From NCBI RefSeq assembly GCF_000513855.1, contig NZ_KI911318.1, positions 124,001 to 188,000 on the forward strand: a DNA stretch of 64,000 nt, given 5' to 3'. Each line of letters opens with the position of its first letter. The stretch's first letter is position 1. This DNA is from Desulfurococcus amylolyticus Z-533. Lineage in GTDB: Archaea > Thermoproteota > Thermoprotei_A > Sulfolobales > Desulfurococcaceae. The notes under the pieces are model-generated. The model did no database searches. It was not told where the DNA came from and was given only the letters and a program-made list of their open reading frames with translations. Of this stretch, positions 1 through 64,000 are shown one piece after another. The translations under genes were made by a program, and so were the position numbers.

Positions 1-225
1 TTCATGGAGGCTTATGGTGTTAGTGAAAGGGATCCCTTGAGGATCCTTGAGGAGATAGCTGTAAGGCACGGGTGGTTCTATAAAACTACCAGGGAGCCCT
101 TAATCGAGGAAGCAGCTAGGAAGGTGATTAGGGATTACCATGATGGAGTCGTGAAATTCTATATAAGACCGGCTTGGATCAGAGATATTGGTGAGCCATG
201 TGATCAAGGTGAAGGTGACCGGTGA
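1..225 (+). CDS. C-terminal end of RbgA/YlqF-type GTPase (partial)
   Basis: The frame is open from the first base, so the gene begins before the window and only about 74 codons are seen. The pattern of a short helix, an Ala-Val-Arg-His-Gly-Trp stretch, then an Ile-Glu-Glu-Ala-Ala-Arg helix followed by an Asp-Tyr-His-Asp-Gly turn matches my memory of the C-terminal domain of circularly permuted ribosome-assembly GTPases (MMR1/HSR1, RbgA group), whose G motifs would lie upstream. It overlaps the next gene by 26 bp in another frame, suggesting translational coupling. The family call rests on the tail only. Confidence 0.55.
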   Translation, partial: FMEAYGVSERDPLRILEEIAVRHGWFYKTTREPLIEEAARKVIRDYHDGVVKFYIRPAWIRDIGEPCDQGEGDR

Positions 226-400
226 GCAAGCACCTAGAATACTTGATGTCGGAGAGATAAGTGTTTCAGAGCTACTTAGAAGGCTGGGGCTCTCTAAATC
301 AGAGCATATAGTGCTAAGGGAGGGAATCCCTCTAACAGAGGACGACATCATCAGGGATGGAGACGAGGTAGTTGTATACCTGGTTAAATCAGGTGGGTAG
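200..400 (+). CDS. ThiS/MoaD-like beta-grasp sulfur carrier with Gly-Gly tail
   Basis: A 66-residue protein with an alternating beta-grasp pattern: IKVKV strand, VSELLRRLGL helix, DGDEVVVYLV strand, and a C-terminal Ser-Gly-Gly. The free Gly-Gly is the hallmark of ThiS, MoaD, Urm1 and archaeal SAMP proteins, which are adenylated by an E1-like enzyme and then thiocarboxylated or conjugated. The E1-like gene starts 2 bp downstream. I placed the start at GTG 200 because GGTGAG lies 5 nt upstream; TTG 188 and GTG 191 are alternatives. Whether it serves cofactor synthesis, tRNA thiolation or protein modification cannot be told. Confidence 0.8.
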   Translation: MIKVKVTGEQAPRILDVGEISVSELLRRLGLSKSEHIVLREGIPLTEDDIIRDGDEVVVYLVKSGG

Positions 401-402
401 GG

Positions 403-1170
403 ATGAGTCTAAGCAGTGTAGAGTATGAGAGGTATAGTAGGCAGTTGCCAATAATAGGCGTGGAAGGGCAGTTGAAGCTTAAGAAGACGAGCATCCTGGT
501 CGCTGGTGCCGGCGGCCTCGCATCCACGATACTCTATTATTTAACAGCAGCTGGGGTCGGGAGGATAGTGTTTATCGATGACGGGCTGGTGGAGCTGAGT
601 AATCTCCAGAGGCAGATACTATACAATACAGAGGACATAGGGAGACCAAAGGTGCTGGCTTCATATGAGAAGCTGGGGAAGCTGAATCCAGGTGTGACGC
701 TGGAACCTATACAGGCGACTATAAGTAGGGAACTCCTGGATAAACTAGTCCCCAGCGTGGATATAGTTGTCGATGCCCTAGATAACTGGGAGACACGATT
801 CCTGCTTGACGAGTCTGCCTGGAGGTATGGAAAACCACTTGTTCACGCTGGGGTTGGAGAGTATTATGGACAATTAACAGTTGTGATACCTGGTAAAACC
901 CCCTGTCTTAGATACTTGTTCCGCAGTGTTGGAGGAGGCGAGAGGGGAAGGATCATAGTCATGGCTCATATACCGGGCTTGCTTGGATTACTGGAGGTAA
1001 ACGAAGTATTTAAGCTCATACTGGGCTACGGTTCTCCATTAGCCGGTAAAATACTATTGTTCAATGCGAAAACCCCTTCGATAGACCTTGTTGAAGTGAA
1101 GTATGAGAATAGTGAAGAAATAGAAAAATACTGTGGCGAACCCGGAGTCAACCACCCATCTCGGGAGTAA
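403..1170 (+). CDS. E1-like adenylyltransferase (ThiF/MoeB/HesA family), lacking the zinc cysteines
   Basis: A 255-residue Rossmann protein with the ATP loop GAGGLAST (about residues 35-42), the IDDGLVELSNLQRQ segment with the conserved Asn-Leu-Gln-Arg-Gln, and IGRPK. This activates the C-terminal glycine of a beta-grasp carrier as an acyl-adenylate. Standard MoeB/ThiF carry two CxxC pairs binding zinc; here the first is reduced to PCLRYLF (one Cys) and no second pair is visible. The region that normally holds the catalytic cysteine reads MAHIPGLLGLL. It may be an adenylation-only form. It follows the carrier gene by 2 bp, and its 3' end overlaps a convergent MoaD-like gene by 23 bp. Confidence 0.85.
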   Translation: MSLSSVEYERYSRQLPIIGVEGQLKLKKTSILVAGAGGLASTILYYLTAAGVGRIVFIDDGLVELSNLQRQILYNTEDIGRPKVLASYEKLGKLNPGVTLEPIQATISRELLDKLVPSVDIVVDALDNWETRFLLDESAWRYGKPLVHAGVGEYYGQLTVVIPGKTPCLRYLFRSVGGGERGRIIVMAHIPGLLGLLEVNEVFKLILGYGSPLAGKILLFNAKTPSIDLVEVKYENSEEIEKYCGEPGVNHPSRE

Positions 1171-1411
1171 CCAGCGCTATCCTATCGCCGTCTTTCAAAG
1201 GAGTATCTGGGGATAGAACTGGCTTATCGTTTACGAGTGTTACAAATATGTAGTGTCCATCAATATATCTCTCGTAGAGCAATGGGTTGGTTTTCTCGCT
1301 GAGAACCCTAATGGCATCCCTTAGCATGGCTCCCTCGGGGAGCTCTAGCTCCACTATGCTTCTACCAGTGTAATCGCTCGCCCTCCCCAGCGTGATCACT
1401 GTGATTCTCAT
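1148..1411 (-). CDS. MoaD-like sulfur carrier with Gly-Gly tail
   Basis: An 87-residue beta-grasp protein opening MRITVITLGRASDYTG, with a VELELPEGAMLRDAIRVL helix entry, LKDGDRIALVTP and a terminal Met-Gly-Gly, as in MoaD (small subunit of molybdopterin synthase) and SAMP-like carriers. The start at 1411 has GAGGA 7 nt upstream; a longer reading to 1468 adds 19 basic residues with no better start signal. It is convergent with the E1-like gene, their ends overlapping by 23 bp. It is more MoaD-like than the other two carriers here because of the conserved IRVLSEK and DKPV segments. Confidence 0.8.
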   Translation of the reverse strand: MRITVITLGRASDYTGRSIVELELPEGAMLRDAIRVLSEKTNPLLYERYIDGHYIFVTLVNDKPVLSPDTPLKDGDRIALVTPEMGG

Positions 1412-1454
1412 AAGGTGGTCCTCTCCCCTAGCTACTATTATCCTTACTACTCTC

Positions 1455-1719
1455 TTAAATCTTAACACGGTTATACAGCTTCAAATATGTGAAAACGCTT
1501 CCATCGCCACCTATGATATCATCCTCGATGATTGAGTAATTTCTGGACACCATCGTAGAGAACTTTCAGAGACGAGCAACCAGTAAGCCGGTTTATGTCC
1601 CTTAAAGAAGCGGGGGTTTCAAGCGATTTATTCGCATTCAATATTGACAGGCTACGTATGCATGTTTGTGGATGAGTGTGGAGGTATAGATGAGCCAATA
1701 ACGAACATCGTTGATCCAC
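1455..1719 (-). pseudogene. Decayed small helix-turn-helix gene
   Basis: On the minus strand, one frame gives about 66 residues including an HTH-like ASLRDINRLTG segment and KVLYDGVQKLL; the reading then continues sensibly only in a second frame as NYSIIEDDIIGGDGSVF and KLYNRVKI before a TAA at 1455-1457. The combined product would look like a small winged-helix protein split by one frameshift near 1535. There is no clear start. It lies just upstream of the MoaD-like gene on the same strand. I cannot name a family, and coding status is uncertain. Confidence 0.35.
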
Positions 1720-1837
1720 CTATTATAAAGCTCGTCACTAAGAGCTCACCTCACCGGTGGACCTTATCCTTCAGGACAGGGAGAGGTTGGCTGGTGATGC
1801 TGTATCTGGAGACTATCTTTTAGGATTTGGTAATTGG

Positions 1838-2056
1838 TTAGCCACCGAGGAATTCCTCTATTATTAGGACACGGTTTCCACTTGTTATCTTCATAGTGTA
1901 GTCCTCTACGAGCCTGTCATCTACTAGTACTATGATGTTGTTTCCTGTAAGCTTGTCCCTGGCTGATTCCACCAGGTCTGCTACCCGGGCTTCCTCAGCA
2001 TCTATACATAGGGTTTCACCTTGTGGAAGTATCTTGGCGCATATCACTTTTACCAC
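1838..2056 (-). CDS. Small beta-grasp (SAMP/ThiS-like) protein with Gly-Gly tail
   Basis: About 72 residues: VVKVICAKILPQGETL (two strands), an AEEARVADLVESARDKL helix, IVLVDDRLVEDYT, GNRVLIIEEF, and a terminal Leu-Gly-Gly. This is the third Gly-Gly-tailed beta-grasp protein within 2 kb. I chose GTG 2056 because a TATA-like AATATATAG lies about 33 nt upstream, which would give an almost leaderless mRNA; the open frame extends to ATG 2125, but those residues look non-conserved. It is divergent from the ThiS-like family in sequence, so its exact role is open. Confidence 0.65.
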   Translation of the reverse strand: MVKVICAKILPQGETLCIDAEEARVADLVESARDKLTGNNIIVLVDDRLVEDYTMKITSGNRVLIIEEFLGG

Positions 2057-2208
2057 TTTTTGAAATTTATTGGTTACTTGGTATCTATATATTTTGGAAC
2101 CGGTTCCCGGGTGTTTTTGAATCAACTAAGTAATATTTCACCCAGTATAAGTGAGATCATATTGTGTGGTTTAGGTATGTTGAAAACAAGTCTCCAGGGT
2201 TCACTGGG

Positions 2209-2724
2209 TTACTTGGGGAATTTCCTGTCGAAGTATATGTTCTTGCCTTTAACTGATAATGGTATCCCGTATACGATGTCAGCGTCTATTAATCCCAGCT
2301 CCTGAGCCGCCACGCCTATAGAGTACATTATCCTATTGTCTATGTTTAGCATTGATGCAGTCTTGACTGCTGAACCTAGTGTTATGCCCAGGTTTACTAT
2401 TGAGTTAACGGTGTCTGCGTCGAGCACCCATTTCTCCGGCTTAGCTAGGTTGAGCCTCGCTATTTTACAGCCTATTAGTACTACCGCGTTGCTATTCAAC
2501 ACGTTCTCAGCGTCTCTCTCGAAGAACGCACCGTACTTTTCTGCGAGCTTCTTCATGTACTCTGCCAGCGTCTCTAACTCCTATTTCTCGGTTATAATGG
2601 CTGATACTATGTTGTCTATGCCCCGTGCCTTAGGCGCTGTCTTAGCTGATGCGAGCATTAGTGATGCGGTGGTTTCAACGGCTTTCTTTAATGCCTCCTG
2701 CTCGGTTATCAAGCCTACCACCAT
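2209..2724 (-). pseudogene. DUF2148 ferredoxin-domain protein interrupted by an in-frame TAG
   Basis: One continuous minus-strand frame runs from ATG 2724 to TAA 2209-2211 with a single TAG at codon 48 (2581-2583). Before the stop it reads KTAPKARGIDNI; after it, FFERDAENV, SNAVVLIG, LGSAVKTAS, DNRIMYSIGVAA and IVYGIPLSVKGKNIYFDRK, all DUF2148 hallmarks as I remember the family. The cysteine-rich segment expected after VVLIG is replaced by CKIARLNLAKPEKWVLD, with only one Cys, so an iron-sulfur cluster there is unlikely. Both the stop and the lost cysteines suggest a gene under decay, unless a shorter protein starts at ATG 2556. Confidence 0.7.
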
Positions 2725-3673
2725 GTTGCACTATATAGATCTACCCTCAAGAATATATACTGGTCTCCATGCCGATCCCCTAGTTCCTTGATTACTGTGC
2801 TATATTTGTAAACCATGTACATGGCATGTCTAAGTATGCAGGGATCGGTTAATCATGTATTGATCAATGGGGGTAGTTAATCGCTTATTAACTGGAAGAG
2901 TGTCAAGTTAACCAGTGATCCAACCATGGTATGAAGGCGATCGCCCCTCATGGACGAGTATCTATTAGATGCTGCATGGTTCCCGGGGCATCATGGCACT
3001 GAGGATAAGTGTACATGAATATGTATCAGAGTTAAACAACATTGTACATGAATACAGGGATAGGCTCGATAATACCCATGAAACCCGGTCAACTCCCCCG
3101 TCTACTCGAACACCTATATCAAACAACAGGGCCCTGTCTTGATCGGCTTCAATAGGTAATACCATCATGATTATGTATAATAATATAGTTCATGTATTAT
3201 AATAATATAATTATAATCCTAGATAATCAACTTTGTATAGTGTATCAAGAATTGAAACACGAATACTGTTTTAGTAAGGTATTACCCTTGAAAAGTGATC
3301 TAGCCAAGGGACTCCCATGGGATATAAGTGCATCAAAGATTATCTTCCTAGATCACTTTTCAAGGGTAATACCGTTGTAAATGAGTCATACATGGATAAT
3401 ACATGATATAATGATTCATGAGTAGATTATATTATTATGGGTAATTGCTTCTAAATCATAAATTGTTAATGATGTTTCATGATTATTGATAGAGATATGT
3501 AAAATAGTTGATATTGAATAATGATTAAAACTAAGTAATCAAGTACATGACTATAAATTAATCAATTGAATATAGATGTAAAAATCAATATGAAACTATG
3601 AATCGGATCTATTGATGGAGACTACTTAATCAATAAGCAGGGATTTTACCAATTATCTTGTAATATGCCACTG
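2725..3673. other. AT-rich intergenic region, about 950 bp
   Basis: No convincing gene. There is a possible 49-codon plus-strand ORF from ATG 2993 to TGA 3142 containing SVHEYVSELNNIVHEY, with no recognisable family. Short direct repeats of TGTACATGAATA occur at about 3010 and 3046. A perfect long inverted repeat lies at 3278-3373. From about 3380 to 3640 the sequence is very AT-rich with many partial ATGATTCATGA-like words. It separates the minus-strand sulfur-carrier neighbourhood from the 3' end of the BMP transporter operon. Confidence 0.6.
3278..3373. repeat. Perfect 26-bp inverted repeat with 44-nt loop
   Basis: The left arm 3278-3303 begins GGTATTACCCTTG and the right arm 3348-3373 is its exact reverse complement, ending CAAGGGTAATACC. 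The 44-nt loop is not itself repeated. The arms are too long and perfect to be chance and resemble no terminator. A second hairpin with 27-bp arms of unrelated sequence is at 35705-35774. It may be a miniature inverted-repeat element, a structured RNA, or the ends of a decayed element. Confidence 0.85.
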
Positions 3674-4594
3674 TTACTCCTTTATGTATGGCTTACCCAG
3701 GGCCCTCGGCATCCTGATTTTCTTCATTACCATAGTTATCACAATAATAGTCGCAACATAAGGCATCATCTTGAAGAGATATGTTTCAGCAGTGAACTGC
3801 CTGCCCAGCACGGATTGAAGCTGTATCGGTAGACTTATCGATAATGCCTCGAAGAACCCGAAGAGCAGTGCACCGGCAATGGCCATCGCGGGATTCCAGT
3901 TACTGAATGCCTCATTAGCCAATGCTATGAAGCCTCTCCCAGCTGTCGTCGCCTTAGTATAGTTCCCGAACCACTCGGCTGAAAGGAAGACGCCGCCTAA
4001 ACCCATCACAACCGCCCCGAGAACAGTTGCTAGGAGTCTAGTCCTGAAGACGTTGATTCCCATTGCCTCTGCTGCGCGTGGCTCGTCGCCACATGCCTTC
4101 AGGACGAGCCCGTATTTCGTCTTCTCGAGGATAAACCACTCGGCGAGCCCGACGAGGATTGCTGCTATGGAGAATAATGGGATGATGAAGACTTTCCCGC
4201 CTATGGTAAACTGCAATCCTTGCAGCTTCTGTATCTGAGGGGTCTGGGAGTAGTCCCCCCATGTCGTCACCATCATTACTATTGTTAACCCGGCTGCAAC
4301 CATGTTGAAGCCTACGCCTATAATCACCTGGTCCCCTCTGAGGTATATGGAGATCAAGCCATGAATTAAGCCCGCTAACCCGCTCACCGCCAGGGCTAGG
4401 AGGATACCTATAGCCAGGTTCCCTGAGGCCAGGGTGAAGTATACTGTGGAGAAAGCCGATAGTATGAAGACGCCCTCAACACCTATATTCACCACACCGC
4501 TTTTCTCATTGATTATGGCTCCAAGCGCTCCGAGTAACACTACTGTAGCTGAATACAGCGTGTTCTCGATTAAGGCTATAAGGAAATCTATCAT
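3674..4594 (-). CDS. ABC transporter permease, BMP/nucleoside type (second permease)
   Basis: A 306-residue BPD_transp_2-type inner-membrane permease, like NupQ/YufQ of nucleoside importers. It has about eight or more hydrophobic segments and the characteristic motifs LGALGAIINEKSGVVNIGVEG near the start, AAEAMGINVFRTR in the middle cytoplasmic loop (the ATPase contact) and FIALANEAFSNWNPAMA later. It is the last gene of a four-gene operon transcribed leftwards: binding protein, ATPase, permease, permease, with a 1-bp gap to the preceding permease. It probably forms the channel with the 4596-5633 product. Confidence 0.88.
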   Translation of the reverse strand: MIDFLIALIENTLYSATVVLLGALGAIINEKSGVVNIGVEGVFILSAFSTVYFTLASGNLAIGILLALAVSGLAGLIHGLISIYLRGDQVIIGVGFNMVAAGLTIVMMVTTWGDYSQTPQIQKLQGLQFTIGGKVFIIPLFSIAAILVGLAEWFILEKTKYGLVLKACGDEPRAAEAMGINVFRTRLLATVLGAVVMGLGGVFLSAEWFGNYTKATTAGRGFIALANEAFSNWNPAMAIAGALLFGFFEALSISLPIQLQSVLGRQFTAETYLFKMMPYVATIIVITMVMKKIRMPRALGKPYIKE

Positions 4595-4595
4595 T

Positions 4596-5633
4596 CTATC
4601 CCCTCCTCAACTTGGATACCAGTAGCTCGTAGGTGTAGGTAGCTGATAAAGCAATAACTATGATACCTATGACTACATCGGTTAAGTAGGGAGGTGCCCC
4701 AGTACGTAGCTCAACCCATTGCCCGCCGAATTGGAGTCCACTTATAAATAACCCGGCTAACACCACCCCGATGGGGTTATTCCTTCCAAGTAAGCCTATA
4801 CCTATACCGAGGAAGCCGAGGCCATAGATAGCGGACATCGTCGTATCAATCGAGTATATGACTGAGAGCACGAAGAGCGCGCCCCCGAGTCCAGCGATCG
4901 CTCCAGAAATAGACATAGCTGTTATGAAGATCTTCTCCAAGTTGAACCCGGCGTAAACAGCTGCCTTAGGATTCAAGCCGGCAACCCTTATAGAGTAGCC
5001 GAGCGAGCTATACCTTAACACGATGTATGTCAGTACAGCCACTCCGGTAATCATTATGAAGCCGAGGACATCGGGTATCCTGGAGGATGCGGGCACGAAG
5101 ACACTCATATGGGAGTAGATCGGGTCAGTGAACCTCGAGACAATTAAGTAGAGCACGAGATAGTAAGTGGTCCAGTTCATCATTATCGCGACGACAACCT
5201 CGTTAACACTCCTGCGCGCCCTCAAATACCCTATTATAAAGCCCCAGAATCCCCCTGCCAAGGTCCCTGATACCAGGCCTGTTACGGAGGATAACACGGG
5301 TTGGCCGGTGGCGTTATATATAATATATGTTGACACAAGCCCTGTAAAGGCACCTATGTACAGCTGGGACTCGCCTCCTATATTGAATAACCCGGCTAAG
5401 GCGGGTATAGAGAACGCGAGCCCTGTCGCGATCACTGGTATGCTTTGCTTCATTAATACCTCTGTATTCCTGAATCCCTCGCTGAACAGGATACTGATAA
5501 CAGAGAGTGGTTCATACCCGCTGAACAACAATATGATTACGGCTACTGCGAAGCCCACCAAGAGTGAGACGGCTTCCTCTATAATCACCTTGACTATCCT
5601 CATGTAGTTAGAGGCCTCAGGCACTGATACCAC
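4596..5633 (-). CDS. ABC transporter permease, BMP/nucleoside type (first permease)
   Basis: A 345-residue polytopic permease of the NupP/YufP group. Visible motifs include LAGLFNIGGESQLYIGAF in the N-terminal half, RSVNEVVVAIMMNW, and VAGLNPKAAVYAGFNLEK, the conserved cytoplasmic loop contacting the ATPase, followed by GAIAGLGGALFVL. Its start overlaps the ATPase stop by 17 bp, consistent with translational coupling. With its partner permease it should form the transmembrane pore for a nucleoside-like substrate; the substrate itself is inferred from the BMP-type binding protein upstream. Confidence 0.88.
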   Translation of the reverse strand: MVSVPEASNYMRIVKVIIEEAVSLLVGFAVAVIILLFSGYEPLSVISILFSEGFRNTEVLMKQSIPVIATGLAFSIPALAGLFNIGGESQLYIGAFTGLVSTYIIYNATGQPVLSSVTGLVSGTLAGGFWGFIIGYLRARRSVNEVVVAIMMNWTTYYLVLYLIVSRFTDPIYSHMSVFVPASSRIPDVLGFIMITGVAVLTYIVLRYSSLGYSIRVAGLNPKAAVYAGFNLEKIFITAMSISGAIAGLGGALFVLSVIYSIDTTMSAIYGLGFLGIGIGLLGRNNPIGVVLAGLFISGLQFGGQWVELRTGAPPYLTDVVIGIIVIALSATYTYELLVSKLRRG

Positions 5634-7119
5634 CCATTAAAAGCCCTAGCTTCTCAAGGGTAAATTCCTCTGTTCTTCCCTCACCAATTACTCTACCCTC
5701 GTACATCACGATTATCCTATCGCTCAACTGAATCACTTCGTCTAGGTCCGTGGATATCAAGAGTATTCCAACCCCCCTGGTCTTAAGCTCCAATAGCTTT
5801 CTCCGTATAAACTCTGTCGAGGCAACATCCACGCCTTGAGTGGGCTCGGAAACCACGAGGACCCTTGGCTTCTTCACTAGCTCCCTGCCAACCAGGAGCT
5901 TTTGTTGATTTCCTCCGCTGAGATTCTTCACCATAGTATAGGGGTTGGGAGGGTTGATATCGTACTCCTTGATTATTTTAAGGGCGGTTTCCACGGCTCT
6001 ACCCCAATCTATGAAACCATATCTCCCAATGTAACTATATGTGCTCGTTAACACCGAGTTCTCGATGAGATTCATTTCATGGATTAACCCGTTCCTCCTG
6101 CTTTCAGGAACATATGATATACCCAGCTTGTATCTACTCATAGGGTCAAGCATGGTGATATCCTTCGAGTCAAGGATTATCCTACCCCGGTAAGGCCTCC
6201 TTAACCCAGCAATAGCCTCTGCCAGCTCTGTCTGGCCGTTGCCTTGAACACCAGCTACTCCAATGATTTCCCCCTCCCTTACCGATAGATTAACGCCTTT
6301 CAAAACATCCACTCCTTCACTGTTTCTAACCCATAGATACTCTATCCTCAATACTTCCCGACCAGGCTGAATGCCAGGGGGCTTCTCCAAGACTAGTTCA
6401 ACATCCCTGGCAACCATCATTCTAGCTAACTGGGCCTCAGTGACCTCGCTAGTCCTCACCGTCCCTACTTTAATCCCTCTCCTGAGAACTGTTACTCTAT
6501 CGGTTATAGCCTTGACCTCTCTAAGTTTATGTGTAATCAATATTATCGTCATTCTCTTCTCCTTTAACTTCTTCAAGGATTGAAATAATTCCTCCGCTTC
6601 AAGAGGTGTTAACACGCTTGTGGGCTCGTCGAGTATAAGTATACGTGCATCCCTTATGAGGGCTTTAAGTATCTCGACCCTCTGCTGGACACCGGCAGGG
6701 AGCTCCTCGACTACTTTGTCAAGGGGTATCTTTAACCGTGTCTCACCGATCAGCTTCTTGGCTCGTGCTTCGACCTCGTTTCTAGTAATACGTGGATTAA
6801 TAGTTGCTAAGGCAAGGTAGAGGTTATCCAGCACCGTCATCGTTGGGACAAGGGAGAAATGTTGGTATATCATTGCTATGCCCTGCTTAATAGCATCCCT
6901 TGGGCTCCTGTATCTAACTCTTCTACCGAGTACCTTGATCTCCCCCTCTGTTGGGCGTATCTCGCCATAAAGTATTCGCATTAAAGTGGTTTTACCGGCC
7001 CCGTTTTCCCCCAGTAACCCGTGTATCTCCCCCTCTTCAGCCTCGAAATCGACTCCATGTAAAGCTATTACGCCGTCAGGATAAATCTTTCTAATACCGT
7101 GCATCTCAATAGTCTTCAT
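5617..7119 (-). CDS. Double-domain ABC ATPase of BMP/nucleoside importer
   Basis: A 500-residue fused ATPase as in RbsA/NupO. The first domain has Walker A GENGAGKTT, signature-like LPAGVQQRVEIL and Walker B ILILDEPTS; the second has a degenerate Walker A GVQGNGQTE, signature LSGGNQQKL and VLVVSEPTQGVD. The asymmetry, with one degenerate ATP site, is usual for sugar and nucleoside importers. Its length is normal for the family. It is separated by an 86-bp gap from the binding-protein gene and overlaps the following permease. It energises uptake at the cytoplasmic membrane. Confidence 0.92.
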   Translation of the reverse strand: MKTIEMHGIRKIYPDGVIALHGVDFEAEEGEIHGLLGENGAGKTTLMRILYGEIRPTEGEIKVLGRRVRYRSPRDAIKQGIAMIYQHFSLVPTMTVLDNLYLALATINPRITRNEVEARAKKLIGETRLKIPLDKVVEELPAGVQQRVEILKALIRDARILILDEPTSVLTPLEAEELFQSLKKLKEKRMTIILITHKLREVKAITDRVTVLRRGIKVGTVRTSEVTEAQLARMMVARDVELVLEKPPGIQPGREVLRIEYLWVRNSEGVDVLKGVNLSVREGEIIGVAGVQGNGQTELAEAIAGLRRPYRGRIILDSKDITMLDPMSRYKLGISYVPESRRNGLIHEMNLIENSVLTSTYSYIGRYGFIDWGRAVETALKIIKEYDINPPNPYTMVKNLSGGNQQKLLVGRELVKKPRVLVVSEPTQGVDVASTEFIRRKLLELKTRGVGILLISTDLDEVIQLSDRIIVMYEGRVIGEGRTEEFTLEKLGLLMGGISA

Positions 7120-7205
7120 AGTTGGACGCCCATAAAGAGGCTCACATGTTATTCCTGTTTCATTGATGAAAAGGAAGGAATGTATAAAAAAGGTTTTCTT
7201 CTTCT

Positions 7206-8438
7206 CTAGATGCTTCCCCTGCTTAAAGCCGCATTTAAGTCTCCATTCTTGAGGGCATTCACTATTTGAGTGTATTCCTCCTCTGTGGAGGGATTCTTGA
7301 ATGCTATCTGTCCACTTATAATTAGTTGCTCTAATTCACTCATTATGTTCCAACCAGTCTCCGTAATATAGGTGTTTCTGGTTTCATTAACTATTCTTAC
7401 AACATCATCCGGCGTGAGCCCGGTTTCCAGCTTGCTCTGGTTGTAAGCTATCTCTGCGAAGTATTTAACGCCATCGAGATCCCATATACCTACTCCACTA
7501 TCTTTCAACCCTAACACATGTATTCCGGGTGTCCACTTGTTTTCAGCAACCATTTTAATGGCATCATATACTGCTATATCAACTCTTTTAGCACCGCTTA
7601 TAGGCATGTATCTCGGCATATACCACTCCTGGCTGGCGTCTTGGCCTATGGCTAATGCAACCCCCTTACCCTGCTTGTTCCAGTCTCGAACAGCATCGAA
7701 CATTCCAACATGTGTTAAGCCAGCTAAACCATAGAGTACGCATGCTCTCTCCTGTAGCATTGATGTAGCATACTGGTATCCCTTCTGAGTGTCCCCGAAT
7801 GTACCCGTGTACTCCCAGAGAAAGTCTATTGTCTTATTTGTTTTCATCTCATAGTATTTAACACTGAATAAGTAGCCTATGTGGAATCTCCATAGAGGCG
7901 GTATAGACATACCGGCTACAGCACCTACCTTGTTACACCCTATTTTAGAAGCCATGTCAGCTGCTAAAACACCTACTAGCGCCCCCGCTTCTTGTTCGGA
8001 GAATAAGATGTCGACCTCGTTGGGTCTATTGATGAACGTGGATGAATCAATTAAAGCATACTTCTGATTGGGGTATTTATCAGCTGTAGCGTTCAACGGG
8101 GATGTCCATAGGAATCCTACCAATACTATTAAGTCGTATTCGCCGCTGGCCGATAATGACTCCAATAGATCCTGCATCTTAGCCTGGCTTTGTGGAGTCG
8201 TGTACTCAACCTGTATATTGAAGTCCTTCCTGGCTTTCTCAGCACCAAGCCACGCCATATCGTTGAAGCTTAGGTCTCCTCTCCCACCTACATCAAAGAG
8301 TATTGCAACCTTGATAGGTTTATTAGTTGATGTGGTGGAGGGGGATGCATAGTTATAATAGTAGTATACCCCTATTGATGCCACTATGATGACTACTATT
8401 ATAACTAATACAAGGGTTCTCATAGCCAGGGATCTCAT
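7206..8438 (-). CDS. BMP-family (PnrA-like) substrate-binding protein
   Basis: A 410-residue extracellular binding protein. Residues 7-26 form a hydrophobic membrane anchor, followed by a Ser/Thr-rich linker. The mature part begins KVAILFDVGGRGDLSFNDMA, the classic BMP opening that in PnrA-like proteins binds nucleosides. Other family signs are VLVGFLWTSP, FSEQEAGALVGVLAA and GAVAGMSIPPL. No lipobox cysteine is seen, so it is probably held by its N-terminal helix. RBS GGGGTGA precedes ATG 8438. It is first in the operon and probably sets the specificity; purine nucleosides are the best guess. Confidence 0.88.
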   Translation of the reverse strand: MRSLAMRTLVLVIIVVIIVASIGVYYYYNYASPSTTSTNKPIKVAILFDVGGRGDLSFNDMAWLGAEKARKDFNIQVEYTTPQSQAKMQDLLESLSASGEYDLIVLVGFLWTSPLNATADKYPNQKYALIDSSTFINRPNEVDILFSEQEAGALVGVLAADMASKIGCNKVGAVAGMSIPPLWRFHIGYLFSVKYYEMKTNKTIDFLWEYTGTFGDTQKGYQYATSMLQERACVLYGLAGLTHVGMFDAVRDWNKQGKGVALAIGQDASQEWYMPRYMPISGAKRVDIAVYDAIKMVAENKWTPGIHVLGLKDSGVGIWDLDGVKYFAEIAYNQSKLETGLTPDDVVRIVNETRNTYITETGWNIMSELEQLIISGQIAFKNPSTEEEYTQIVNALKNGDLNAALSRGSI

Positions 8439-8576
8439 CAGTTCACCCCTTATTGATAATTTAAATATCGATGATATATAAAAATTATGAAAACAAATAT
8501 GTTTCTTAGATACATTACAACTAAAAGCCCGCCCTTTAGGGCGGGAAGAAGGTTAGAGCATGTGTGGGGATACAGT
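8439..8576. promoter_or_regulatory. Divergent promoter region between importer and dehydrogenase
   Basis: This 138-bp gap must hold promoters for both directions. A TATATATAAAA-like A/T box near 8470-8485 could serve the leftward operon. The right half is occupied by the hairpin motif at 8515-8559, which sits in what would be the leader of the dehydrogenase gene; GGGGATA just before ATG 8577 could be its ribosome-binding site. Shared control of importer and sugar enzymes would make sense, but no operator palindrome was identified apart from the hairpin. Confidence 0.4.
8515..8559 (+). repeat. Solo hairpin motif resembling a TnpB-element end
   Basis: The unit starts TTACAACTAAAAG, then has a GC hairpin CCCGCCC-TTTA-GGGCGGG, then AAGAAGGTTAGAGC. 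Closely related units occur at 36695-36741 and 40498-40545, with weaker relatives at 1756-1790, 40660-40702 and 58043-58083. The layout (A-rich lead, GC hairpin, GA-rich tail) resembles my memory of right ends and guide-RNA scaffolds of IS200/IS605 TnpB elements. No tnpB remains here. Confidence 0.5.
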
Positions 8577-9578
8577 ATGAAGGCTCTTCTACTTCTCGGA
8601 GCAAGAGATCTGAGGCTTGAAGAAGTTGAAGAACCAAGACCTGCTCCAGAATGGGTCCTCATCAAAGTTGAGAGGGTCGGCATCTGTGGAACAGATAAGG
8701 CCATGTACTCTGGGACATATAAGCTACTCAAGAAGCCCCTTATCCCGGGTCACGAGGTTTCAGGTATAGTTGTCGATGTTGGCGAGGGGGTTTCAAGGGA
8801 TCTCGTAGGGCACAGGGTTACAACCGAGATAAATGTCTACTGTGGTAGGTGCTGGTATTGTAGAAGTGGAATGTATACTCACTGCCCCTACAGGGAGACC
8901 ATAGGGATAACACGTAACGGGGGTATGGCAGAATACATGGTAACAAGACGGGATCTCATCCATGTAGTCGATGACTTAACACCGCTTCAGGCGGCATTTA
9001 TTGAGCCGCTTGCGGCAGTGGTCGAGATGATTGAGATGGAACCGGTTAAACCATTAAGCAGAGTTGCAGTTATAGGTGTTGGTGCAATTGGATTACTCGC
9101 CATACAAGTGCTCAAACTATTCGAGCCGGAGCTCCTGGTAGCTGTCTCGAGGCCCGGCTCTCCGAAGGCTCGTCTAGCCAGGGAGCTTGGAGCAGATTTA
9201 GTCGTAGATTACCAAGGGCTTAGTGAAGTAGTTAAGAAGGATACCCCAGAGGGACAGGGGTTTGACTACGTCGTTGAGGCCACTGGTAGCTCCAGCGGTT
9301 TAGAAGTAGCGCTTGACGTAGCTAGGCCGAGAGGTGTTGTCGCGTTGAAGTCAACCCATGGCTCCCCGGTAAGCTTTGATCAGACCAAGGCTGTTGTAAA
9401 GGAGTTAAGGCTATCGACGTCCAGGTGCGGTCCCTTCGATAAAGCGATAAGCCTGTTGAGGAAAAGAATAGTGGTTGTCGATAAACTAGTTACCTCAGAA
9501 TATCCGTTGACAAGGGGTGTTGAAGCCTTCGAGAAGAGTTTTGAGAGAGACCAGGTGAAAATACACCTGGTCACCTAG
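8577..9578 (+). CDS. Zinc-dependent medium-chain dehydrogenase (alcohol/polyol/sugar)
   Basis: A 333-residue MDR-family NAD(P)-dependent oxidoreductase. The catalytic zinc region is GICGTD (Cys at about 38) and GHEVSG; the structural zinc loop has four cysteines in CGRCWYCRSGMYTHC; the cofactor site is GVGAIGLLAIQ. The family includes threonine, sorbitol, glucose and alcohol dehydrogenases; the sequence does not decide the substrate. I start at ATG 8577 (MKALLLLGARDL), not the longer frame from 8487, which would translate the repeat motif. It lies 44 bp before rpiB and diverges from a nucleoside-type importer, so a sugar substrate is plausible. Confidence 0.85.
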   Translation: MKALLLLGARDLRLEEVEEPRPAPEWVLIKVERVGICGTDKAMYSGTYKLLKKPLIPGHEVSGIVVDVGEGVSRDLVGHRVTTEINVYCGRCWYCRSGMYTHCPYRETIGITRNGGMAEYMVTRRDLIHVVDDLTPLQAAFIEPLAAVVEMIEMEPVKPLSRVAVIGVGAIGLLAIQVLKLFEPELLVAVSRPGSPKARLARELGADLVVDYQGLSEVVKKDTPEGQGFDYVVEATGSSSGLEVALDVARPRGVVALKSTHGSPVSFDQTKAVVKELRLSTSRCGPFDKAISLLRKRIVVVDKLVTSEYPLTRGVEAFEKSFERDQVKIHLVT

Positions 9579-9622
9579 GTTTATTTTTATGTTTGAATAA
9601 TTATTTTAGGAGGGATGAATCC

Positions 9623-10063
9623 ATGCGTATAGCGGTTGGATCAGATGACGTATATAGTGTTGCAAGATTCATCGTGGACTACCTGAGGAAGAAGGGATTC
9701 GAGGTTAAACTAGTCGGCGCCCTCGCGACGGGAAAGCCGTATCCATGGCCCGATGTAGGCTTTGAGGTCGGCTCTATGGTGGCTAGAGGCGAGGTAGATT
9801 ATGGCATTGTTATATGTTACACTGGTACAGGTGTATCAATAGCAGCCAATAAGATCAAGGGAGTTAGGGCAGCACTCGTCACAGATGCCAGGAACGCTGA
9901 GGGAGCTAGGAGATGGAATGATGCCAATGTCCTCGCGTTAAGTGCCAGGTTAACTAGTGAGGAGCTGGCTAAGGAGATAGTGGATGCGTTCTTCAATACT
10001 AGGGAAATAGATTCATCTGAGGTAGAGAACATAGAGAAGCTGAAGGCTATTGATAATGCTTGA
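9623..10063 (+). CDS. rpiB: RpiB/LacAB-family sugar-phosphate isomerase
   Basis: A 146-residue enzyme of the ribose-5-phosphate isomerase B family, which interconverts ribose 5-phosphate and ribulose 5-phosphate. It opens MRIAVGSDD; the catalytic cysteine loop is CYTGTGVSIAANKIKGVRAA, and DARNAEGARRWNDANVLALS matches the second active-site segment. AGGAGGGA lies about 7 nt upstream of ATG 9623, which fixes the start (the frame extends to 9593). It follows the dehydrogenase and may share its transcript. With the importer next door, a role in pentose use is likely, though LacAB-like activity on other aldoses is possible. Confidence 0.85.
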   Translation: MRIAVGSDDVYSVARFIVDYLRKKGFEVKLVGALATGKPYPWPDVGFEVGSMVARGEVDYGIVICYTGTGVSIAANKIKGVRAALVTDARNAEGARRWNDANVLALSARLTSEELAKEIVDAFFNTREIDSSEVENIEKLKAIDNA

Positions 10064-10109
10064 GGGTAAAGTCATCGAGATCGTTGAGGAATTGATGATG
10101 ACTTAAGAG

Positions 10110-11948
10110 CTATTCCACTGTAACGGTTTTAGCCAGGTTTCTCGGCTTATCCGGGTCAAGGCCCTTCATCGTGGCGACATAGTATGCGAGTAGTTGAAGC
10201 GGTGGTGTATGGGTTAGAGACGTCAGTATCCAATGCGTCCTTGGGACTTCTATCACTATGTCTGCTCTCTCATTTAAGTTGAATCCCTGTGGAGCAACAC
10301 CGATTACGAATCCGCCTCTAGCCTTCATCTCCTCTATGTTCCCCAATAATAGTTTCTCAAGCTTTCTATCACTTGGTACTGTGAATACTACTGGGAATGA
10401 AGGCTCTACCAATGCTATGGGACCATGCTTGGATTCGCCGGCTGGATACGCTTCAGCATGTATATATGCGATCTCCTTTATCTTGAGGGCTCCCTCTCTG
10501 GCAACCGGTAGCCCGATATCCCTGCTGAGGTAGTACATGCTTTTAACTGGGACCAGTTTCTCAGCTAGCTTCTTCACGGTTTCACCACTCATCGATAATG
10601 ATTCCTCAACATATCTAGGTGCATTTCTCAGCTCCTCCAGTAGCTTGGCTGCTTCATTACTGTTTAATCTACCTGTCTCACCGGCTAATAGAATGGATAT
10701 CCATGAGAGGAATAGGGTTTGAGTTAGGAAGGTCTTGGTGGCAGCTACCCCTATCTCTGGCCCGGCCCTAGTGTAGAGAGCTATATCGCTTTCCCTAGCT
10801 ATGGCTGAGTCGACTACATTTGTTAAGCTAATGATTCTGCACCCCTTCGCCTTGAAGGCTCTCACAGCCTTCATAGTATCCATTGTCTCCCCGCTCTGGC
10901 TGACAGCTATGAGTATGTCGCTGGAACCAACTACCCCAGCATATACCTCATACTCGCTAGCTATGAAGGGTATAACTGGTTTCCCAGATAGCTTCATCGT
11001 TGTTAACGCGAAGTATTCTGAGGCATGGTAACTCGTGCCAGCTCCAGTTATAAATACCTTGTCGGCATCAGCTAGTAGCTTAACTGCTTCATCAATTATT
11101 ACATCATTTACTAATCCATGGATAGTGCTTCTAAGGGCCCTTGGCTGCTCATATATCTCTTTAATCATGAAGAATGGGTATCCCTCCTTCTCGGCGTCTT
11201 TTAGATCCCATTCAACCACCCTGATATACCTGCTTGACTCGAGTATATGGCCCGTATCTAGTTCCTCGATATGTATCTCTGATGGAGTAATGTAGCCGAT
11301 CCATCCATCCCTTATGACTATTACTCTCCTCGTGTGCTCTAGCAGGGCTGGTATATCGCTTGCCACGGCATTGTATCCGTTGCCCACCCCTATTACCAGA
11401 GGACTATCCTTTCTAGCGTAGAATATCTTATGGGGTTCAAGTGGTGTAATCAGGAGGATCGCGTATGTACCTCTCAGTGATGATATAGCCTTCTTAAAGG
11501 CTTGGTAAACACTCCCCGTCTCCTTATAATATTCCTCAATCAGGTGTGCCACTATCTCTGTATCTGTTTCACTCTTGAAGACATGCCCCTTTAAGGCAAG
11601 GATCTTTTTCAACTCCATATAGTTCTCTATGACGCCATTATGTACTATCGCAAACATGTTGTTGCAATCAGTGTGGGGATGCGCGTTTACATCGTTTGGA
11701 GCACCATGTGTGGCCCACCTGGTATGACCTATCCCGGTTATACCTTCGAGGCTTGTGAAAGAATACTTGCCTTCAAGCTCGTTCAGTTTACCCTTGCCCT
11801 TTAAAATAATGAGCCCGTTATCACTGATTACAGCTATGCCTGCCGAGTCGTATCCACGGTACTCAAGCCTAAGAAGACCCCTGTATATGGCCTCCCCTAG
11901 CCTTAAAGTATTCTTATCGTGTAGGCATAAACCTATTATTCCGCACAA
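10110..11948 (-). CDS. glmS: Glutamine-fructose-6-phosphate aminotransferase (GlmS)
   Basis: A 612-residue bifunctional enzyme making glucosamine 6-phosphate from fructose 6-phosphate and glutamine. The N-terminal glutaminase has CGIIG with the nucleophilic Cys1, LEYRGYDSAG, GIGHTRWATHG, HNGVIENY and SETDTE. Two SIS domains follow, with GTSYHA, SQSGET, AATKTF, LKIKE and the end NLAKTVTVE. I start at TTG 11948 so that cysteine follows the initiator Met, as the mechanism requires; TTG 11954, 4 nt from the GGAGG, would bury it. A paralogue lacking the cysteine lies at 60057-61871. Confidence 0.95.
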   Translation of the reverse strand: MCGIIGLCLHDKNTLRLGEAIYRGLLRLEYRGYDSAGIAVISDNGLIILKGKGKLNELEGKYSFTSLEGITGIGHTRWATHGAPNDVNAHPHTDCNNMFAIVHNGVIENYMELKKILALKGHVFKSETDTEIVAHLIEEYYKETGSVYQAFKKAISSLRGTYAILLITPLEPHKIFYARKDSPLVIGVGNGYNAVASDIPALLEHTRRVIVIRDGWIGYITPSEIHIEELDTGHILESSRYIRVVEWDLKDAEKEGYPFFMIKEIYEQPRALRSTIHGLVNDVIIDEAVKLLADADKVFITGAGTSYHASEYFALTTMKLSGKPVIPFIASEYEVYAGVVGSSDILIAVSQSGETMDTMKAVRAFKAKGCRIISLTNVVDSAIARESDIALYTRAGPEIGVAATKTFLTQTLFLSWISILLAGETGRLNSNEAAKLLEELRNAPRYVEESLSMSGETVKKLAEKLVPVKSMYYLSRDIGLPVAREGALKIKEIAYIHAEAYPAGESKHGPIALVEPSFPVVFTVPSDRKLEKLLLGNIEEMKARGGFVIGVAPQGFNLNERADIVIEVPRTHWILTSLTHTPPLQLLAYYVATMKGLDPDKPRNLAKTVTVE

Positions 11949-12015
11949 ACCCAACTATCCTCCCAAGGTACGATATTAAAATATCAGGGCATGTTTAAAA
12001 AAGACGGTGGTGAAG

Positions 12016-12693
12016 ATGAGAGATGTGCTTGTCCTAAAGATAACGGGTAAGGCATTCGACGAGGGTTCAATCCTGATCTCTAGATACGTAAAGCTACTGA
12101 AGAGTATGGTGAGCGAATATAGACTGATAGTAATAACGGGGGGCGGTAACACAGCTAGAAAGTACATCTCTGACGCTAGATCACTAGGCATCTCCTCGAA
12201 TTACTGGCTTGACTTAATAGGAATATGGGTATCAAGACTCAACAGCCTACTCATAACCTCTTCACTGCAGCCCTATGCCTACCCAAAGCCGGCTGTAAAC
12301 CTTGAGGAAGTATTGGAGGCATTATCTTCACACAGAGTTGTCGCAATGGGTGGATTAATCCCAGGGCAATCAACAGCATCGACAGCTATAGAGGTGGTTG
12401 AAGCGGTTGGCGCTGAGAAACTCTACTATTTCTCAGCAGTTGGATACGTATATGATAGAGATCCAGCTAAATACCCTGATGCAAAACCACTGAGAGAAGT
12501 AAATGCAAGCCTCCTCAAAAAAATACTAGAACAGAAACAGCTACCGGGAGAATACGCGTTAATAGATGAGAAGGCACTGGATTTAGCGATTAGAAGCAAG
12601 ATACTGGTTCAACTAATAAGCTACCGCGAACCCGAAAAACTCTTGGATGCATTAAGAGGGGAAAACCCTGGAAGCTTAATTCACCCAGCTTAA
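12016..12693 (+). CDS. pyrH: Uridylate kinase (archaeal PyrH)
   Basis: A 225-residue amino-acid-kinase-fold enzyme, the length typical of archaeal UMP kinase, phosphorylating UMP to UDP with ATP. Motifs: VLKITGKAFDEG at the N-terminus, VITGGGNTARKY (nucleotide-binding Gly loop), VAMGGLIPGQSTASTA and SAVGYVYDRDPAKYPDAK, where the last marks the ATP site. GTG 12007 is an alternative start, but ATG 12016 gives the usual short N-terminus. It is divergently placed from glmS with only about 67 bp between them, so the two promoters are close. Cytoplasmic pyrimidine nucleotide synthesis. Confidence 0.9.
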   Translation: MRDVLVLKITGKAFDEGSILISRYVKLLKSMVSEYRLIVITGGGNTARKYISDARSLGISSNYWLDLIGIWVSRLNSLLITSSLQPYAYPKPAVNLEEVLEALSSHRVVAMGGLIPGQSTASTAIEVVEAVGAEKLYYFSAVGYVYDRDPAKYPDAKPLREVNASLLKKILEQKQLPGEYALIDEKALDLAIRSKILVQLISYREPEKLLDALRGENPGSLIHPA

Positions 12694-12753
12694 CTTCAGT
12701 TACTCAGGGTCTCAACTCTATTTAACAGGATAGAAATATGAGTATTAGAAAAA

Positions 12754-12791
12754 TAACTATCGGGGGAGGAAGTAACTATCGGGGGAGAAAG
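12754..12791 (+). repeat. 19-bp tandem duplication containing a ribosome-binding site
   Basis: The unit TAACTATCGGGGGAGGAAG at 12754-12772 is followed directly by a near-copy at 12773-12791 (one mismatch). Each contains GGGGGAG. The second lies 5-9 nt upstream of ATG 12793, so it serves as the ribosome-binding site; the first would be a spare. Confidence 0.8.
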
Positions 12792-12792
12792 C

Positions 12793-13905
12793 ATGCTCTT
12801 CGATCTCAATCCAAAATCCAAGAGAGAAGACTTATTTGGACGTGAAAAGGAGCTAGAGGAGTTTAATAAGAGCTTACACCTTAATGAAAGATTAATTATT
12901 GTAAGCGGGCCGAGAAGAATAGGTAAAACCAGCTTTATTCGTGTCGCACTCAGTGAATCAAAATATCCATACTTAATTATCGATGTTAGGGAGATACATG
13001 GTGTTTACGGTAGTGTCTCTAAATACTCATTATACTCTAAGATAGCCGAGTTTCTCACCTCGCAAATGCGTCTTTCCAAGAAGCTATCTTCTATATTCCT
13101 TGATTTTATTAAAAGAATCAAGATATTTAAGGTCTCTGGGATAAGCATAGAAGTAATTCCTACTAAGAGACTGCCAGATGTAACCGTATTGCTTAGGAGT
13201 CTTGATGAGTGCTCAGCTGAAAATGGCACTAGATTCATACTGGCATTCGATGAGGCCCAATATCTTAGGTTTTCTGGTGGTGTTAGATATGATGAAATAA
13301 TAGCGTGGTCTATTGATAACCTTGAGAATATTACTATAGTTGTTACAGGGAGCGAGGTTGGAGTGTTAAAGGACTTTCTAAAGCTTGAAAACCCCGAGTC
13401 CCCCCTCTATGGCAGGTATAGACATGAAATAGTGTTAGAAAGGTATACTCGTGATAAAAGCCTTGAATTCCTTGAGAAAGGATTTAGCGAACTAAGTCTT
13501 CAAGTCCAGAGAAGCGAGCTTGAGGAAGCCGTTAACCTAGTGGATGGTATCCCGGGATGGCTCACCCTCTATGGGTACTACAGAGGTGTTAGACGCCTCA
13601 GTCACAGTGAAGCTTTAACGGCTGTTTTCTCCGAAGGCAGTAAGCTCATTAAAGATGAAGTAACAAGGATAATTGCCTCTTCACGAGGTAGATATCTGGG
13701 AATACTTGAAGCAATAGCCAGAGGGGCGAGAACATGGAAGCAGATAAAGGTGTATTTGATGTACAGGACAGGCCCTATAACTGATGCCAGGTTTACTGAG
13801 CTCTTAACTACACTGGTCAAGTATGGCTTAGTGGTGAAAACAAATAACGAGTATAAAATAGCTGACCCCGTGCTGGAATACCTTGTTAACTCCGGAGATC
13901 TATGA
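12793..13905 (+). CDS. Archaeal AAA/STAND-type ATPase with winged-helix C-terminus
   Basis: A 370-residue member of the archaeal ATPase group (COG1672-like). An N-terminal FGREKELEEF motif precedes Walker A SGPRRIGKTS (about 40-49) and Walker B FILAFDEAQ (about 155); a sensor-like VVTGSE follows. The C-terminal third (ILEAIARGARTWKQIK, FTELLTTLVKYGLVVK, YKIADPVLEYLV) looks like a winged helix. These genes are very numerous in hyperthermophilic archaea, and their function is largely unknown. It appears monocistronic, with a duplicated ribosome-binding site upstream, and converges on the SDR gene. Confidence 0.85.
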   Translation: MLFDLNPKSKREDLFGREKELEEFNKSLHLNERLIIVSGPRRIGKTSFIRVALSESKYPYLIIDVREIHGVYGSVSKYSLYSKIAEFLTSQMRLSKKLSSIFLDFIKRIKIFKVSGISIEVIPTKRLPDVTVLLRSLDECSAENGTRFILAFDEAQYLRFSGGVRYDEIIAWSIDNLENITIVVTGSEVGVLKDFLKLENPESPLYGRYRHEIVLERYTRDKSLEFLEKGFSELSLQVQRSELEEAVNLVDGIPGWLTLYGYYRGVRRLSHSEALTAVFSEGSKLIKDEVTRIIASSRGRYLGILEAIARGARTWKQIKVYLMYRTGPITDARFTELLTTLVKYGLVVKTNNEYKIADPVLEYLVNSGDL

Positions 13906-13921
13906 AACCCGTGGCTTTATT

Positions 13922-14719
13922 TTAGAATATTGATTTCATGAGTCCTCCATCGATCGGTATTGAGACACCGTTAAGGTATGAAGCATACCTGCTTGCTAGG
14001 AACACTATTACTCTACCGTACTCTATTGGTGAGCCAAGCCTTCCTAAAGGTATATCGCTGACGAATTCCCTATATGCCTCCTCGTATGACTTGTTCCCCC
14101 TCCTGGCTCTATCCTCGATCAGTTTTCTTATTCTATCAGTCTCGATGTAGCCTGGCATCACTGCATTAACCCTTATTCCCTCACGGCCGAGCTCTTTAGC
14201 GAGTGTTTTAACCAAGCCATGGATACTTAGCCTGAGGACGTTTGATAATGCCAGATTATCTATTGGTTCCTTAACTGCTAAACTAGTTGAAAAGATTATC
14301 GAGGGATTACTTGACTTCCTTAAGTATGGGAGAGAAGCATTAACAATCCATATCGCATTGAAGACAAGGAGTCTTGCATTATACTCCCATTCATCTTCGC
14401 GTATCTCCTGAAATGTGCCAGGTCTAGGAGGACCGGTTATGTAGATTATTGAGTCAAGGCCCCCGAGGAACTTCACAGCCTCATCCACCAGCCTATAGAC
14501 ATCCCCCCTAACGGTTAAATCAGCTGCAACCCCGTGAACTCTATCACCAAATCTACTTTTCAGTTCTCCAAGGGTTTTCTCAACATTATCCCGGCTTCTC
14601 CCATTTATAACGACTTTCGCACCCTCCTCTAGTAATGCTTCAGCAGCACCCCTTCCAAGGCCTCTCGTGGAAGCCGTTACAAGAACACGTAGTCCTTCAA
14701 CTATACCCATAATATTCAC
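13922..14719 (-). CDS. Short-chain dehydrogenase/reductase with altered catalytic motif
   Basis: A 265-residue SDR. The cofactor loop is VTASTRGLGRGAAEAL (TGxxxGxG type with Ala for the first Gly) and NGRSRDNVE; the C-terminus has GIRVNAVMPGYIETDR and YLNGVSIPIDGG. Where classical SDRs have YxxxK, this protein reads NLALSNVLRLSIHG, so the catalytic Tyr is absent. A subgroup of SDRs with a similar LSNxLR segment exists in my memory, so this may be a subfamily trait and not decay. The substrate is unknown. It converges on the AAA ATPase gene with a 16-bp gap. Confidence 0.8.
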   Translation of the reverse strand: MNIMGIVEGLRVLVTASTRGLGRGAAEALLEEGAKVVINGRSRDNVEKTLGELKSRFGDRVHGVAADLTVRGDVYRLVDEAVKFLGGLDSIIYITGPPRPGTFQEIREDEWEYNARLLVFNAIWIVNASLPYLRKSSNPSIIFSTSLAVKEPIDNLALSNVLRLSIHGLVKTLAKELGREGIRVNAVMPGYIETDRIRKLIEDRARRGNKSYEEAYREFVSDIPLGRLGSPIEYGRVIVFLASRYASYLNGVSIPIDGGLMKSIF

Positions 14720-14909
14720 CTAGAAAGACTTTTGAATACTAGTTAATAAAATATTAATATATTAGTCATTGTGCAAGACGACCTCTTAGTATCTATAGTA
14801 GCTATAGTGCTTAAAACCTATTGTCAAGCCAACAGTCCAAGCTGATACAGGAGCTACTTGACGGCTATAAATGTCCATTGAAGACGAGAACTTGGATAAG
14901 GGTAAGGTA

Positions 14910-15302
14910 TTATTCGTTCTTCACGTATTTAATAACATGTTTACTTATGAGGTATGGCCCGGTGAGGTTTACACTAATTATCCTGTTTCATTCTTCAAGT
15001 GTCTGTTCTTCTATGCTTCTTCCCGTGAATCCTATGCCAGCATTATTCACGAGAACATTTATCGAGTTATACTTGTTGAATACGTATTCCACAGCCTTCA
15101 TCACATTATGCTCTATGGATACGCCAGCTTTGATGAATACCGCTTTAAGACCTTTCGAGATTAGCTTGTTCTCTCTTATCCTACCTGCTTCTTCATCTAT
15201 GTCTATTATAGCGATGTTGTATTCCTCAAATGCTAATCTTGTCGCAATGGTTGCTTCAATGTCTCTAGCACCGCCTGTTACGATACAGGTTTTATCGTAA
15301 AC
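14910..15302 (-). pseudogene. Truncated SDR-family dehydrogenase remnant
   Basis: On the minus strand a clear N-terminal half of an SDR can be read: DKTCIVTGGARDIEATIATR, IAIIDIDEEAGRIRE, NVLVNNAGIGFTGR and RIISVNLTGPYLISKHV. It has no start codon (TAG directly precedes the readable part), a TGA at 14988-14990 where Trp is expected, and a TAA at 14910-14912, after which no SDR sequence continues. The substrate-binding half is missing. It is not a copy of the SDR at 13922-14719. The remaining 14720-14909 shows nothing else recognisable. Confidence 0.75.
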
Positions 15303-15346
15303 CTATTGTACAAGGTCTCATCCTTAGCTATAGAACTGTAGTGTTT

Positions 15347-16051
15347 TTAGGTTTTATTAGAGGAAATATGTCTTCTTACTCTTTGAAGCCAGTATCTTAA
15401 TAAGGCAGCCTCTTTTTCTGTAAGAAGCGCTTTGCCGAGTATTCTCCTCCATAGGATCCTTGATCTAGTTATTTTCTCCTCAGTAGTCATAACTAGCTTT
15501 GAGATCTCCACTGTTAAATCAAGTAATTGCCTCAGCGTCTCCTTGCTGGCTAAAGGAGGTATATTGATTGCAGTAATACTCCTCTGCTTCCAGAGCTCCC
15601 ACAGCACTATGGCTACTGCCTGGCTAATATTAAGTGCCGGGTATGATGGGTTTGCTGGTATCGTGACCAGGACATCGGCTTTACTGATTTCTTCCCGTGT
15701 TAAACCAGTGCTTTCCCTACCGAATAATATAGCCACACTCCTGGTTCTCGGGAATATTTTCTCGGCGAACCCGTTTAAATCAACGGCTTGTCTAAGCATG
15801 TCTCCTGCACTATATCCTTCATCACTGGTAGCCGCGACCATGTCAACTCCCTTAATGGCTTCATCGAGTGAATCAGTGACTCTGGCTTTAAGCAGGAAGT
15901 CTTTTCCTCTGGCGGCGTAGTTTAAAGCCTCCTCGATACTGGCTACTGGTTTAACAATGTATAGCTCATCAACGTTGAAGTTTACACAGGTTCTAGCTAT
16001 GACTCCAAGATTCACTGGACCCTCAATACCCACTAGTACTATCCTTAGCAT
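15347..16051 (-). CDS. trmJ: SPOUT RNA 2'-O-methyltransferase (TrmJ-like)
   Basis: A 234-residue SpoU/TrmJ-family protein that transfers methyl from S-adenosylmethionine to a ribose 2'-OH. Motif 1 is GIEGPVNLGVIARTCVNF, motif 2 is ILFGRESTGLTREE and motif 3 is IPANPSYPALNISQAVAI, the knot-forming set. A C-terminal helical extension follows. The archaeal TrmJ acts on tRNA position 32; that specificity is inferred from family membership. It is the last gene of the ribosome/tRNA operon and overlaps the HemK2 gene by 29 bp. Confidence 0.85.
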   Translation of the reverse strand: MLRIVLVGIEGPVNLGVIARTCVNFNVDELYIVKPVASIEEALNYAARGKDFLLKARVTDSLDEAIKGVDMVAATSDEGYSAGDMLRQAVDLNGFAEKIFPRTRSVAILFGRESTGLTREEISKADVLVTIPANPSYPALNISQAVAIVLWELWKQRSITAINIPPLASKETLRQLLDLTVEISKLVMTTEEKITRSRILWRRILGKALLTEKEAALLRYWLQRVRRHISSNKT

Positions 16052-16604
16052 GCCTCTTCACTACTCCAACACTATATAGTGTTTCAAAAAACATGTTTTT
16101 AGTTATAGAGGCCACCCTACTAAACCCCTTCTTAGACAAGTACTCCTCCACCACCAGTGGATTCGATAGCGACGAGTAAACAAGCACTAGTAATCCACCG
16201 GGCTTGAGAACATACCATGCTACATTGATGAAGTAGAGTATTGCCTCGTATCCATGTGCACCGCCCTCAGTAGCTATATCCTCTATGCTACCGCTCCATG
16301 CAGGCAGGTATGGGGGGTTGGCTAGGACTAGATCTATTGATGACTCCTTTATAGATATACCCGTGTCACTTGATAAGATGATGTTTTTCCCAGCTGCATT
16401 GTTTAACACGGTGTTTTCTCTAACCGTGTTGAGAGCATCTTCATCGATGTCTATGAAGATAACTTTTTCACAGTACCCTTTTAACAAGGCGTGGAGTCCC
16501 AGTACACCGCTACCGCATCCGAGATCCATGCAGAGATCCGCTCTCGGTTTAATGGAGTCCAGTAGCTTTACTACGAGCCATGAGTCATCGCTAGGCCTGT
16601 ACAC
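16023..16604 (-). CDS. HemK2/Mtq2-type protein glutamine methyltransferase
   Basis: A 193-residue Rossmann methyltransferase. The SAM-binding motif is DLGCGSGVLGL (about 23-33), the acidic loop IDIDEDALNTV, and the substrate motif LVLANPPYLP, where NPPY is typical of enzymes methylating a side-chain amide. The short form without an N-terminal domain matches archaeal/eukaryotic HemK2, which methylates the GGQ glutamine of release factor aRF1. It starts at GTG 16604, 29 nt after the rsmA stop, and overlaps trmJ. It sits in a conserved archaeal cluster with rsmA and DUF655. Confidence 0.85.
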   Translation of the reverse strand: MYRPSDDSWLVVKLLDSIKPRADLCMDLGCGSGVLGLHALLKGYCEKVIFIDIDEDALNTVRENTVLNNAAGKNIILSSDTGISIKESSIDLVLANPPYLPAWSGSIEDIATEGGAHGYEAILYFINVAWYVLKPGGLLVLVYSSLSNPLVVEEYLSKKGFSRVASITKNMFFETLYSVGVVKRHAKDSTSGY

Positions 16605-16633
16605 GTTTCCCCTAAATACTAGTTTGAGGCTCC

Positions 16634-17470
16634 CTACAGTAATCCATTCTCCCTCAGTCTTCTCGCTAATGCTGCATACACCTCTCCGCTTACCTCATAT
16701 ACTCTCTTATCTCCAAGTAGTTCACGGGCATACATATATATCTCGCTGTCCTCCCCTATACCAAGGGACTTGGTGAGAACCCTTAAAGCTATCCTTCTCC
16801 TCTGCGTAAACAATAGCCTGGTCAGCTTCTCGAGGGCGAGTACATCCTGGTTAAAAACGCGTCGCCTGGTTAAAGTTATAATTGCGTGCCCTACCTTTGG
16901 TTCAGGGTAGAATGAGGAGGGGCCATATATACCTGTGATTTCTATGTTAAACAATGTGTTGAGTAGAATAGTTATCCTACCATACTGCTTACTACCTGGC
17001 TTGGCTACAAGTCTCTCAGCGACATCTTTTTGAAGCGTAAATACAACTCTTTCAACGTTATTCGATCTAGCTATTGAAACCAATATATTGGATGTAACAT
17101 GGTATGGTATATTCCCTACCACTTGCCTAGAGAACACCGTGTACTTGGTGGCATCAGCATTGATGAAGAGAGTGTTGGATGTATTCAAGTTTTTAACAGC
17201 TATACCCAGTAGTTTCTCGTCGATCTCTATGCATATAAGTCTAGGAACCACTCTGCTTAATGGAATGGTTAAAGTACCTAGTCCACAGCCTATTTCAGTG
17301 GTTTCCGCATGGTTTACATGGCTTATGAAGTCCCTTATAAGCCGGGGATCTACGATGAAGTTCTGACTAAGCTTCCTCCTGGGTCTTAAACCATGCTCGC
17401 GGAGTATGCTTATAGTCCATGAAAGGAGGCCGCGTCTACTCATTTCATCTGGCCTAATATAGCTCCCCAT
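16634..17470 (-). CDS. rsmA: 16S rRNA dimethyladenosine transferase (RsmA/KsgA)
   Basis: A 278-residue enzyme that dimethylates the two adjacent adenines near the 3' end of 16S rRNA. The N-terminus shows RPRRKLSQNFIVDPRLI, then the SAM site TEIGCGLGTLTIPL, a CIEIDEKLL strand and the hallmark VVGNIPYHVTSNIL (NIPY). A C-terminal helical domain includes FTQRRRIALRVL. The first Met at 17470 overlaps the DUF655 gene by 17 bp; Met 17443 is an alternative. Confidence 0.93.
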   Translation of the reverse strand: MGSYIRPDEMSRRGLLSWTISILREHGLRPRRKLSQNFIVDPRLIRDFISHVNHAETTEIGCGLGTLTIPLSRVVPRLICIEIDEKLLGIAVKNLNTSNTLFINADATKYTVFSRQVVGNIPYHVTSNILVSIARSNNVERVVFTLQKDVAERLVAKPGSKQYGRITILLNTLFNIEITGIYGPSSFYPEPKVGHAIITLTRRRVFNQDVLALEKLTRLLFTQRRRIALRVLTKSLGIGEDSEIYMYARELLGDKRVYEVSGEVYAALARRLRENGLL

Positions 17471-18104
17471 ATAGTTTCTCCAAGTACCCTAGGTACATCG
17501 TGTTAGGCTCGGGGGATTTTATGAATAAATAGTACTTCTCCCCACCAATCAACTCCTTGATGACCCTGTTTACAAGGGCTTTAACAGGATCTATACGAGT
17601 CCTCTTCTTTATGTCCTCGAAGCTCTCAAACCTCTTCTTGCTTCTCTCCTCGAGTATCTGGTTCATTGTCTTCTTACCTATCTCGGGGAGCAATTCAAGT
17701 GCGTGTAGCCTTATGTTGACTGGCTCAGCTATATTGAAGAACTCAACGAATATCTTCTCGTTCTCAAGTACTATGTTTTTAAGAGCCTCGGGTAGATTGG
17801 TTTTAGCAACGCTAGTGAGCTCACTGTATACTATATGTATGATTCTCTTAACCTTACTCGGGTATCCAAGGTCTATTTTCTCGAGTATCTCTATTTTAAC
17901 CGCGGGTAAGGGGGTTGCTTCGAGTAGAGAGAAGTATTTCACCCCGATACCCTGGATGAAAGGCTGGTTCCTGTGTTCATAATGGGGATCAGAGGGGTTT
18001 CCAAGCTCAAGGTAATCTAGAACATAGAGCGCCGGCTCATGCCTTTCATCCCAGCGTCTCTCCCCATGCCTCTTATATCTAAAATTGTGATCACGGTGTG
18101 ACAA
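17454..18104 (-). CDS. DUF655 RNA-binding protein
   Basis: A 216-residue archaeal DUF655 protein. The N-terminal half has EPALYVLDYLELG and FIQGIGVKYFSLLEA, resembling an S1/OB-like RNA-binding part. The C-terminal half has ALELLPEIGKKTMNQILEER and FEDIKKRTRI, a helix-hairpin-helix pattern. Its biochemical role is unknown to me; in many archaea it sits between rpl21e-rpo4 and rsmA, as here, suggesting a function in ribosome or RNA metabolism. Start TTG 18104 is chosen because the frame has no upstream alternative and the basic N-terminus is typical. Confidence 0.85.
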   Translation of the reverse strand: MSHRDHNFRYKRHGERRWDERHEPALYVLDYLELGNPSDPHYEHRNQPFIQGIGVKYFSLLEATPLPAVKIEILEKIDLGYPSKVKRIIHIVYSELTSVAKTNLPEALKNIVLENEKIFVEFFNIAEPVNIRLHALELLPEIGKKTMNQILEERSKKRFESFEDIKKRTRIDPVKALVNRVIKELIGGEKYYLFIKSPEPNTMYLGYLEKLYGELY

Positions 18105-18141
18105 TACAATCCCCTTTAAGCAGGTTTGATGTAGGTGAGGA

Positions 18142-18516
18142 TTAGGAAGGGGCTACACCAGTGCAATAATTGCTTAGGGTGGCCAGTATCTCTTCTAAGA
18201 CGCCTTGCTCTGGAGTCTTCTCTTCGAGCTCCATAAGGTATCTTAACTCATCTATCGAGGAGGGACAGATATTCATTAACATTACAATGGTTTCATCTTT
18301 CAAGCCTTTGGAAGCTAGTAGCTCGTGGAGTTCCCCTGCTTTCTCCGGGGGTATTTTATGATGGGTTTTAAGGTATTCTAAGACCCTTGAAAGCAGAAGG
18401 GGTACTGTTCCGGTTTCCTCCTTTATCTTCTCCACTATATTTCTGAGAATCAGGTATGCCTCACTATTTGACAACTGTTTCTCCTCTATTGCTTTTAATA
18501 CTATGGTATTCGACAA
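18142..18516 (-). CDS. rpo4: RNA polymerase subunit Rpo4 (RpoF/RPB4-like)
   Basis: A 124-residue helical protein with LSNSEAYLILRNIVEK and a C-terminal HRDC-like part (LKDETIVMLMNICPSSIDELRYLM). With Rpo7 it forms the stalk of the archaeal RNA polymerase, contacting nascent RNA and initiation factor TFE. The start is TTG 18516 (MSNTIVLK) with GGTGACC upstream. Its place between rpl21e and DUF655 is the standard archaeal order and supports the call. Confidence 0.92.
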   Translation of the reverse strand: MSNTIVLKAIEEKQLSNSEAYLILRNIVEKIKEETGTVPLLLSRVLEYLKTHHKIPPEKAGELHELLASKGLKDETIVMLMNICPSSIDELRYLMELEEKTPEQGVLEEILATLSNYCTGVAPS

Positions 18517-18568
18517 TACTGGTCACCACCATATAGTTATAAGCACTAGGAATATTAATGTTTACGGG

Positions 18569-18886
18569 TCAGGCTTGCTGTGCCTGAGGGATGTTTAAGG
18601 GTCTCATGTGCTCTGGCCTTATAAACAATATCTTCTCCTTATCCCCCATCATCACTTTAACAATATAGGCTCTTCCACGTTTTCCAAGTACTACACCGGT
18701 TTTTCCATGGAACCTCCTATACGGCATTCCCCTGTATACTGATGGATTGATAACTATGTGTACCTTCTCCCCCTCTTTATACTCTCTTAGCACTAGGCTT
18801 AGAGGCGGTATCGACCCCTTCTCCCTGACATTCTTCTTGAAGAGCTTCCTGGTTCTATGCCTATACCCCTTTGGTGCTTTAACCAT
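18569..18886 (-). CDS. rpl21e: Ribosomal protein L21e
   Basis: A 105-residue basic protein of the large ribosomal subunit. It opens MVKAPKGYRHRTRKLFKK, then VHIVINPSVYRGMPYRRFHG, GKTGVVLGKRGRAYIVKV and GDKEKILFIRPEHMRPL, an SH3-like beta-barrel signature. ATG 18886 is preceded by AAGGTGG; GTG 18895 would add three residues. It is followed by rpo4, 52 bp downstream. Confidence 0.96.
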   Translation of the reverse strand: MVKAPKGYRHRTRKLFKKNVREKGSIPPLSLVLREYKEGEKVHIVINPSVYRGMPYRRFHGKTGVVLGKRGRAYIVKVMMGDKEKILFIRPEHMRPLNIPQAQQA

Positions 18887-18966
18887 CTTTTCCACCTTTC
18901 ATACTGCAGGCTTAAGCATCCATTGGACACGCTATATCTAAAATCCCCTGTAACCAGCTTATAAAG

Positions 18967-20310
18967 TTATTTATCCCATGTCTTCTCAATATAAAGTACA
19001 TCTAGTTCTAATGGATAAGCAGGCGTCCCCAGTATCTCACTGAAACAAGGGGTAGTACGTCCATTGTCGCAGTGCACTAGTTCCTTAACATATAAGCCGC
19101 CATCGCAATATATTAATGCCTCGAAAACCCGTGAGGAGATACTGATAACTTCGATGCGGTATACCCGTTTAATCCTCTCACGATCCTTTTTCCTCCTTAG
19201 TATCCTCGTTGGTGTTCTTTGTTTAACACTTCTCTCCTTGAAGAAGCTTGAGAGCTTTTCGAGATCCCCTTCAGATACTGGCTTCTCGGTGAGGACTGCT
19301 ACCCTATATATCTTCCTTCTCTTTCTGGATCCCTCCTTAATAGACTCAATATCCCTTCTAGTTGCGGCCCCTATTACCGAGACCTTGATAAATTGATCAT
19401 CCAGTATATAGTTTAACAAGTCTAGATCGACATTCCTGAACCCGGGTTCTTTAACCTCTATTACTAAGGGTCTCCCGGAACCAAGCATTCTAGCATCCAC
19501 GTCTTCCCGTCCAGCTGCATGAATTTTAATGTCTCGCGCATCGAAGAGTCTTGCTATACTATCCCTTATAAAGTCCTGTATGCTCTCAGGGTATTTCCTG
19601 GATCCATTGCTTGTGAACCATGGTACATGGGATATTCTACGCCCTCTCTTGAAATATATCGCCTTTAACAGTATTGGGTTTACCTGCGTCTGTATTGAGT
19701 AATCGAAGTCCTTATTTACATCCACTATTACTACTACATCCGGCTTATCAAAGTCAGGTGGTATATTTGTTAGTTGAGTCACTCTCTTACCTATCTCGCG
19801 TTTCAACTCGTTTTTCAATGACTCACTTGACTCCAATCCCGCCAACACGTGTACATCCAGCTCCTTCTTAACTACCTCGCTATCCAGTTTTACACCTATG
19901 ATGAATGAGGACGCATTCAACTCGCTTAGTTTCACTGCTACTCTCCTAGCTATTTCATCAATATAATCGCTGGATACCCTGTGGAGACATATATAGCATG
20001 GATTAACGGAGATCTCTCTGTCAGTTATTTTTCTATATAGCCTTGTAACGGGATCCCCCGTGTTTGATGCTATTTTACCGATATACTCGGCATCAATGAT
20101 TTCACTAGTGTAGTCTGCGTATAGCTTCATCGCTAGTAGAGTCTTGATAGCCCTTCCTCTTTCCTCGTTGGATAACTCGATCCCTTTCTTTGCGAAGACC
20201 CGGCCTAGACATCTATCGCAGAGAGGGTATTCTGAGAGAATTTTTGCAGCTGTCTCAATGATGCTGCAGTGTTCTCCACATCTATTTTGTTGAGGGGTCT
20301 CCATGATCAT
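18967..20310 (-). CDS. pus10: tRNA pseudouridine synthase Pus10
   Basis: A 447-residue enzyme that makes pseudouridines 54 and 55 in archaeal tRNA. The N-terminal THUMP-containing half holds two CxxC pairs (CDRCLGRVFAKKG and PCYICLHRV) for zinc. The catalytic domain includes HVPWFTSNGSRKYPESIQ and AAGREDVDARMLGSGRPLV, where DVDARMLG carries the catalytic Asp. The C-terminus has YIKELVHCDNGRTTP-like sequence (YVKELVHCDNGRTTP). It lies between srp54 (15-bp gap) and rpl21e on the same strand. Starts at 20313 and 20304 are also possible. Confidence 0.92.
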   Translation of the reverse strand: MIMETPQQNRCGEHCSIIETAAKILSEYPLCDRCLGRVFAKKGIELSNEERGRAIKTLLAMKLYADYTSEIIDAEYIGKIASNTGDPVTRLYRKITDREISVNPCYICLHRVSSDYIDEIARRVAVKLSELNASSFIIGVKLDSEVVKKELDVHVLAGLESSESLKNELKREIGKRVTQLTNIPPDFDKPDVVVIVDVNKDFDYSIQTQVNPILLKAIYFKRGRRISHVPWFTSNGSRKYPESIQDFIRDSIARLFDARDIKIHAAGREDVDARMLGSGRPLVIEVKEPGFRNVDLDLLNYILDDQFIKVSVIGAATRRDIESIKEGSRKRRKIYRVAVLTEKPVSEGDLEKLSSFFKERSVKQRTPTRILRRKKDRERIKRVYRIEVISISSRVFEALIYCDGGLYVKELVHCDNGRTTPCFSEILGTPAYPLELDVLYIEKTWDK

Positions 20311-20325
20311 CAATCCTTCTTATCC

Positions 20326-21675
20326 CTAGCTTCCACCAGGCTCCTCTTCTAGTTTAAGATCCTCGGGTTTGATACCAAGTTTCTTTAATATATCTCTTCT
20401 ACGTAGTTGCTTACTCAGCTTCTTCATTAGCTCGTATTGTTTAAGTAATTCCCTTACATCATCGATTTCGACGCCGGCTCCATAAGCTATCCTCTTGATC
20501 CTGGATTTATCTATGATATCCGGGTTCTCGAGTTCCTCGTAGGTCATAGAATTTATTGCGGCAAGCCACTTGCTCAGCTTCACCTCTAGTTGTTTTGGAT
20601 CCACCTCGAGCGGTAGCTTTACCCCTAGACCCGGTATCATCTGCATTATCTTGGCAAGGGGGCCCATTTTTCTTAGGCTTACTAGTTGCTTGTAGACTAG
20701 CCTCATGTTTATTTTTCCCTCGATGAGTCTTTTAGCATCCTCCTCCGTGAAGTCTAGTTGTAGCCTCCTCACTTTCTCAACAAGGCTCTCTATATCTCCA
20801 AGCCCCAGTATTCTCGAGACGAATCTAGGTGGGTTGAATACTTCTAATTCATCTATTTTTTCTCCGGTTCCAATAAATTTCACCATGGCACTGGTTGCCG
20901 CTACTGCTGATAACGCGCCTCCACCTTTAGCCGTTCCATCAAGCTTCGTGACTATTATAGAGCCTATTGGGGTGGTTTCATGGAACTTCTTGGCTATATT
21001 ATGAGCCTGCTGCCCTATGGATGCATCTATGACGAGTATTACTTCATCTGGTTTAACCTGCTCACTTATCTTCCTCATTTCATCTAAGAGGTCTTCCTCC
21101 TTGTGGTGTCTTCCAGCGGTATCTATTATTATAATATCTGTTCTCCTTTCAATGAAGAAGGAGACTCCTTTCACTGCTATTGAGACAGCATTATTATTAT
21201 CTGGCTCACCATAAACCGGTACGCCTATCTGTTCACCTAGTTGTTTAAGCTGTGTATATGCTGCAGGCCTGAAGGTGTCTGCCGCTACTAGTCCCACCTT
21301 ATAGCCCTCTAGCTTATAGAAGTATGCTAGTTTAGCGGCCGTTGTAGTTTTACCAGAACCCTGTAAGCCGACGAGCATTATAACCCACGGCTTCTTCAAC
21401 GGCTTTATAGAGGGTTTTTTATCACCACCTAGGAGCCTGGTTAATTCCTCATAGACTATTGTTATAAACCATTCTCTCCTACTAATACCTGGAGGAGGCT
21501 CTGATTTAAGGGCTCTCTCCTTTATCCTGTTAGTGATCTCCACCGCTAGCTTCAAATTAACATCGGCTCTTACGAGTTCCTTCTGCAGCTCCCTTATAAA
21601 CTCCTCCACGGATTTCTCGTAGTCCCCTCCCTTCAGAAACCTTGTTAAAGCACTCCTGATATTGTCAAACACCAT
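20326..21675 (-). CDS. srp54: Signal recognition particle GTPase SRP54
   Basis: A 449-residue protein that binds signal sequences and 7S RNA and docks on FtsY. The N domain (about 1-90) is followed by the G domain: [17 protein letters not shown] (P-loop), [27 protein letters not shown] and [14 protein letters not shown]. The methionine-rich M domain ends in [11 protein letters not shown]. Start ATG 21675 ([13 protein letters not shown]) has GGGTG upstream; the frame extends three codons to a GTG. It is first in a long minus-strand operon with pus10 next. No SRP RNA gene is visible in the window. Confidence 0.96.
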
Positions 21676-21761
21676 AAGCAACACCCATCCTCAAAAATAG
21701 GGATCTCAACCAGGGTTTTAACCGTATACAGATTGCTCCAGGATCAGGGAGTAATGGAAGG

Positions 21762-21862
21762 TGCGGGGGGTGGGATTTGAACCCACGCAGGCCTACGCCA
21801 GCGGATCTCTCCCTGGGCTCGTCTTGAGTCCGCCCCCTTTGGCCAAGCTCGGGCACCCCCGC
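21762..21862 (-). tRNA. tRNA-Leu (anticodon CAA) with a short intron
   Basis: The acceptor GCGGGGG at the 5' end pairs with CCCCCGC plus discriminator A at the 3' end. The anticodon stem GCGGA and TCCGC closes on loop CTCAAGA (anticodon CAA) only if about 16 nt (ACGAGCCCAGGGAGAG) are removed, which places a canonical archaeal intron right after position 37. A class II variable arm follows. The T arm GTGGGTTCAAATCCCAC is perfect. No full CCA is encoded (ACC only). It lies upstream of srp54 on the same strand. Confidence 0.92.
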
Positions 21863-21989
21863 ACTGATTCATAATTAATGATTCCCGGGAGTATTAAATC
21901 CTTAGGCTGAGGGTCAAGATATATAAACAAGCGGTGGGTTAAGGTTAATAAAGCCTGATTGCATGAATGAGGGGTAGGTGATTAAGAAT

Positions 21990-22514
21990 ATGCCTATACG
22001 CCCAGCCAGGTGCTACACGCATTTCAGCGGACCACCATATACGAGGAAAGAGTATATTCCAGGCGTCCCCCAGCCGAAGATAACTAAGTTTGAGATGGGT
22101 AATCCAAAACTGGACTATGATTACGAGCTTGCACTAGTCGTCGAGGAGGCAGGGCAGATAAGGCATAACGCGTTAGAGGCAGCCCGTGTAATGGCTTTAA
22201 AGAAGCTCAGCGTTGATGCCGGCGAGAACAACTTTTACCTTAAAGTCAAACCATATCCTCACCACGTTATCAGGGAAAACAAGATGATGGCCTTTGCTGG
22301 TGCAGACCGTCTACAGGATGGCATGAGGCTCTCATTTGGTAAACCCATCGGGACAGCTGCACGAGTAAGCCCAGGGCAGGAGGTAATAGTGATAAGGGTG
22401 AAGGCGGAGCATGCTAAGATAGGTAAGGAAGCATTAAAAATAGCTGCGTCGAAGCTTCCGTTACCGACGAGAGTAATTGTTAAACCATTGAAGCCAGGTC
22501 TTCCACCACTATAG
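21990..22514 (+). CDS. rpl10e: Ribosomal protein L10e (L16 homologue)
   Basis: A 174-residue protein beginning [20 protein letters not shown], the standard archaeal L10e N-terminus. It continues with [44 protein letters not shown] and [21 protein letters not shown]. It contacts the tRNA-binding region of the large subunit. I use ATG 21990, with AGGTG 7 nt upstream; GTG 21978 is in frame but adds residues outside the conserved N-terminus. Confidence 0.96.
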
Positions 22515-22625
22515 CTAAGCCCTAAGCGTGTTCTCTTCTACAGGACCTGGGAACTAGGTTATCCTTATATTTGGAAACTCTTGTTTTTCCAGGTAGAATA
22601 ATATTAAGTCTTCCACATTGGTATA

Positions 22626-23651
22626 ATGGGATTAAAAGGCGTGTTATTCATGGAGGACCTATGTAGCCTCTATGATATCGAGCTCGATGTATTATATAGG
22701 CTTGTTGAGAAAGGCGTGAAAAGGGTTCTTCTTCACGCGCCAGACGGCTTTAAGCCTTTATATAAATGCGTCGCCGGTGTTTTCGAAGGAAGAGGTATTG
22801 AAATATTCTTTTCCTCGAGCCCTGGATATGGAGCATGCGATGTCCCTGTGGAGGAGGCTGAGGCCCTCGGGGTCGACGTCCTTATTCACCTGGGGCATCT
22901 AGAGTATTTTAACCATGGGTTTAAGCCTGGTGTAAGCATTGTTTACGTACCCGTCTATGCCCGTCCAATGATTAGTGAGGGGGTGCTTGGAGAGCTGACT
23001 AGTTACCTCAGATCACGGGGGATTATAGGTGTTTCCATCTCCTCAACAATTGTAGAGGAGAAAATAAGAAGGATTATTGTGGAACACCTCAGCTCAAATG
23101 GGTTTAGGATTCATGAGGTACACAGCCCTCTACTGGGTTGCCTCTATACACATGTAGCATCACTGGATGACAAAGTCGATGCTCACCTCGTGATAGCCGG
23201 TGGGATATTCCATCCCCTAGGTCTTGCACTGGTTTCCAGGAAGCCTGTAGTAGTCTTAGATCCCTACAGGGGTAGGGTGTGGTCAGCTAGTGAGGAGGCT
23301 CAGAAGACCCTTAGGAAGAGGCTGCTGAAGATCTACGAGGCTAAGATAAGCGGTGTTAGGGTTGGACTTATCATTGGGTCTAGGCCGGGCCAGTATCGTC
23401 CCTGGCTTATTGAGAAACTTGAGAGGGAAGCCTTGGAGAAAGGGTATAGGGTCTACAAGGTTTCCTCAACGTATCTTAGTATTGAGCGATTAATAGCCAT
23501 AGATAACGCCCTCAATCTCGACATATATGTTGTCACGAGTTGCCCGAGGCTCCCCATAGACGACTTAGATGACTTCTATAAGCCGGTGTTAACCCCTGGC
23601 GAATTCCTGATGCTTCTAACAGGCTCGGAGAAATATGTATACCCGTGGTGA
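22626..23651 (+). CDS. dph2: 2-(3-amino-3-carboxypropyl)histidine synthase Dph2
   Basis: A 341-residue enzyme of the first diphthamide step, transferring the aminocarboxypropyl group of SAM to the target histidine of elongation factor 2. The three conserved cysteines of the 4Fe-4S site are visible in GYGACDVP (about 79), LLGCLYTHV (about 176) and VTSCPRLPIDD (about 307). HAPDGFKP is typical of the N-terminal repeat. A TATA-like AATAATATTA at 22597-22606 about 25 nt upstream of ATG 22626 suggests a leaderless mRNA. DphB, the next enzyme, is at 48931-49704. Confidence 0.92.
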   Translation: MGLKGVLFMEDLCSLYDIELDVLYRLVEKGVKRVLLHAPDGFKPLYKCVAGVFEGRGIEIFFSSSPGYGACDVPVEEAEALGVDVLIHLGHLEYFNHGFKPGVSIVYVPVYARPMISEGVLGELTSYLRSRGIIGVSISSTIVEEKIRRIIVEHLSSNGFRIHEVHSPLLGCLYTHVASLDDKVDAHLVIAGGIFHPLGLALVSRKPVVVLDPYRGRVWSASEEAQKTLRKRLLKIYEAKISGVRVGLIIGSRPGQYRPWLIEKLEREALEKGYRVYKVSSTYLSIERLIAIDNALNLDIYVVTSCPRLPIDDLDDFYKPVLTPGEFLMLLTGSEKYVYPW

Positions 23652-23654
23652 GCA

Positions 23655-24293
23655 ATGGGGCTTATTAGGAGTAAGAAGGAGCTAGAGTTGATTCTCTCAC
23701 GGATCAACTGGTACATGCACTCGAAGAAGAGGCTTGAGCAATACCAGACACCGTCAAGCATAGTGGCGCATATGGTTTGGACAGCGTATATGAGGGGCGA
23801 CGTGAAGGGGTTGACGATAGGTGATTATGGATGTGGCGATGGGAGAATATCTATTGCGTCGATACTGATGGGTGCTCGTAGAGCTATCTGTGTAGATATT
23901 GATGAAGATATATTACTATATGGTTTAGGTACAGTATCATCCTTGTTTCCAGGTGCGGCGGGCAGGATTCTCTACGTGGATGCCGACGTGGAGCGTTTAG
24001 GACTCAAGAATGTTGACACAGTGTTGATGAACCCTCCTTTTGGCGTGGTCGCTGAAAACAGGGGCTTGGACATAGTCTTCCTTAGGAGGGCTATGGCGAC
24101 GGCTAGAAGCATATATAGTATACACAAGTATTCTGAGGCATTCATGGATATCGCTAGGGAGGTGGCCGAGGACAACGGGTTTACCCTGGACTCGTATGAG
24201 CTACTGGACTTTGAAATACCAATGATGTTTGAGACCCATAGGAGGCGAATATATAGGGTTAAAACAGTATTCATTATCCTGACAAGGGCGTGA
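23655..24293 (+). CDS. METTL5-like RNA adenine methyltransferase
   Basis: A 212-residue class I methyltransferase with LEQYQTPSSIVAHMVW near the N-terminus, SAM motif GDYGCGDGRISIA, acidic loop CVDIDEDIL and VDTVLMNPPFGV. The NPPF motif indicates base-amine (N6-adenine) methylation, and the QYxTP start is typical of METTL5 relatives, which in eukaryotes modify small-subunit rRNA. The RNA target here is inferred. It begins 3 bp after dph2 and is followed 6 bp later by csl4, so the three are probably co-transcribed. Confidence 0.85.
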   Translation: MGLIRSKKELELILSRINWYMHSKKRLEQYQTPSSIVAHMVWTAYMRGDVKGLTIGDYGCGDGRISIASILMGARRAICVDIDEDILLYGLGTVSSLFPGAAGRILYVDADVERLGLKNVDTVLMNPPFGVVAENRGLDIVFLRRAMATARSIYSIHKYSEAFMDIAREVAEDNGFTLDSYELLDFEIPMMFETHRRRIYRVKTVFIILTRA

Positions 24294-24299
24294 TTAATT

Positions 24300-24845
24300 A
24301 TGCAAGAGATAGTGATGCCTGGCGAACCACTTGCAGTAGAGGAGGAGGCACTGCCTCTCCAAGGTGCATACATTGATGAAAAGGGCTTGATCAGGTCCCA
24401 GGTATTCGGGTTAAAGGTCTTCGATAGATATAAGAAGCAAGTATATGTTAGACAAGTGAAAAACATAGAGTTGATTAAGCCGGGAACCATTGTCGAAGCA
24501 TATGTCGAGGCCGTGACTGATGAGCTGGCTTTTCTAAAGATATATAGTATAGAAGGGCAAAGAGTTGAAGCCTCCGGGATTATACATGTATCGCAGGCAT
24601 CCAATGAGTTTACACAGAGCCTTCTAGGGGCCATTAGACCAGGTGACTTCGTTAAGGCTAAGGTGCTCAATAATTCTATACCATACCAATTAACCATTAA
24701 GGAACCAGGATTAGGCGTTATAGAGGCGTATTGCAGTGTATGTGGCTCCCTGCTCTACAAGAGCAATGATAAATTAGTGTGTAATACATGCGGGAATATT
24801 GAGAAACGTAAAACCAGTTTAAACTATATACACGTCTCAAGGTGA
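24300..24845 (+). CDS. csl4: Exosome subunit Csl4
   Basis: A 181-residue RNA-binding cap subunit of the archaeal RNA exosome. The N-terminal part begins MPGEPLAVEEEALP, the central S1 domain has GTIVEAYVEAVTDELAFLKI and IRPGDFVKAKVL, and the C-terminal zinc ribbon has CSVCGSLLYKSNDKLVCNTCG (four cysteines). The domain order and length match the family. It lies in a plus-strand cluster leading to rpo11. Confidence 0.92.
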   Translation: MQEIVMPGEPLAVEEEALPLQGAYIDEKGLIRSQVFGLKVFDRYKKQVYVRQVKNIELIKPGTIVEAYVEAVTDELAFLKIYSIEGQRVEASGIIHVSQASNEFTQSLLGAIRPGDFVKAKVLNNSIPYQLTIKEPGLGVIEAYCSVCGSLLYKSNDKLVCNTCGNIEKRKTSLNYIHVSR

Positions 24846-24849
24846 TCGC

Positions 24850-25467
24850 TTGCCACTGGTTAAGCGGAGATATAGGATTCCATGTAGAGGCGAGGAATGT
24901 TTAAAATTATACGAGCTTGTCAAGGAGAGGGTTCCCTCAATAGAGCATGTTGAGTTCGCGGTAACCAGTAACGGCTTAATAGTAGATGCCTACGGATATG
25001 AAACAGACCTGAAAAAACTGTGGATTGAGTTAAAGAATTATTCAAGGATGGCTAAGGGGGTCAGTGGGCCGGGTTTACAAGCATTCAGCATTGACGTGAT
25101 AGTTAAATTAACCAGGAAGACCTTCCCGCCCGAGGTGCTCGTGAAAATCCTTGAGAAACAAGGGTATAAGGCCAGACTCGAGGATGGCACCATTTACACC
25201 AATATAGAGAAGAACAGGATTCTCGAATTAGTTGAGAGAATAAGTGAATTAAACACCGCTATTAGAGGCAGGGTGAAGGGTACAGCAGCAAGGTATTTCA
25301 TCATAACGGTAACCATTATAACAGGGCTACAGTTAGATGACGCCATAAATCACGCAGTGGAAGCAGGGCTCCTCGGGGTCGACGAGTCAGGCTTATATGT
25401 TTTAAAGCATGAGTGGCGGGATGCAGTAGACTTATTTATTAAGAGTTTTAAACAGCAAAACGAATAG
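24850..25467 (+). CDS. DUF2067 conserved crenarchaeal protein
   Basis: A 205-residue protein that looks like DUF2067: N-terminal VKRRYRIPCRGEECLKLYELV, then KAFPPEVL-type text (RKTFPPEVLVKILEKQGY) and a C-terminal TGLQLDDAINHAVEAGLL region. No catalytic motif is apparent. It starts at TTG 24850 with GGTGATC upstream, 4 bp after the csl4 stop, and is followed by rpo11. This steady linkage to exosome and RNA polymerase genes suggests an RNA-related role, but that is inference. Confidence 0.75.
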   Translation: MPLVKRRYRIPCRGEECLKLYELVKERVPSIEHVEFAVTSNGLIVDAYGYETDLKKLWIELKNYSRMAKGVSGPGLQAFSIDVIVKLTRKTFPPEVLVKILEKQGYKARLEDGTIYTNIEKNRILELVERISELNTAIRGRVKGTAARYFIITVTIITGLQLDDAINHAVEAGLLGVDESGLYVLKHEWRDAVDLFIKSFKQQNE

Positions 25468-25485
25468 GGGTCAAAGGTGTTTTAA

Positions 25486-25767
25486 ATGGAGGTACGTGTT
25501 GTATCCAGGAGTGAGAGAGAATTAGTGTTAGAAATATATGATGAAGACCATACACTTGGTAATCTATTAGCGAAGGAGGCGATAAGACATCCCGGTGTAG
25601 AATATGCAGCATACAGGGTTCCACACCCTCTTAAAAACATGTTTGAGTTCACGATTATAGTTAAGCCGGGTTATACCGTGGAATCAATACTAAGGGATAT
25701 AGTAAATGGATTAAAGAACTCGCTCGCTGAGCTTAGAAGGCTTGTAGAGGAGAAGGTAGTTGAGTAG
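25486..25767 (+). CDS. rpo11: RNA polymerase subunit Rpo11 (RpoL)
   Basis: A 93-residue subunit with the signature YDEDHTLGNLLAKEAIRHPGV followed by YRVPHPLKNMFEFTI, which is the conserved Rpo11/RPB11/AC19 core. It dimerises with Rpo3 in the polymerase assembly platform. The start ATG 25486 is preceded by a purine-rich AAAGGTG. The next reading frame begins inside its last codons at TTG 25760. Confidence 0.95.
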   Translation: MEVRVVSRSERELVLEIYDEDHTLGNLLAKEAIRHPGVEYAAYRVPHPLKNMFEFTIIVKPGYTVESILRDIVNGLKNSLAELRRLVEEKVVE

Positions 25768-26154
25768 GAAAAGCGAGACACGTATACTTGTCTATGGTGT
25801 TACAGAGAGATACGGTGTCTTTGCAACTTATAGGGGAAATTTTTAGAGGAGTTAAAAATACTAAGGGTCACCGGCTCCCCGGCACTATTCATCAAATATG
25901 TGCTTGATTCTATGATGACGCGTGAAGAACTAGGGTTCGCACTACCATGCGGATGTAGCCCACTTAACGCGGTATTTACTGGTTTGAAAGGATTCAATAG
26001 CTCAGAGTACCTGGCTTTAAAAACAGTTTATTGCGGAGTGGTTGATACGGTGCTACGCCTACTGGAGTTATACATGCAGTATAGGAATACACTGTTGAAA
26101 ACCTCTCTCCCCGGGACCGAGTCATCCGGCTACCCTGTTATTTACACGTGTTAA
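25760..26154 (+). pseudogene. Unidentified gene with a one-base frameshift in a T run
   Basis: From TTG 25760 the frame reads RILVYGVTERYGVFATYRGNF and stops at TAG where the DNA has five T's. One more T would let the reading continue as LEELKILRVTGSPALFIKYV and on through GFALPCGCSPLNAVF, YLALKTVYCGVVDTVL to TGA-free TAA at 26154. Total about 131 residues. I do not recognise a family; three cysteines in CGCS and YCG are notable. It overlaps rpo11. It may be a real frameshift, a sequencing error, or slippage on the T run. Confidence 0.6.
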
Positions 26155-26296
26155 TGTTTAACGTGATACCTTTTTTATCCAGGATTCGGGTCTCAATGAT
26201 ACTTTTAGTCACTTTTGAATACTTTCAATTATTCCCATCAATATTTAAACGGCTACTCGTTGATTATCTCTACTTGGTTCAAGACGGTGGTTTCAC

Positions 26297-26641
26297 ATGT
26301 CCAAGTTGTGTCCGAAATGCGGTGGCTTAATGCGTCCCCGTAAAATGGATGGTAAACTGTATCTGATTTGTACTAGATGTGGGTACAAAGTAGAGGCTGA
26401 TGCATCCGAGGCATCGGGTTTCAAGGTTTCCACGAGAATCGATCACAAGCCCGGTGAGAAAACCCTTGTACTCGAAAGCGGAGGAGAGGTCAACCTCCCT
26501 GTTACAAGGGAAGTAACGTGTCCGAAATGTGGTTGGCATGAGGCATACTACTGGGTGATTCAGACAAGGGCTGCGGATGAACCGCCTACAAGATTCTTTA
26601 AGTGTACAAAGTGCGGTTACACTTGGAGAGAGTATGCTTAG
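26297..26641 (+). CDS. tfs: Transcription factor S (TFS, RNA cleavage factor)
   Basis: A 114-residue protein with two zinc ribbons: N-terminal CPKCGGLMRPRK and CTRCGYK, C-terminal CPKCGWHEAYYWVIQTRAADE and CTKCGYTW. The acidic DE tip in the second ribbon, which reaches into the polymerase active site to stimulate transcript cleavage, is present as RAADEP. This fits standard-length active TFS. A TATA-like TATTTAAA at about 26238 lies upstream. Confidence 0.94.
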   Translation: MSKLCPKCGGLMRPRKMDGKLYLICTRCGYKVEADASEASGFKVSTRIDHKPGEKTLVLESGGEVNLPVTREVTCPKCGWHEAYYWVIQTRAADEPPTRFFKCTKCGYTWREYA

Positions 26642-26704
26642 CATCCTCTGTACTTGATAATTTTATTTATTCGGATAACGGTAAAAGTATAGTAGGTGGT
26701 TCGA

Positions 26705-27454
26705 ATGAGGCTTAAGTTTAGTGACGCAGTTGCATGGAGATATGCTATAACATCCATCTCTAAGATTATTGATGAAGCAAACTTTAGGATTAGCGGTGAA
26801 GACGGATTATTATTGAAAGCTATGGATCCCAGTACTGTTGTACTTGTAGAGTTCGCAATACCGAAGGAGGCTTTTTCAGAGTACAGTGTGGAAAGGGAAC
26901 TTGTAGTAGGGGTAAGAATGGATGATCTGACCAAGGTGTTGAAGAGGGCTAGGAGAGGTGATGAACTCGTTTTAGAAGTGCTAGAAGACGGCAGGCTAAG
27001 CGTAGTCTTCGAGGGTAGGGGTGTCAGAAGATTTACCCTGCCAAGCATAGAGATGACTTACGAGGAGATACCGGAGATTAGTTTCGAAGTAGGGTTTAAG
27101 GGGAAGCTTCTTCCCAAGTTGTTTAGAGACATAGTTAGGGAGGTAGAGCCCATCAGCGATTCCATCGAGTTTTCAGCCAGCAAGGACAGCGATAAGCTGA
27201 CTGTCTCATCGAGGAGTGAAATAGCTGAGGCTGAAATAGAGCTCTCAGCCTCAGATGGTGCGTTAATCGAGTACCAGGTGCTAAGTGATGCAAGGGCTAA
27301 ATACACGATCGACTATCTTATCGATATATCGGTTGCTTCTCAGGCGGCTGAATTAATGGAGATAGAATTCGGTGATGGAACACCGCTCAAGCTTACATAC
27401 GAGATACCCGGCGGAGGAAGACTAGTGTTTTATGTTGCCCCACGGGAAGACTAG
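26705..27454 (+). CDS. pcn: DNA sliding clamp PCNA
   Basis: A 249-residue clamp subunit. It opens MRLKFSDAVAWRYAITSISKIIDEA-type text (first 20 residues match the family), with LLKAMDPSTVVLVEF, VRMDDLTKVLKRA, an interdomain loop near EVLEDGRLSV, and the end GGGRLVFYVAPRED. Crenarchaea usually have three paralogues forming a heterotrimer; only one is in this window. ATG 26705 has AGGTGG upstream; GTG 26696 is an alternative. It overlaps priS by 23 bp, linking clamp and primase expression. Confidence 0.94.
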   Translation: MRLKFSDAVAWRYAITSISKIIDEANFRISGEDGLLLKAMDPSTVVLVEFAIPKEAFSEYSVERELVVGVRMDDLTKVLKRARRGDELVLEVLEDGRLSVVFEGRGVRRFTLPSIEMTYEEIPEISFEVGFKGKLLPKLFRDIVREVEPISDSIEFSASKDSDKLTVSSRSEIAEAEIELSASDGALIEYQVLSDARAKYTIDYLIDISVASQAAELMEIEFGDGTPLKLTYEIPGGGRLVFYVAPRED

Positions 27455-28559
27455 CGACTTCTTGAAGAAGGTCATAAGGGACTACTATAGGTTCAGACCT
27501 CTCGAAGAACCAGGCAACCTACATATGAGAGAGATTGCTTTAGAGAGCCTTGAGGATCGCAGGTATATCAGGCACCTATCCTTCCCATATATGGAGCAAT
27601 TATATAACTTCATAGAGACCATGAAAACACCTCTCCACCTGTATTATTCTTCAGCCCTCTACAGCAATCCCTCGGCCGAGGAAATGGAGGCCAAAGGGTG
27701 GCAGGGCTCGGAGTTAATATTCGATATAGATGCTGACAAGTATCCTGGATGCATACAGAGGTATTTAGTCTGCAGCAAGTCAGGAGTAATAATTAATGAT
27801 GGGGAGTCCTGTCCCTCAGGCGAGGAACCTTTGAAATATTCCCCAGTGAGCTGGGAGTGCATCTTGAAAGCCTGGGGCGACGCCTTAAAACTACGTGATA
27901 TACTGGTGCAGGACTTCGGGTTTAGCAAGGTTAAAATATATTTCTCGGGTAACAGGGGATTCCATGTAAGAGTGATGGATGAGGAGGCACTGCCTCTAAC
28001 ACGTGAGCAGAGGCGATTAATAGCGGATTATGTGGCATGTAGCAACATAGATGTGGACAGGATCTTCCCATCATACAAAGATATAGTGGTTTTCCGCAGA
28101 GTTGAATATGGCCTGAGAAGAAGGGTGCTCGAGTTAGCTATATCGAGGAAGCTAGTGAAGGAAAAAAGCGTAGCGGGTTTAAGGGGATTAATAATCAATA
28201 AGAGCGCCCTCGATGAATTAATTCGGGAGAACTGTGTTAAAGTAGATAAGGTTGTAACAATGGATACGTCAAGGCTCTCAAGATTCGTTAACAGCTTAAA
28301 CATGAAGTCCGGGTTAAGGGTTGTAGAGGTTGAGCCCACCGTGGATCTAAGAGGAAAGGGTTTCACTGATTTCTCACCATTCCATGGGGAAGTCATGGTT
28401 AAACCCTTGGTCGATGCTTCTCAGATCCTGGTTCTAGATAAATTTATTGGGCTTAGAAAGGGAGAAATAATTAGATTAGAGGCACCCTATGCTCTATATC
28501 TAGCTGTCAATGGGCTAGTAGAGGTAAGGGATTCATCAGGGATTGGGGTAAAACTATGA
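27432..28559 (+). CDS. priS: DNA primase small (catalytic) subunit PriS
   Basis: A 375-residue archaeo-eukaryotic primase. The catalytic acid motif is LIFDIDADKYPGC (DxD), followed by a Cys-containing zinc region (CIQRYLVC, SCPSGEEP, WECILK) and KIYFSGNRGFHVRV, the nucleotide-binding SGNRGxHV. The last acid is probably in ISRKL-VDRIF region text (VDRIFPSYKDIV). It makes RNA/DNA primers with PriL, which is not in this window. It overlaps pcn by 23 bp and the GINS gene by 4 bp. Confidence 0.94.
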   Translation: MLPHGKTSDFLKKVIRDYYRFRPLEEPGNLHMREIALESLEDRRYIRHLSFPYMEQLYNFIETMKTPLHLYYSSALYSNPSAEEMEAKGWQGSELIFDIDADKYPGCIQRYLVCSKSGVIINDGESCPSGEEPLKYSPVSWECILKAWGDALKLRDILVQDFGFSKVKIYFSGNRGFHVRVMDEEALPLTREQRRLIADYVACSNIDVDRIFPSYKDIVVFRRVEYGLRRRVLELAISRKLVKEKSVAGLRGLIINKSALDELIRENCVKVDKVVTMDTSRLSRFVNSLNMKSGLRVVEVEPTVDLRGKGFTDFSPFHGEVMVKPLVDASQILVLDKFIGLRKGEIIRLEAPYALYLAVNGLVEVRDSSGIGVKL

Positions 28560-29059
28560 GTAACACATATATCCGCTTAATTAAAGAGGAATTACAGGCA
28601 TCAAAGTGTACCCCTGTCCAGAAGATTAGACTAGATGAAGTAAACGAGTTAATCAGGAGATCTCTGTTCAAACTGCCTCTATTAAACCCTGAGAGTAGGG
28701 AATTATTTATCGAGATGATTAATAAAATGGCCTTGGATACTGAATACTTAAGCAGATTGAGGATAACTAAAGTAGCACTTGGCTCACCGCTCCCAGCCGA
28801 CACCATAGATGAAGGCGTCTTGAAAGCCGTTGAAAACATTATCAAGTTGGAGAAAGAACTCTTATACCCCCTTCCGGTGAGGTACCGTGATAAAACGCTG
28901 GTTTTATTTATAAAGGATTGTGAAGTAAGTGGCGAGAAGTATAGGAGGAATGATGTAGCGCTTCTATCATTTAACGAGCTACTCGTAGCAATGATACAGG
29001 AATGCGTGAAGCCGCTGAGACATATATTAATGGTTAGTGAGGAAGAAAAGTCTTCCTGA
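28556..29059 (+). CDS. GINS complex subunit (Gins15/51 type)
   Basis: A 167-residue protein with an all-helical A domain first (VNELIRRSLFKLPLLNPE, DTEYLSRLRITKVALG) and a small B domain last (LVLFIKDCEVSGEKYRRNDV, LLSFNELLVAMIQE). The A-then-B order marks the Gins15 (Sld5/Psf1-like) subunit. GINS bridges MCM helicase and primase at forks. Location directly after priS with a 4-bp overlap fits the crenarchaeal arrangement I remember. The Gins23 partner is not seen here. Confidence 0.82.
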   Translation: MSNTYIRLIKEELQASKCTPVQKIRLDEVNELIRRSLFKLPLLNPESRELFIEMINKMALDTEYLSRLRITKVALGSPLPADTIDEGVLKAVENIIKLEKELLYPLPVRYRDKTLVLFIKDCEVSGEKYRRNDVALLSFNELLVAMIQECVKPLRHILMVSEEEKSS

Positions 29060-29086
29060 GGAGGTTCAAGGTGATAGTTCATCTTT

Positions 29087-29542
29087 CTACATGGCTGCTT
29101 TCATATAGTAATATCCTAACAGTATGTATGCCACTATGATCATTATTAACAATATGAGCGAGCCAATAATGATTATATCCCTTAGTTTTGTCTCACTTAT
29201 ACGTTTATGCGTCTTCGGCCTGGCTGATGGAACATAGTAGGGAAGAGAATATGCTACCAATACCGAGAACGATAACAACAGCGTGTAGAGTAGTGAGGTC
29301 GCGATCAATTGGTTGAACTGTTGCTGGGATAGATAACTATAGTTAAACCATAGGTACAGCCAGTTCCCACCTATAATAATCCAGGAAACAATGGCAGCAG
29401 CCATGAGTGTCTTTGAAACAGTGTTTAATAGTACATCGTACTCGAAAATGTATCTAAATATCTCCCTGCTGTACCTCCTCAATGCAGACCCCCGTTCAAC
29501 ACTATTATGAATACCAATATTAAACCTAGACCTAATAACCAT
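29087..29542 (-). CDS. Small membrane protein, three to four helices, unknown function
   Basis: A 151-residue protein with a basic N-terminus (about 1-40), hydrophobic segments at roughly 44-68, 82-104 and 125-148, and a Lys/Arg-rich loop PSARPKTHKRISETKLRD between the last two. No family recognised. It converges on the GINS gene and lies upstream of nothing obvious on its own strand. The consistent hydrophobic pattern and normal codon use support a real gene. Confidence 0.6.
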   Translation of the reverse strand: MVIRSRFNIGIHNSVERGSALRRYSREIFRYIFEYDVLLNTVSKTLMAAAIVSWIIIGGNWLYLWFNYSYLSQQQFNQLIATSLLYTLLLSFSVLVAYSLPYYVPSARPKTHKRISETKLRDIIIIGSLILLIMIIVAYILLGYYYMKAAM

Positions 29543-29607
29543 TATACCTGCTCATCCATTATGATGAGGCCTCCCTATTAATGTACGTAGAAGGGATGGG
29601 TGTCGAG

Positions 29608-29682
29608 CGCCGCCGCCGGGATTTGAACCCGGGTCACGGGCTCGACAGGCCCGCATACTAGGCCGGGCTATACTACGGCGGC
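29608..29682 (-). tRNA. tRNA-Asp (anticodon GTC)
   Basis: The acceptor GCCGCCG pairs with CGGCGGC, discriminator G. Anticodon stem CGGGC/GCCCG closes loop CTGTCGA, anticodon GTC. The T arm CCGGGTTCAAATCCCGG is perfect. No intron and no encoded CCA. It is strikingly similar to the tRNA-Glu at 40878-40952, sharing the acceptor and most of the body, as Asp and Glu tRNAs often do in archaea. Confidence 0.95.
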
Positions 29683-29736
29683 ATCCTTCACTAATTTTGA
29701 TTATGCACAGGGTTTTTAAATTGTTAGTTCCATGAA

Positions 29737-29937
29737 TCAAGGCTTATATGGTGGTTTTTCATCTAGCTTGATAATTCCCTTTGAGAGTTTTTCCTCGAGC
29801 CTGTACTCCACGTATTTATCAATAGGGCTGAAGCGTGGTGGATGGGGTACTATTAGCTCTCCCCCGCAGTACGGGCATCTATCCCTGCTTAAAGTATACC
29901 TACCACATTTACTACATTTTCTAAGTAGCCAGTTCAT
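29737..29937 (-). CDS. nop10: Nop10, H/ACA ribonucleoprotein subunit
   Basis: A 66-residue zinc protein beginning MNWLLRKCSKCGRYTLS with a CPYCGG second pair, then PHPPRFSPIDKYVEYRL, the typical Nop10 tail binding Cbf5. It works in pseudouridylation guided by H/ACA RNAs. Overlapping the aIF2-alpha gene by 4 bp is the conserved archaeal arrangement, which supports the assignment. Confidence 0.94.
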   Translation of the reverse strand: MNWLLRKCSKCGRYTLSRDRCPYCGGELIVPHPPRFSPIDKYVEYRLEEKLSKGIIKLDEKPPYKP

Positions 29938-30728
29938 GCTTTCTCACGTTCTCCCTTGAATATTACACCATATTCGCTGCTAGCCTCTTCAGCTTTCTTT
30001 AGTATTTTCTCAACTACTGATTCAGCTGTTTTATAGTCATGGGAGTATACTTCGAGGATGTATCTTGGCGCACCGGCTGAGTAGAGTTTAAACTTTACAT
30101 TTTCAGAGTTAAGGGATTCGGCTATCACGTCAAGTACTTTCCTTACTCTTTCAACGCCATCGGGGTGGCGTGATTGGAGTAGTAGTCTTACACGTATTGA
30201 TACCTCTTTCACCTTTATATGTCTCTTCGCTTCGTTTAATAATGGCTCTATCCATTCACTAGGTATCCCGGCTTTCTCCAGGATGTCTCTACCGCTCAGT
30301 ACTGCTTCTTCGAGGACGTAAAGTGGGTCTCCATAGGAGTCTTCAAGCTTCCATACTACTTCTTTATAGGCGGCCTCCTTGGTTTTTCCGAGACTTTCAG
30401 CGACGAGTTCGACTATTTTGGCTGCTTTTACATACCGCTTCCACCACATCATCTTCTTTCTCTTATCGATATCAGATACCTTCTTTAATGAGACATCGAC
30501 TTCTTTCCTGGCTCTATCAATTCTGATGACTTTCACAACTATCTTCTCTCCTTCCCTGATGACATCCCTTATGTTCTTAACCCATTTGGTTGCTACTTCG
30601 CTCCATGGTAGAAAGGCCTTTAAGTCTCCGTATTCATCGAGGGTGACATAGGCGCCATAATCGTATATTTCCCTAACCGTGGCTATAACGTATTCCCCGA
30701 TCTCGGGCAATTCCTTCCTAGCTAGCAT
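29934..30728 (-). CDS. eif2a: Translation initiation factor aIF2 alpha subunit
   Basis: A 264-residue factor with an N-terminal S1 domain (GEYVIATVREIYDYGAYVTL, KAFLPWSEVA, GEKIVVKVIRIDRARKEVDV, SLKKV), a helical middle domain and a C-terminal alpha-beta domain. With the beta and gamma subunits it delivers initiator tRNA to the small subunit. It lies 15 bp downstream of a large membrane protein gene on the same strand, an unusual upstream neighbour, and overlaps nop10. Confidence 0.94.
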   Translation of the reverse strand: MLARKELPEIGEYVIATVREIYDYGAYVTLDEYGDLKAFLPWSEVATKWVKNIRDVIREGEKIVVKVIRIDRARKEVDVSLKKVSDIDKRKKMMWWKRYVKAAKIVELVAESLGKTKEAAYKEVVWKLEDSYGDPLYVLEEAVLSGRDILEKAGIPSEWIEPLLNEAKRHIKVKEVSIRVRLLLQSRHPDGVERVRKVLDVIAESLNSENVKFKLYSAGAPRYILEVYSHDYKTAESVVEKILKKAEEASSEYGVIFKGEREKA

Positions 30729-30743
30729 TTCTTCTCACCGAGG

Positions 30744-32750
30744 CTATTGTTGAGTGAACTCGTAAACCGCTACTACATGTATTATCTGGTATTCGCTATA
30801 TAAACCAGTTATATTCATAACTGGTACACCAATTACTGCCACTGGTTTGAAGTAATTTAGATTGCTTGACAAGGGTGTGTAACTGTATAGTTCATTATAC
30901 ACGGTGTAACCCAGCCTATGTAGTGAGTCTACTGCTAGTTGCGCGAGCAACGTATTGGATCCCTTGTTGTTCCATGCGAGGGGTATCTCATAACCTGTAC
31001 GTGCATTATATATGTTCACGTAATCCACGTAGCTAGTGTTAGTGATGCTGGCGTATAATACCAGCCTGGCTAAATCACCTGCTGCGGCATAGTATATATA
31101 TTCATAATAGTTCTGTGATTGAACCGGTACAGCTAGTCCAAGGTAGGCGTTACTTGTTTTATTACCCATCATTACTCTAATGCTAGCCAGATATGATATT
31201 ATTATATAGGTCCTCTCAGCGTTTATCATTGATGTGACATTACTTATTATCTTGGATGCAGCAACCTCATTGCTTAACATTATTGATGAAACAATATATT
31301 TACCCCTATCTCCTCCTAATATATGGGCTAACGTGTAAACCCTGGGCGCTGGTAGCGATTCAGCTAGGAAGCCCTGGATCCAGTAGGTATATCCCCAGTA
31401 TGATATCACTAATATATTGTCTACGCTGGTATTAGATATAGCTTGCTTTAACGCTGTTAACGCATTAAGCCACGCGCTCTCATTTCTTATCGGTGTACCT
31501 ATATTGCTGTACCCCTGGATATCATAGGTGTATATATATGGTTGGCTCTTATTCTGTGCTACTGCTAGAAGCATGCTACTAGATATTATGCCCAATACTA
31601 TGATTAAGGCGATGACCCTATATAGTATTGTCTCGAAACCCTTGATCCCATGGCTCCACACATAATCCGTAACCATGTATAGGGCCAATCCTGATAACAC
31701 TGCTGAGAACAGGGCCTCGGCTAGTGCAAGGGTTGGATCGTAGAGGGATGCTATAAGCAGTATTATGGTGGCTGATATAATGGTGATCCTTACTGAGGGA
31801 AACTCCTCGAGCACTCTACTCCTAGCGAACACTATTAAACCCAATAACCCCGTGGCGCATAATACCCCATAGTCTATTAGCGGGTTATAAGGCTTGATAA
31901 ATACACTAGTATAATCACCGCCTCCAAGCAACTGTATTAATGCGGCTGATAAAGCTATGGATGCTGAGATAGCGGTGGCTACTAGCACCAAGCGTGTACC
32001 TGTGGAGGAATTCCTGTCCTCAAGTAATTTACTGGTAGCTAAGATCAGTGAGCCCGTGAAGAGGGGTATTAATGAGTAAGTGTTTCTAAGCCATGGGAGT
32101 AGCAGTAGTGGCGTAGTGAATAAAGTAATTGATGACACTGTCTTAACATCAACCCGCTTAAGGGGTGCAACTATGTATTCTGCTGATAAACCTATCAATG
32201 CGGCTTCAACGATCAACCACCCCATGGGGTTAAATAATTGGAGTACAAGCCCGGTTAAACCTGTGAGAAGCACAGTAGGAGTGCTTCTCACTTCTCTCGT
32301 CTTATATAAGGTGAGCAGGAATAATGCTATTAGAATACCAGTGAAAACATGTGGACCGACATTAGATGGAGTCAGCCAGAACACTGTGACCGGGGCGGTT
32401 CCATAGATTAATGTAGTGAGCCCAGCTATCGCGGGCTCTTTAAAGAACCTGTAAACCATGTAGAATAATAGGATTAACGTGAGGACTTGGATGGAGAGAG
32501 CCCCGTAGGGTCCTAGGACCCCGAGTATTCTAGCGGACAACCATGTGTAGGTTATGAAATAACTACATGTATTATCGAGCGGATTAATTCCGGTACATGC
32601 ATCGCTTAGTACTGGCTTCCTTGACAAATACTCTGTAAGCCAGGACACATTGTCGAAAGGTACTTTGGTGTTCATTGTATAGGTTAACACTGTGCTGGCT
32701 AGAATGCTTGTAACAAGCAACATGATGCCTGTTATGGTTCTTCTATCCAT
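30744..32750 (-). CDS. STT3/AglB-like membrane protein with an altered catalytic motif
   Basis: A 668-residue protein: a hydrophobic N-terminal part to about residue 390 with about 11-13 membrane helices, then a soluble extracytoplasmic domain. At the helix-to-globular junction, where AglB/STT3 oligosaccharyltransferases have WWDYG, this protein reads VISYWGYTYWIQGF, so the catalytic Asp is lost but the flanking Tyr-Trp-Ile is kept. MLSNEV in the following segment also fits STT3. No clear DxD is seen in the first outer loop. Glycan transfer is therefore doubtful; a regulatory or substrate-handling role is possible. It is probably co-transcribed with eif2a and nop10. Confidence 0.65.
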   Translation of the reverse strand: MDRRTITGIMLLVTSILASTVLTYTMNTKVPFDNVSWLTEYLSRKPVLSDACTGINPLDNTCSYFITYTWLSARILGVLGPYGALSIQVLTLILLFYMVYRFFKEPAIAGLTTLIYGTAPVTVFWLTPSNVGPHVFTGILIALFLLTLYKTREVRSTPTVLLTGLTGLVLQLFNPMGWLIVEAALIGLSAEYIVAPLKRVDVKTVSSITLFTTPLLLLPWLRNTYSLIPLFTGSLILATSKLLEDRNSSTGTRLVLVATAISASIALSAALIQLLGGGDYTSVFIKPYNPLIDYGVLCATGLLGLIVFARSRVLEEFPSVRITIISATIILLIASLYDPTLALAEALFSAVLSGLALYMVTDYVWSHGIKGFETILYRVIALIIVLGIISSSMLLAVAQNKSQPYIYTYDIQGYSNIGTPIRNESAWLNALTALKQAISNTSVDNILVISYWGYTYWIQGFLAESLPAPRVYTLAHILGGDRGKYIVSSIMLSNEVAASKIISNVTSMINAERTYIIISYLASIRVMMGNKTSNAYLGLAVPVQSQNYYEYIYYAAAGDLARLVLYASITNTSYVDYVNIYNARTGYEIPLAWNNKGSNTLLAQLAVDSLHRLGYTVYNELYSYTPLSSNLNYFKPVAVIGVPVMNITGLYSEYQIIHVVAVYEFTQQ

Positions 32751-32886
32751 AAGGCTGCACCCTTAAACTAGCTGTATCCTAGATAACGAGTGAATAGTAA
32801 ATAAAGTTTTAAATCCCCTCTAGTCTCCTGTGAATCAATTATAATTATTGCTAGTGATTAAAATGGATGATCCTATAGCAGAGCGT

Positions 32887-32940
32887 CCCTAGATGAAACC
32901 ATGAAACCATATAAAATGACTGGAGCGAACACCTAGGGGG
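32887..32940 (+). repeat. Short repeat resembling a TnpB-element right end (copy A)
   Basis: The sequence has CCATGAAACCATATAAAATG followed by ACTGGAGCGAACACCTAGGG. It matches 56663-56713 over about 50 bp, with the same CCCTAG start and CACCTAG end, partly self-complementary. The copy at 56663 follows a TnpB-like protein tail ending Ser-Pro-stop; here the codons before the TAG also end in Pro. It may alternatively be a conserved promoter, since TATAAAA is present, but the flanking CCTAG/CACCTAG pairing argues for an element end. Confidence 0.45.
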
Positions 32941-32995
32941 AAATAGTCTTTAAAGCAATAAACCCCGTTTTCAGTTTATCTTTACGAGGATAACT

Positions 32996-33490
32996 ATGTC
33001 TTGTAGAGTAGTTCTGCTGGTAACATGTAGAACCGGGAGCGATGAATGGTGTGCTCGTGAGATAGGGGATGTGATCTTCAGCCTCGATAATAGCGTGGTT
33101 GTTGAGAAAACGGGTTTTCCGGGGCTTCTCCAGGTCTATGGGTGTAGAGATGTCGATAGTATATATAGGAGGGCTATAAGTAGGGAGTACGGATTCGTTG
33201 AAACCATAATACCTGTTCACTGTATCATGGGGCTTCAAGAGGTATTGGGGGAACGACTCGAATGCATTGACGGCTTGAAGATACCTGGAGAGGTAAAGAT
33301 CAGGGTTAGGATGCGAGGGGTTAGGGAGCTGAGTACGCGCGTCTTCGCACTTGTATTAAAGAATCTGAGGTCTAGGGGTGTGGTGCATACTTCCTCAGCA
33401 GATGAATGCCTATTTATCGAGGGGATCAATGATAGAGTCTACATAGGTCTAGGACACTGTAGAACACGCATCGCAGTACGTGGGGGATGA
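32996..33490 (+). CDS. THUMP-domain protein
   Basis: A 164-residue protein with VVLLVTCRTGSDEWCAREIG at its start, GFPGLLQVYG and IPGEVKIRVRMRGVRELSTR, the pattern of the THUMP RNA-binding domain found in tRNA-modifying enzymes (TAN1/Thg-like acetylation adaptor or methylases). No catalytic domain is attached, so it may guide a partner, as Tan1 does for Nat10/TmcA. It lies 5 bp ahead of the orc1/cdc6 gene and may share its transcript. Confidence 0.7.
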   Translation: MSCRVVLLVTCRTGSDEWCAREIGDVIFSLDNSVVVEKTGFPGLLQVYGCRDVDSIYRRAISREYGFVETIIPVHCIMGLQEVLGERLECIDGLKIPGEVKIRVRMRGVRELSTRVFALVLKNLRSRGVVHTSSADECLFIEGINDRVYIGLGHCRTRIAVRGG

Positions 33491-33495
33491 GGTAG

Positions 33496-34740
33496 GTGGT
33501 GAAGTGGGATGCAAGAAAAATAATAGAGGATGAGTTAAACAAGCAATCAATCTTTAAGAATCGTGAAAGCCTTATGCCGGAATACATACCTGAAGCACTG
33601 CCACACCGCGAGAACGAGCTCAAATTATTAGCCTCCTACTTCAGGCATTTAATAGCGAACCCGGGTTCCATGTCTCAGAGAGTACTCATAGTAGGTAGAG
33701 TTGGAACCGGTAAGACGACGTTAATGAGGACCTTTGCCACTAATTTAACGAGCATAGCAAGGGAGAAGGGCTTATCATTCGATTATATTCATGTCAACTG
33801 CTATAGGAATAGGAGCTTGTTCAGTATAGTGAGGGATATAGCCTTGCAACTAGGCCTCTCAGTACCACATAGGGGATTATCATCGAAGGAGATAATGGAT
33901 GCTGTTATCTCGTTCCTGGATGAGGACGATCGGTATACTTTAATAGTATTCGACGACTTTCACTACTTCGTGAATATAGCTGGTAAGGAAGCGATATACT
34001 TTATTACAAGGGCATACGAAGCCTTCCATGAGTCAAAGCGGTTGAACATGGTCTTCGTGTCAACCGATACAAATATAATAGGGGTCTTCGACCCTGTCAC
34101 CGAGTCGTATCTGAATAGATATATTATAAAACTACAGCCATACACCTCCAGTCAGTTACTTGATATATTGAGGTATAGGGCTAGCCTGGCCTTCCATGAG
34201 GATGCATATGATGAGAAATTACTGGAGCTTATCGCTGAATATGAAGGGGTAGACAGGAGCGGCGAGGGTAATGCACGCCACGCCTTGACAATACTACTTA
34301 CAGCTGGAGATATAGCTGAGAAAGAAGGAGCTGGGAGAATCAGCATAGAGCACGTCAGGAAAGCTATAACGATCCATGATAGAAGCAAGGAAATAGAGAG
34401 GATTAACGATGTATTAAAATACAGCTCCCTTCACGAGCTATTATTACTACTAAGCATAATACGCCTCCTACGCAAGAAAAACGATAAAGAAGTGGAAATG
34501 GGGGAGGTCGAAGACGAATACAGGCTACTCTGCAATATACACGGAGAAATACCGCGCTCTCATACACAGCTATACGAGTACACCAGAAACCTAAGTAAGA
34601 CCGGCGTCATCAACGCTGTCACTAAGAACATGGGTAACCGTGGTCGAACAACCCTCATATCCATACCTTATGGACCACTAGAAGAACTAGAGAAATACAT
34701 CACTGCACTAGTAACGAAGAAGAGTGAGATAGAGTACTAG
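33496..34740 (+). CDS. Orc1/Cdc6 replication initiator
   Basis: A 414-residue AAA+ protein with PHRENELKLLASYF before Walker A GRVGTGKTTLM (about 66), Walker B LIVFDDFHYF (about 150), sensor 1 VFVSTDTN, a DRSGEGNARHAL sensor-2 arginine region, and a C-terminal winged helix (EDEYRLLCNIHGEIPRSHTQLYEYTRNL). It binds replication origins and loads MCM. Crenarchaea usually have two or three such genes, often beside an origin; no convincing origin-recognition boxes were found nearby. Start GTG 33496 or GTG 33499. Confidence 0.92.
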   Translation: MVKWDARKIIEDELNKQSIFKNRESLMPEYIPEALPHRENELKLLASYFRHLIANPGSMSQRVLIVGRVGTGKTTLMRTFATNLTSIAREKGLSFDYIHVNCYRNRSLFSIVRDIALQLGLSVPHRGLSSKEIMDAVISFLDEDDRYTLIVFDDFHYFVNIAGKEAIYFITRAYEAFHESKRLNMVFVSTDTNIIGVFDPVTESYLNRYIIKLQPYTSSQLLDILRYRASLAFHEDAYDEKLLELIAEYEGVDRSGEGNARHALTILLTAGDIAEKEGAGRISIEHVRKAITIHDRSKEIERINDVLKYSSLHELLLLLSIIRLLRKKNDKEVEMGEVEDEYRLLCNIHGEIPRSHTQLYEYTRNLSKTGVINAVTKNMGNRGRTTLISIPYGPLEELEKYITALVTKKSEIEY

Positions 34741-34872
34741 GTGGCTTGCCCAATAACTGGTGAGTAGAGTTCTTTTATGGATCAGTAAACCAATAACATC
34801 TATTAGTGATGTAGATGGCTTGCGTGGAGAAACCAATTATTATGTAGTGGGGTATATCTCAGGCGCCATATA

Positions 34873-35242
34873 ATGATTAAAGGTAGGTTTGTCGAGCACA
34901 CCCCCGCTGGTAAAAGAGGTCCACAATCAGGCTTGGTTGTGTTATCCCGAGATATAAGGAAGTCTTCATACACGGTGGTGGTAGACCAGTAGCCAAGGCC
35001 ATGATAACCAATGTCGTCTATAAGAGAGTGTGTCAGCTTACAGAGGGGGATGCTTATAGAGGTGATGGATACAGCTCTGTAGAGGAGCTCCTCAAGGATC
35101 TCGAGAAAGTATACAACCGTAAAATAACTCCAAGTGATTTTGTAACAATAATAGAGTTCGAGGTGATCAAGAACCTGTTAGACCTCAGCATGCGGGACAT
35201 ATACATGGGGCCCAGCCCGGCTGATATAGCTAGCCTGTCACG
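34873..35242 (+). pseudogene. Frameshifted and truncated ASCH-domain gene
   Basis: From ATG 34873 the frame reads MIKGRFVEHTPAGKR, then the family pattern continues only after a shift at about 34920 as STIRLGCVIPRYKEVFIHGG, RPVAKAMITNVVYKRVCQL, DGYSSVEELLKDLEKVY, DFVTIIEFEVIKNL. This is the archaeal ASCH/PUA-like fold, predicted to bind RNA. The protein ends into a repeat at 35243 near MGPSPADIASLS, close to its natural end. Downstream of orc1/cdc6. The intact part from ATG 35001 could still be translated, but is unlikely to be functional. Confidence 0.7.
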
Positions 35243-35574
35243 GGTTCTGAATTCTTGTAAATATTTTTGGATGTCTTGGACGTGTTTTATCTTCTTGGTG
35301 TCTTTACTTCTTTTCCTCGATGACTATTACTTTTACTTTTCCCCCGTGTGGTTTCTTCAGCTTCCCCCGGTATTCTCTGGATGGGTATACGGGGTGTTTA
35401 CACCTGATTTAACTATCTTCCCTTCACTGCTGGCTGAGGGCTTTACGAGCGTATGCAGGGGTGCCCGGGGTCACCCAAAGCACCTCCGTTGTGAAGGATG
35501 AAGCCGGACGGAGCGGGGGAATAAGAAATAAGGGGTGAAGCAGGCAATTACAGGTATTCACCAGACCCGAACCC
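35243..35574 (+). repeat. Complex repeat, copy R1 (inverted copy at 49743-49961)
   Basis: The last about 85 bp (GTGAAGGATGAAGCCGGACG onward to CAGACCCGAACCC) are nearly identical to the reverse complement of 49743-49830, and earlier blocks (GTATTCTCTGGATGGGTATA; CCTCGATGACTATTACTTTT) match too. R1 has two extra internal blocks of about 23 and 85-110 bp that R2 lacks. The sequence includes GC-rich self-pairing segments. No transposase is encoded. It truncates the ASCH gene. Confidence 0.8.
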
Positions 35575-35704
35575 TCCATTGCCTTAACCCTTTCCCCAAC
35601 CTTCTAAACCACATACCCAGGACTCTGAATCTATCTTCATCGTTTATTCTGCTTAAGTCTAATACATCATCTAATCACTTAAGAACAAGAATCAGTATAC
35701 TGTG

Positions 35705-35774
35705 TTTCCATTTATCAAGTAAATGTCTCATTGAGTCGGTTTGAATCATGAGACATTTACTTGATAAATGGAAA
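35705..35774. repeat. Perfect 27-bp inverted repeat with 16-nt loop
   Basis: The left arm 35705-35731 begins TTTCCATTTATCAAG and the right arm 35748-35774 is its exact complement, ending CTTGATAAATGGAAA. It starts 5 bp beyond the 3' end of tRNA-Gly. Compare the 26-bp hairpin at 3278-3373, which has different arms but the same design. Confidence 0.88.
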
Positions 35775-35779
35775 TTGAG

Positions 35780-35855
35780 TGCGGCGGCCGGGATTTGAAC
35801 CCGGGATTTCCGGCGTGGCAGGCCGGCGTCCTAGTCCAGGCTAGACGACCGCCGC
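35780..35855 (-). tRNA. tRNA-Gly (anticodon GCC)
   Basis: The acceptor GCGGCGG pairs with CCGCCGC, discriminator A. The anticodon stem CCGGC/GCCGG closes loop CTGCCAC, anticodon GCC. T arm CCGGGTTCAAATCCCGG. No intron, no encoded CCA. Its 3' end abuts the long hairpin, and decayed genes lie on both sides, which is a common setting for integration sites. Confidence 0.94.
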
Positions 35856-36073
35856 AACCAATAATCTCTTAGAGTCATGGATGGGTTTTAAATATTTCCC
35901 AGTCATCATCCCTAGCTCTCAATCCTTATTTACCAGGTACCAAGAGATAATTGTAGATAGAGTTCGTTCCAGGATAATGTAGCTTAGTAGAGATCTCTGT
36001 TCCCTAATGGTGGATGAGGAGGCCAGAGTCATAAATCATAGTAGGTCGAGATCTTAATAATTATTTCTACTCT

Positions 36074-36364
36074 TTAAAGGATCCTTAAGCAGTTTCTCAG
36101 TGTTTTTCTAATGATCCATTTCTTATTTAGTGATCCATAGAGTTTCAGCGATGCCTCCCTTATACTACCGTGCTTTATAACTGCATCTATGATCCTGAGC
36201 TCGTCTTCGCTCAATTCTTTTTCAAGGAACCGAGGAAGTCCTCGAGATCTTTATCCGGTAGGCGGAGTACTTTATCGGCTTCTTGGATGGGAGGGGGGTC
36301 TGGTACAGAGATTCAGCTCCCTAACTCTCTTTATTGCTTCTTTCAAAGAAAATTCGCTCACCAT
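36074..36364 (-). pseudogene. Broken small helix-turn-helix gene
   Basis: The minus strand starts well at ATG 36364 as MVSEFSLKEAIKRVRELNLC, then stops. A second frame gives IQEADKVLRLPDKDLEDFLG, and a third gives ELSEDELRIIDAVIKHGSIR and EASLKLYGSLNKKWIIRKTL before TAA 36074. Two frameshifts are needed to join them. The C-terminal part looks like a helix-turn-helix. No family name can be given. It lies just before the broken ferredoxin gene on the same strand. Confidence 0.5.
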
Positions 36365-36404
36365 ATGTTACACCAAAAAGAAGTAGGTTAAAGGTATAAA
36401 TAAT

Positions 36405-36607
36405 TTATTGCTCCCCATAGTATCTTATGGCTCCAGCTGGGCAAATTCTTTGACATCCCCTACAAAGCTCGGCACAGTTATCTGGGTTTACCACCATGGC
36501 TTTTCACTCACGCCTATGCTGTATACTTTGTGGAGGCAGAAGTTGTAGCAGATTAGGCAGCCAGTGCACTTCTCGTAGTCTATTATAGGGTACCGGTTCT
36601 TAGCCAT
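36405..36607 (-). pseudogene. Frameshifted ferredoxin-like gene, two 4Fe-4S sites
   Basis: From ATG 36607: MAKNRYPIIDYEKCTGCLIC then YNFCLHKVYS, a CxxCxxC-xxx-C cluster; then after SEK one base is missing and the frame shifts to MVVNPDNCAELCRGCQRICP, a second cluster, ending AGAIRYYGEQ at TAA 36405-36407. The full product would be about 67 residues. With one frameshift it cannot make the second cluster. A sequencing error is possible because the rest is well conserved. Confidence 0.75.
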
Positions 36608-36694
36608 AGTGATTTTCAGCCCAACCTAGTCTTGAAGCGCTTTGATTGCATAAAGTTATATCTTAATTAGATCACCAGCATATGGATTATCTTA

Positions 36695-36741
36695 TTACAA
36701 CTGAAAAGTTTACCCTTCTGAATAGGGAGGAAGTCAAAAGC
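36695..36741 (+). repeat. Solo hairpin motif resembling a TnpB-element end
   Basis: TTACAACTGAAAAGTTTACC, then CCTTCTGAATAGGG hairpin, then AGGAAGTCAAAAGC: the same lead, hairpin and GA-rich tail as at 8515-8559. A second partial unit, CGGGGAAGAAGGTTAGAC, follows at 36755-36772 and overlaps the stop region of the ABC ATPase gene. Confidence 0.45.
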
Positions 36742-36766
36742 GAGAGTCATGTCGCGGGGAAGAAGG

Positions 36767-37525
36767 TTAGACAAGCGGTATGACTGCCTTTAAATCCTTG
36801 TTGATCATTACTTTGACCCCGTATACCTTCTCGATGATCTCTTCGTTTAGAACTTTATCTGGTTCTCCTACAGCGTAGACTCTTCCATTCTTTAAAATAA
36901 TGACTTTGTCTGAGAATCTGTATGCTTGCGTAAGGTCGTGAAGAGACATCATCACTGTGAGCCTCCTGTCTACGCTGAGGCTCTTGATGAGATTCAGGAT
37001 CTCTATCTGAAACAATAGATCTAGATTCGATGTGGGCTCATCTAGTAGCAACACCTTTGGTTCTGCCGCCAATGCTCTCGCGATCAAGACTCTCTGGAAC
37101 TCTCCACTACTCAGCTCTGTTAAATCCCTTTCTGCTAAGCTGTCGGCTCTTACTGCACTAAGCGCGCTTATCGAGATCTCGAGGTCTCTCCTGGTTGGTG
37201 CAAAGTCTATGTGTGGCCTCCTCCCGGTTAAAACGAAGTCTATGACTTTGACGCCGGGTGCTACATACGTTAACTGTGTTACTAGGGAGATCTTTTTTGC
37301 AACTTCCCTCCTAGGGATCGTGAGAACGTTTTTCATATCTATGTAGACAGATCCCTTCGTGGGTCTTAGGATACCGTCTACTGTTTTCAGAAGAGTTGTT
37401 TTTCCCGAACCATTTGGTCCTACAACGGCTACAACCTCCCCTTCGTATATATCGATGGAGATATCTTGCAGAGCCCTGATACAATTGTATCTTACATCTA
37501 CGTTGGCCACTCTTATAACAACCAT
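36767..37525 (-). CDS. ABC ATPase of FecCD-type metal/cofactor importer (system 1)
   Basis: A 252-residue FepC/BtuD-type ATPase. Walker A GPNGSGKTT, Q-loop SLVTQLTY, signature ELSSGEFQRVLIARAL, Walker B VLLLDEPTSNLD and the H-loop SLHDL are all intact. It couples ATP use to import of a metal chelate, haem or cobalamin-type substrate. It follows the permease by 2 bp in an operon of FmdE protein, binding protein, permease, ATPase. Substrate inferred only from the FmdE partner. Confidence 0.9.
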   Translation of the reverse strand: MVVIRVANVDVRYNCIRALQDISIDIYEGEVVAVVGPNGSGKTTLLKTVDGILRPTKGSVYIDMKNVLTIPRREVAKKISLVTQLTYVAPGVKVIDFVLTGRRPHIDFAPTRRDLEISISALSAVRADSLAERDLTELSSGEFQRVLIARALAAEPKVLLLDEPTSNLDLLFQIEILNLIKSLSVDRRLTVMMSLHDLTQAYRFSDKVIILKNGRVYAVGEPDKVLNEEIIEKVYGVKVMINKDLKAVIPLV

Positions 37526-37527
37526 AT

Positions 37528-38559
37528 TTATCGCCTCTTCAGAAGAAGGTATATGAGTAGCGGTGACCCGATCAGGGATAATGTTACACCAACGGGGAGT
37601 GTTATCGGGGAGAGTATAAATCTGCCAATACTGTCAGCAGCTACGAGGAGGATTGCTGCTACAATCATAGATTCTGGGATCAGGTACCTGTGGTTGTTTC
37701 CGACAACGAGTCTCGCTATATGTGGTGAAATCAGGCAGAGAAAGGCTATTACGCCAGAGAATGCGGTTACAATTGAGGCCCCTATCGCCGCCACTATCGA
37801 GGCCTCTAATCTAACTCTCTTAGCGTTTACACCGCTGGCATAGGCAACATCGTCTCCGAGACCCATGAGATCGAAGTCTAGTGCTCTGGCAATGAAGTAT
37901 ATTGAGAGCGCAGAGGCAGCAATGGCTATTATCTTCAGCTCCACCCACCCTATTCTACCAACATCACCGAAGCTCCAGAAGACTATTAGAGCGACTTGAA
38001 GTTCGTTCAACTTGAGGTACTGGATAAGACTTAGCAGTGCCTGGTAAAAGAAATTCATTGCAATAGCTGCTAGAACCAAGGCTCTCTCGCTCAACCCGGC
38101 CCTGTAAGCTAGTAGTAGAACAATGGCTGTTTGAATTAACGCGAAGACAAGTGCGAAGATAGGTATGATGTATGGGTTTGAATATGTGAGAATGACCCCT
38201 CTCACAGAGCCTTCTAGACCTGTTAGTAAGACAACTGCTACCCCAAGCGCTGCAGCACTAGATATACCGAGCGTGAAAGGAGATGCCATAGGGTTTCTTA
38301 GCACAGACTGCATCGCGGTACCAGAGGCTCCGAGGATGAACCCTATTAGGATACCGGCTAGAGCTCTTCTCAATCTAATCAGTAGAATACTTGTCGCGTC
38401 TGGTGGTAGATTGCTGTATCCAAGAATGAACTTTAATGTATCCAGGTAAGTAACATTGTATGATCCCACGGAAAGAGAAAAGGGTAATATGAATATTAAT
38501 ATAGTTGCTGATGCCAGCATGAAGATTTTTCTCGCTTTAAAAAGCTTTTCCACGGTCAT
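37528..38559 (-). CDS. FecCD-family ABC permease (system 1)
   Basis: A 343-residue permease with about ten hydrophobic segments. Motifs typical of the family are LRLPRALAGILIG-like text (IRLRRALAGILIGFILGASG), MASPFTLGISSAAALGV, and SGVIAFLCLISPHIARLVVG in the cytoplasmic coupling loop. Two copies would form the membrane channel. It lies between the binding protein and ATPase genes. Confidence 0.9.
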   Translation of the reverse strand: MTVEKLFKARKIFMLASATILIFILPFSLSVGSYNVTYLDTLKFILGYSNLPPDATSILLIRLRRALAGILIGFILGASGTAMQSVLRNPMASPFTLGISSAAALGVAVVLLTGLEGSVRGVILTYSNPYIIPIFALVFALIQTAIVLLLAYRAGLSERALVLAAIAMNFFYQALLSLIQYLKLNELQVALIVFWSFGDVGRIGWVELKIIAIAASALSIYFIARALDFDLMGLGDDVAYASGVNAKRVRLEASIVAAIGASIVTAFSGVIAFLCLISPHIARLVVGNNHRYLIPESMIVAAILLVAADSIGRFILSPITLPVGVTLSLIGSPLLIYLLLKRR

Positions 38560-38565
38560 ATGTAT

Positions 38566-39723
38566 TCAGCCACATGGGAATAATTCGCTGAGGTTCATGA
38601 ATCCTTTGTATCCACCATCGATAAACCCCTGGTATATTGGTTTACCAACAAACATTGTGAAAATTTCATCGGCCTTTACAACTGGGTCTATGTCAGCGAA
38701 TCTATCCGGGTAGAGCACTTTCCCAATGAAGTACGCGTTTGCGAATGCTGTCGCGATATTTGTGTGATAGAAGTTAAATGGTAAGACACCATAAACCCTC
38801 CCCGTCCTGAACGCGTTTAGGCTACAGTATTGAGACGGATCCTTCCTGTAATCGCTTAGTACGTTGTTCAAGTTATTCTCGTCTATGAACACGAAGTCCG
38901 GTTGTTGCTGCACTAGATACTCGAAGTTTATTGACATGTAGCCGGCTTTACTGGCGACTGAGTCGACAATGGAGGGTGTGTTTAGAAGTTGTAGAGGGGC
39001 GAATCTGGCCTGTGTCGATGTAAATGGTTGTCCGCCCTTGTACGATATAGCACCTACATACACCTTTGGCCTTGGATCAATACCTCTAGTCCTGTTGTTT
39101 AAGTCGCTCACTATTTGATCAATGTAGTTTGCCAGGTTCTCGGCTCTCTCCTCTCTCCCAAGGGCTTTTCCAAGAATCAGTAATGCGTTTTTAAGAGCTT
39201 CTATATCTAAATAGCCTGCGCTCCCGTAATCGATCACTAGGACGCTGGCATTAACCTCTTCGGCTAGTCTATCAGGTGGGTAGAGTTGCGCATATATCCC
39301 CGACATTATTATCAACTGTGGTTTTACAGCCCTGAGTTTCTCTGGGTCTGGAGGATTATTTGGACCCCCGGGTCCTACTACAGGCAGGTTCTTGAGGGTG
39401 TTGTACTGGGCCATTGCGTAATCTTTCCCAGTGGGATCTCGGGTTACCTCAACTTCTTCTACGCCAACAAGGAGATCGGTAGCATTCAGGTATACTACTA
39501 GCCTCAGAGCTCCTGGGCCTATAGCGACCACTCTGCTTAGATTTGCTGGGATTTTGATTGTTCTATTGGTGACATCTGTGACGATGATATATGACGGGGT
39601 CTCCTCAACCTTCCCTGTATGCAGGTTTTTATCGTAGAAGAAAGAGTAATAGAGACTGGTAACCACCGCCGCAATAACTATAATCGCGACCAGGGTTGTC
39701 GTGACAACTTTTTTAGTAAGCAT
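38566..39723 (-). CDS. Periplasmic-type binding protein of FecCD importer (system 1)
   Basis: A 385-residue protein with an N-terminal anchor (about 8-27, LVAIIVIAAVVTSLYYS) and a BtuF/FepB-like two-lobed domain: VTDVTNRTIKIPANLSRVVA, LRAVKPQLIIMSG and QQQPDFVFIDENN. No lipobox cysteine is seen. It should capture the substrate at the cell surface. Its start overlaps the FmdE-protein gene by 11 bp. Confidence 0.87.
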   Translation of the reverse strand: MLTKKVVTTTLVAIIVIAAVVTSLYYSFFYDKNLHTGKVEETPSYIIVTDVTNRTIKIPANLSRVVAIGPGALRLVVYLNATDLLVGVEEVEVTRDPTGKDYAMAQYNTLKNLPVVGPGGPNNPPDPEKLRAVKPQLIIMSGIYAQLYPPDRLAEEVNASVLVIDYGSAGYLDIEALKNALLILGKALGREERAENLANYIDQIVSDLNNRTRGIDPRPKVYVGAISYKGGQPFTSTQARFAPLQLLNTPSIVDSVASKAGYMSINFEYLVQQQPDFVFIDENNLNNVLSDYRKDPSQYCSLNAFRTGRVYGVLPFNFYHTNIATAFANAYFIGKVLYPDRFADIDPVVKADEIFTMFVGKPIYQGFIDGGYKGFMNLSELFPCG

Positions 39724-40402
39724 TGGAGACCACCCTGTAGGGGATCCTCATGTGTGATATGCCTCTTCCTATTATAGCTAAGGTCTCTCCATTTGCGCAC
39801 TGGATGCACAGGGGTTTTCCATCGATGTAGATAGCCTTGGGCGCCATTATGAGCTCTCCGCATTTAGAGCACCTAATACTCTCGTATATCGGAGCCCTCT
39901 CCACCTCCTCTATGATTTCAACCTCTTGTATTATGAATTCTTCCTCTGGGATATTGGCCATCTTGTATCCTATTTCACTCCAAAGCTTGTGTAGTTTCTC
40001 GGTTTCTTCTCTACTACCCCTTCTCTCAGTCACCACTTTCTTGAAGAGATCTAATGCTTCTCTAGGGAAGTATTTTTCCCTCAGTTTCTGAGAGTCCACG
40101 TAGACCCTGATACCTTTCTTACTCCCTCTCCTAAACAACGTGAGGGCATTCTTTCCGGCATCGATATATATTAGTGAGTTATTACCGAGAGTACAACCAG
40201 TAGCTATCTGAACACCATCAGCGAAGCAGTTATTGGCTTCGACGATGGCTATGATATCCTCTCTAATAGTCTCCATTACACCAGCTTTGTTTATACCAAG
40301 CCTGCCCATAGCTATCTCAGAGGCTCTAAGACCTAGAACTAGGAATGGACATACGTGTCCATGAAACTCTTTTGCTTTTTCTATGAGCTCCTTGCTCACC
40401 AT
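39713..40402 (-). CDS. FmdE-domain protein with C-terminal zinc ribbon
   Basis: A 229-residue protein. The FmdE domain opens AKEFHGHVCPFLVLGLRASE, then EANNCFADGVQIATGCTLGN, with the His/Cys ligands typical of the family. The C-terminus carries a zinc ribbon CSKCGELIMAPKAIYIDGKP and CIQC. FmdE was named for formylmethanofuran dehydrogenase, but many homologues lie beside metal importers and probably handle molybdenum, tungsten or iron. ATG 40402 is chosen, with AGGTG upstream; the frame extends three codons to a GTG. First gene of the importer operon. Confidence 0.82.
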   Translation of the reverse strand: MVSKELIEKAKEFHGHVCPFLVLGLRASEIAMGRLGINKAGVMETIREDIIAIVEANNCFADGVQIATGCTLGNNSLIYIDAGKNALTLFRRGSKKGIRVYVDSQKLREKYFPREALDLFKKVVTERRGSREETEKLHKLWSEIGYKMANIPEEEFIIQEVEIIEEVERAPIYESIRCSKCGELIMAPKAIYIDGKPLCIQCANGETLAIIGRGISHMRIPYRVVSNAY

Positions 40403-40435
40403 AAGGTGCACCTTTTTAAGTTAAATGTGTACCTT
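40403..40435. promoter_or_regulatory. Paired palindromes before the FmdE-importer operon
   Basis: AAGGTGCACCTT at 40403-40414 is a perfect 12-bp palindrome directly before the ATG; AATGTGTACCTT at 40424-40435 is a degenerate copy. Their spacing is 21 bp, two helical turns, on the same face of the DNA. A TATA-like TTTAAAAAG sits further upstream at about 40461-40469. This looks like a two-site operator for a metal- or redox-responsive repressor; the first site also contains the ribosome-binding site. Confidence 0.6.
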
Positions 40436-40497
40436 CATACTATGATGAAATCTAATCTTTTTAAACTTTCACAGAAGCAAAAACTCGATGACCTGAT

Positions 40498-40545
40498 TTA
40501 CAACTAAAAATCCCCCGTCCTTTTAGAGCGGGATGACGAGAGCCT
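40498..40545 (+). repeat. Solo hairpin motif resembling a TnpB-element end
   Basis: TTACAACTAAAAATCCCCC, then a GC hairpin CCCGTCC-TTTTA-GAGCGGG, then ATGACGAGAGCC. It shares the first 12 bases exactly with 8515-8526. It lies about 95 bp upstream of the FmdE operon, in a gene-free stretch. Confidence 0.45.
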
Positions 40546-40877
40546 ATAAGTTTTCTATTATCGTTCTAAACATTGAGAACAGAGCTAGCCTGAATGAAGG
40601 GATCTCTGATCATCTTAACCGCCCCGTAGACCACAGATGTAAACTCGAATAAATGTAGGAAACCAATAAACCTCCCAGCCTAGAGCGGGGAGGAGGTCAA
40701 CTTGGATTTCTGAGACCCGTGGAGCGGTAAGCCCCTGGGCAACCAGGGGTTGAGCCACCGTGGTGAGATTCCGGGAGGAAGCGTGGTGAATCACCTGTCG
40801 TAACTAAAAGTATTTAAAAGCATGCATAAGCCATGGCAGGCAGAAAACGCTAATGGTCTAAGAGATGAGAGGAAACA
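40546..40877. other. Gene-free structured stretch upstream of tRNA-Glu
   Basis: No gene is seen. At 40660-40702 is another hairpin of the solo family (CCTCCC...CGGGGAGG then AGGTCAAC). At about 40732-40749 is CCCCTGG-GCAA-CCAGGGG, a 7-bp stem with a GNRA-type loop, followed by CCACC-GT-GGTG. One frame through the area reads PLGNQGLSHRGEIPGGSVVN and stops at 40801, which may be the decayed tail of a TnpB protein. A folded RNA such as a guide-RNA scaffold is the alternative. Confidence 0.4.
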
Positions 40878-40952
40878 TGCCGCCGCCGGGATTTGAACCC
40901 GGGTCACGGGCTCGAAAGGCCCGCATACTTGACCGGGCTATACTACGGCGGC
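40878..40952 (-). tRNA. tRNA-Glu (anticodon TTC)
   Basis: The acceptor GCCGCCG pairs with CGGCGGC, discriminator A. The anticodon stem CGGGC/GCCCG closes loop CTTTCGA, anticodon TTC. T arm CCGGGTTCAAATCCCGG. No intron or encoded CCA. It differs from the tRNA-Asp at 29608-29682 at only a handful of positions. The remaining 40953-41194 shows no gene; GGCGGGGTTTCC at 41137 may be another fragment of a hairpin motif. Confidence 0.95.
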
Positions 40953-41194
40953 ACGCATTCATTATAATATCATAGCATTCCTTTTAAAAGCTTTAGAATT
41001 CCAAGCTTGTTCTAGAATGGATCAGTGCGATTTCTCTGTTAGTATCAAACCATTGTCCAGCCCAGCCAGCCTAGCTGAACTTTGATATATTTTATTCTTT
41101 TCTTCCTTCACCCCGATCTCCTCCATGCATTGATGGGCGGGGTTTCCTTTGGAGCAGGAGGTTTGGGCTACATTCCCTATAGCTCCCGCCGGGT

Positions 41195-41653
41195 TTAACC
41201 TCCTTTAAGAAATAAGGCGAGGTACCCTAGATAAGGTATTTTAACTATATAATCGTTGATGCTTACTACTTTTCCAAGTACCCTATTATATGGTATTCCT
41301 ATGTTGTTTTCGAAATACATAAAGTCCGGTAGTGAATTATTGTCTCCCTTGGTAACATAATAGTATTCTCCATCTCTGATTACTACTTTTATTACCCTAT
41401 GTATTATGAGCTTTCCCCCAGTACTATATATTATCACGTCGCCGGGTCTTATAGCCTCCGGAGTCGCTTTTTGCACGATAACTATGTCTCCCTCCCTTAG
41501 TGTTGGAAGCATGCTGTATCCTTTTACTACGGCCAGGGGAGAGAAGCCGTTCAGGATTATTGGTAGAGCAACCAAGGCGATCAGGGTTAAGAGCATTGCT
41601 GTGAATACTATTACTGTCGTATAATATAGTATCCTACTATAGCTTAAATTCAT
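41195..41653 (-). CDS. Signal peptidase I (archaeal S26B)
   Basis: A 152-residue membrane protease that removes signal peptides from secreted proteins. The N-terminal hydrophobic helix spans about 10-34; the catalytic serine lies in KGYSMLPTL, the second box is DIVIVQKA, the HRVIKV box carries the histidine used by archaeal enzymes in place of lysine, and TKGDNNSLPD is box E. A second hydrophobic segment lies at the C-terminus. It is the last of three genes read leftwards from 42267, with 5-bp gaps. Confidence 0.9.
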   Translation of the reverse strand: MNLSYSRILYYTTVIVFTAMLLTLIALVALPIILNGFSPLAVVKGYSMLPTLREGDIVIVQKATPEAIRPGDVIIYSTGGKLIIHRVIKVVIRDGEYYYVTKGDNNSLPDFMYFENNIGIPYNRVLGKVVSINDYIVKIPYLGYLALFLKGG

Positions 41654-41658
41654 TACTA

Positions 41659-41964
41659 TTACTCCTCATTCATAATGTCGTCGATATCCAGTACGATTTC
41701 CTTAGGCGGTCTCGGCTCCTCTCCGCCCTCAATTACTTTACCCATCTTCTCCCCCTCTATCTCTACTTTTCCACCACCAACCTTTAACTTGCTAACAACC
41801 CCTCTCCATTTATACCCGCATCTTCTACACTTAACTACACCCATAATTGTTATAGTGATCCTGCCCTGGGTATCCGGTAAGGGGGATGTGAGTTGCCATG
41901 TTCTCTCAACATCCACCTCGTTACTACCGCATTTAGGGCATTTCAACTGTGGCTGCTTACTCAT
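41659..41964 (-). CDS. Small zinc-ribbon protein
   Basis: A 101-residue protein with CPKCGSNEVDVERTWQL and CRRCGYKWRG, four cysteines of a zinc ribbon, and an acidic C-terminal tail ending DIDDIMNEE. It resembles short archaeal ribbon proteins and possibly an Elf1/TFS-like transcription factor, but no close family is recognised. It sits between the four-helix membrane protein and the signal peptidase, with gaps of 5 and 6 bp, so it is part of that transcript. Confidence 0.7.
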   Translation of the reverse strand: MSKQPQLKCPKCGSNEVDVERTWQLTSPLPDTQGRITITIMGVVKCRRCGYKWRGVVSKLKVGGGKVEIEGEKMGKVIEGGEEPRPPKEIVLDIDDIMNEE

Positions 41965-41970
41965 GGTATA

Positions 41971-42267
41971 CTATCCCTCCATTGTTAACAGTATTGCTAT
42001 AATTAGTGGTAAAGGTGCTAAAATAATTTTTCTACCCTTATTCCTCGCCAATATAATGTACAATATCAGTGTTGTGAGCAAGGTGGGCAGTAGGATATAA
42101 TAGTTATTGGTTTTAAAAACCAGCACTATGGATAGTATTGCTAGTGGGAAAGCCAGGTATAAGTATGTGTTTTTTATCTTCCCGTAGAATCGAAGGGTGA
42201 ATATACACCATAGTATATATGATGCAGTAATATTTACTAGAAGCAATAACCATAATAACTCCTCCAT
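41971..42267 (-). CDS. Small membrane protein, about four helices
   Basis: A 98-residue, almost wholly hydrophobic protein with helices at roughly 4-22, 36-51, 57-73 and 80-97 and a few basic residues in loops (RFYGKIKN, ARNKGRK). ATG 42267 is preceded by GGTGG 8 nt upstream; the longer frame to 42552 would run opposite the enolase gene and is an artefact. Function unknown. First gene of the leftward operon with the ribbon protein and signal peptidase, divergent from enolase. Confidence 0.6.
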   Translation of the reverse strand: MEELLWLLLLVNITASYILWCIFTLRFYGKIKNTYLYLAFPLAILSIVLVFKTNNYYILLPTLLTTLILYIILARNKGRKIILAPLPLIIAILLTMEG

Positions 42268-42295
42268 GTTAATTACCACCATGGGTGTGTCTGGA

Positions 42296-43603
42296 ATGTA
42301 TCTAGAAATATATGATGATGTATATGTAATAAAAGATGTAAAAGCCAGGATGATACTGGATAGCAGGGGTAATCCAACAGTCCAGGTCAGAGTAGTAACA
42401 GAGGGTCTTGGAATAGGGGTAGCTAACGCCCCCAGCGGTGCATCCACCGGCAAGCATGAAGCCGTGGAATTAAGGGATGGTGGAAAAGAGTTCAAGGGTA
42501 AAGGTGTCTCGAAAGCTGTGGAAAACGTTAACAAAGTAATTGCCCCTACCATAATAGGCTTGAACTCAAGGCATCAATACGAGGTAGATGGTAAACTAAT
42601 TGAGATAGATGGCACCCCTAATAAGGCCAGGCTTGGTGGAAACGCTATTGTGGCGACAAGCCTCGCTGTAGCCAAGGCTGCGGCATCAACCATGGGTGTG
42701 CCCCTATACTACTATCTAGGTGGTAGGACAGCGGAATTACTCCCGGTACCGCTTCTAAATATAATTAATGGCGGGGTACACGCTGGGAACAAGCTAGATT
42801 TCCAAGAATTTATGATTGTTCCCGCCGGCTTCAACAGCTTCCACGACGCCATAAGGGCGGCTGTCGAGGTATACCATGAATTAAAAATAGTCTTAAAGAA
42901 CAAGTATGGTCCTTCAGCAGTTAATGTTGGTGATGAAGGCGGGTATGCTCCTCCCCTCGAGAAGATACGTGATGCACTAGATCTCTTAGTTGAAGCGGTA
43001 AAGAAGGCTGGGTATGAGCCGGGTGGAGAGATAGCGATAGCACTTGATGCAGCCAGCTCTCAATTTTATAGAGAGGATAAGGGGGTATACGTCATTGAAG
43101 GAAGGGAGTTAGGTAGGAATGAAATGCTTGAATTATACGAGAAACTAGTAGGGGACTACCCGATAGTAAGTATAGAGGACCCGTTATACGAGGAGGACTT
43201 CGAGGGATTCGCTGAAATGCGTAGAAGACTTGGGGATAAGATCCTGATAGTTGGAGATGACTTATTTACAACAAACCCTGCCAGGCTCTCTAAGGGTATC
43301 GAAAGCAATGCTGGAAACGCCGTATTAGTTAAGGTCAATCAGGTTGGAACCCTGAGCGAAACCATTGAAGTAGTTAGGATGGCACATGAAAACAGGTATA
43401 AAGCAATAATCAGTCATAGGAGTGGTGAAACAGAGGACACCAGTATAGCTGATATAGCTGTTGGATTATCCACTGGACTAATTAAGACTGGTGCGCCGGG
43501 TAGAGGGGAGAGAACTGCTAAATATAATAGGCTACTAGAGATAGCCGAGGAATTGGAAAAGCCGAGGTATCCTGGATTCAGGGTGTTCCCGAGAAAACCA
43601 TGA
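42296..43603 (+). CDS. eno: Enolase
   Basis: A 435-residue glycolytic enzyme converting 2-phosphoglycerate to phosphoenolpyruvate. The N-terminus has ARMILDSRGNPTVQVRV; the catalytic and Mg residues are visible in VNVGDEGGYAPPL, IALDAASSQFY, SIEDPLYEEDFEG, ILIVGDDLFTTNP, VLVKVNQVGTLSET (catalytic Lys) and AIISHRSGETEDTSIADIAV. ATG 42296 has GGTG 8 nt upstream; ATG 42281 is an alternative. Confidence 0.97.
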   Translation: MYLEIYDDVYVIKDVKARMILDSRGNPTVQVRVVTEGLGIGVANAPSGASTGKHEAVELRDGGKEFKGKGVSKAVENVNKVIAPTIIGLNSRHQYEVDGKLIEIDGTPNKARLGGNAIVATSLAVAKAAASTMGVPLYYYLGGRTAELLPVPLLNIINGGVHAGNKLDFQEFMIVPAGFNSFHDAIRAAVEVYHELKIVLKNKYGPSAVNVGDEGGYAPPLEKIRDALDLLVEAVKKAGYEPGGEIAIALDAASSQFYREDKGVYVIEGRELGRNEMLELYEKLVGDYPIVSIEDPLYEEDFEGFAEMRRRLGDKILIVGDDLFTTNPARLSKGIESNAGNAVLVKVNQVGTLSETIEVVRMAHENRYKAIISHRSGETEDTSIADIAVGLSTGLIKTGAPGRGERTAKYNRLLEIAEELEKPRYPGFRVFPRKP

Positions 43604-43609
43604 TTTTTT
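43604..43609 (+). terminator. Run of six T's after enolase
   Basis: T6 immediately follows the enolase stop codon, as is usual for archaeal transcription termination. It overlaps the end of the convergent small membrane protein gene. Confidence 0.45.
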
Positions 43610-43854
43610 CACGGGATAAATATACCTATAATCATTAATACTATGGCCGTTATCACTGTTAGCTTGATAAACTGACTCACAGTGAGGTTCGGTATCTCTT
43701 TTACCGCCCTAATGAGTATAGTTATAGCTATTGATAGACCAATAATCATTAGTATGGTGAACCCTATTAGAAATAACCATACCCCTACACCATTTATACC
43801 GCTTAAGACCGTAAAGAACCCGTTTAGCACGTTGCTTATTTTATCGATCCACAT
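43609..43854 (-). CDS. Small membrane protein, two helices
   Basis: An 81-residue protein with hydrophobic segments at about 24-50 (VWLFLIGFTILMIIGLSIAI) and 62-80 (FIKLTVITAIVLMIIGIFI), and a short polar link AVKEIPNLTVSQ. The C-terminal half faintly resembles SecE/Sss1 translocase subunits, but the extra helix before it does not fit, so I leave it unnamed. It converges on enolase. Confidence 0.5.
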   Translation of the reverse strand: MWIDKISNVLNGFFTVLSGINGVGVWLFLIGFTILMIIGLSIAITILIRAVKEIPNLTVSQFIKLTVITAIVLMIIGIFIP

Positions 43855-44029
43855 TTAAACCCCTTTATCATTATGCCCTTGTTAAAGACATTTAAATCCT
43901 AGGGCTAGTGATATTACTGTTCCAGTTCCTTTATCGATTCCCCTCAGGATAACGTTGAAAAACATCATATCAGGGTGAAAGTCTCCAATTAATAAACCAT
44001 GTATTTAAACGAGTTTGCCATGTAGTATT

Positions 44030-44095
44030 AATCGATGATGATGGTTAAAAGCGTGTAGCCGCTTTGGCGATGACATACACCAGGCTTCTGATGTT
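44030..44095 (+). ncRNA. Probable C/D box guide sRNA
   Basis: C box ATGATGA at 44035-44041, C' box GCGATGA at 44067-44073, D box CTGA at 44088-44091. The expected D' box is degenerate. The guide before the D box is CATACACCAGGCTT. A TATA-like ATTTAAAC at 44002-44009 would start transcription near 44030. The spacing of C' to D (14 nt) is normal. It lies in the gap between a membrane protein and the isopentenyl phosphate kinase gene. It should guide ribose methylation of rRNA or tRNA through L7Ae, Nop5 and fibrillarin. Confidence 0.5.
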
Positions 44096-44099
44096 GAAG

Positions 44100-44954
44100 C
44101 TATGGCTCTATTATAGTACCCTCGGAGATATCTCCATGTAGAATAGCGTTAACAACGTCCTGCCTACTGAAGCCGGACGCTATGATCACTCTAACCCCTA
44201 GTCTCTCAGATAACTCATGCATTGATTTCACCTTACTATATATCCCACCCGTTGCATCATTATTCTTCTCTTTGCTAAGTTGCTCAAGGACTTGACTGAT
44301 ATTATTCTTATTTATAGATTTAATTAAAACCGGATCACTACACCTGGAAGGGTTACAAGTATATACTCCTTTAACATCTGTTAAAAGCACAATGCGTGCT
44401 GGTTTAATGCTTTCTGCAAGTAATTCGAATACTTTCTCAGTGGATACCACATGGTATCCATTGCTCCATGGTATACATTCCCCGTATAGAAGCGGTATGA
44501 GTCCAGCCGAGATAAAATTGTACACCGGTTCCGAGAAAACCTTGAATTCCCCATCCTGGCTTACCGTGATCACTGCACTTGTTTGAATACTTGATACAGG
44601 TATACCGGCCTCGACAAGGTGATCTGTGATTATCCTATTCAATAACCTTGTTGCCTGGTGACATTTCACAACACAATCGATTCGTCCGTCTCCACAATAC
44701 TTTCTCACAGCATAGTGAGCGAAGCTTCCCCCTCCATTCCCTAGTATAAGTTTTACCCTACCATATACTTGCCTTAAGATCTCTGCCACAGCATCGAGGG
44801 ATTCTCTCCTGAGTGTGACAGGCTTGTCTTTTATGGTTATGAAGCTGCCTCCTAATTTAACATATACTGTGTCCTGTAACGGTGTCAATTCGTGCACCCT
44901 TCGCGTTTCAAGTATTGGAAACACAGGTAAACATTTTATTGTTTTTCCTAGCAT
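44100..44954 (-). CDS. ipk: Isopentenyl phosphate kinase
   Basis: A 284-residue amino-acid-kinase-fold enzyme that makes isopentenyl diphosphate in the archaeal mevalonate pathway. Motifs: YVKLGGSFITIKDK, LGNGGGSFAHYAV (with the catalytic His), VLLTDVKGVYT and NDATGGIYSKVKSMHEL. The N-terminus is about 30 residues longer than usual; GTG and TTG codons at about residues 20 and 23 may be the true start. Its product feeds the prenyl synthase at 56771-57871. Confidence 0.9.
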   Translation of the reverse strand: MLGKTIKCLPVFPILETRRVHELTPLQDTVYVKLGGSFITIKDKPVTLRRESLDAVAEILRQVYGRVKLILGNGGGSFAHYAVRKYCGDGRIDCVVKCHQATRLLNRIITDHLVEAGIPVSSIQTSAVITVSQDGEFKVFSEPVYNFISAGLIPLLYGECIPWSNGYHVVSTEKVFELLAESIKPARIVLLTDVKGVYTCNPSRCSDPVLIKSINKNNISQVLEQLSKEKNNDATGGIYSKVKSMHELSERLGVRVIIASGFSRQDVVNAILHGDISEGTIIEP

Positions 44955-44987
44955 TATTGAGTAATAGTATTCGGCGGTGCCTCTAAT

Positions 44988-46316
44988 GTGAAGACGGGCT
45001 TTAACACTAGCTTTCTCAGGCGTGAATGGAGAATAATAGCAGCTAACATAGTGGTGTTTGTATTAGCTGTATCCGGCTGGAACTACTATGATGTAAGGTA
45101 CTTTATAAACTACTGGTTCGACTACTTTAAGGAAGGCAGGTTACTAGAAATATATAGCGGGCCGTTTAGGGCTAAAGTTGCTTATCCACCATTAGCGGTA
45201 TACCTATTTATTTCAACCCACCTCATAGCTTCTAGCATAGGTGGTAATCTCGCTGTTAAGCTAATAGATAAGCTTCCCTTAATCATGGCATTCAACTGTA
45301 TATACTTCATCTTGAGGAGGAGATATGGAAGTTCAGCCGGCAATCTATGGCTCTTGAACTACATTGGGTACGCTATAATAGCTAGTTTTCAATTCGACAT
45401 GGTAGCAGTATTATTCCTGCTCATGGGCTTCATATACTTAACCGAGGGGAGGTATGTGAGGTCAACCATAATGATAGTGCTTTCAGCGCTTATAAAGCAG
45501 TTACTAGCGGTGTTCTTTCTATTTATACCATTAATACTGCTTGCCCGGAGGGACTATAGAAATATGGCTAAATCAATAGGGGCAGCCGTCTTGACGGCTT
45601 CGTTATTTACCCTGCCTTTCCTCATATATGATCCCTGGGGGTTTATTAATAAAGTAGTATTGTTCCATGGCTCCCGTTACCCCCAGCAATATAGCCTCTG
45701 GACCCTCCCGGTTTACCTGAGCTGGTTCAACCTGGCTTCACTCCCTTCATGGCTTACTTGGGTATGGATAATACCGTTTACACTGGCATTACTAATAGTA
45801 TACGTTGATTTCTATCGTAAAGGGGCTCCTCAGGATCCCGACATGCTGCTAATATATTTTACTGCTACATCAATACTACTACTTTTACTTAATAAAGTCG
45901 GGAATGTCAACTACTATCTCTGGGCTTCTCTGTTTATCACGATATATTTATCGAGTTATTTCCCGAGGTTGCCGAGTAAACTACTATCCCTCTACATATT
46001 CATCCCACTACTCATAGGGCTTATAGCTGGCTTCTTCATAGAGTTTACTGCTGCAATCGTGGGTGATGATATATTAATAGTGGAGGATTCAAACTGGGTT
46101 TCAGCAGAGCAACTTATTGCATTAAGTGTCGGTATAGACTCTATTATATATAAGTTCATTATTTATATACGTAGCTCCCCTGCCTTCTATACTTTATTCA
46201 GCATCCTCAATAACGGGAGGAGTATATCGGCTGTATTGATAACCATCATATATAATGCATACCTGATCTATATGTTGATCCTTGTAACACATCATTCTCG
46301 GTGGTTTAAGCATTAA
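44988..46316 (+). CDS. GT-C-like polytopic glycosyltransferase
   Basis: A 442-residue membrane protein with about 10-12 helices. The first outer loop holds SGWNYYDVRYFINYWFDYF with Asp residues, as the GT-C catalytic loop does, followed by AYPPLAVYLF and SFQFDMVAVLFLLMGF; these are patterns of the mannosyltransferase/GT87 group using lipid-linked sugars. The exact donor and acceptor are unknown. A role in glycolipid or protein glycan synthesis is possible. It is divergent from ipk with a 33-bp gap. Confidence 0.65.
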   Translation: MKTGFNTSFLRREWRIIAANIVVFVLAVSGWNYYDVRYFINYWFDYFKEGRLLEIYSGPFRAKVAYPPLAVYLFISTHLIASSIGGNLAVKLIDKLPLIMAFNCIYFILRRRYGSSAGNLWLLNYIGYAIIASFQFDMVAVLFLLMGFIYLTEGRYVRSTIMIVLSALIKQLLAVFFLFIPLILLARRDYRNMAKSIGAAVLTASLFTLPFLIYDPWGFINKVVLFHGSRYPQQYSLWTLPVYLSWFNLASLPSWLTWVWIIPFTLALLIVYVDFYRKGAPQDPDMLLIYFTATSILLLLLNKVGNVNYYLWASLFITIYLSSYFPRLPSKLLSLYIFIPLLIGLIAGFFIEFTAAIVGDDILIVEDSNWVSAEQLIALSVGIDSIIYKFIIYIRSSPAFYTLFSILNNGRSISAVLITIIYNAYLIYMLILVTHHSRWFKH

Positions 46317-46395
46317 TGTTTTCCATATAAGCATAATATGAGCATAATATTTACAGGATCATGTGTGGTGGAGGGTTATTCTCTAAAAAACGGGT

Positions 46396-47916
46396 TTAGA
46401 GGGTATATTTCCAGACACCCTTTCCTCTATAATTATATATAATGGTTTTATATGCTGTAACATACTCTATAGAGTACCCTATGCCCTCTCTTCCTATGCC
46501 TGAGTCCTTTCTACCACCATAAGGATAGTACCCTATGCCGTGGCGTGGCATATCATTTACGTATATGGCTCCGAATTCGAGAAGTCTTATTAGCTTTCTA
46601 ATGGATTCTATATCATGTCCAAATATTGCTGCATCGAGTCCGTATCTTCTCCCGTTCGCGAGGTCTACTGCTTCATTTAGATCCCTGTAACTAGTTATAA
46701 TTGCCACTGGTGCAAAGACCTCCTCATGATATAGCTTTATCTCCTTAATCCTCTCCTTATCGGGGAACTCTATCAGTGTTGGTTCGACATAGTTTCCGCC
46801 GAGGCTTCTCCCCCCGTAGAGTACTCTCCCACCTTTCTTGACAGCGTCTTCAATAGCCTCCATTAATAGCTTAACGGTTGCCCCATCTATTAAGGGCCCC
46901 ATGTCAACATCTTCTCTGCGTGGATCGCCGACACGTATCTTAGAAAGTTCCCCAACTATTCTATCCTTTAGTTTATCATATACCTTCTCATGAACGAGGA
47001 TTAATCTTATTGCATCGCATCTCTGACCCGCATAACTATATATCCCAGTAGCTATTTTGACTGCTGTATCATCGAGATCAGCATCTGGAAGTACTATGGC
47101 TGGATCCCCGCCTCCCAGCTCCATTATGAATTGCTTAATTCCAGCCGTCTCTAATATCTTCTTACCGGTTTCACTACTACCTGTGAAACTTATTACTGAA
47201 ATCCTTCTATCCGAAACAAGCCTCGAGCTCTCCCGGCCTGGTATTGTTGCTATGGCCAATCCCTCACGCGGGAACCCAGCCTCCTCCAGTAGCCTACCTA
47301 ATAGGAGGACCGGTATTGGATTGGCTGAAGGTGGCTTAATGATGATAGCGTTGCCGCTTGCAAAGCTATAAACGATTTTAGACACTGTGTCGAATAATGG
47401 ATAGTTGAATGGTACCACGGCGAGCACTACTCCATAGGGCTCTCGGCGCACCACCGCCTCTGTCTCAGTTGTTGTTTCATCCCAGTCCCCCGGCATGTAT
47501 TCTCCAAATATTTTTCTAACATCTAGTGATGCCGCCCTGACTCTTTCTATTGAAGCATTGACTTCCCCTTCAGCCTGCTTCCTTGTTTTGCCCGAGTTAA
47601 TGATAAGCGTGTTGACTATGTCGCTTCTATGCTCCTCTAATAGGATGGCTAGTTTCTCAAGTATTTTAAGCCTCTTCCATCCGGGTGTGTCCCTTACCCT
47701 CCACCGCCCTCTGGAATAAATGAGCTCGAGTACCGGATCCATGGTATTCCAAGAAGCCTTAGCTACTTTGGCTATTAACGAGTTATCTATAGGCGTGTAG
47801 ACGTCGAAGTATTCCTCTGTCTCAACCCATTCCCCAGCTAGATAAGTTTTAAAGTGTAATGTATTATCTTCTCTCTTGACTATTTTCTCAAAGAGGCTTG
47901 ATTTTAACTCGAGCAT
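46396..47916 (-). CDS. gapN: Non-phosphorylating glyceraldehyde-3-phosphate dehydrogenase (GapN)
   Basis: A 506-residue aldehyde dehydrogenase that oxidises glyceraldehyde 3-phosphate directly to 3-phosphoglycerate. Motifs: VVPFNYPLFDTVSKIVYSFA, KPPSANPIP, SFTGSSETGK, MELGGGDPAIVL, the catalytic cysteine in GQRCDAIRL, EEVFAPVAI, and MPRHGIGYYPYGGRKDSG, a signature I recall from Thermoproteus and Sulfolobus GapN. The match in length and C-terminal text supports GapN over other aldehyde dehydrogenases. Enolase two genes away is the next-but-one glycolytic step. Confidence 0.92.
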   Translation of the reverse strand: MLELKSSLFEKIVKREDNTLHFKTYLAGEWVETEEYFDVYTPIDNSLIAKVAKASWNTMDPVLELIYSRGRWRVRDTPGWKRLKILEKLAILLEEHRSDIVNTLIINSGKTRKQAEGEVNASIERVRAASLDVRKIFGEYMPGDWDETTTETEAVVRREPYGVVLAVVPFNYPLFDTVSKIVYSFASGNAIIIKPPSANPIPVLLLGRLLEEAGFPREGLAIATIPGRESSRLVSDRRISVISFTGSSETGKKILETAGIKQFIMELGGGDPAIVLPDADLDDTAVKIATGIYSYAGQRCDAIRLILVHEKVYDKLKDRIVGELSKIRVGDPRREDVDMGPLIDGATVKLLMEAIEDAVKKGGRVLYGGRSLGGNYVEPTLIEFPDKERIKEIKLYHEEVFAPVAIITSYRDLNEAVDLANGRRYGLDAAIFGHDIESIRKLIRLLEFGAIYVNDMPRHGIGYYPYGGRKDSGIGREGIGYSIEYVTAYKTIIYNYRGKGVWKYTL

Positions 47917-48042
47917 ATCAATTTAGCCCTCTAAATTCTTAAAATATTCTGGTGAGATTTTTAAATAATGTTTAAAACATGTTTGAAGAAGTATTACTAG
48001 GTGGGGAAGAAAATTTTTAAGTATTAAAGTTGTAAATAATAA

Positions 48043-48615
48043 ATGATGAGTGAAATGAGTGAACTAAAGGCCATGACCAAGCAGTTACTATTAAACGCCT
48101 TTGGCGGGGAATCAATGGCTCATATGAGATACCTGGTATTTGCTGAGATAGCAGAGAAAGAGGGCTTTCCTAATGTAGCTAGATTATTTAAAGCAATAGC
48201 GTTCGCTGAACAGGTTCATGCTAGAAACCACTATAATGTACTGAGGGAGTACAACACTGATGAAACTGTATCAGCCGGAACCCCTATCGGTCCTGGCTCA
48301 ACCAGTAAAAACCTGGAGCTAGCTATCAGGGGTGAGGAATTCGAGGTAAACGAGATGTACCCAGTGTATCTCGAGGCGGCAAGATACCAGGGAGTTAGCG
48401 AGGCTGAGAAAAGCTTCAGATTCGCGTTAGAAGCTGAGAAGATACATGCGAAACTATACAGGGAGGCAAAGGAATACGTGGATCAAGGCAGGGATATGCC
48501 TATAAAGGGCAAGGTATGGATCTGCCCGGTCTGCGGTCACACGTACATTGGTGAGGAGCCCCCAGAGAGATGTCCTGTATGTGGTGCCCCCAGGAGCATG
48601 TATAGGGGCTTCTAG
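48043..48615 (+). CDS. Rubrerythrin
   Basis: A 190-residue peroxide-reducing protein. The four-helix diiron domain has GGESMAHMRYLVFAEIAE, AFAEQVHARNHY, YPVYLEAARYQGVSEAEKSF and ALEAEKIHAKLY with the Glu/His ligands; the C-terminal rubredoxin part has CPVCGHTYIGEEPPERCPVC. TTTTTAAGTATTAAA at about 48016 places a TATA box 25-27 nt before the ATG, so the message is probably leaderless. Oxidative-stress defence in an anaerobe. Confidence 0.94.
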   Translation: MMSEMSELKAMTKQLLLNAFGGESMAHMRYLVFAEIAEKEGFPNVARLFKAIAFAEQVHARNHYNVLREYNTDETVSAGTPIGPGSTSKNLELAIRGEEFEVNEMYPVYLEAARYQGVSEAEKSFRFALEAEKIHAKLYREAKEYVDQGRDMPIKGKVWICPVCGHTYIGEEPPERCPVCGAPRSMYRGF

Positions 48616-48661
48616 ATATTTTTAAATCTATCCTGATCCTTTTCCAAAGGGTTTTTGATCA

Positions 48662-48787
48662 TTATGGTTCATATTCGGTTGATGTTGCCGCCTGCCTTAT
48701 TACCCGTTTTCCGGGAACATGCCCTTCCCGGGCAAATGAGTTGGCTTCATCGAGTAGTATCCTTCCATTAGCAACTACTAATAGAGT
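48662..48787 (-). pseudogene. C-terminal fragment of an amidohydrolase-like gene
   Basis: The minus strand reads TLLVVANGRILLDEANSFAR, then EGHVPGKRVIRQAATSTEYE and Pro-stop at 48662. A VVANGRIL-type tail is usual at the end of amidohydrolases and related metal-dependent hydrolases. There is a stop just upstream and no catalytic part, so this is a leftover. The rest of 48616-48930 shows no gene. Confidence 0.4.
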
Positions 48788-48930
48788 TCACTATATCGCT
48801 CTCAACATAGATATGTAGAAGAAAATCCATAAAGCATTCTGAAAAAGCTACAAACCAGCATGAAAATAAAACAATAGTAGAAGGCATTTTTATTTAGATC
48901 TTCCATATGTAGTTTTACAGTGTAGGGCTG

Positions 48931-49704
48931 GTGTCCCCCTTGCTTATCTTCATTGGTGCTGGTTATTCACGCAGACATTTAACTCAGGAAGCATTGGAGT
49001 CTTTGAAGAGTGCTGAAAAGATATATGTTGACACCTATACATCAATGTATGAGGACGGCTTCAACTGGCTTAGAGATGTTAATCCATCAGCTGAGATAGT
49101 GTTTGCTAAAAGAAGGGACTTAGAAGGGGAGGGTATTAATAGAATAGTAGAAGAGGCTAAGGAGGGTAATATCGCGATACTCTGTGCCGGAGATCCATTT
49201 ACAGCAACAACACATGACGCTATTAGGGTTGAAGCATTAAAGAGCAATGTAAGCGTTAAGGTTGTAACCGGTATATCGGTGGTGAACCTAGTTCACAGCA
49301 GGATCGGCCTCCAAGCATATAGGTTCGGTAAAATAGTCACCCTAGTATATCCTGACAGCTTTAAACCATACAGTGTTATCGAAACCATATATGATAATCT
49401 AGGTAGAAACCTCCATACACTCGTACTGCTCGATCTCAGGTTAGAGGAGGGGTTAGCGATGAGTATTCCAGAGGCTATAGATATACTTACGGAGCTCGAC
49501 GAGAAACAACAATTAATGAATCAAATAAGCATTGGCGTGGCTAGGCTTGGATGGAGTAGTGAGGTAATTAGGGCTGGGAGGCTTGTCGAGTTAAAAAGAT
49601 ATAGTTATCCTCCTCCCCCTCATTCACTAATCATCGCTGCCAGGCTTCATCCAATAGAGTTAGAGAGTCTCAGGTATATAGCTGGCCTCACGATAACGGG
49701 TTAA
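48931..49704 (+). CDS. dphB: Diphthine synthase DphB
   Basis: A 257-residue SAM-dependent methyltransferase of the diphthamide pathway. The N-terminus LLIFIGAGYSRRHLTQEALE, VDTYTSMYEDG, CAGDPFTATTHDAIRVEA and TGISVVNLVHSRIGLQAYRF are the family pattern. It trimethylates the intermediate made by Dph2 on elongation factor 2. The start is GTG 48931. It runs into the repeat R2. Confidence 0.94.
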   Translation: MSPLLIFIGAGYSRRHLTQEALESLKSAEKIYVDTYTSMYEDGFNWLRDVNPSAEIVFAKRRDLEGEGINRIVEEAKEGNIAILCAGDPFTATTHDAIRVEALKSNVSVKVVTGISVVNLVHSRIGLQAYRFGKIVTLVYPDSFKPYSVIETIYDNLGRNLHTLVLLDLRLEEGLAMSIPEAIDILTELDEKQQLMNQISIGVARLGWSSEVIRAGRLVELKRYSYPPPPHSLIIAARLHPIELESLRYIAGLTITG

Positions 49705-49742
49705 CTCCGCGTGACGAAGAAAATAAATAGTGTCTAAGGTGA

Positions 49743-49961
49743 GGGGTTCGGGTCTGGTGAATACCTGTAATTGCCTGCTTCACCCCTTATTTCTTATTCC
49801 CCCGCTCCGTCCGGCTTCACCCTTCACAGCGGGGGAATACCCCGTATACCCGTCCAGAGAATACCGGGAGAAAAGTAAAAGTAATGGTCATCGAGGAAAA
49901 CTAGTGAAGACATCAAGAGAATAAAACGTGTTCAAAAATATTTAAAAAAGAATTTAGAACC
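49743..49961 (-). repeat. Complex repeat, copy R2 (inverted relative to R1)
   Basis: It is the reverse complement of R1 (35243-35574) with two internal blocks missing. Read on the minus strand it contains TTCCCCCGCT ... AGCGGGGGAA, a 10-bp stem enclosing GTGAAGGGTGAAGCCGGACG, so the more compact copy keeps a cleaner fold. It fills most of the gap between dphB and the second importer operon. No protein is encoded. Confidence 0.8.
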
Positions 49962-49992
49962 TGTAACAGGCTTAATCCTTGGTGACGTCAGT

Positions 49993-50745
49993 TTAGTAGT
50001 ATGGTATAATGATTCTCATGCCTCCAGGTATTTCAGTGACCATGAACTCTACACCGTATACTTCTCTTAGGACATCCAGGTTCTCCATTAATTCATTCAG
50101 CCATCCATGGAACGCTATGGAGCCGCTTCTTAGGACTACTATATAGTCGCAGGTGTACGATGCGAATATCGGGTCGTGTGTAGCGATAATTATTGTCGAG
50201 GATCCGGACTTCTTTCTAAGTGTTTTGGAGAGGACTGGTTTGAATCCTGTGTCGATATGGGCGTCTGGTTCATCAAGTAATATGTACCGTGGTTTCTTTA
50301 TCAGTGCTGAGGCTATCACTATTTTCTGTAGCTCGCCGCTGCTTAATTCATTAATATGTCTATCCAGTAAACCCGTGATGCCTAGCTCTATTGATGTATT
50401 ATATATTGCCTCCTCGACATCTATGTTTTTAAGCGGGTAAAGCGCCATTTCAAGTACCTCCCTAACCTGTAACTGTAGGGACGTAGATATGGTTTGCTGT
50501 GACCCATACGATAGGATCCTTGATAAAACTGTCAGCGGCGTCTTTGAGACCTCTCTTCCATCAATTAGTATCGAGCCCCTGTAGCCTACTAGCCTGGCTA
50601 GTGCACGTAAGAGGGTAGTTTTACCTGATGCATTAGGACCCATTAAGCATGTGACTTTATTCTCCATTATTTCGAGAGATGCATTGTTTAATCCCTTTAA
50701 TCCACCTGTATATTCGACTACTACATTACTGGCCTTAATCACCAT
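49993..50745 (-). CDS. ABC ATPase of FecCD-type importer (system 2)
   Basis: A 250-residue ATPase with Walker A GPNASGKTTLL, signature ELSSGELQKIVIASAL, Walker B YILLDEPDAHID (Asp-Glu-Pro-Asp in place of Thr/Ser) and ATHDPIFASYT. ATG 50745 has GGAGG at ideal spacing, so I drop the 27 upstream residues in the longer frame. It overlaps the permease gene by 11 bp. It is distinct from system 1 and shares only family identity. Confidence 0.88.
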   Translation of the reverse strand: MVIKASNVVVEYTGGLKGLNNASLEIMENKVTCLMGPNASGKTTLLRALARLVGYRGSILIDGREVSKTPLTVLSRILSYGSQQTISTSLQLQVREVLEMALYPLKNIDVEEAIYNTSIELGITGLLDRHINELSSGELQKIVIASALIKKPRYILLDEPDAHIDTGFKPVLSKTLRKKSGSSTIIIATHDPIFASYTCDYIVVLRSGSIAFHGWLNELMENLDVLREVYGVEFMVTEIPGGMRIIIPYY

Positions 50746-51682
50746 ATATCCTCCGCCTCGAGAGCAGTAAATATATGAAGAACGGAGCCCCAATGAGTGA
50801 GGCGATGGCTCCAGCCGGTATTTCACTCCATATTACAGCGAAGAGCCTCCTGCTTGTAAAGTCGGTTACATAAAGTATTATAGATGATGTGAAGGCCGCT
50901 AAAGGCGCGACAACCCTGTTATCACTCCTACCAGATAGGTACCTCGCTATATGTGGTGATGCCAATCCAATAAAACCTATTAAACCGTAGAGTGAGGTAA
51001 CGATACTGCTGGTTAAACCGGCGACAATTATTGAGATCAAGCGTATAACTCGGGGGTTAAACCCGGTTATTACTGAGAATTCATCGCTTACCTCCAGCGT
51101 GTTAAGGGGCTTTGCAAGAATGAGCATTATGGATGCTGAGATGACTAGGGGAATAGATAACATATATAACTTATCATTGGTGGCAACTATGAAGCTTCCA
51201 ACGAGAAGAAGCTGCGCATACGGGTAAACACGGATCGTTAGATAAGATAGGAGAGCCGATATGCCTGAGAAAAAAGAGTTAACGCCAATGCCGGCTAGCA
51301 CATATGAAGTAGCTGTGCCGGATAACTTCTCCGCCAGTGTGATTGTGAGAAATAAGGCTAAAAGCCCGCCAAGCATCGAGGACAATGGGGTAGCGAGAGT
51401 GAAGCCTCCAGCTATTAAAATACTTAGATAAGTAAACACAAGTGAGCCGCTTCCTATCCCGAGTATGTAGTGGTCTACTAGTGGATTACGTAGTGAGGAC
51501 TGAAGATATACTCCGGTTAAACCTATAATTATGCCGGTTGAAATCACTGAGAGAATCCTGCTTAATCTATAGTTAAATAATAATGAATTGTGTTGAACAT
51601 CGTTGAGATCGCATATTAGCATTATGGAAAAAACAAGTAGTAGGCCTAGAAGCCAGAGATCTCTTTGCTTCATTTCCTCCAA
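50735..51682 (-). CDS. FecCD-family ABC permease (system 2)
   Basis: A 315-residue permease, a little short for the family, with about nine to ten helices. NYRLSRILSVISTGIIIGLT, LQSSLRNPLVDHYILGIGSG and GLIGFIGLASPHIARYLSG are the family segments. The coupling loop is intact. It overlaps the binding protein gene by 13 bp and the ATPase by 11 bp. Confidence 0.88.
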   Translation of the reverse strand: MEEMKQRDLWLLGLLLVFSIMLICDLNDVQHNSLLFNYRLSRILSVISTGIIIGLTGVYLQSSLRNPLVDHYILGIGSGSLVFTYLSILIAGGFTLATPLSSMLGGLLALFLTITLAEKLSGTATSYVLAGIGVNSFFSGISALLSYLTIRVYPYAQLLLVGSFIVATNDKLYMLSIPLVISASIMLILAKPLNTLEVSDEFSVITGFNPRVIRLISIIVAGLTSSIVTSLYGLIGFIGLASPHIARYLSGRSDNRVVAPLAAFTSSIILYVTDFTSRRLFAVIWSEIPAGAIASLIGAPFFIYLLLSRRRIYGD

Positions 51683-52701
51683 TACCTCTTTGCAAGCACC
51701 ATGGTAATCAACGCTACTGAAGCGACGAGTACAATGATCGCCATGACTGAGTATGTTGATGACCCTTCACTACTGGTTACACGAATAATATTTGACCGTG
51801 TTAAAACATTATAGATTACCTGGGGCGCATATATTATAAGGGGTCCCGGCCTCGAGATTATATCTGTTTCCGTCTGGTTTAATACAATAATTGGTTTACC
51901 CAGATTAGTTAGCCCGCTCTCTTTTAACGTATTAGAGTTGGGGCCGATGTATGTAACTACTATGATGTCTGGATCCAACTCGACTACCTTCTCGAGGCTT
52001 ATGGATGACCATGAATATATATTGCTACAGGCATTCGATAAACCCAGTCTTTCAAGTATGTCATCTATGTATGTTCCTTTGCCAGCAACCCATATACCAC
52101 TTGTTAAATCCACTATGATTAATACTTTGACACCCTTGTATTTACTAGTTATTAGATCCCTGTATTTACCTAGTTCACTCTCTAGTTTGATGGTGAAGTC
52201 GTCGGCTAGGCTAGTCTTATTTAAGAGCGTAGCAATGGTGTAGAAGTCGCTTAAAACATCTTGTATGCTTTTAGATGAACCACCAGCCAAGTATACTACG
52301 GTAATATTATAGTTCTTGAAGAAATCTAATAATGGAACATGAGCCCCTTTATCAGCTAAAACTATATCAGGGTTGATCCTGAGTATTTCTTCGGCTCTTA
52401 CAGTTGACCACCAGTACCCGCCGACATCAATTACACCATGTGTCTTGAGAATGCTTGAGATGTTAAACCATGTATCGCTCAACGATATTGAATCAGCCCC
52501 CACTACTCTATCTAGTTCATCCAGGTAGGCAAGGATCTCCGTGATGGAGGGGCTGAGGGAAACTATTTTAGATGGTGTTTCACTAAGACTTATGGTTCTC
52601 CCTGTAGCATCCTGCACTACTATTCCGGCTTTTACAGGGATACTTGCAACTATAAGTAGGGCAAGTATTATTATATACCCGTATTTAATCTGCTTGGACA
52701 T
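51670..52701 (-). CDS. Binding protein of FecCD importer with C-terminal membrane anchor (system 2)
   Basis: A 343-residue protein with a signal-peptide-like N-terminus (IIILALLIVASIPVKAG), a BtuF-like domain (SKIVSLSPSITEILAYL, LRINPDIVLADK, LDPDIIVVTYIGPN), and a C-terminal hydrophobic helix followed by AKRYWRK that would anchor it to the membrane. The archaeal C-terminal anchor is common. Cobalamin or a metal chelate is the likely substrate. ATG 52701 is used instead of the longer frame from GTG 52716. Confidence 0.85.
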   Translation of the reverse strand: MSKQIKYGYIIILALLIVASIPVKAGIVVQDATGRTISLSETPSKIVSLSPSITEILAYLDELDRVVGADSISLSDTWFNISSILKTHGVIDVGGYWWSTVRAEEILRINPDIVLADKGAHVPLLDFFKNYNITVVYLAGGSSKSIQDVLSDFYTIATLLNKTSLADDFTIKLESELGKYRDLITSKYKGVKVLIIVDLTSGIWVAGKGTYIDDILERLGLSNACSNIYSWSSISLEKVVELDPDIIVVTYIGPNSNTLKESGLTNLGKPIIVLNQTETDIISRPGPLIIYAPQVIYNVLTRSNIIRVTSSEGSSTYSVMAIIVLVASVALITMVLAKRYWRK

Positions 52702-52863
52702 TTTGTCCAACACCAAACAATACTAGAAGCTATGCATCTTAAAAACATTTCCAGGAAGAGATAGACCAAATTAGATGAAATGTAATGTAGTGATCCATGT
52801 TGCTGGGGATAACTATGTAGCGGACGCATCTGGACGGAGTTGATAACCCTTAAAGGGATTTAG

Positions 52864-53445
52864 TCAGATCATTGATTCTGTACATATGTTTACAAGGGCG
52901 TTGAGAACAGCTGACTCATATAGTAATGGTATGTGCTTTCTCCATAAAACTAATACTGAGTTGTTTTCTAGGAGAGTTGCAGGCACAAGTTCGATGTATC
53001 TTCTACTAAGTTCTTCGGGGACCAATGGGAATACTATTCTATCTGGTACTATACCAATAACCTCTATACATTCTCTATCCCTTGTTTCAACAATGATCCA
53101 ATCTCTTATCTCTACTATTTTTGACTCAACTTTTTTAAGGAGGTCTGGATCAACTGGGTGAAATATTGTGAGGAGGTATTGTTTAACTGGTTGCGTAATT
53201 ATCGATGCTTGATGAATACCCTCTGTTATGAATTCATATAGTTCCGGGCGTGTTTTCTGAAGTGATTTAACGTATTCATTTATCCGGCGTATTCTTCTCT
53301 CTCCTATACTGGTTCTCCTTGACACCGAGACTCTTCCAAGACCCTCCTTATGCATTCCCAGCATGACTACTAATAGCTCTGCTACAGTGAATCCCGATTC
53401 CCTTGAAATATTCTTAATTGTTTCCAGTAAGCCGCAGTTGATCAC
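52864..53445 (-). CDS. Conserved crenarchaeal protein with HTH-like N-terminus
   Basis: A 193-residue protein. The N-terminal part (SGFTVAELLVVMLGM, VSVSRRTSIGERRIRRINEY) has the look of a winged helix or HTH; the rest has no recognised fold and ends in a beta-rich segment (FPLVPEELSRRYIELVPATL). It lies 9 bp downstream of the nicotinamidase-like gene on the same strand, so the two may form one unit. A transcriptional regulator is a reasonable guess. Confidence 0.55.
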   Translation of the reverse strand: MINCGLLETIKNISRESGFTVAELLVVMLGMHKEGLGRVSVSRRTSIGERRIRRINEYVKSLQKTRPELYEFITEGIHQASIITQPVKQYLLTIFHPVDPDLLKKVESKIVEIRDWIIVETRDRECIEVIGIVPDRIVFPLVPEELSRRYIELVPATLLENNSVLVLWRKHIPLLYESAVLNALVNICTESMI

Positions 53446-53454
53446 TGTTAACCA

Positions 53455-54009
53455 CTATTTGCTGCTTATGAATTCTATTACTTCCCTGGACTTCATTATT
53501 CTGCATCCAAGTATGGTCTTCATATAGTTTAATGCCCATTCGTGGTCGCTTCTACTAAAAGCGCTCACTGCATCCTCGACCACTATAACCTGGTACCTGT
53601 TATAGAATGCATCCATTGCCGTGTGGAGTACGCATATATGAGTATGTATACCTGTTATAATCACGGTGTCTACGCCTAGGTCTCTGAGTATGTAGTCTAG
53701 GCCTGTTTCCCTGAAGCCGCTATAGGATCTCTTATATAATACTATATCGCTTGGTCCAGGCCTCAGCTCCTCTATTATCTCCGACTCTGGATCATTATGC
53801 ATTGCATGCGGTCCCCATATGGATAACTCATGATCGAATGGGTAGTGGTGATCGGCTAGGTATATAACTGGGAATCCTCTTTTATGCATGGTGCTCGTTA
53901 GATCCTTTATCACAGGGATTATTCTCGATGCCTCCGGACTTCTTAGTCTACCATGTACAAACTCTTTCAACATGTCCACTACTAGTAGAGCCGGCCTCAA
54001 GAACGACAC
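53455..54009 (-). CDS. Isochorismatase/nicotinamidase-family hydrolase
   Basis: A 184-residue cysteine hydrolase. The triad is visible as Asp in LLVVDMLKEF, Lys in VLYKRSYSGF and Cys in GIHTHICVLHTAMDAF; the metal-site-like HHYPFDHE suggests a nicotinamidase rather than an isochorismatase. It would convert nicotinamide to nicotinate in NAD salvage. First of two genes with the HTH-like protein. Confidence 0.85.
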   Translation of the reverse strand: MSFLRPALLVVDMLKEFVHGRLRSPEASRIIPVIKDLTSTMHKRGFPVIYLADHHYPFDHELSIWGPHAMHNDPESEIIEELRPGPSDIVLYKRSYSGFRETGLDYILRDLGVDTVIITGIHTHICVLHTAMDAFYNRYQVIVVEDAVSAFSRSDHEWALNYMKTILGCRIMKSREVIEFISSK

Positions 54010-54046
54010 CAGTTATTGATATAAGGTGGTTGAGGGAATTAAAAGT

Positions 54047-54109
54047 TAGTGTGATGACCGACTTCGGTTCTGAGTTAAAGCGATGAAGACCCGTGTGAGG
54101 GCTGATATT
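54047..54109 (+). ncRNA. C/D box guide sRNA
   Basis: C box GTGATGA (54051-54057), a 12-nt guide CCGACTTCGGTT, D' box CTGA (54070-54073), spacer, C' box GCGATGA (54080-54086), a 15-nt guide AGACCCGTGTGAGGG, D box CTGA (54102-54105). Flanks GTTAGT and ATTAAC can pair as a short terminal stem. All four boxes and spacings are canonical. TATA-like GATATAAG at 54018-54025 would start transcription at about 54047. It lies between the nicotinamidase and glutamate dehydrogenase genes. Both guides could direct ribose methylation. Confidence 0.82.
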
Positions 54110-54232
54110 AACGGGATATACATCACACGTTGTCCCATGCAACCTTGGAAGCGTATTCCAGATATATATCGTATATATTGATAGGTAGTCTTTTTAAAGC
54201 ATTCCAGGAATAATAGTTACTTGGTGATAAAT

Positions 54233-55513
54233 ATGAATGAGTATGCATCACTATATGAAAACGATCCAGTATATCAGATGGCTGTGAAGCAATTACGTGA
54301 ATCAGCATCGCTTCTAGGATTATCCGATGAAATCGTCGAGATACTCAGACACCCGGAGAAACTGGTACAGGTTAAAATCACTATTAGGAGGGATAACGGT
54401 AAGCTAGAGATGTATCTAGGCTGGAGAAGCCAGCACAATAGTGCGCTGGGACCTTATAAGGGAGGAGTAAGATACGGTGAAGACGTGACTCCTGGTGAAG
54501 TAGTTGCTTTATCAATGTGGATGACCTGGAAGACCTCCCTAGCTGGCATTCCTTATGGCGGTGGAAAGGGGGGTGTAAGGGTTAACCCGAAGGCTTTAAG
54601 CCAGAGAGAGCTAGAAGAGTTAAGCAGGAAGTTCTTTGCCGGCATAGCCAAGGACGTAGGCCCCGAGGTAGATATACCTGCCCCAGACGTATACACTAAT
54701 CCACAAACAATGGCATGGTACTTCGATGAATATAGTAAGATAGTAGGGTACCAGGCGTGGGGAGTTGTTACCGCGAAGCCCGTGGAGCTTGGTGGATTAT
54801 ATGCAAGGGTTGTATCAACAGGGTATGGTACAGCTCTCACTGCAAGGGAGGCGGCTAAGAGATGGATAGGTGGATTGGCGGGTAAAACAGTTGCAATACA
54901 TGGTTTCGGAAACGTTGGCATATATGCTGCGAAATATCTTACTGAATGGGGTGCAAGAGTGGTTGCTGTAAGTGATAGCAGTGGATACATATATGATCCG
55001 AACGGATTAGACATCGAGGAAGCAATAAGGGTTAAGGAGACAACAGGCAAGGTGACAAACTATAAGAAGGGGGATGTAAAGGTCTCTGGAAACCATATGG
55101 AACTACTTGAATTACCCGTTGATATCCTAGTACCAGCTGCAACACAGGATGTTATAACAAAGGAAAACGTTAATAGAATAAAGGCTAAAGTCATTGCTGA
55201 GGGCGCTAATGGTCCAACCACGCCTGAAGCCGAGAAGGTATTGTATGAGAAAGGTGTAATCATAGTGCCAGATATATTAGCGAACTCAGGAGGAGTAACG
55301 ATGAGCTGGATCGAGTGGAGCCATAACAAGATGGGGTGCTGGCTCACTGATGAGGAGGCATTATCGAGGCTGGATAAAATGATGACGCTGAACTTTAATA
55401 GGGTGTACGATGAGTGGAGAAAGAGGTTCTCAGAATATCCAATGAGGACTGCTGCCTACGCTATAGCTGTAGATCGTGTCGTAAAGGCTATGAAGCTAAG
55501 GGGATGGATCTAA
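54233..55513 (+). CDS. gdhA: Glutamate dehydrogenase
   Basis: A 426-residue hexameric enzyme interconverting glutamate and 2-oxoglutarate plus ammonia. Motifs: GWRSQHNSALGPYKGGVRY, GIPYGGGKGGVRVNP (catalytic Lys region), DIPAPDVYTNPQTMAWYFDE, IHGFGNVGIYAAKYL (nucleotide site), EGANGPTTPEAE and DILANSGGVTMSWIEW. ATG 54233 is the normal start; the frame extends upstream to TTG 54221. Central to amino-acid fermentation. It converges on the DUF504 gene. Confidence 0.96.
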   Translation: MNEYASLYENDPVYQMAVKQLRESASLLGLSDEIVEILRHPEKLVQVKITIRRDNGKLEMYLGWRSQHNSALGPYKGGVRYGEDVTPGEVVALSMWMTWKTSLAGIPYGGGKGGVRVNPKALSQRELEELSRKFFAGIAKDVGPEVDIPAPDVYTNPQTMAWYFDEYSKIVGYQAWGVVTAKPVELGGLYARVVSTGYGTALTAREAAKRWIGGLAGKTVAIHGFGNVGIYAAKYLTEWGARVVAVSDSSGYIYDPNGLDIEEAIRVKETTGKVTNYKKGDVKVSGNHMELLELPVDILVPAATQDVITKENVNRIKAKVIAEGANGPTTPEAEKVLYEKGVIIVPDILANSGGVTMSWIEWSHNKMGCWLTDEEALSRLDKMMTLNFNRVYDEWRKRFSEYPMRTAAYAIAVDRVVKAMKLRGWI

Positions 55514-55767
55514 CCCTCGTTTTTTCCCCTCTTGTATAAAACTCTGTTATTTTTATCCCTGATCTCTTCAACCCTGTGCAATGGTATGATCTCGTTATGT
55601 GTGTATATATATCCTGCCCGTAAATCGATTATTAACTCGCCGGGCACAGGCTTCAGGATTTCACCACTCTCTGCCCGGTATCTTATGTAGATTACATAAT
55701 TGTTTTTAAATCCGCCGAAAACTATTCTCCTAAGCCAGTTCTCTAACTCTCCTCTCTTACGTCCCAT
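55510..55767 (-). CDS. DUF504 (UPF0248) protein
   Basis: An 85-residue protein with NWLRRIVFGG, IYIRYRAESG and EIIPLHRVEEIRDKNNRVLY, where IPLHR is the DUF504 signature. Widespread in archaea, function unknown, probably RNA-linked. It overlaps the gdhA stop by 4 bp in convergent orientation. Confidence 0.75.
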   Translation of the reverse strand: MGRKRGELENWLRRIVFGGFKNNYVIYIRYRAESGEILKPVPGELIIDLRAGYIYTHNEIIPLHRVEEIRDKNNRVLYKRGKNEG

Positions 55768-55950
55768 ATCTACTTAAGCCACCTTCAAGCACCCGGTCTA
55801 AGTGATCCGTTTGAGACTACTTATAGCTTAACCTGGTTAAGTGGGCCTCGATTTAAGAGATAGTGGTTTTTAATTCCTTCTCTAATAATTTATCAGGTAA
55901 AGTCATGGTAAGTGATGCTACCAGCGTCTCAATTAGTATGAGGGGTAGTT

Positions 55951-56193
55951 ATGAGTAGGAAGAAAATAATGGGGCTGATAATCACTTTTAGCACATTTGT
56001 CTTCAGCGTCATTTACACCTATTTACTGTTCTTCTCCACACACCAAGTCCAGGCTCTGACATTAAAGCTCACAGTATATTTCTTTGTAATCGTTTTACTA
56101 GCATCCCTATTTATAGTCGGTTACACCTTACTGAGGACAAACGTGTTTCCTCCGGAGGAGGTTGAAGAAACTGTTTCCAGTGAGAAGGCCTAG
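55951..56193 (+). CDS. Small two-helix membrane protein
   Basis: An 80-residue protein: basic N-terminus MSRKKIM, helix at about 7-28 (LIITFSTFVFSVIYTYLLFF), second helix at about 40-61 (TVYFFVIVLLASLFIVGYTL), and an acidic tail ending EEVEETVSSEKA. Function unknown. GAGGGG lies before ATG 55951. It is followed by a 13-bp inverted repeat. Confidence 0.6.
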   Translation: MSRKKIMGLIITFSTFVFSVIYTYLLFFSTHQVQALTLKLTVYFFVIVLLASLFIVGYTLLRTNVFPPEEVEETVSSEKA

Positions 56194-56280
56194 GGATACA
56201 GGGGGTTCAGGTCTCACATAGGTTTATATAAATTTATTTAAATTGGTTTCATCCCCTCGTTTTTGTTCCCCCTGTATCCC
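56193..56280. repeat. 13-bp inverted repeat around an AT-rich centre
   Basis: GGGATACAGGGGG at 56193-56205 and CCCCCTGTATCCC at 56268-56280 are perfect complements. The 62-nt interior holds GTTTATATAAATTTATTTAA. The left arm overlaps the end of the small membrane protein gene (its stop codon). It may be a transcript-end hairpin or a small element. Confidence 0.6.
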
Positions 56281-56578
56281 CTTTGGGCTTGCATACGGCT
56301 TGAGGGCGTTCAGGGTGACATCACATCTTGAATTAAGGAATAGGTTTATGCATGCTACCCTATCCCTGTTTTCCGTGAACCCAGTGCTCCGGGTTCTTGA
56401 TGATCCTGTAGCCTTCGATAGTTCGCCGTGTAAACATCATATACAGAAAGTATAGGAAAGGTGTGTATGCAATAATATATCAGAAGACTATCACCAATAC
56501 TACAAACCATTATAAAACCAGAAACAGCTTGGTGAGGCTATAGGGGCATTGTTCCAGGCCTAGGCGGGCTAAATCTAG

Positions 56579-56668
56579 ATAGGGAGTGTGTTAAGTTCAC
56601 CTCGGCATCCGTCCATGAGCCTATGGGGTGGGATTGAAGAGCTCTCTAGGCTAGGTGGAAGCCCCTAG
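56579..56668 (+). pseudogene. Decayed C-terminal tail of a TnpB-like protein
   Basis: One frame reads IGSVLSSPRHPSMSLWGGIE then ELSRLGGSP and stops at 56666-56668. The Pro-rich SMSLWGG...GGSP tail followed by a GC-rich stretch is how I remember TnpB proteins of IS200/IS605 elements ending. There is a TAG directly upstream and no RuvC part, so only the tail remains. The stretch 56281-56578 has no gene I can support; on the minus strand YRIIKNPEHWVHGKQG is readable for a short way. Confidence 0.4.
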
Positions 56669-56713
56669 GTGCATCCATGAAATTATATAAAATGACTTGG
56701 AATAAGCACCTAG
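56663..56713 (+). repeat. Short repeat resembling a TnpB-element right end (copy B)
   Basis: It directly follows the TnpB-like tail: CCCTAGGTGCATCC, ATGAAATTATATAAAATGAC, TTGGAATAAGCACCTAG. CTAGGTGC at the start pairs with GCACCTAG at the end. Copy A is at 32887-32940. Confidence 0.5.
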
Positions 56714-56770
56714 TGAGAGACGGCTGGTTGTTCCACATGTTTACACTTACAAACCCGTGGAGTTGTAGTG

Positions 56771-57871
56771 TTATTTTTCACGGTACGCTAGTTTTTCCAG
56801 GAGCCATTTTAATATGTTGACTGCTTGAGCTGATATTTCCTTGGATTCCTCGAGTGCTTTCAGGGCGTTTTCCACATGTTTCTTTATCAGCTCCTCATTA
56901 TATTCCAGGCTGCCTGTTTCACGGACTATCTCCTGTATGAATTTTACGTGTTCCTGGGTTACTTCATTTGTTCTCAGCACATCATATATCTCACTTAGCC
57001 GTCTCCTTACCTCGTGGTCTCCGAGCTCGTATGCCTTCACTACCAGGAGCGTCTTTTTCTTACCCCTGACATCGCTTCCAACGGGTTTACCTGTCTGCCG
57101 TGGGTCACCGTAGAGGCCTATGATATCATCTCTCAGCTGGAACGCTATACCGGCTGGGATAGCGTAGGAGGTGAGCTCTCGTAGTATTTTCTCACTGTAT
57201 TTCCCAGATGCTATCACGCCTAAGTGCAAGGGTAGTTCTATAGTGTAGGAGGCTGTCTTAAGGGTGTGGACTAATAGTACATCTCTCTCGGATACGTTGC
57301 CCAGTGGTTTATTGGAAAGCAGGACGTCTAGGTATTGCCCATAGGCGACCATCCTCAACCCCCTACTATATGTTTCCAGTAGCCTTCTTAATGTTTCCCC
57401 AGGTAAATTCGCTCTTGAAATATATTCAACGGCTGTCGCCTCCAAGTAGTCTCCAACTGTTATGGCTTGCGAATCACCGTAATGTACGCAGTCTCCCTTC
57501 ATCTCTTTTAGACATTTATCCCTGAACCATGCGTGTACAGTTGGACCGCCCCGGCGGAGCTCATCCCTATCCATTACATCATCGTGTATAAGGAGATAGC
57601 TTTGAAGTAGCTCAATCCCACTCATTACATTTGTTATAGTTGCTAGATCACCGCTTCCCCATTCCCTGCTCCAGTAGCCCACGAGAGCTAGAAACGCCCT
57701 CAGCCTTTTACCGCCTCTTAGAGTGTAATCCGAGGCTATCTCGATAATATCATATGTAAGCGGTGAAACAGAGGATGCCTCTTCTCTTAGTTTTGAAAAT
57801 ACTGTTTTCAAGTTGTCCTCAACAAGTTTCACACTATATTTCAGCAACTCATCGTAATTTATTTGGCCCAT
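56771..57871 (-). CDS. Polyprenyl (geranylgeranyl-type) diphosphate synthase
   Basis: A 366-residue trans-prenyl synthase for archaeal lipid side chains. The first Asp-rich motif is LLIHDDVMDRDELRRGGP, with LRGGKRLRAFL before it and QLRDDIIGLYGDPRQTGKPV as the second. Start ATG 57871 (MGQINYDELLKYSVK) gives the normal N-terminus; the open frame runs on to ATG 58027 and would add 52 residues not typical of the family. Product chain length cannot be fixed from sequence alone, though C20 or C25 is usual. Confidence 0.9.
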   Translation of the reverse strand: MGQINYDELLKYSVKLVEDNLKTVFSKLREEASSVSPLTYDIIEIASDYTLRGGKRLRAFLALVGYWSREWGSGDLATITNVMSGIELLQSYLLIHDDVMDRDELRRGGPTVHAWFRDKCLKEMKGDCVHYGDSQAITVGDYLEATAVEYISRANLPGETLRRLLETYSRGLRMVAYGQYLDVLLSNKPLGNVSERDVLLVHTLKTASYTIELPLHLGVIASGKYSEKILRELTSYAIPAGIAFQLRDDIIGLYGDPRQTGKPVGSDVRGKKKTLLVVKAYELGDHEVRRRLSEIYDVLRTNEVTQEHVKFIQEIVRETGSLEYNEELIKKHVENALKALEESKEISAQAVNILKWLLEKLAYREK

Positions 57872-58042
57872 GTATACACCCACATATTTCTTATTAAGGA
57901 CTTCAATAATAAGCTTAGGCTCCTGTATCATCAAGTAGCTCCCAGTATACTCAGGGTATTTTCCCATAAACCGGTCTAGGAAGTCAGGTAACCTGAAATA
58001 TGATAATGTTATATCCTGCTCCCCCATCAGCTTCTATTTCTC

Positions 58043-58083
58043 CCTTGAAAGCCTCATCCTTCAGGGCAGGGAAGAGGTCAGAC
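58043..58083 (+). repeat. Degenerate solo hairpin motif
   Basis: CTTGAAAGCCTCATCCTTCA-GGGCAGGG-AAGAGGTCAGAC: weak hairpin followed by the GA-rich tail of the family at 8515-8559. It lies between the divergent prenyl synthase and HPS genes. A similar fragment, CCTTATCCTTCAGGACAGGG then AGAGGTTGGC, is at 1756-1790. Confidence 0.35.
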
Positions 58084-58146
58084 TCATCTGCATCATCTAC
58101 GAAAATATAATTTATACCCGGGATATAAGAAGACATGTGATGCAAT

Positions 58147-58800
58147 ATGGCTAGAATACTTCAAGTCGCGCTTGACCTAGCAGAGCTAACGAAATCTGTT
58201 GACATAGCAACCAAGATAGCTTCACATGTACAGTGTAAAAATATATGGCTTGAAGTAGGCACACCCCTATTGAAGGCGTGGGGCAAGATAGCTGTAAAAG
58301 CATTGAAGAACCTGACAAACTGCTTCATACTAGTGGATACTAAAACCATTGACGTACCCTCTATAGAGGGCGGTATAGTACTTGATGCAGGCGGCGACGC
58401 TTTCACGGTGCTAGGTGTAGCCGATGACGAGGTGGTTAAGGAGGCGGTTGAGACTGCTAGGTCCCGTAGCAAGCTGGTTGTGGCCGACCTCATAAGTCAT
58501 CCATCCCCTGTTAACAGGGCTATCGAGTTGGATAGGTTGGGTGTGGATGTGGTATTATATCATGTAGGTATAAGTGTTCAAAAAGCCAGGGGTATAACTG
58601 CAACCCATATGCTTAAGGAAATAGAGAATCTAAGGAGAAGCATCTCGGCTAAAATAGCTGTAGCCGGCGGGATAAAGCCTGGAGATGTCAGAGAACTGGT
58701 TTCGAGAGGGGTTGACATCATAGTGGTGGGGGGTGCTATAACAAAGGCATCTAATCCCCTTGAAGTAGTGGATGAAATACTCGGTAAGCTTTCACAATAA
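58147..58800 (+). CDS. hps: 3-hexulose-6-phosphate synthase (HPS/KGPDC family)
   Basis: A 217-residue (beta/alpha)8 enzyme of the OMP-decarboxylase superfamily. LQVALDLAELTKS, WLEVGTPLLKAWG, the metal/acid motif LVDTKTID (DxKxxD), HPSPVNRAIELDRLGVDVV, IAVAGGIKPGDV and IIVVGGAI are typical. In archaea it runs in reverse with the isomerase PHI to make ribulose 5-phosphate from fructose 6-phosphate. PHI is not in this window. Ribulose 5-phosphate is the substrate of RpiB at 9623. A TATA-like TTTATAC is about 35 nt upstream. Confidence 0.88.
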   Translation: MARILQVALDLAELTKSVDIATKIASHVQCKNIWLEVGTPLLKAWGKIAVKALKNLTNCFILVDTKTIDVPSIEGGIVLDAGGDAFTVLGVADDEVVKEAVETARSRSKLVVADLISHPSPVNRAIELDRLGVDVVLYHVGISVQKARGITATHMLKEIENLRRSISAKIAVAGGIKPGDVRELVSRGVDIIVVGGAITKASNPLEVVDEILGKLSQ

Positions 58801-58826
58801 CATGAGGCGGTGGAGTTATAGGTAGG

Positions 58827-59990
58827 TTAAAAAGATGGCTTCTTCAATATTTTTTCCACTATCCCACTGGTGATCACTTCCTTGAATCTCTTCTGATGCT
58901 CTATAAGTAGCTTTCTAAGCTTCTCAGCTGCTATTCTCTTACATTGCCCACAGAGTATTTTACCGTTCACACACTCATCATATCTCTCCTTCAATTCTTT
59001 TTCATCATCTATTAAATGATATACGTAGAGCTCGAATATGCTACACTTCCATGGCTCCCCCCCAAGTCTTCTCTGTTCCTCTGCTGTAGCCCTTCCACCG
59101 GTTAACGCGTTCGCAAGCTTCTTTTCCGCTATCTCTGGATCATCGTCGAGGTGTATAGCGTATTCAGGACGGCTTTTACTCATTTTGTTTCCATCCAACC
59201 CCCTTAATAGCTTATGATAGATGGAGCTAGGCCTCTTCAACCCAAACTCCTGCTCAAATCTATCAGCTATATCCCTCGTCAATCGCAGGTGTGGGTCTTG
59301 ATCGGCTCCAACGGGTACCACTATGTACTTGTAACCTCCATATTTATCTAATTGGAGATGCAGTATATCTGCCGATTGTGTGAGCGCTGCCATAATTTTA
59401 CCAGGATTTATATCGCCGTATATAGCCTCCATTTCAGCCGCAGTGATCTTTCTGGAGAATAATTGTATGAGTCTATAGTATTCATTATCCATAGCTGTCT
59501 GATAGTAGAATTCAGCGTTATCCGGGTTTATCCCCCATGCAATAGAGTGAGCTACAAATTCGACTCCTCTTCTTATTACCTCGCTCCTATCCTCTCTTCT
59601 CACAATATATGCTTCGGCATCCGCTATAGCTATTTTTATATGTGCTCCAAGGGATTGAAGGAACTTTAATTCCTCATAAACCATCGCTGTCCCAAGGTGG
59701 GGTCTTCCACTAGGCATGAACCCGGTGAGCACAGCTACTTTTTCACCGCGTTTAAGTGCTTCAAGCCATACGTCGAAATCCCTGTGTCCGAATATGACTA
59801 GTCTCTCAAAGTACTTGTGTTTATGGGGCAGTAGCCCCAGGATCTTATCGATCGGGCTAATACCGAATTCCTCCAGTAGTTTCCTGTAATCCTCTATAGC
59901 GTAGTGACCCCATGGATCTAGCTTGGCACCCATTTCAACCACCCTATTCAAATTCTGGCTCGGTCCCGGAGATTCCTCATCACTATTCAA
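58827..59990 (-). CDS. trpS: Tryptophanyl-tRNA synthetase
   Basis: A 387-residue class I synthetase. The archaeal N-terminus KLDPWGHYAIEDYRKL is followed by VLTGFMPSGRPHLGTAMVYE (HLGT as HIGH), ADAEAYIVR and GLDGNKMSKSRPEYAI with KMSKS intact. CxxC in CGQC is near the C-terminus. The first about 20 residues may not be translated; Met 20 (MGAKLDPWG) is an alternative start. Confidence 0.94.
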   Translation of the reverse strand: MNSDEESPGPSQNLNRVVEMGAKLDPWGHYAIEDYRKLLEEFGISPIDKILGLLPHKHKYFERLVIFGHRDFDVWLEALKRGEKVAVLTGFMPSGRPHLGTAMVYEELKFLQSLGAHIKIAIADAEAYIVRREDRSEVIRRGVEFVAHSIAWGINPDNAEFYYQTAMDNEYYRLIQLFSRKITAAEMEAIYGDINPGKIMAALTQSADILHLQLDKYGGYKYIVVPVGADQDPHLRLTRDIADRFEQEFGLKRPSSIYHKLLRGLDGNKMSKSRPEYAIHLDDDPEIAEKKLANALTGGRATAEEQRRLGGEPWKCSIFELYVYHLIDDEKELKERYDECVNGKILCGQCKRIAAEKLRKLLIEHQKRFKEVITSGIVEKILKKPSF

Positions 59991-60056
59991 CCTGGACTAG
60001 GATACCTCATTGCCTTCATCGATTAATAAGAGAGAGCAATGAAAGGAGTATTAAAG

Positions 60057-61871
60057 TTATGTCGTTATAGCCTTTGCCAGCCCTGGTGGGTGATCTATTG
60101 GTCTTCCGAGCTTCACACCGATCCTGTATGAGAACAATTGAAGTGGTATTGTCGCTATAACAGGGTATAGGTATTTTTTACCCGGCACTTCTACACATAT
60201 ATTTTTACACGGGGCATCATTGATATTGATGGAGAACAATATGGCTTCACGGTTGAGGACCTCTTTTACAACTTTCAAATAGAGTTGCTTCGCTGGTTCT
60301 TCAAAGGGCTCGATTAGTATCACTGGGAATTCATGGGATACCAGGGTAAGAGGGCCGTGTCTCAACTCGCCTAGCTGCACTCCTTCTGCATGTATTAGGG
60401 CTGCCTCTTTAAGCTTTAATGCGCCCTCCAGCGCTATAGGGTATGTGATACCGCTTCCGGCAACGTATACATTATAGAATAATGGGAGGGAATTCACTAT
60501 CGATGTAATCCTAGAGTCAAACCTTGTAATTAATTCCTTGAGCTCTTTACTAGTGTTCCTAATCTCGTTAATTATTGTATTATAATCATTGAAGCTCTGT
60601 CTTCCATTAAATATCCCAGTGTATGATGCCAGTAGTAATAATGCAGCTATTGTTGAGGAGAAAGACTTGGTAGCCGGCACAGCTATCTCGGGGCCTGCCC
60701 CTATTGGTAGATACACGTTTGATTCTAACGCAAGGCGTGAACCAACGTTGTTAGTGACCCCTATAATAACGGCCCCCCGTTGCTTAGCTAGTTTAACGCT
60801 ATTTATTACATCGCTCGTCTCACCGCTCTGGCTCACTGCTATAAGAACGGAGCCCGTGGTTATGGACTCTAGTATGGAGTAGGGGAACTCAGCCGCTGAG
60901 ACAGGTGTAATGGAGATACCGGCTAGCTCGGCGAAATAGTATGAGGCAACCAATCCTGCATGGAGGCTTGAACCGTTCGCAACTATATAGACGTCTCTAG
61001 CGCCATGTATAATCATCGAGGCTAGCCTTAGGTATTTATCCATTATTGCAATGGTTGTCCTATAGATAGCGTCCGGGGTCTCATATATCTCCTTCAGCAT
61101 GTAATGTGGGAAGCCGGCTTTTTCCACGTATTCAATACCATATTTAACACGCTTACTCTGTAGACTAGCTAAATCCACATGTTCTCCTGTCGAGATCCTA
61201 TATAATACTTGTTTCTCTAAGCTGATTAATCCAGCCATTCCATCCTCAATGATGTATGCTGTGTCCGCTAATCCGTGAAGCGATGTTAGATCACTGGAGA
61301 GGTACACGCATTGAGAACCGATCCCTATGACCAGGGGTTGGCCATTCTGAATAAATAATATACCATCCACCCCGGAGACGAGGAATGCTAATGAGTACAG
61401 ACCCTTCAACTCACTGCCTATCCTTAGTAAAGCTCTTAGTAGGTCCTTCTCCATAGTATAGTATTTCTCGAGGAGGTGTGCCGCGATCTCTGTATCGGTT
61501 CTAGATCTTAATATATGCCCCTCTTTTTCAAGCTCTGTCCTATATGCCTCATAGTTGTCTATTATGCCATCTCCAACAACAGCTATCCCCCCGTTGCAAT
61601 CGGTTAATGGATGAGTATTTTCATAAACCGGCCAGCCACGGCTTGCATACCTGGTATGGGCCAGCGCTATACGGGAGGGTATGTTTTCCAGGTCTACTTG
61701 CTTAACCACATCGTCCAAGTGTCCTGGGGCTTTCCTAATTTCAAGCCCCTTGTCTACGGGGAATACAACACCGGTGCCATTATATCCCCTATAAAGGAGC
61801 CTTCGTAGCCCAGTAACTATGAGCCCTCTAGGTATAGTGGTGCTACATATTACGCCGAATATGCCTCCCAT
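60057..61871 (-). CDS. GlmS paralogue lacking the glutaminase cysteine
   Basis: A 604-residue protein collinear with GlmS, but it opens MGGIFGVIC: the Cys1 nucleophile is Gly. The oxyanion-hole Asn-Gly of GlmS (HNG) is GDG. HTRYASRG and RTDTE are still recognisable. The isomerase half is well kept: ANGSSLHAGL, SQSGET, PATKSF, LKLKE, ELRHGP and GLAKAITT. It therefore cannot use glutamine in the usual way; it may be an ammonia-dependent synthase, a glucosamine-6-phosphate deaminase, or a ketose/aldose isomerase. It is divergent from the GCH III-like gene, with 70 bp between. Confidence 0.85.
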   Translation of the reverse strand: MGGIFGVICSTTIPRGLIVTGLRRLLYRGYNGTGVVFPVDKGLEIRKAPGHLDDVVKQVDLENIPSRIALAHTRYASRGWPVYENTHPLTDCNGGIAVVGDGIIDNYEAYRTELEKEGHILRSRTDTEIAAHLLEKYYTMEKDLLRALLRIGSELKGLYSLAFLVSGVDGILFIQNGQPLVIGIGSQCVYLSSDLTSLHGLADTAYIIEDGMAGLISLEKQVLYRISTGEHVDLASLQSKRVKYGIEYVEKAGFPHYMLKEIYETPDAIYRTTIAIMDKYLRLASMIIHGARDVYIVANGSSLHAGLVASYYFAELAGISITPVSAAEFPYSILESITTGSVLIAVSQSGETSDVINSVKLAKQRGAVIIGVTNNVGSRLALESNVYLPIGAGPEIAVPATKSFSSTIAALLLLASYTGIFNGRQSFNDYNTIINEIRNTSKELKELITRFDSRITSIVNSLPLFYNVYVAGSGITYPIALEGALKLKEAALIHAEGVQLGELRHGPLTLVSHEFPVILIEPFEEPAKQLYLKVVKEVLNREAILFSININDAPCKNICVEVPGKKYLYPVIATIPLQLFSYRIGVKLGRPIDHPPGLAKAITT

Positions 61872-61941
61872 ACTAAAGCACCGTTTTAATAATTCGATTC
61901 TCTATTTATATTAATTTAGCTAGAGTACGGGAGAACGCGTC

Positions 61942-62625
61942 ATGCCTCGATACACTATTATAAAACTCAGAGAGCTCAATAGATACCTCAACAATAAGAA
62001 GTATTCCGAGAAAATCCGTTACCTACTAGAATATGGTTACAATGTTCACTCCATTATTAATAGGGTTCTCCAATCCTATGGGGGAATAGTGTTCAACCTC
62101 GATACTGGCGAATATATCGCGTTAACTAATGGAATAGGTGAAGACATACATAGGGAATTACTAATTGAACTAGATAGGGAGACCATGCACGGGGTTCAAA
62201 TGGCCTCTGTGACGGCTTCGAACCCGTTAACAGCTTTACTGGGTGCATCAATATATTTCAGTAAAGGCCATAGGTTCGTGTTTGAGGAGGAAGCAGGGAG
62301 TAGAGACGAGTACTGGGTTGCATCAATACAGCTACCATTATTCTCCAGCAGCTACGATGCATACATAGTGTATAACTCACTATATAACTCGATTCATAGG
62401 GCGGCAGAGAAGTATGGGGGGCTACTTATTGAGAAAACAACTGGATTAGTAACTATTGTTGGAGGTAAGGAACTCGGGTCCCTAGTTAATGAGTTATCAA
62501 GCATAGGGTTTGTTGGGGTAGGGGTGTCTCCCATCGGCCGTAACGCGTATAGGAATGCTTTTAAGGCGCTTCAACTCCTAATTGATGGAGTCGTAGATGG
62601 GAGGTTACATATCATACAGGGATGA
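61942..62625 (+). CDS. GTP cyclohydrolase III-like protein with degenerate metal motifs
   Basis: A 227-residue protein with the duplicated fold pattern of archaeal GCH III: first half GGIVFNLDTGEYIALTNGIG and VQMASVTASNPLTALL; second half SSYDAYIVYNSLYNSIHRAA, GGLLIEKTTGLVTIVGG and SSIGFVGVGVSPIGRNAYRN with a GVVDGRLHII end. GCH III opens with a strand carrying an Asp (IDNYGPWT) and has GGDN in the second half; here these read KLRELNRY and TTGLVTI. Metal-dependent catalysis is thus uncertain. It may bind a nucleotide without hydrolysing it. Confidence 0.6.
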   Translation: MPRYTIIKLRELNRYLNNKKYSEKIRYLLEYGYNVHSIINRVLQSYGGIVFNLDTGEYIALTNGIGEDIHRELLIELDRETMHGVQMASVTASNPLTALLGASIYFSKGHRFVFEEEAGSRDEYWVASIQLPLFSSSYDAYIVYNSLYNSIHRAAEKYGGLLIEKTTGLVTIVGGKELGSLVNELSSIGFVGVGVSPIGRNAYRNAFKALQLLIDGVVDGRLHIIQG

Positions 62626-62653
62626 GGGTTTCAACGTGGTGAAGGATTCTAAA

Positions 62654-62714
62654 GTCATCAGCTCTGGGGCCCGTTCATCGCTTGGCTCACCGGTAATACC
62701 ATTCATCACGAGAT
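62654..62714 (-). ncRNA. C/D box guide sRNA
   Basis: On the minus strand: C box GTGATGA (62709-62703), a 12-nt guide ATGGTATTACCG, D'-like GTGA, spacer GCCAA, C' box GCGATGA (62681-62675), a 13-nt guide ACGGGCCCCAGAG, D box CTGA (62661-62658). The plan is the same as the sRNA at 54047. It lies in the gap after the GCH III-like gene. No clear TATA at the ideal distance, so it may be processed from a longer transcript. Confidence 0.68.
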
Positions 62715-62767
62715 AAATTAATTCGTTCGAGCCTCAAATCCTTAAATTCGGTGATTGGTGGGGGTGG

Positions 62768-63076
62768 CTATGAAGAATATATGGTTGAATCAACTATGGT
62801 CAACTTTCCTAAGGAACCTCTGGATCTCGCGAAACCTATATATATATTGATTATTCTAAGTGATTGTTCCACTTCCTCACTGTAGAAGCAGGAAGAGTCA
62901 ACTTTACTTCCATCAATTAATGTTGCGATGAGCTTCTTGAAACCTTTTTTATCGCAGTCCAGGATGTCAGCCTTCATTACAATCCCGATCATCGCGAGTG
63001 CTTCTATGTGTCTTAGGCTACAATTACTCCGGCATGTAATATATTTCTTCAACTCTTCCGTAGACACGGGTACCAC
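62768..63076 (-). CDS. Small hypothetical protein
   Basis: A 102-residue ORF with four cysteines (YITCRSNCSLRH, ILDCDKKG, SSCFYSEEV) and plausible helix-strand text such as HIEALAMIGIVMKADILDC. Starts at GTG 63076 or GTG 63067. No family recognised. The composition is normal for this genome, but coding is not certain. Confidence 0.45.
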   Translation of the reverse strand: MVPVSTEELKKYITCRSNCSLRHIEALAMIGIVMKADILDCDKKGFKKLIATLIDGSKVDSSCFYSEEVEQSLRIINIYIGFARSRGSLGKLTIVDSTIYSS

Positions 63077-63220
63077 TCTCTAATATAGAAACTAGTAGAA
63101 CACTAGGAATGCATTGTTTATAAATGTTTTCACCGGGAAAATCGGACATGCCTCTTTTGTTACAAGGGATCCCAGGGTTTAAAAATAAATAATTGTGCAT
63201 AAGCGTGATGGGGATATCTA

Positions 63221-63844
63221 ATGAGCTATAGAAGAGAGGAAACTGTTGGGGAGAAATTAAGGAAATTGTTCACAAATGATAAGGACCCAGTTGAGAAGAA
63301 GGCTATAATCGCCCAGTACAGAATAAAGACTGCGATAGGTAGGATAAACAACTACCTTGAAAAACTCTCTGAAAGAGACCGTGAATTATTTGAAATGATA
63401 GTTGAATCACTTACGAGGAAAGACGAGTTAAGGGCTAAAATGTACGCCAAGGAGGTAGCTGAAATAAGGAAGGTCAGTAAGCAATTACTCACCGTACAGT
63501 ACGCATTAGAGCATGCCGCGTTAAAGCTTGAGACATTCATAATATATGGTGGCGCTGTGAATGAGGTTGCACCGGTACTTGGTGTTATGAAGGAAGCGGT
63601 GAACATATTGAGGGGTGTGGCACCAGATATATGGATCGACCTACAGTACGCTGTGAGGGAACTAGAGACAGCCGTAGGCGCTGGAATCGTAGACTTAACC
63701 ACGGATATAGGAGTAGGTATGGACAGCGAGGCGAAGAAGGTATTAGAGGAGGCGAAGATCGTAGCAGAGCAGAAGATGAAGGAGAAGTTCGCGGAGCTAC
63801 CGAAGACTATCGTTCCAGAGGGAGAAAGCGTAAAGAGCAGCTAG
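63221..63844 (+). CDS. CdvB-family ESCRT-III-like protein
   Basis: A 207-residue Snf7-like protein with basic N-terminal helices (VGEKLRKLFTNDKDPVEKKA, IIAQYRIKTAIGRINNYLEK) and an acidic C-terminal half. There is no winged helix or obvious MIM2 tail after about residue 190 (TIVPEGESVKSS), so it matches the shorter CdvB1-B3 paralogues rather than full CdvB. These proteins form the constricting polymer in crenarchaeal cell division and vesicle budding. T6 follows its stop codon. CdvA and CdvC are not in the window. Confidence 0.85.
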   Translation: MSYRREETVGEKLRKLFTNDKDPVEKKAIIAQYRIKTAIGRINNYLEKLSERDRELFEMIVESLTRKDELRAKMYAKEVAEIRKVSKQLLTVQYALEHAALKLETFIIYGGAVNEVAPVLGVMKEAVNILRGVAPDIWIDLQYAVRELETAVGAGIVDLTTDIGVGMDSEAKKVLEEAKIVAEQKMKEKFAELPKTIVPEGESVKSS

Positions 63845-64000
63845 CTGGCTTTTTTACTTACATACTGTTCAATTAACTGTGATACTTTAAGGTCTATGTT
63901 TTTTCCGAGTACTCTTAGGGCATTTACTAGTTCATCTCTCTTTGATATATAATCCTCTGCCTTTAATGGATCGATCTCAACACTTACCCCCTTTACACGC
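63841..64000 (-). CDS. C-terminal part of an unidentified gene (partial)
   Basis: An open minus-strand frame enters from beyond the window and ends in TAG 63841-63843, overlapping the cdvB stop. The visible 52 residues include VSVEIDPLKAEDYISKRDEL, VNALRVLGKNIDLKVSQLIE and QYVSKKAS, a helical, probably coiled-coil tail. No family recognised. Confidence 0.55.
   Translation of the reverse strand, partial: RVKGVSVEIDPLKAEDYISKRDELVNALRVLGKNIDLKVSQLIEQYVSKKAS

Follow-up and report, generated by a model that had tools for sequence, protein, structure and literature searches.

A GlmS-like protein of Desulfurococcus amylolyticus without the catalytic cysteine, a probable glucosamine-6-phosphate deaminase on a whole GlmS scaffold

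What is the function of a protein that has the whole-length architecture of GlmS and carries a Gly at the place of the catalytic Cys1? This question is raised by an ORF in the window, a 64,000-nucleotide stretch of the genome of Desulfurococcus amylolyticus Z-533 (G000; 1,307,099 bp). The N-terminus of the protein reads MGGIFGVIC in the ORF translation. The initial annotation had pointed to the Gly in place of Cys1, to a conserved HNG changed to GDG, and to a normal GlmS encoded elsewhere in the window. Alignment with E. coli GlmS bears out both changes, and the normal GlmS is indeed present, with a TTG start followed by CGIIG. Here, we argue from sequence and genome context that the protein is most likely a variant glucosamine-6-phosphate (GlcN-6-P) deaminase, built on a whole GlmS scaffold, which the name GlmS systematically hides.

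60057..61871, minus strand: full CDS of the GlmS-like protein without Cys1, 604 aa (ORF call; NF001484 478 bits, TIGR01135 474.5 bits)
61866..61868, minus strand: Gly codon (residue 2) replacing the catalytic Cys1 (E. coli GlmS alignment; shared by the 63 relatives whose N-terminus is intact)
61902..61912, minus strand: TATA-like AATATAAATAG, 31-41 nt upstream of the ATG (resemblance to the consensus only)
10110..11948, minus strand: normal GlmS paralogue with Cys1, for comparison only and outside the family (ORF, models, alignment, tree)

The N-terminus and the extent of the family

From the upstream in-frame stop to the ATG, the frame reads TAG-AGA-ATC-GAA-TTA-TTA-AAA-CGG-TGC-TTT-AGT-ATG, with no ATG, GTG, or TTG in between. 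The TGC (Cys) codon three codons 5' of the ATG can therefore not be the N-terminus, because no start codon follows the stop. Moreover, in every one of the 63 relatives whose N-terminus is intact (the window protein counted), the initiator is followed by Gly-Gly and position 98 is Asp. As these come from independent assemblies, chance or sequencing error is excluded. A wrong start or a sequence error, which the initial annotation had named as what would undo its claim by restoring the Cys, was thus checked and ruled out.

A survey of the Gly in Desulfurococcales had also been proposed; the relatives with the Gly extend across Crenarchaeota. Of the 398 Thermoproteota genomes searched, 50 contain the family, which is spread over many families of the phylum, with identities to the window protein from 77% down to 35%. 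In G130 the family member is truncated at the N-terminus, in G394 it is broken into two ORFs, and contig ends interrupt some further relatives. In a quick tree with some long branches, the members form a clade (SH-aLRT 100) that neighbors the GlmS of bacteria and archaea and is separate from SIS-only proteins; two rows that defaulted to the GlmS label (A_L049 and A_L051) are both family members. A contig scan for a wider family landed mostly on the generic SQSGET motif and returned chiefly ordinary GlmS. A normal GlmS is co-resident in the genome of the window and in most family genomes. Such a partner is not obligatory, since family genome G363 has no second GlmS-like match at E 1e-60.

The open-access literature, which does not cover most subscription journals, yielded no report of a Cys-less archaeal GlmS. 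Identity with ST2245, the GlcN-6-P 4-epimerase of S. tokodaii, was considered for the family member at 2.55 Mb of a 2,694,756-bp genome and rejected on gene numbering alone, as this place does not fit that gene number.

A glutaminase half without its catalytic residues

Cys1 is the sole catalytic residue of the glutaminase half of GlmS, and Glu488, His504, and Lys603 are those of the isomerase half (PMC9272926). A channel between Trp74 and residues of the C-tail, formed upon substrate binding, stops ammonia from leaking (PMC7948480). The N-terminal half of the window protein is laid out as follows.

61152..61871, minus strand: pseudo-glutaminase half, residues 1-240 (Pfam GATase_6/GATase_7; E. 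coli GlmS alignment; model matches 1xff, Z 34)
61650..61652, minus strand: Arg74, the equivalent of Arg73, kept (41/41 family members, 40/40 GlmS)
61569..61571, minus strand: Asp101, replacing the oxyanion Asn98 (Asp in 41/41 family members vs Asn in 40/40 GlmS)
61494..61496, minus strand: Asp126, the equivalent of Asp123, kept (41/41 family members, 40/40 GlmS)

Two defining features of GlmS are absent from this half. Instead of the N-terminal Cys nucleophile exposed by removal of the Met, the window protein and all its intact relatives have Gly. In the oxyanion hole, Asn98-Gly99 has become Asp-Gly throughout the 41 family members aligned with 40 GlmS, with Gly99 kept; the Cys1 column is off by one in this alignment, and the Cys1 claim rests on other alignments. 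In the window protein, His97-Asn98-Gly99 of E. coli GlmS corresponds to Gly-Asp-Gly and Trp74 to Tyr, and across the family residue 74 is Tyr, Phe, or Ser. Other positions (Arg73, Gly99, Asp123, Glu125, Gly27, Asn84, and Pro87) are identical throughout both sets. Among them, Arg73, Gly99, and Asp123 hold the amino-acid part of glutamine in GlmS.

Both halves are under purifying selection, with dN/dS of 0.07-0.14 for the pseudo-glutaminase half and 0.03-0.09 for the isomerase half in pairs with usable dS. A decaying pseudogene is ruled out by these values. The initial annotation had suggested that an inactive glutaminase domain is retained for a new use, such as regulation of the isomerase half, an ammonia-dependent reaction, or a deaminase reaction. 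The inactive but retained domain is well supported by the family-wide loss of catalytic residues together with dN/dS near 0.1. Of the uses proposed, genome context favors the deaminase, as discussed below.

The isomerase half and the predicted structure

60060..61124, minus strand: isomerase half (two SIS domains), residues 250-604 (Pfam SIS, two stretches; Z 43-45 to GlmS/GFAT isomerase domains, Z 39 to Pyrococcus GlmD)
60405..60407, minus strand: Glu489, equivalent of the catalytic Glu488, invariant
60357..60359, minus strand: His505, equivalent of the catalytic His504, invariant
60072..60074, minus strand: Lys600, equivalent of the catalytic Lys603, invariant

The isomerase residues expected of GlmS are thus all present and invariant in the family, and so are Lys485, Ser347, Gln348, Ser349, and Thr352. 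Alignment with E. coli GlmS agrees here with the initial annotation, in which this half was said to keep its sugar-binding signatures. Against full-length human GFAT and E. coli GlmS, the AlphaFold model (mean pLDDT 88.5) gives Z of about 44, with a large rmsd because the two halves are differently set. Taken by itself, the glutaminase half matches the GlmS glutaminase domain with Z 34 and rmsd 1.7, and the isomerase half matches the GlmS isomerase domain (Z 43-45), Pyrococcus GlmD (Z 39), and NagB-II (Z 35). A common fold proves no function.

Comparison with known enzymes

The window protein resembles GlmS/GFAT in its whole-length architecture, its isomerase catalytic residues, and its position in a sister clade. 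It also scores above the curated cut-offs of the two GlmS models (474.5 vs 418 for TIGR01135 and 478 vs 381 for NF001484). However, the family differs from GlmS in the loss of Cys1 and Asn98, in the changed Trp74, in a C-tail two residues shorter, and in its linkage to nagA in many genomes. With GlmD (Pyrococcus PH0510/2dec and 2cb0; NF041128) it would share the proposed reaction, and it shares the fold of the isomerase half. GlmD consists of the SIS half only, whereas the window protein has 604 residues with an N-terminal half, scores 79.8 bits (cut-off 580), and lies outside the SIS-only rows of the tree. The SIS-type NagB-II of Shewanella (NF046059, 8eym) is similar in the proposed reaction, in its place beside nagA, and in the fold, but lacks the N-terminal glutaminase-like half; here the score is 134 bits against a cut-off of 430. 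The window protein groups with GlmS and not with a GlmD/NagB-II clade, in a quick tree with long branches. Although not SIS-only by architecture, it most likely works like GlmD. NagB type I (TIGR00502), with which it would share the proposed reaction after NagA, is a different family and is absent from all 50 family genomes; in the genome of the window it has no match at E 1e-10.

Because the GlmS models match over the full length and above cut-off, automatic annotation will name the protein GlmS. The relatives are probably misannotated in the same way, since both cut-offs are passed without the catalytic Cys.

Linkage and co-occurrence with nagA

In 12 of the 40 fetched loci nagA adjoins the family gene, and in 14 it lies within the fetched stretch. 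Two linked NagA members were scanned and exceed the TIGR00221 cut-off, and the genome search gives matches over the cut-off at the linked places. The linkage is seen in distant groups, including genomes that we take to belong to S. marinus, S. hellenicus, S. tokodaii, and T. pendens. Across the 398 Thermoproteota genomes, the family and nagA occur together in 38, the family without nagA in 12, nagA without the family in 25, and neither of them in 323; within Sulfolobaceae the corresponding numbers are 6, 0, 1, and 12. Moreover, 11 of the 38 nagA genomes with the family contain NagB or a SIS-only protein vs 20 of the 25 that lack the family, which leaves 27 of the 38 with no other deaminase found. 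(The SIS-only proteins score below the GlmD cut-off, and we infer their own role as deaminases.) Fisher p-values for these counts (7e-26, 3e-4, and 9e-5) ignore shared ancestry and serve as a guide only.

A telling case is a pair of genomes of the same genus. In G139, which lacks the family, a SIS-only gene overlaps nagA (L188 4663-6722); in G415, which has a family member (L202), a similar ABC-nagA-GH116 stretch is without the SIS-only gene. Both clusters carry a GH116 glycosidase gene. In G394, the split family member is flanked by two copies of nagA, one intact and the other interrupted by an internal stop, with a SIS-only gene alongside (L190 2956-4769; G394:C5), and displacement is perhaps under way at this locus.

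PTS, kinase, and other neighboring genes

Beside other family members there are PTS genes and a GlcNAc-kinase-like gene, the latter (NagK-like) adjoining two members. Among the PTS neighbors, EI and HPr score over cut-off, and EIIA, EIIB, and EIIC/D score below the cut-offs of sugar-specific models. Around nagA and a SIS-domain gene of a genome of the window's own genus (G002, L197 2791-8639; G002:C1), EI, EIIA (PTS_EIIA_2), and EIIC-GAT are found and no deaminase; the family member lies elsewhere. A mannose-type PTS (EIIA, EIIB, a fused EIIC/EIID of 534 aa, and EI, with HPr in L151) shares a stretch with nagA and a family member in the T. pendens-like loci L150, L147, and L151. Further PTS gene clusters occur in Desulfurococcaceae (L189 and L198), and the system is uncommon among archaea. 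T. pendens has been described as having a PTS; in the same paper, H. butylicus is compared with S. marinus and T. pendens and said to have no enzymes for the use of N-acetylglucosamine (PMC2678158).

The neighbors of the gene in the window (a tRNA synthetase, HPS/HxlA, a prenyltransferase, and a GTP-cyclohydrolase-III-like gene) are syntenic in Desulfurococcus and Thermosphaera-type genomes and name no pathway. The last of these, the divergent neighbor at 61942-62625 (plus strand), shows a weak resemblance to GTP cyclohydrolase III (19.6 bits against a cut-off of 21.3), and similar genes hold the same place in both kinds of genome.

The proposed reaction and its alternatives

Taken together, the genome context favors a catabolic role. 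We think that the protein is probably a GlcN-6-P deaminase that evolved from full-length GlmS, the activity, its direction, and the exact sugar being read from the loss of the glutaminase set, the intact isomerase set, selection, the deep clade, linkage and co-occurrence with nagA, and complementarity with known deaminases. The isomerase half would run the sugar chemistry of GlmS in the direction of breakdown (GlcN-6-P + H2O -> fructose-6-P + NH3). With Cys1 changed to Gly and Asn98 to Asp, the glutaminase half could not supply ammonia from glutamine to the site, and without this feed the reaction would follow the equilibrium towards deamination. Ring opening and deamination of GlcN-6-P would both take place at the isomerase site, and the ammonia would then exit, possibly by way of the former tunnel and the dead pocket. 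In the relatives, this would be the step after NagA in the use of N-acetylglucosamine. Against this reading stand the genome of the window, with no nagA near cut-off, a further 11 family genomes without nagA, and the 11 nagA genomes that carry both a family member and a SIS-only protein.

The same site might instead aminate fructose-6-P with free ammonium, for example in peptide fermenters with high internal ammonia, and so make GlcN-6-P by a second route. Such deaminases are reversible, and GlmD is reported to have been used with ammonium for making glucosamine in engineered yeast (PMC12385614); the intact isomerase residues and the lack of nagA in the genome of the window would suit such a synthase as well. 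As it is the same reaction in the other direction, sequence cannot separate it from the deaminase. We nevertheless consider it unlikely, since a glutamine-dependent GlmS already exists in this and most family genomes and the family tracks the catabolic nagA, not the loss of GlmS. That the substrate is galactosamine-6-phosphate or another hexosamine phosphate is suggested by PTS neighbors with best matches to galactosamine/N-acetylgalactosamine models (AgaF, AgaW, and EIID-AGA) and by class-specific changes near the sugar site, e.g., Ala400 to Pro. These PTS genes, however, score under the sugar-specific cut-offs, the deacetylases score over that of nagA, two members lie beside a NagK-like gene, and the sugar-phosphate residues are those of GlmS, which makes a different sugar quite improbable. 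We give least credence to the reading that the protein catalyzes nothing itself and is a regulatory pseudoenzyme, either a partner of GlmS or just a sensor of sugar phosphate and amino acid. The retention of Arg73, Gly99, and Asp123 and the presence of GlmS in most genomes would fit it, but the isomerase catalytic residues are invariant over 35-77% identity, linkage is to nagA and not to glmS, and G363 has no GlmS.

If the protein is a deaminase, the family genomes have been assigned a second biosynthetic enzyme in the place of a catabolic one, and the missing step of N-acetylglucosamine use would be filled in the 27 genomes with nagA and no other deaminase found.

A possible role for the retained half

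The dead half is not needed for deamination as such, because SIS-only deaminases lack it. It may be kept for dimer or tunnel structure and possibly for binding of an amino acid. As the amino-acid-anchoring residues are kept, it is possible that it regulates the isomerase half. More specifically, and tentatively, it could be an amino-acid sensor that binds glutamine or glutamate through Arg73, Gly99, and Asp123, with the old coupling of GlmS (Q-loop, residue 74, and C-tail) opening and closing the ammonia tunnel, so that the breakdown of amino sugars would track nitrogen status. Sensing is a reasonable hypothesis, although these three residues would also be conserved in a structural role. If it holds, a former catalytic domain has turned allosteric across Crenarchaeota. 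The family represents a natural, long-conserved case of an amidotransferase in which glutaminase chemistry was lost and the whole domain kept, which makes the role of this domain beyond ammonia supply testable.

The genome of the window

Besides nagA, PTS EI over cut-off, a PIG-L deacetylase, a BadF kinase, and GH18 were all looked for in this genome and not found. Seven other members of the organism's own family are placed alike. Support for the catabolic role is thus strongest for the protein family at large and weakest for the genome of the window. A ROK kinase is present and is the only candidate source of substrate. Broad-specificity archaeal hexokinases phosphorylate glucosamine, and a kinase acting in this way would give a direct route to GlcN-6-P. 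The ROK kinase gene lies together with a membrane protein gene and an asparaginase-2 family gene (L217 2294-5820). In the genome that we take to be that of S. marinus, the same set of three is found less than 8 kb from the family member and nagA (L133/L218).
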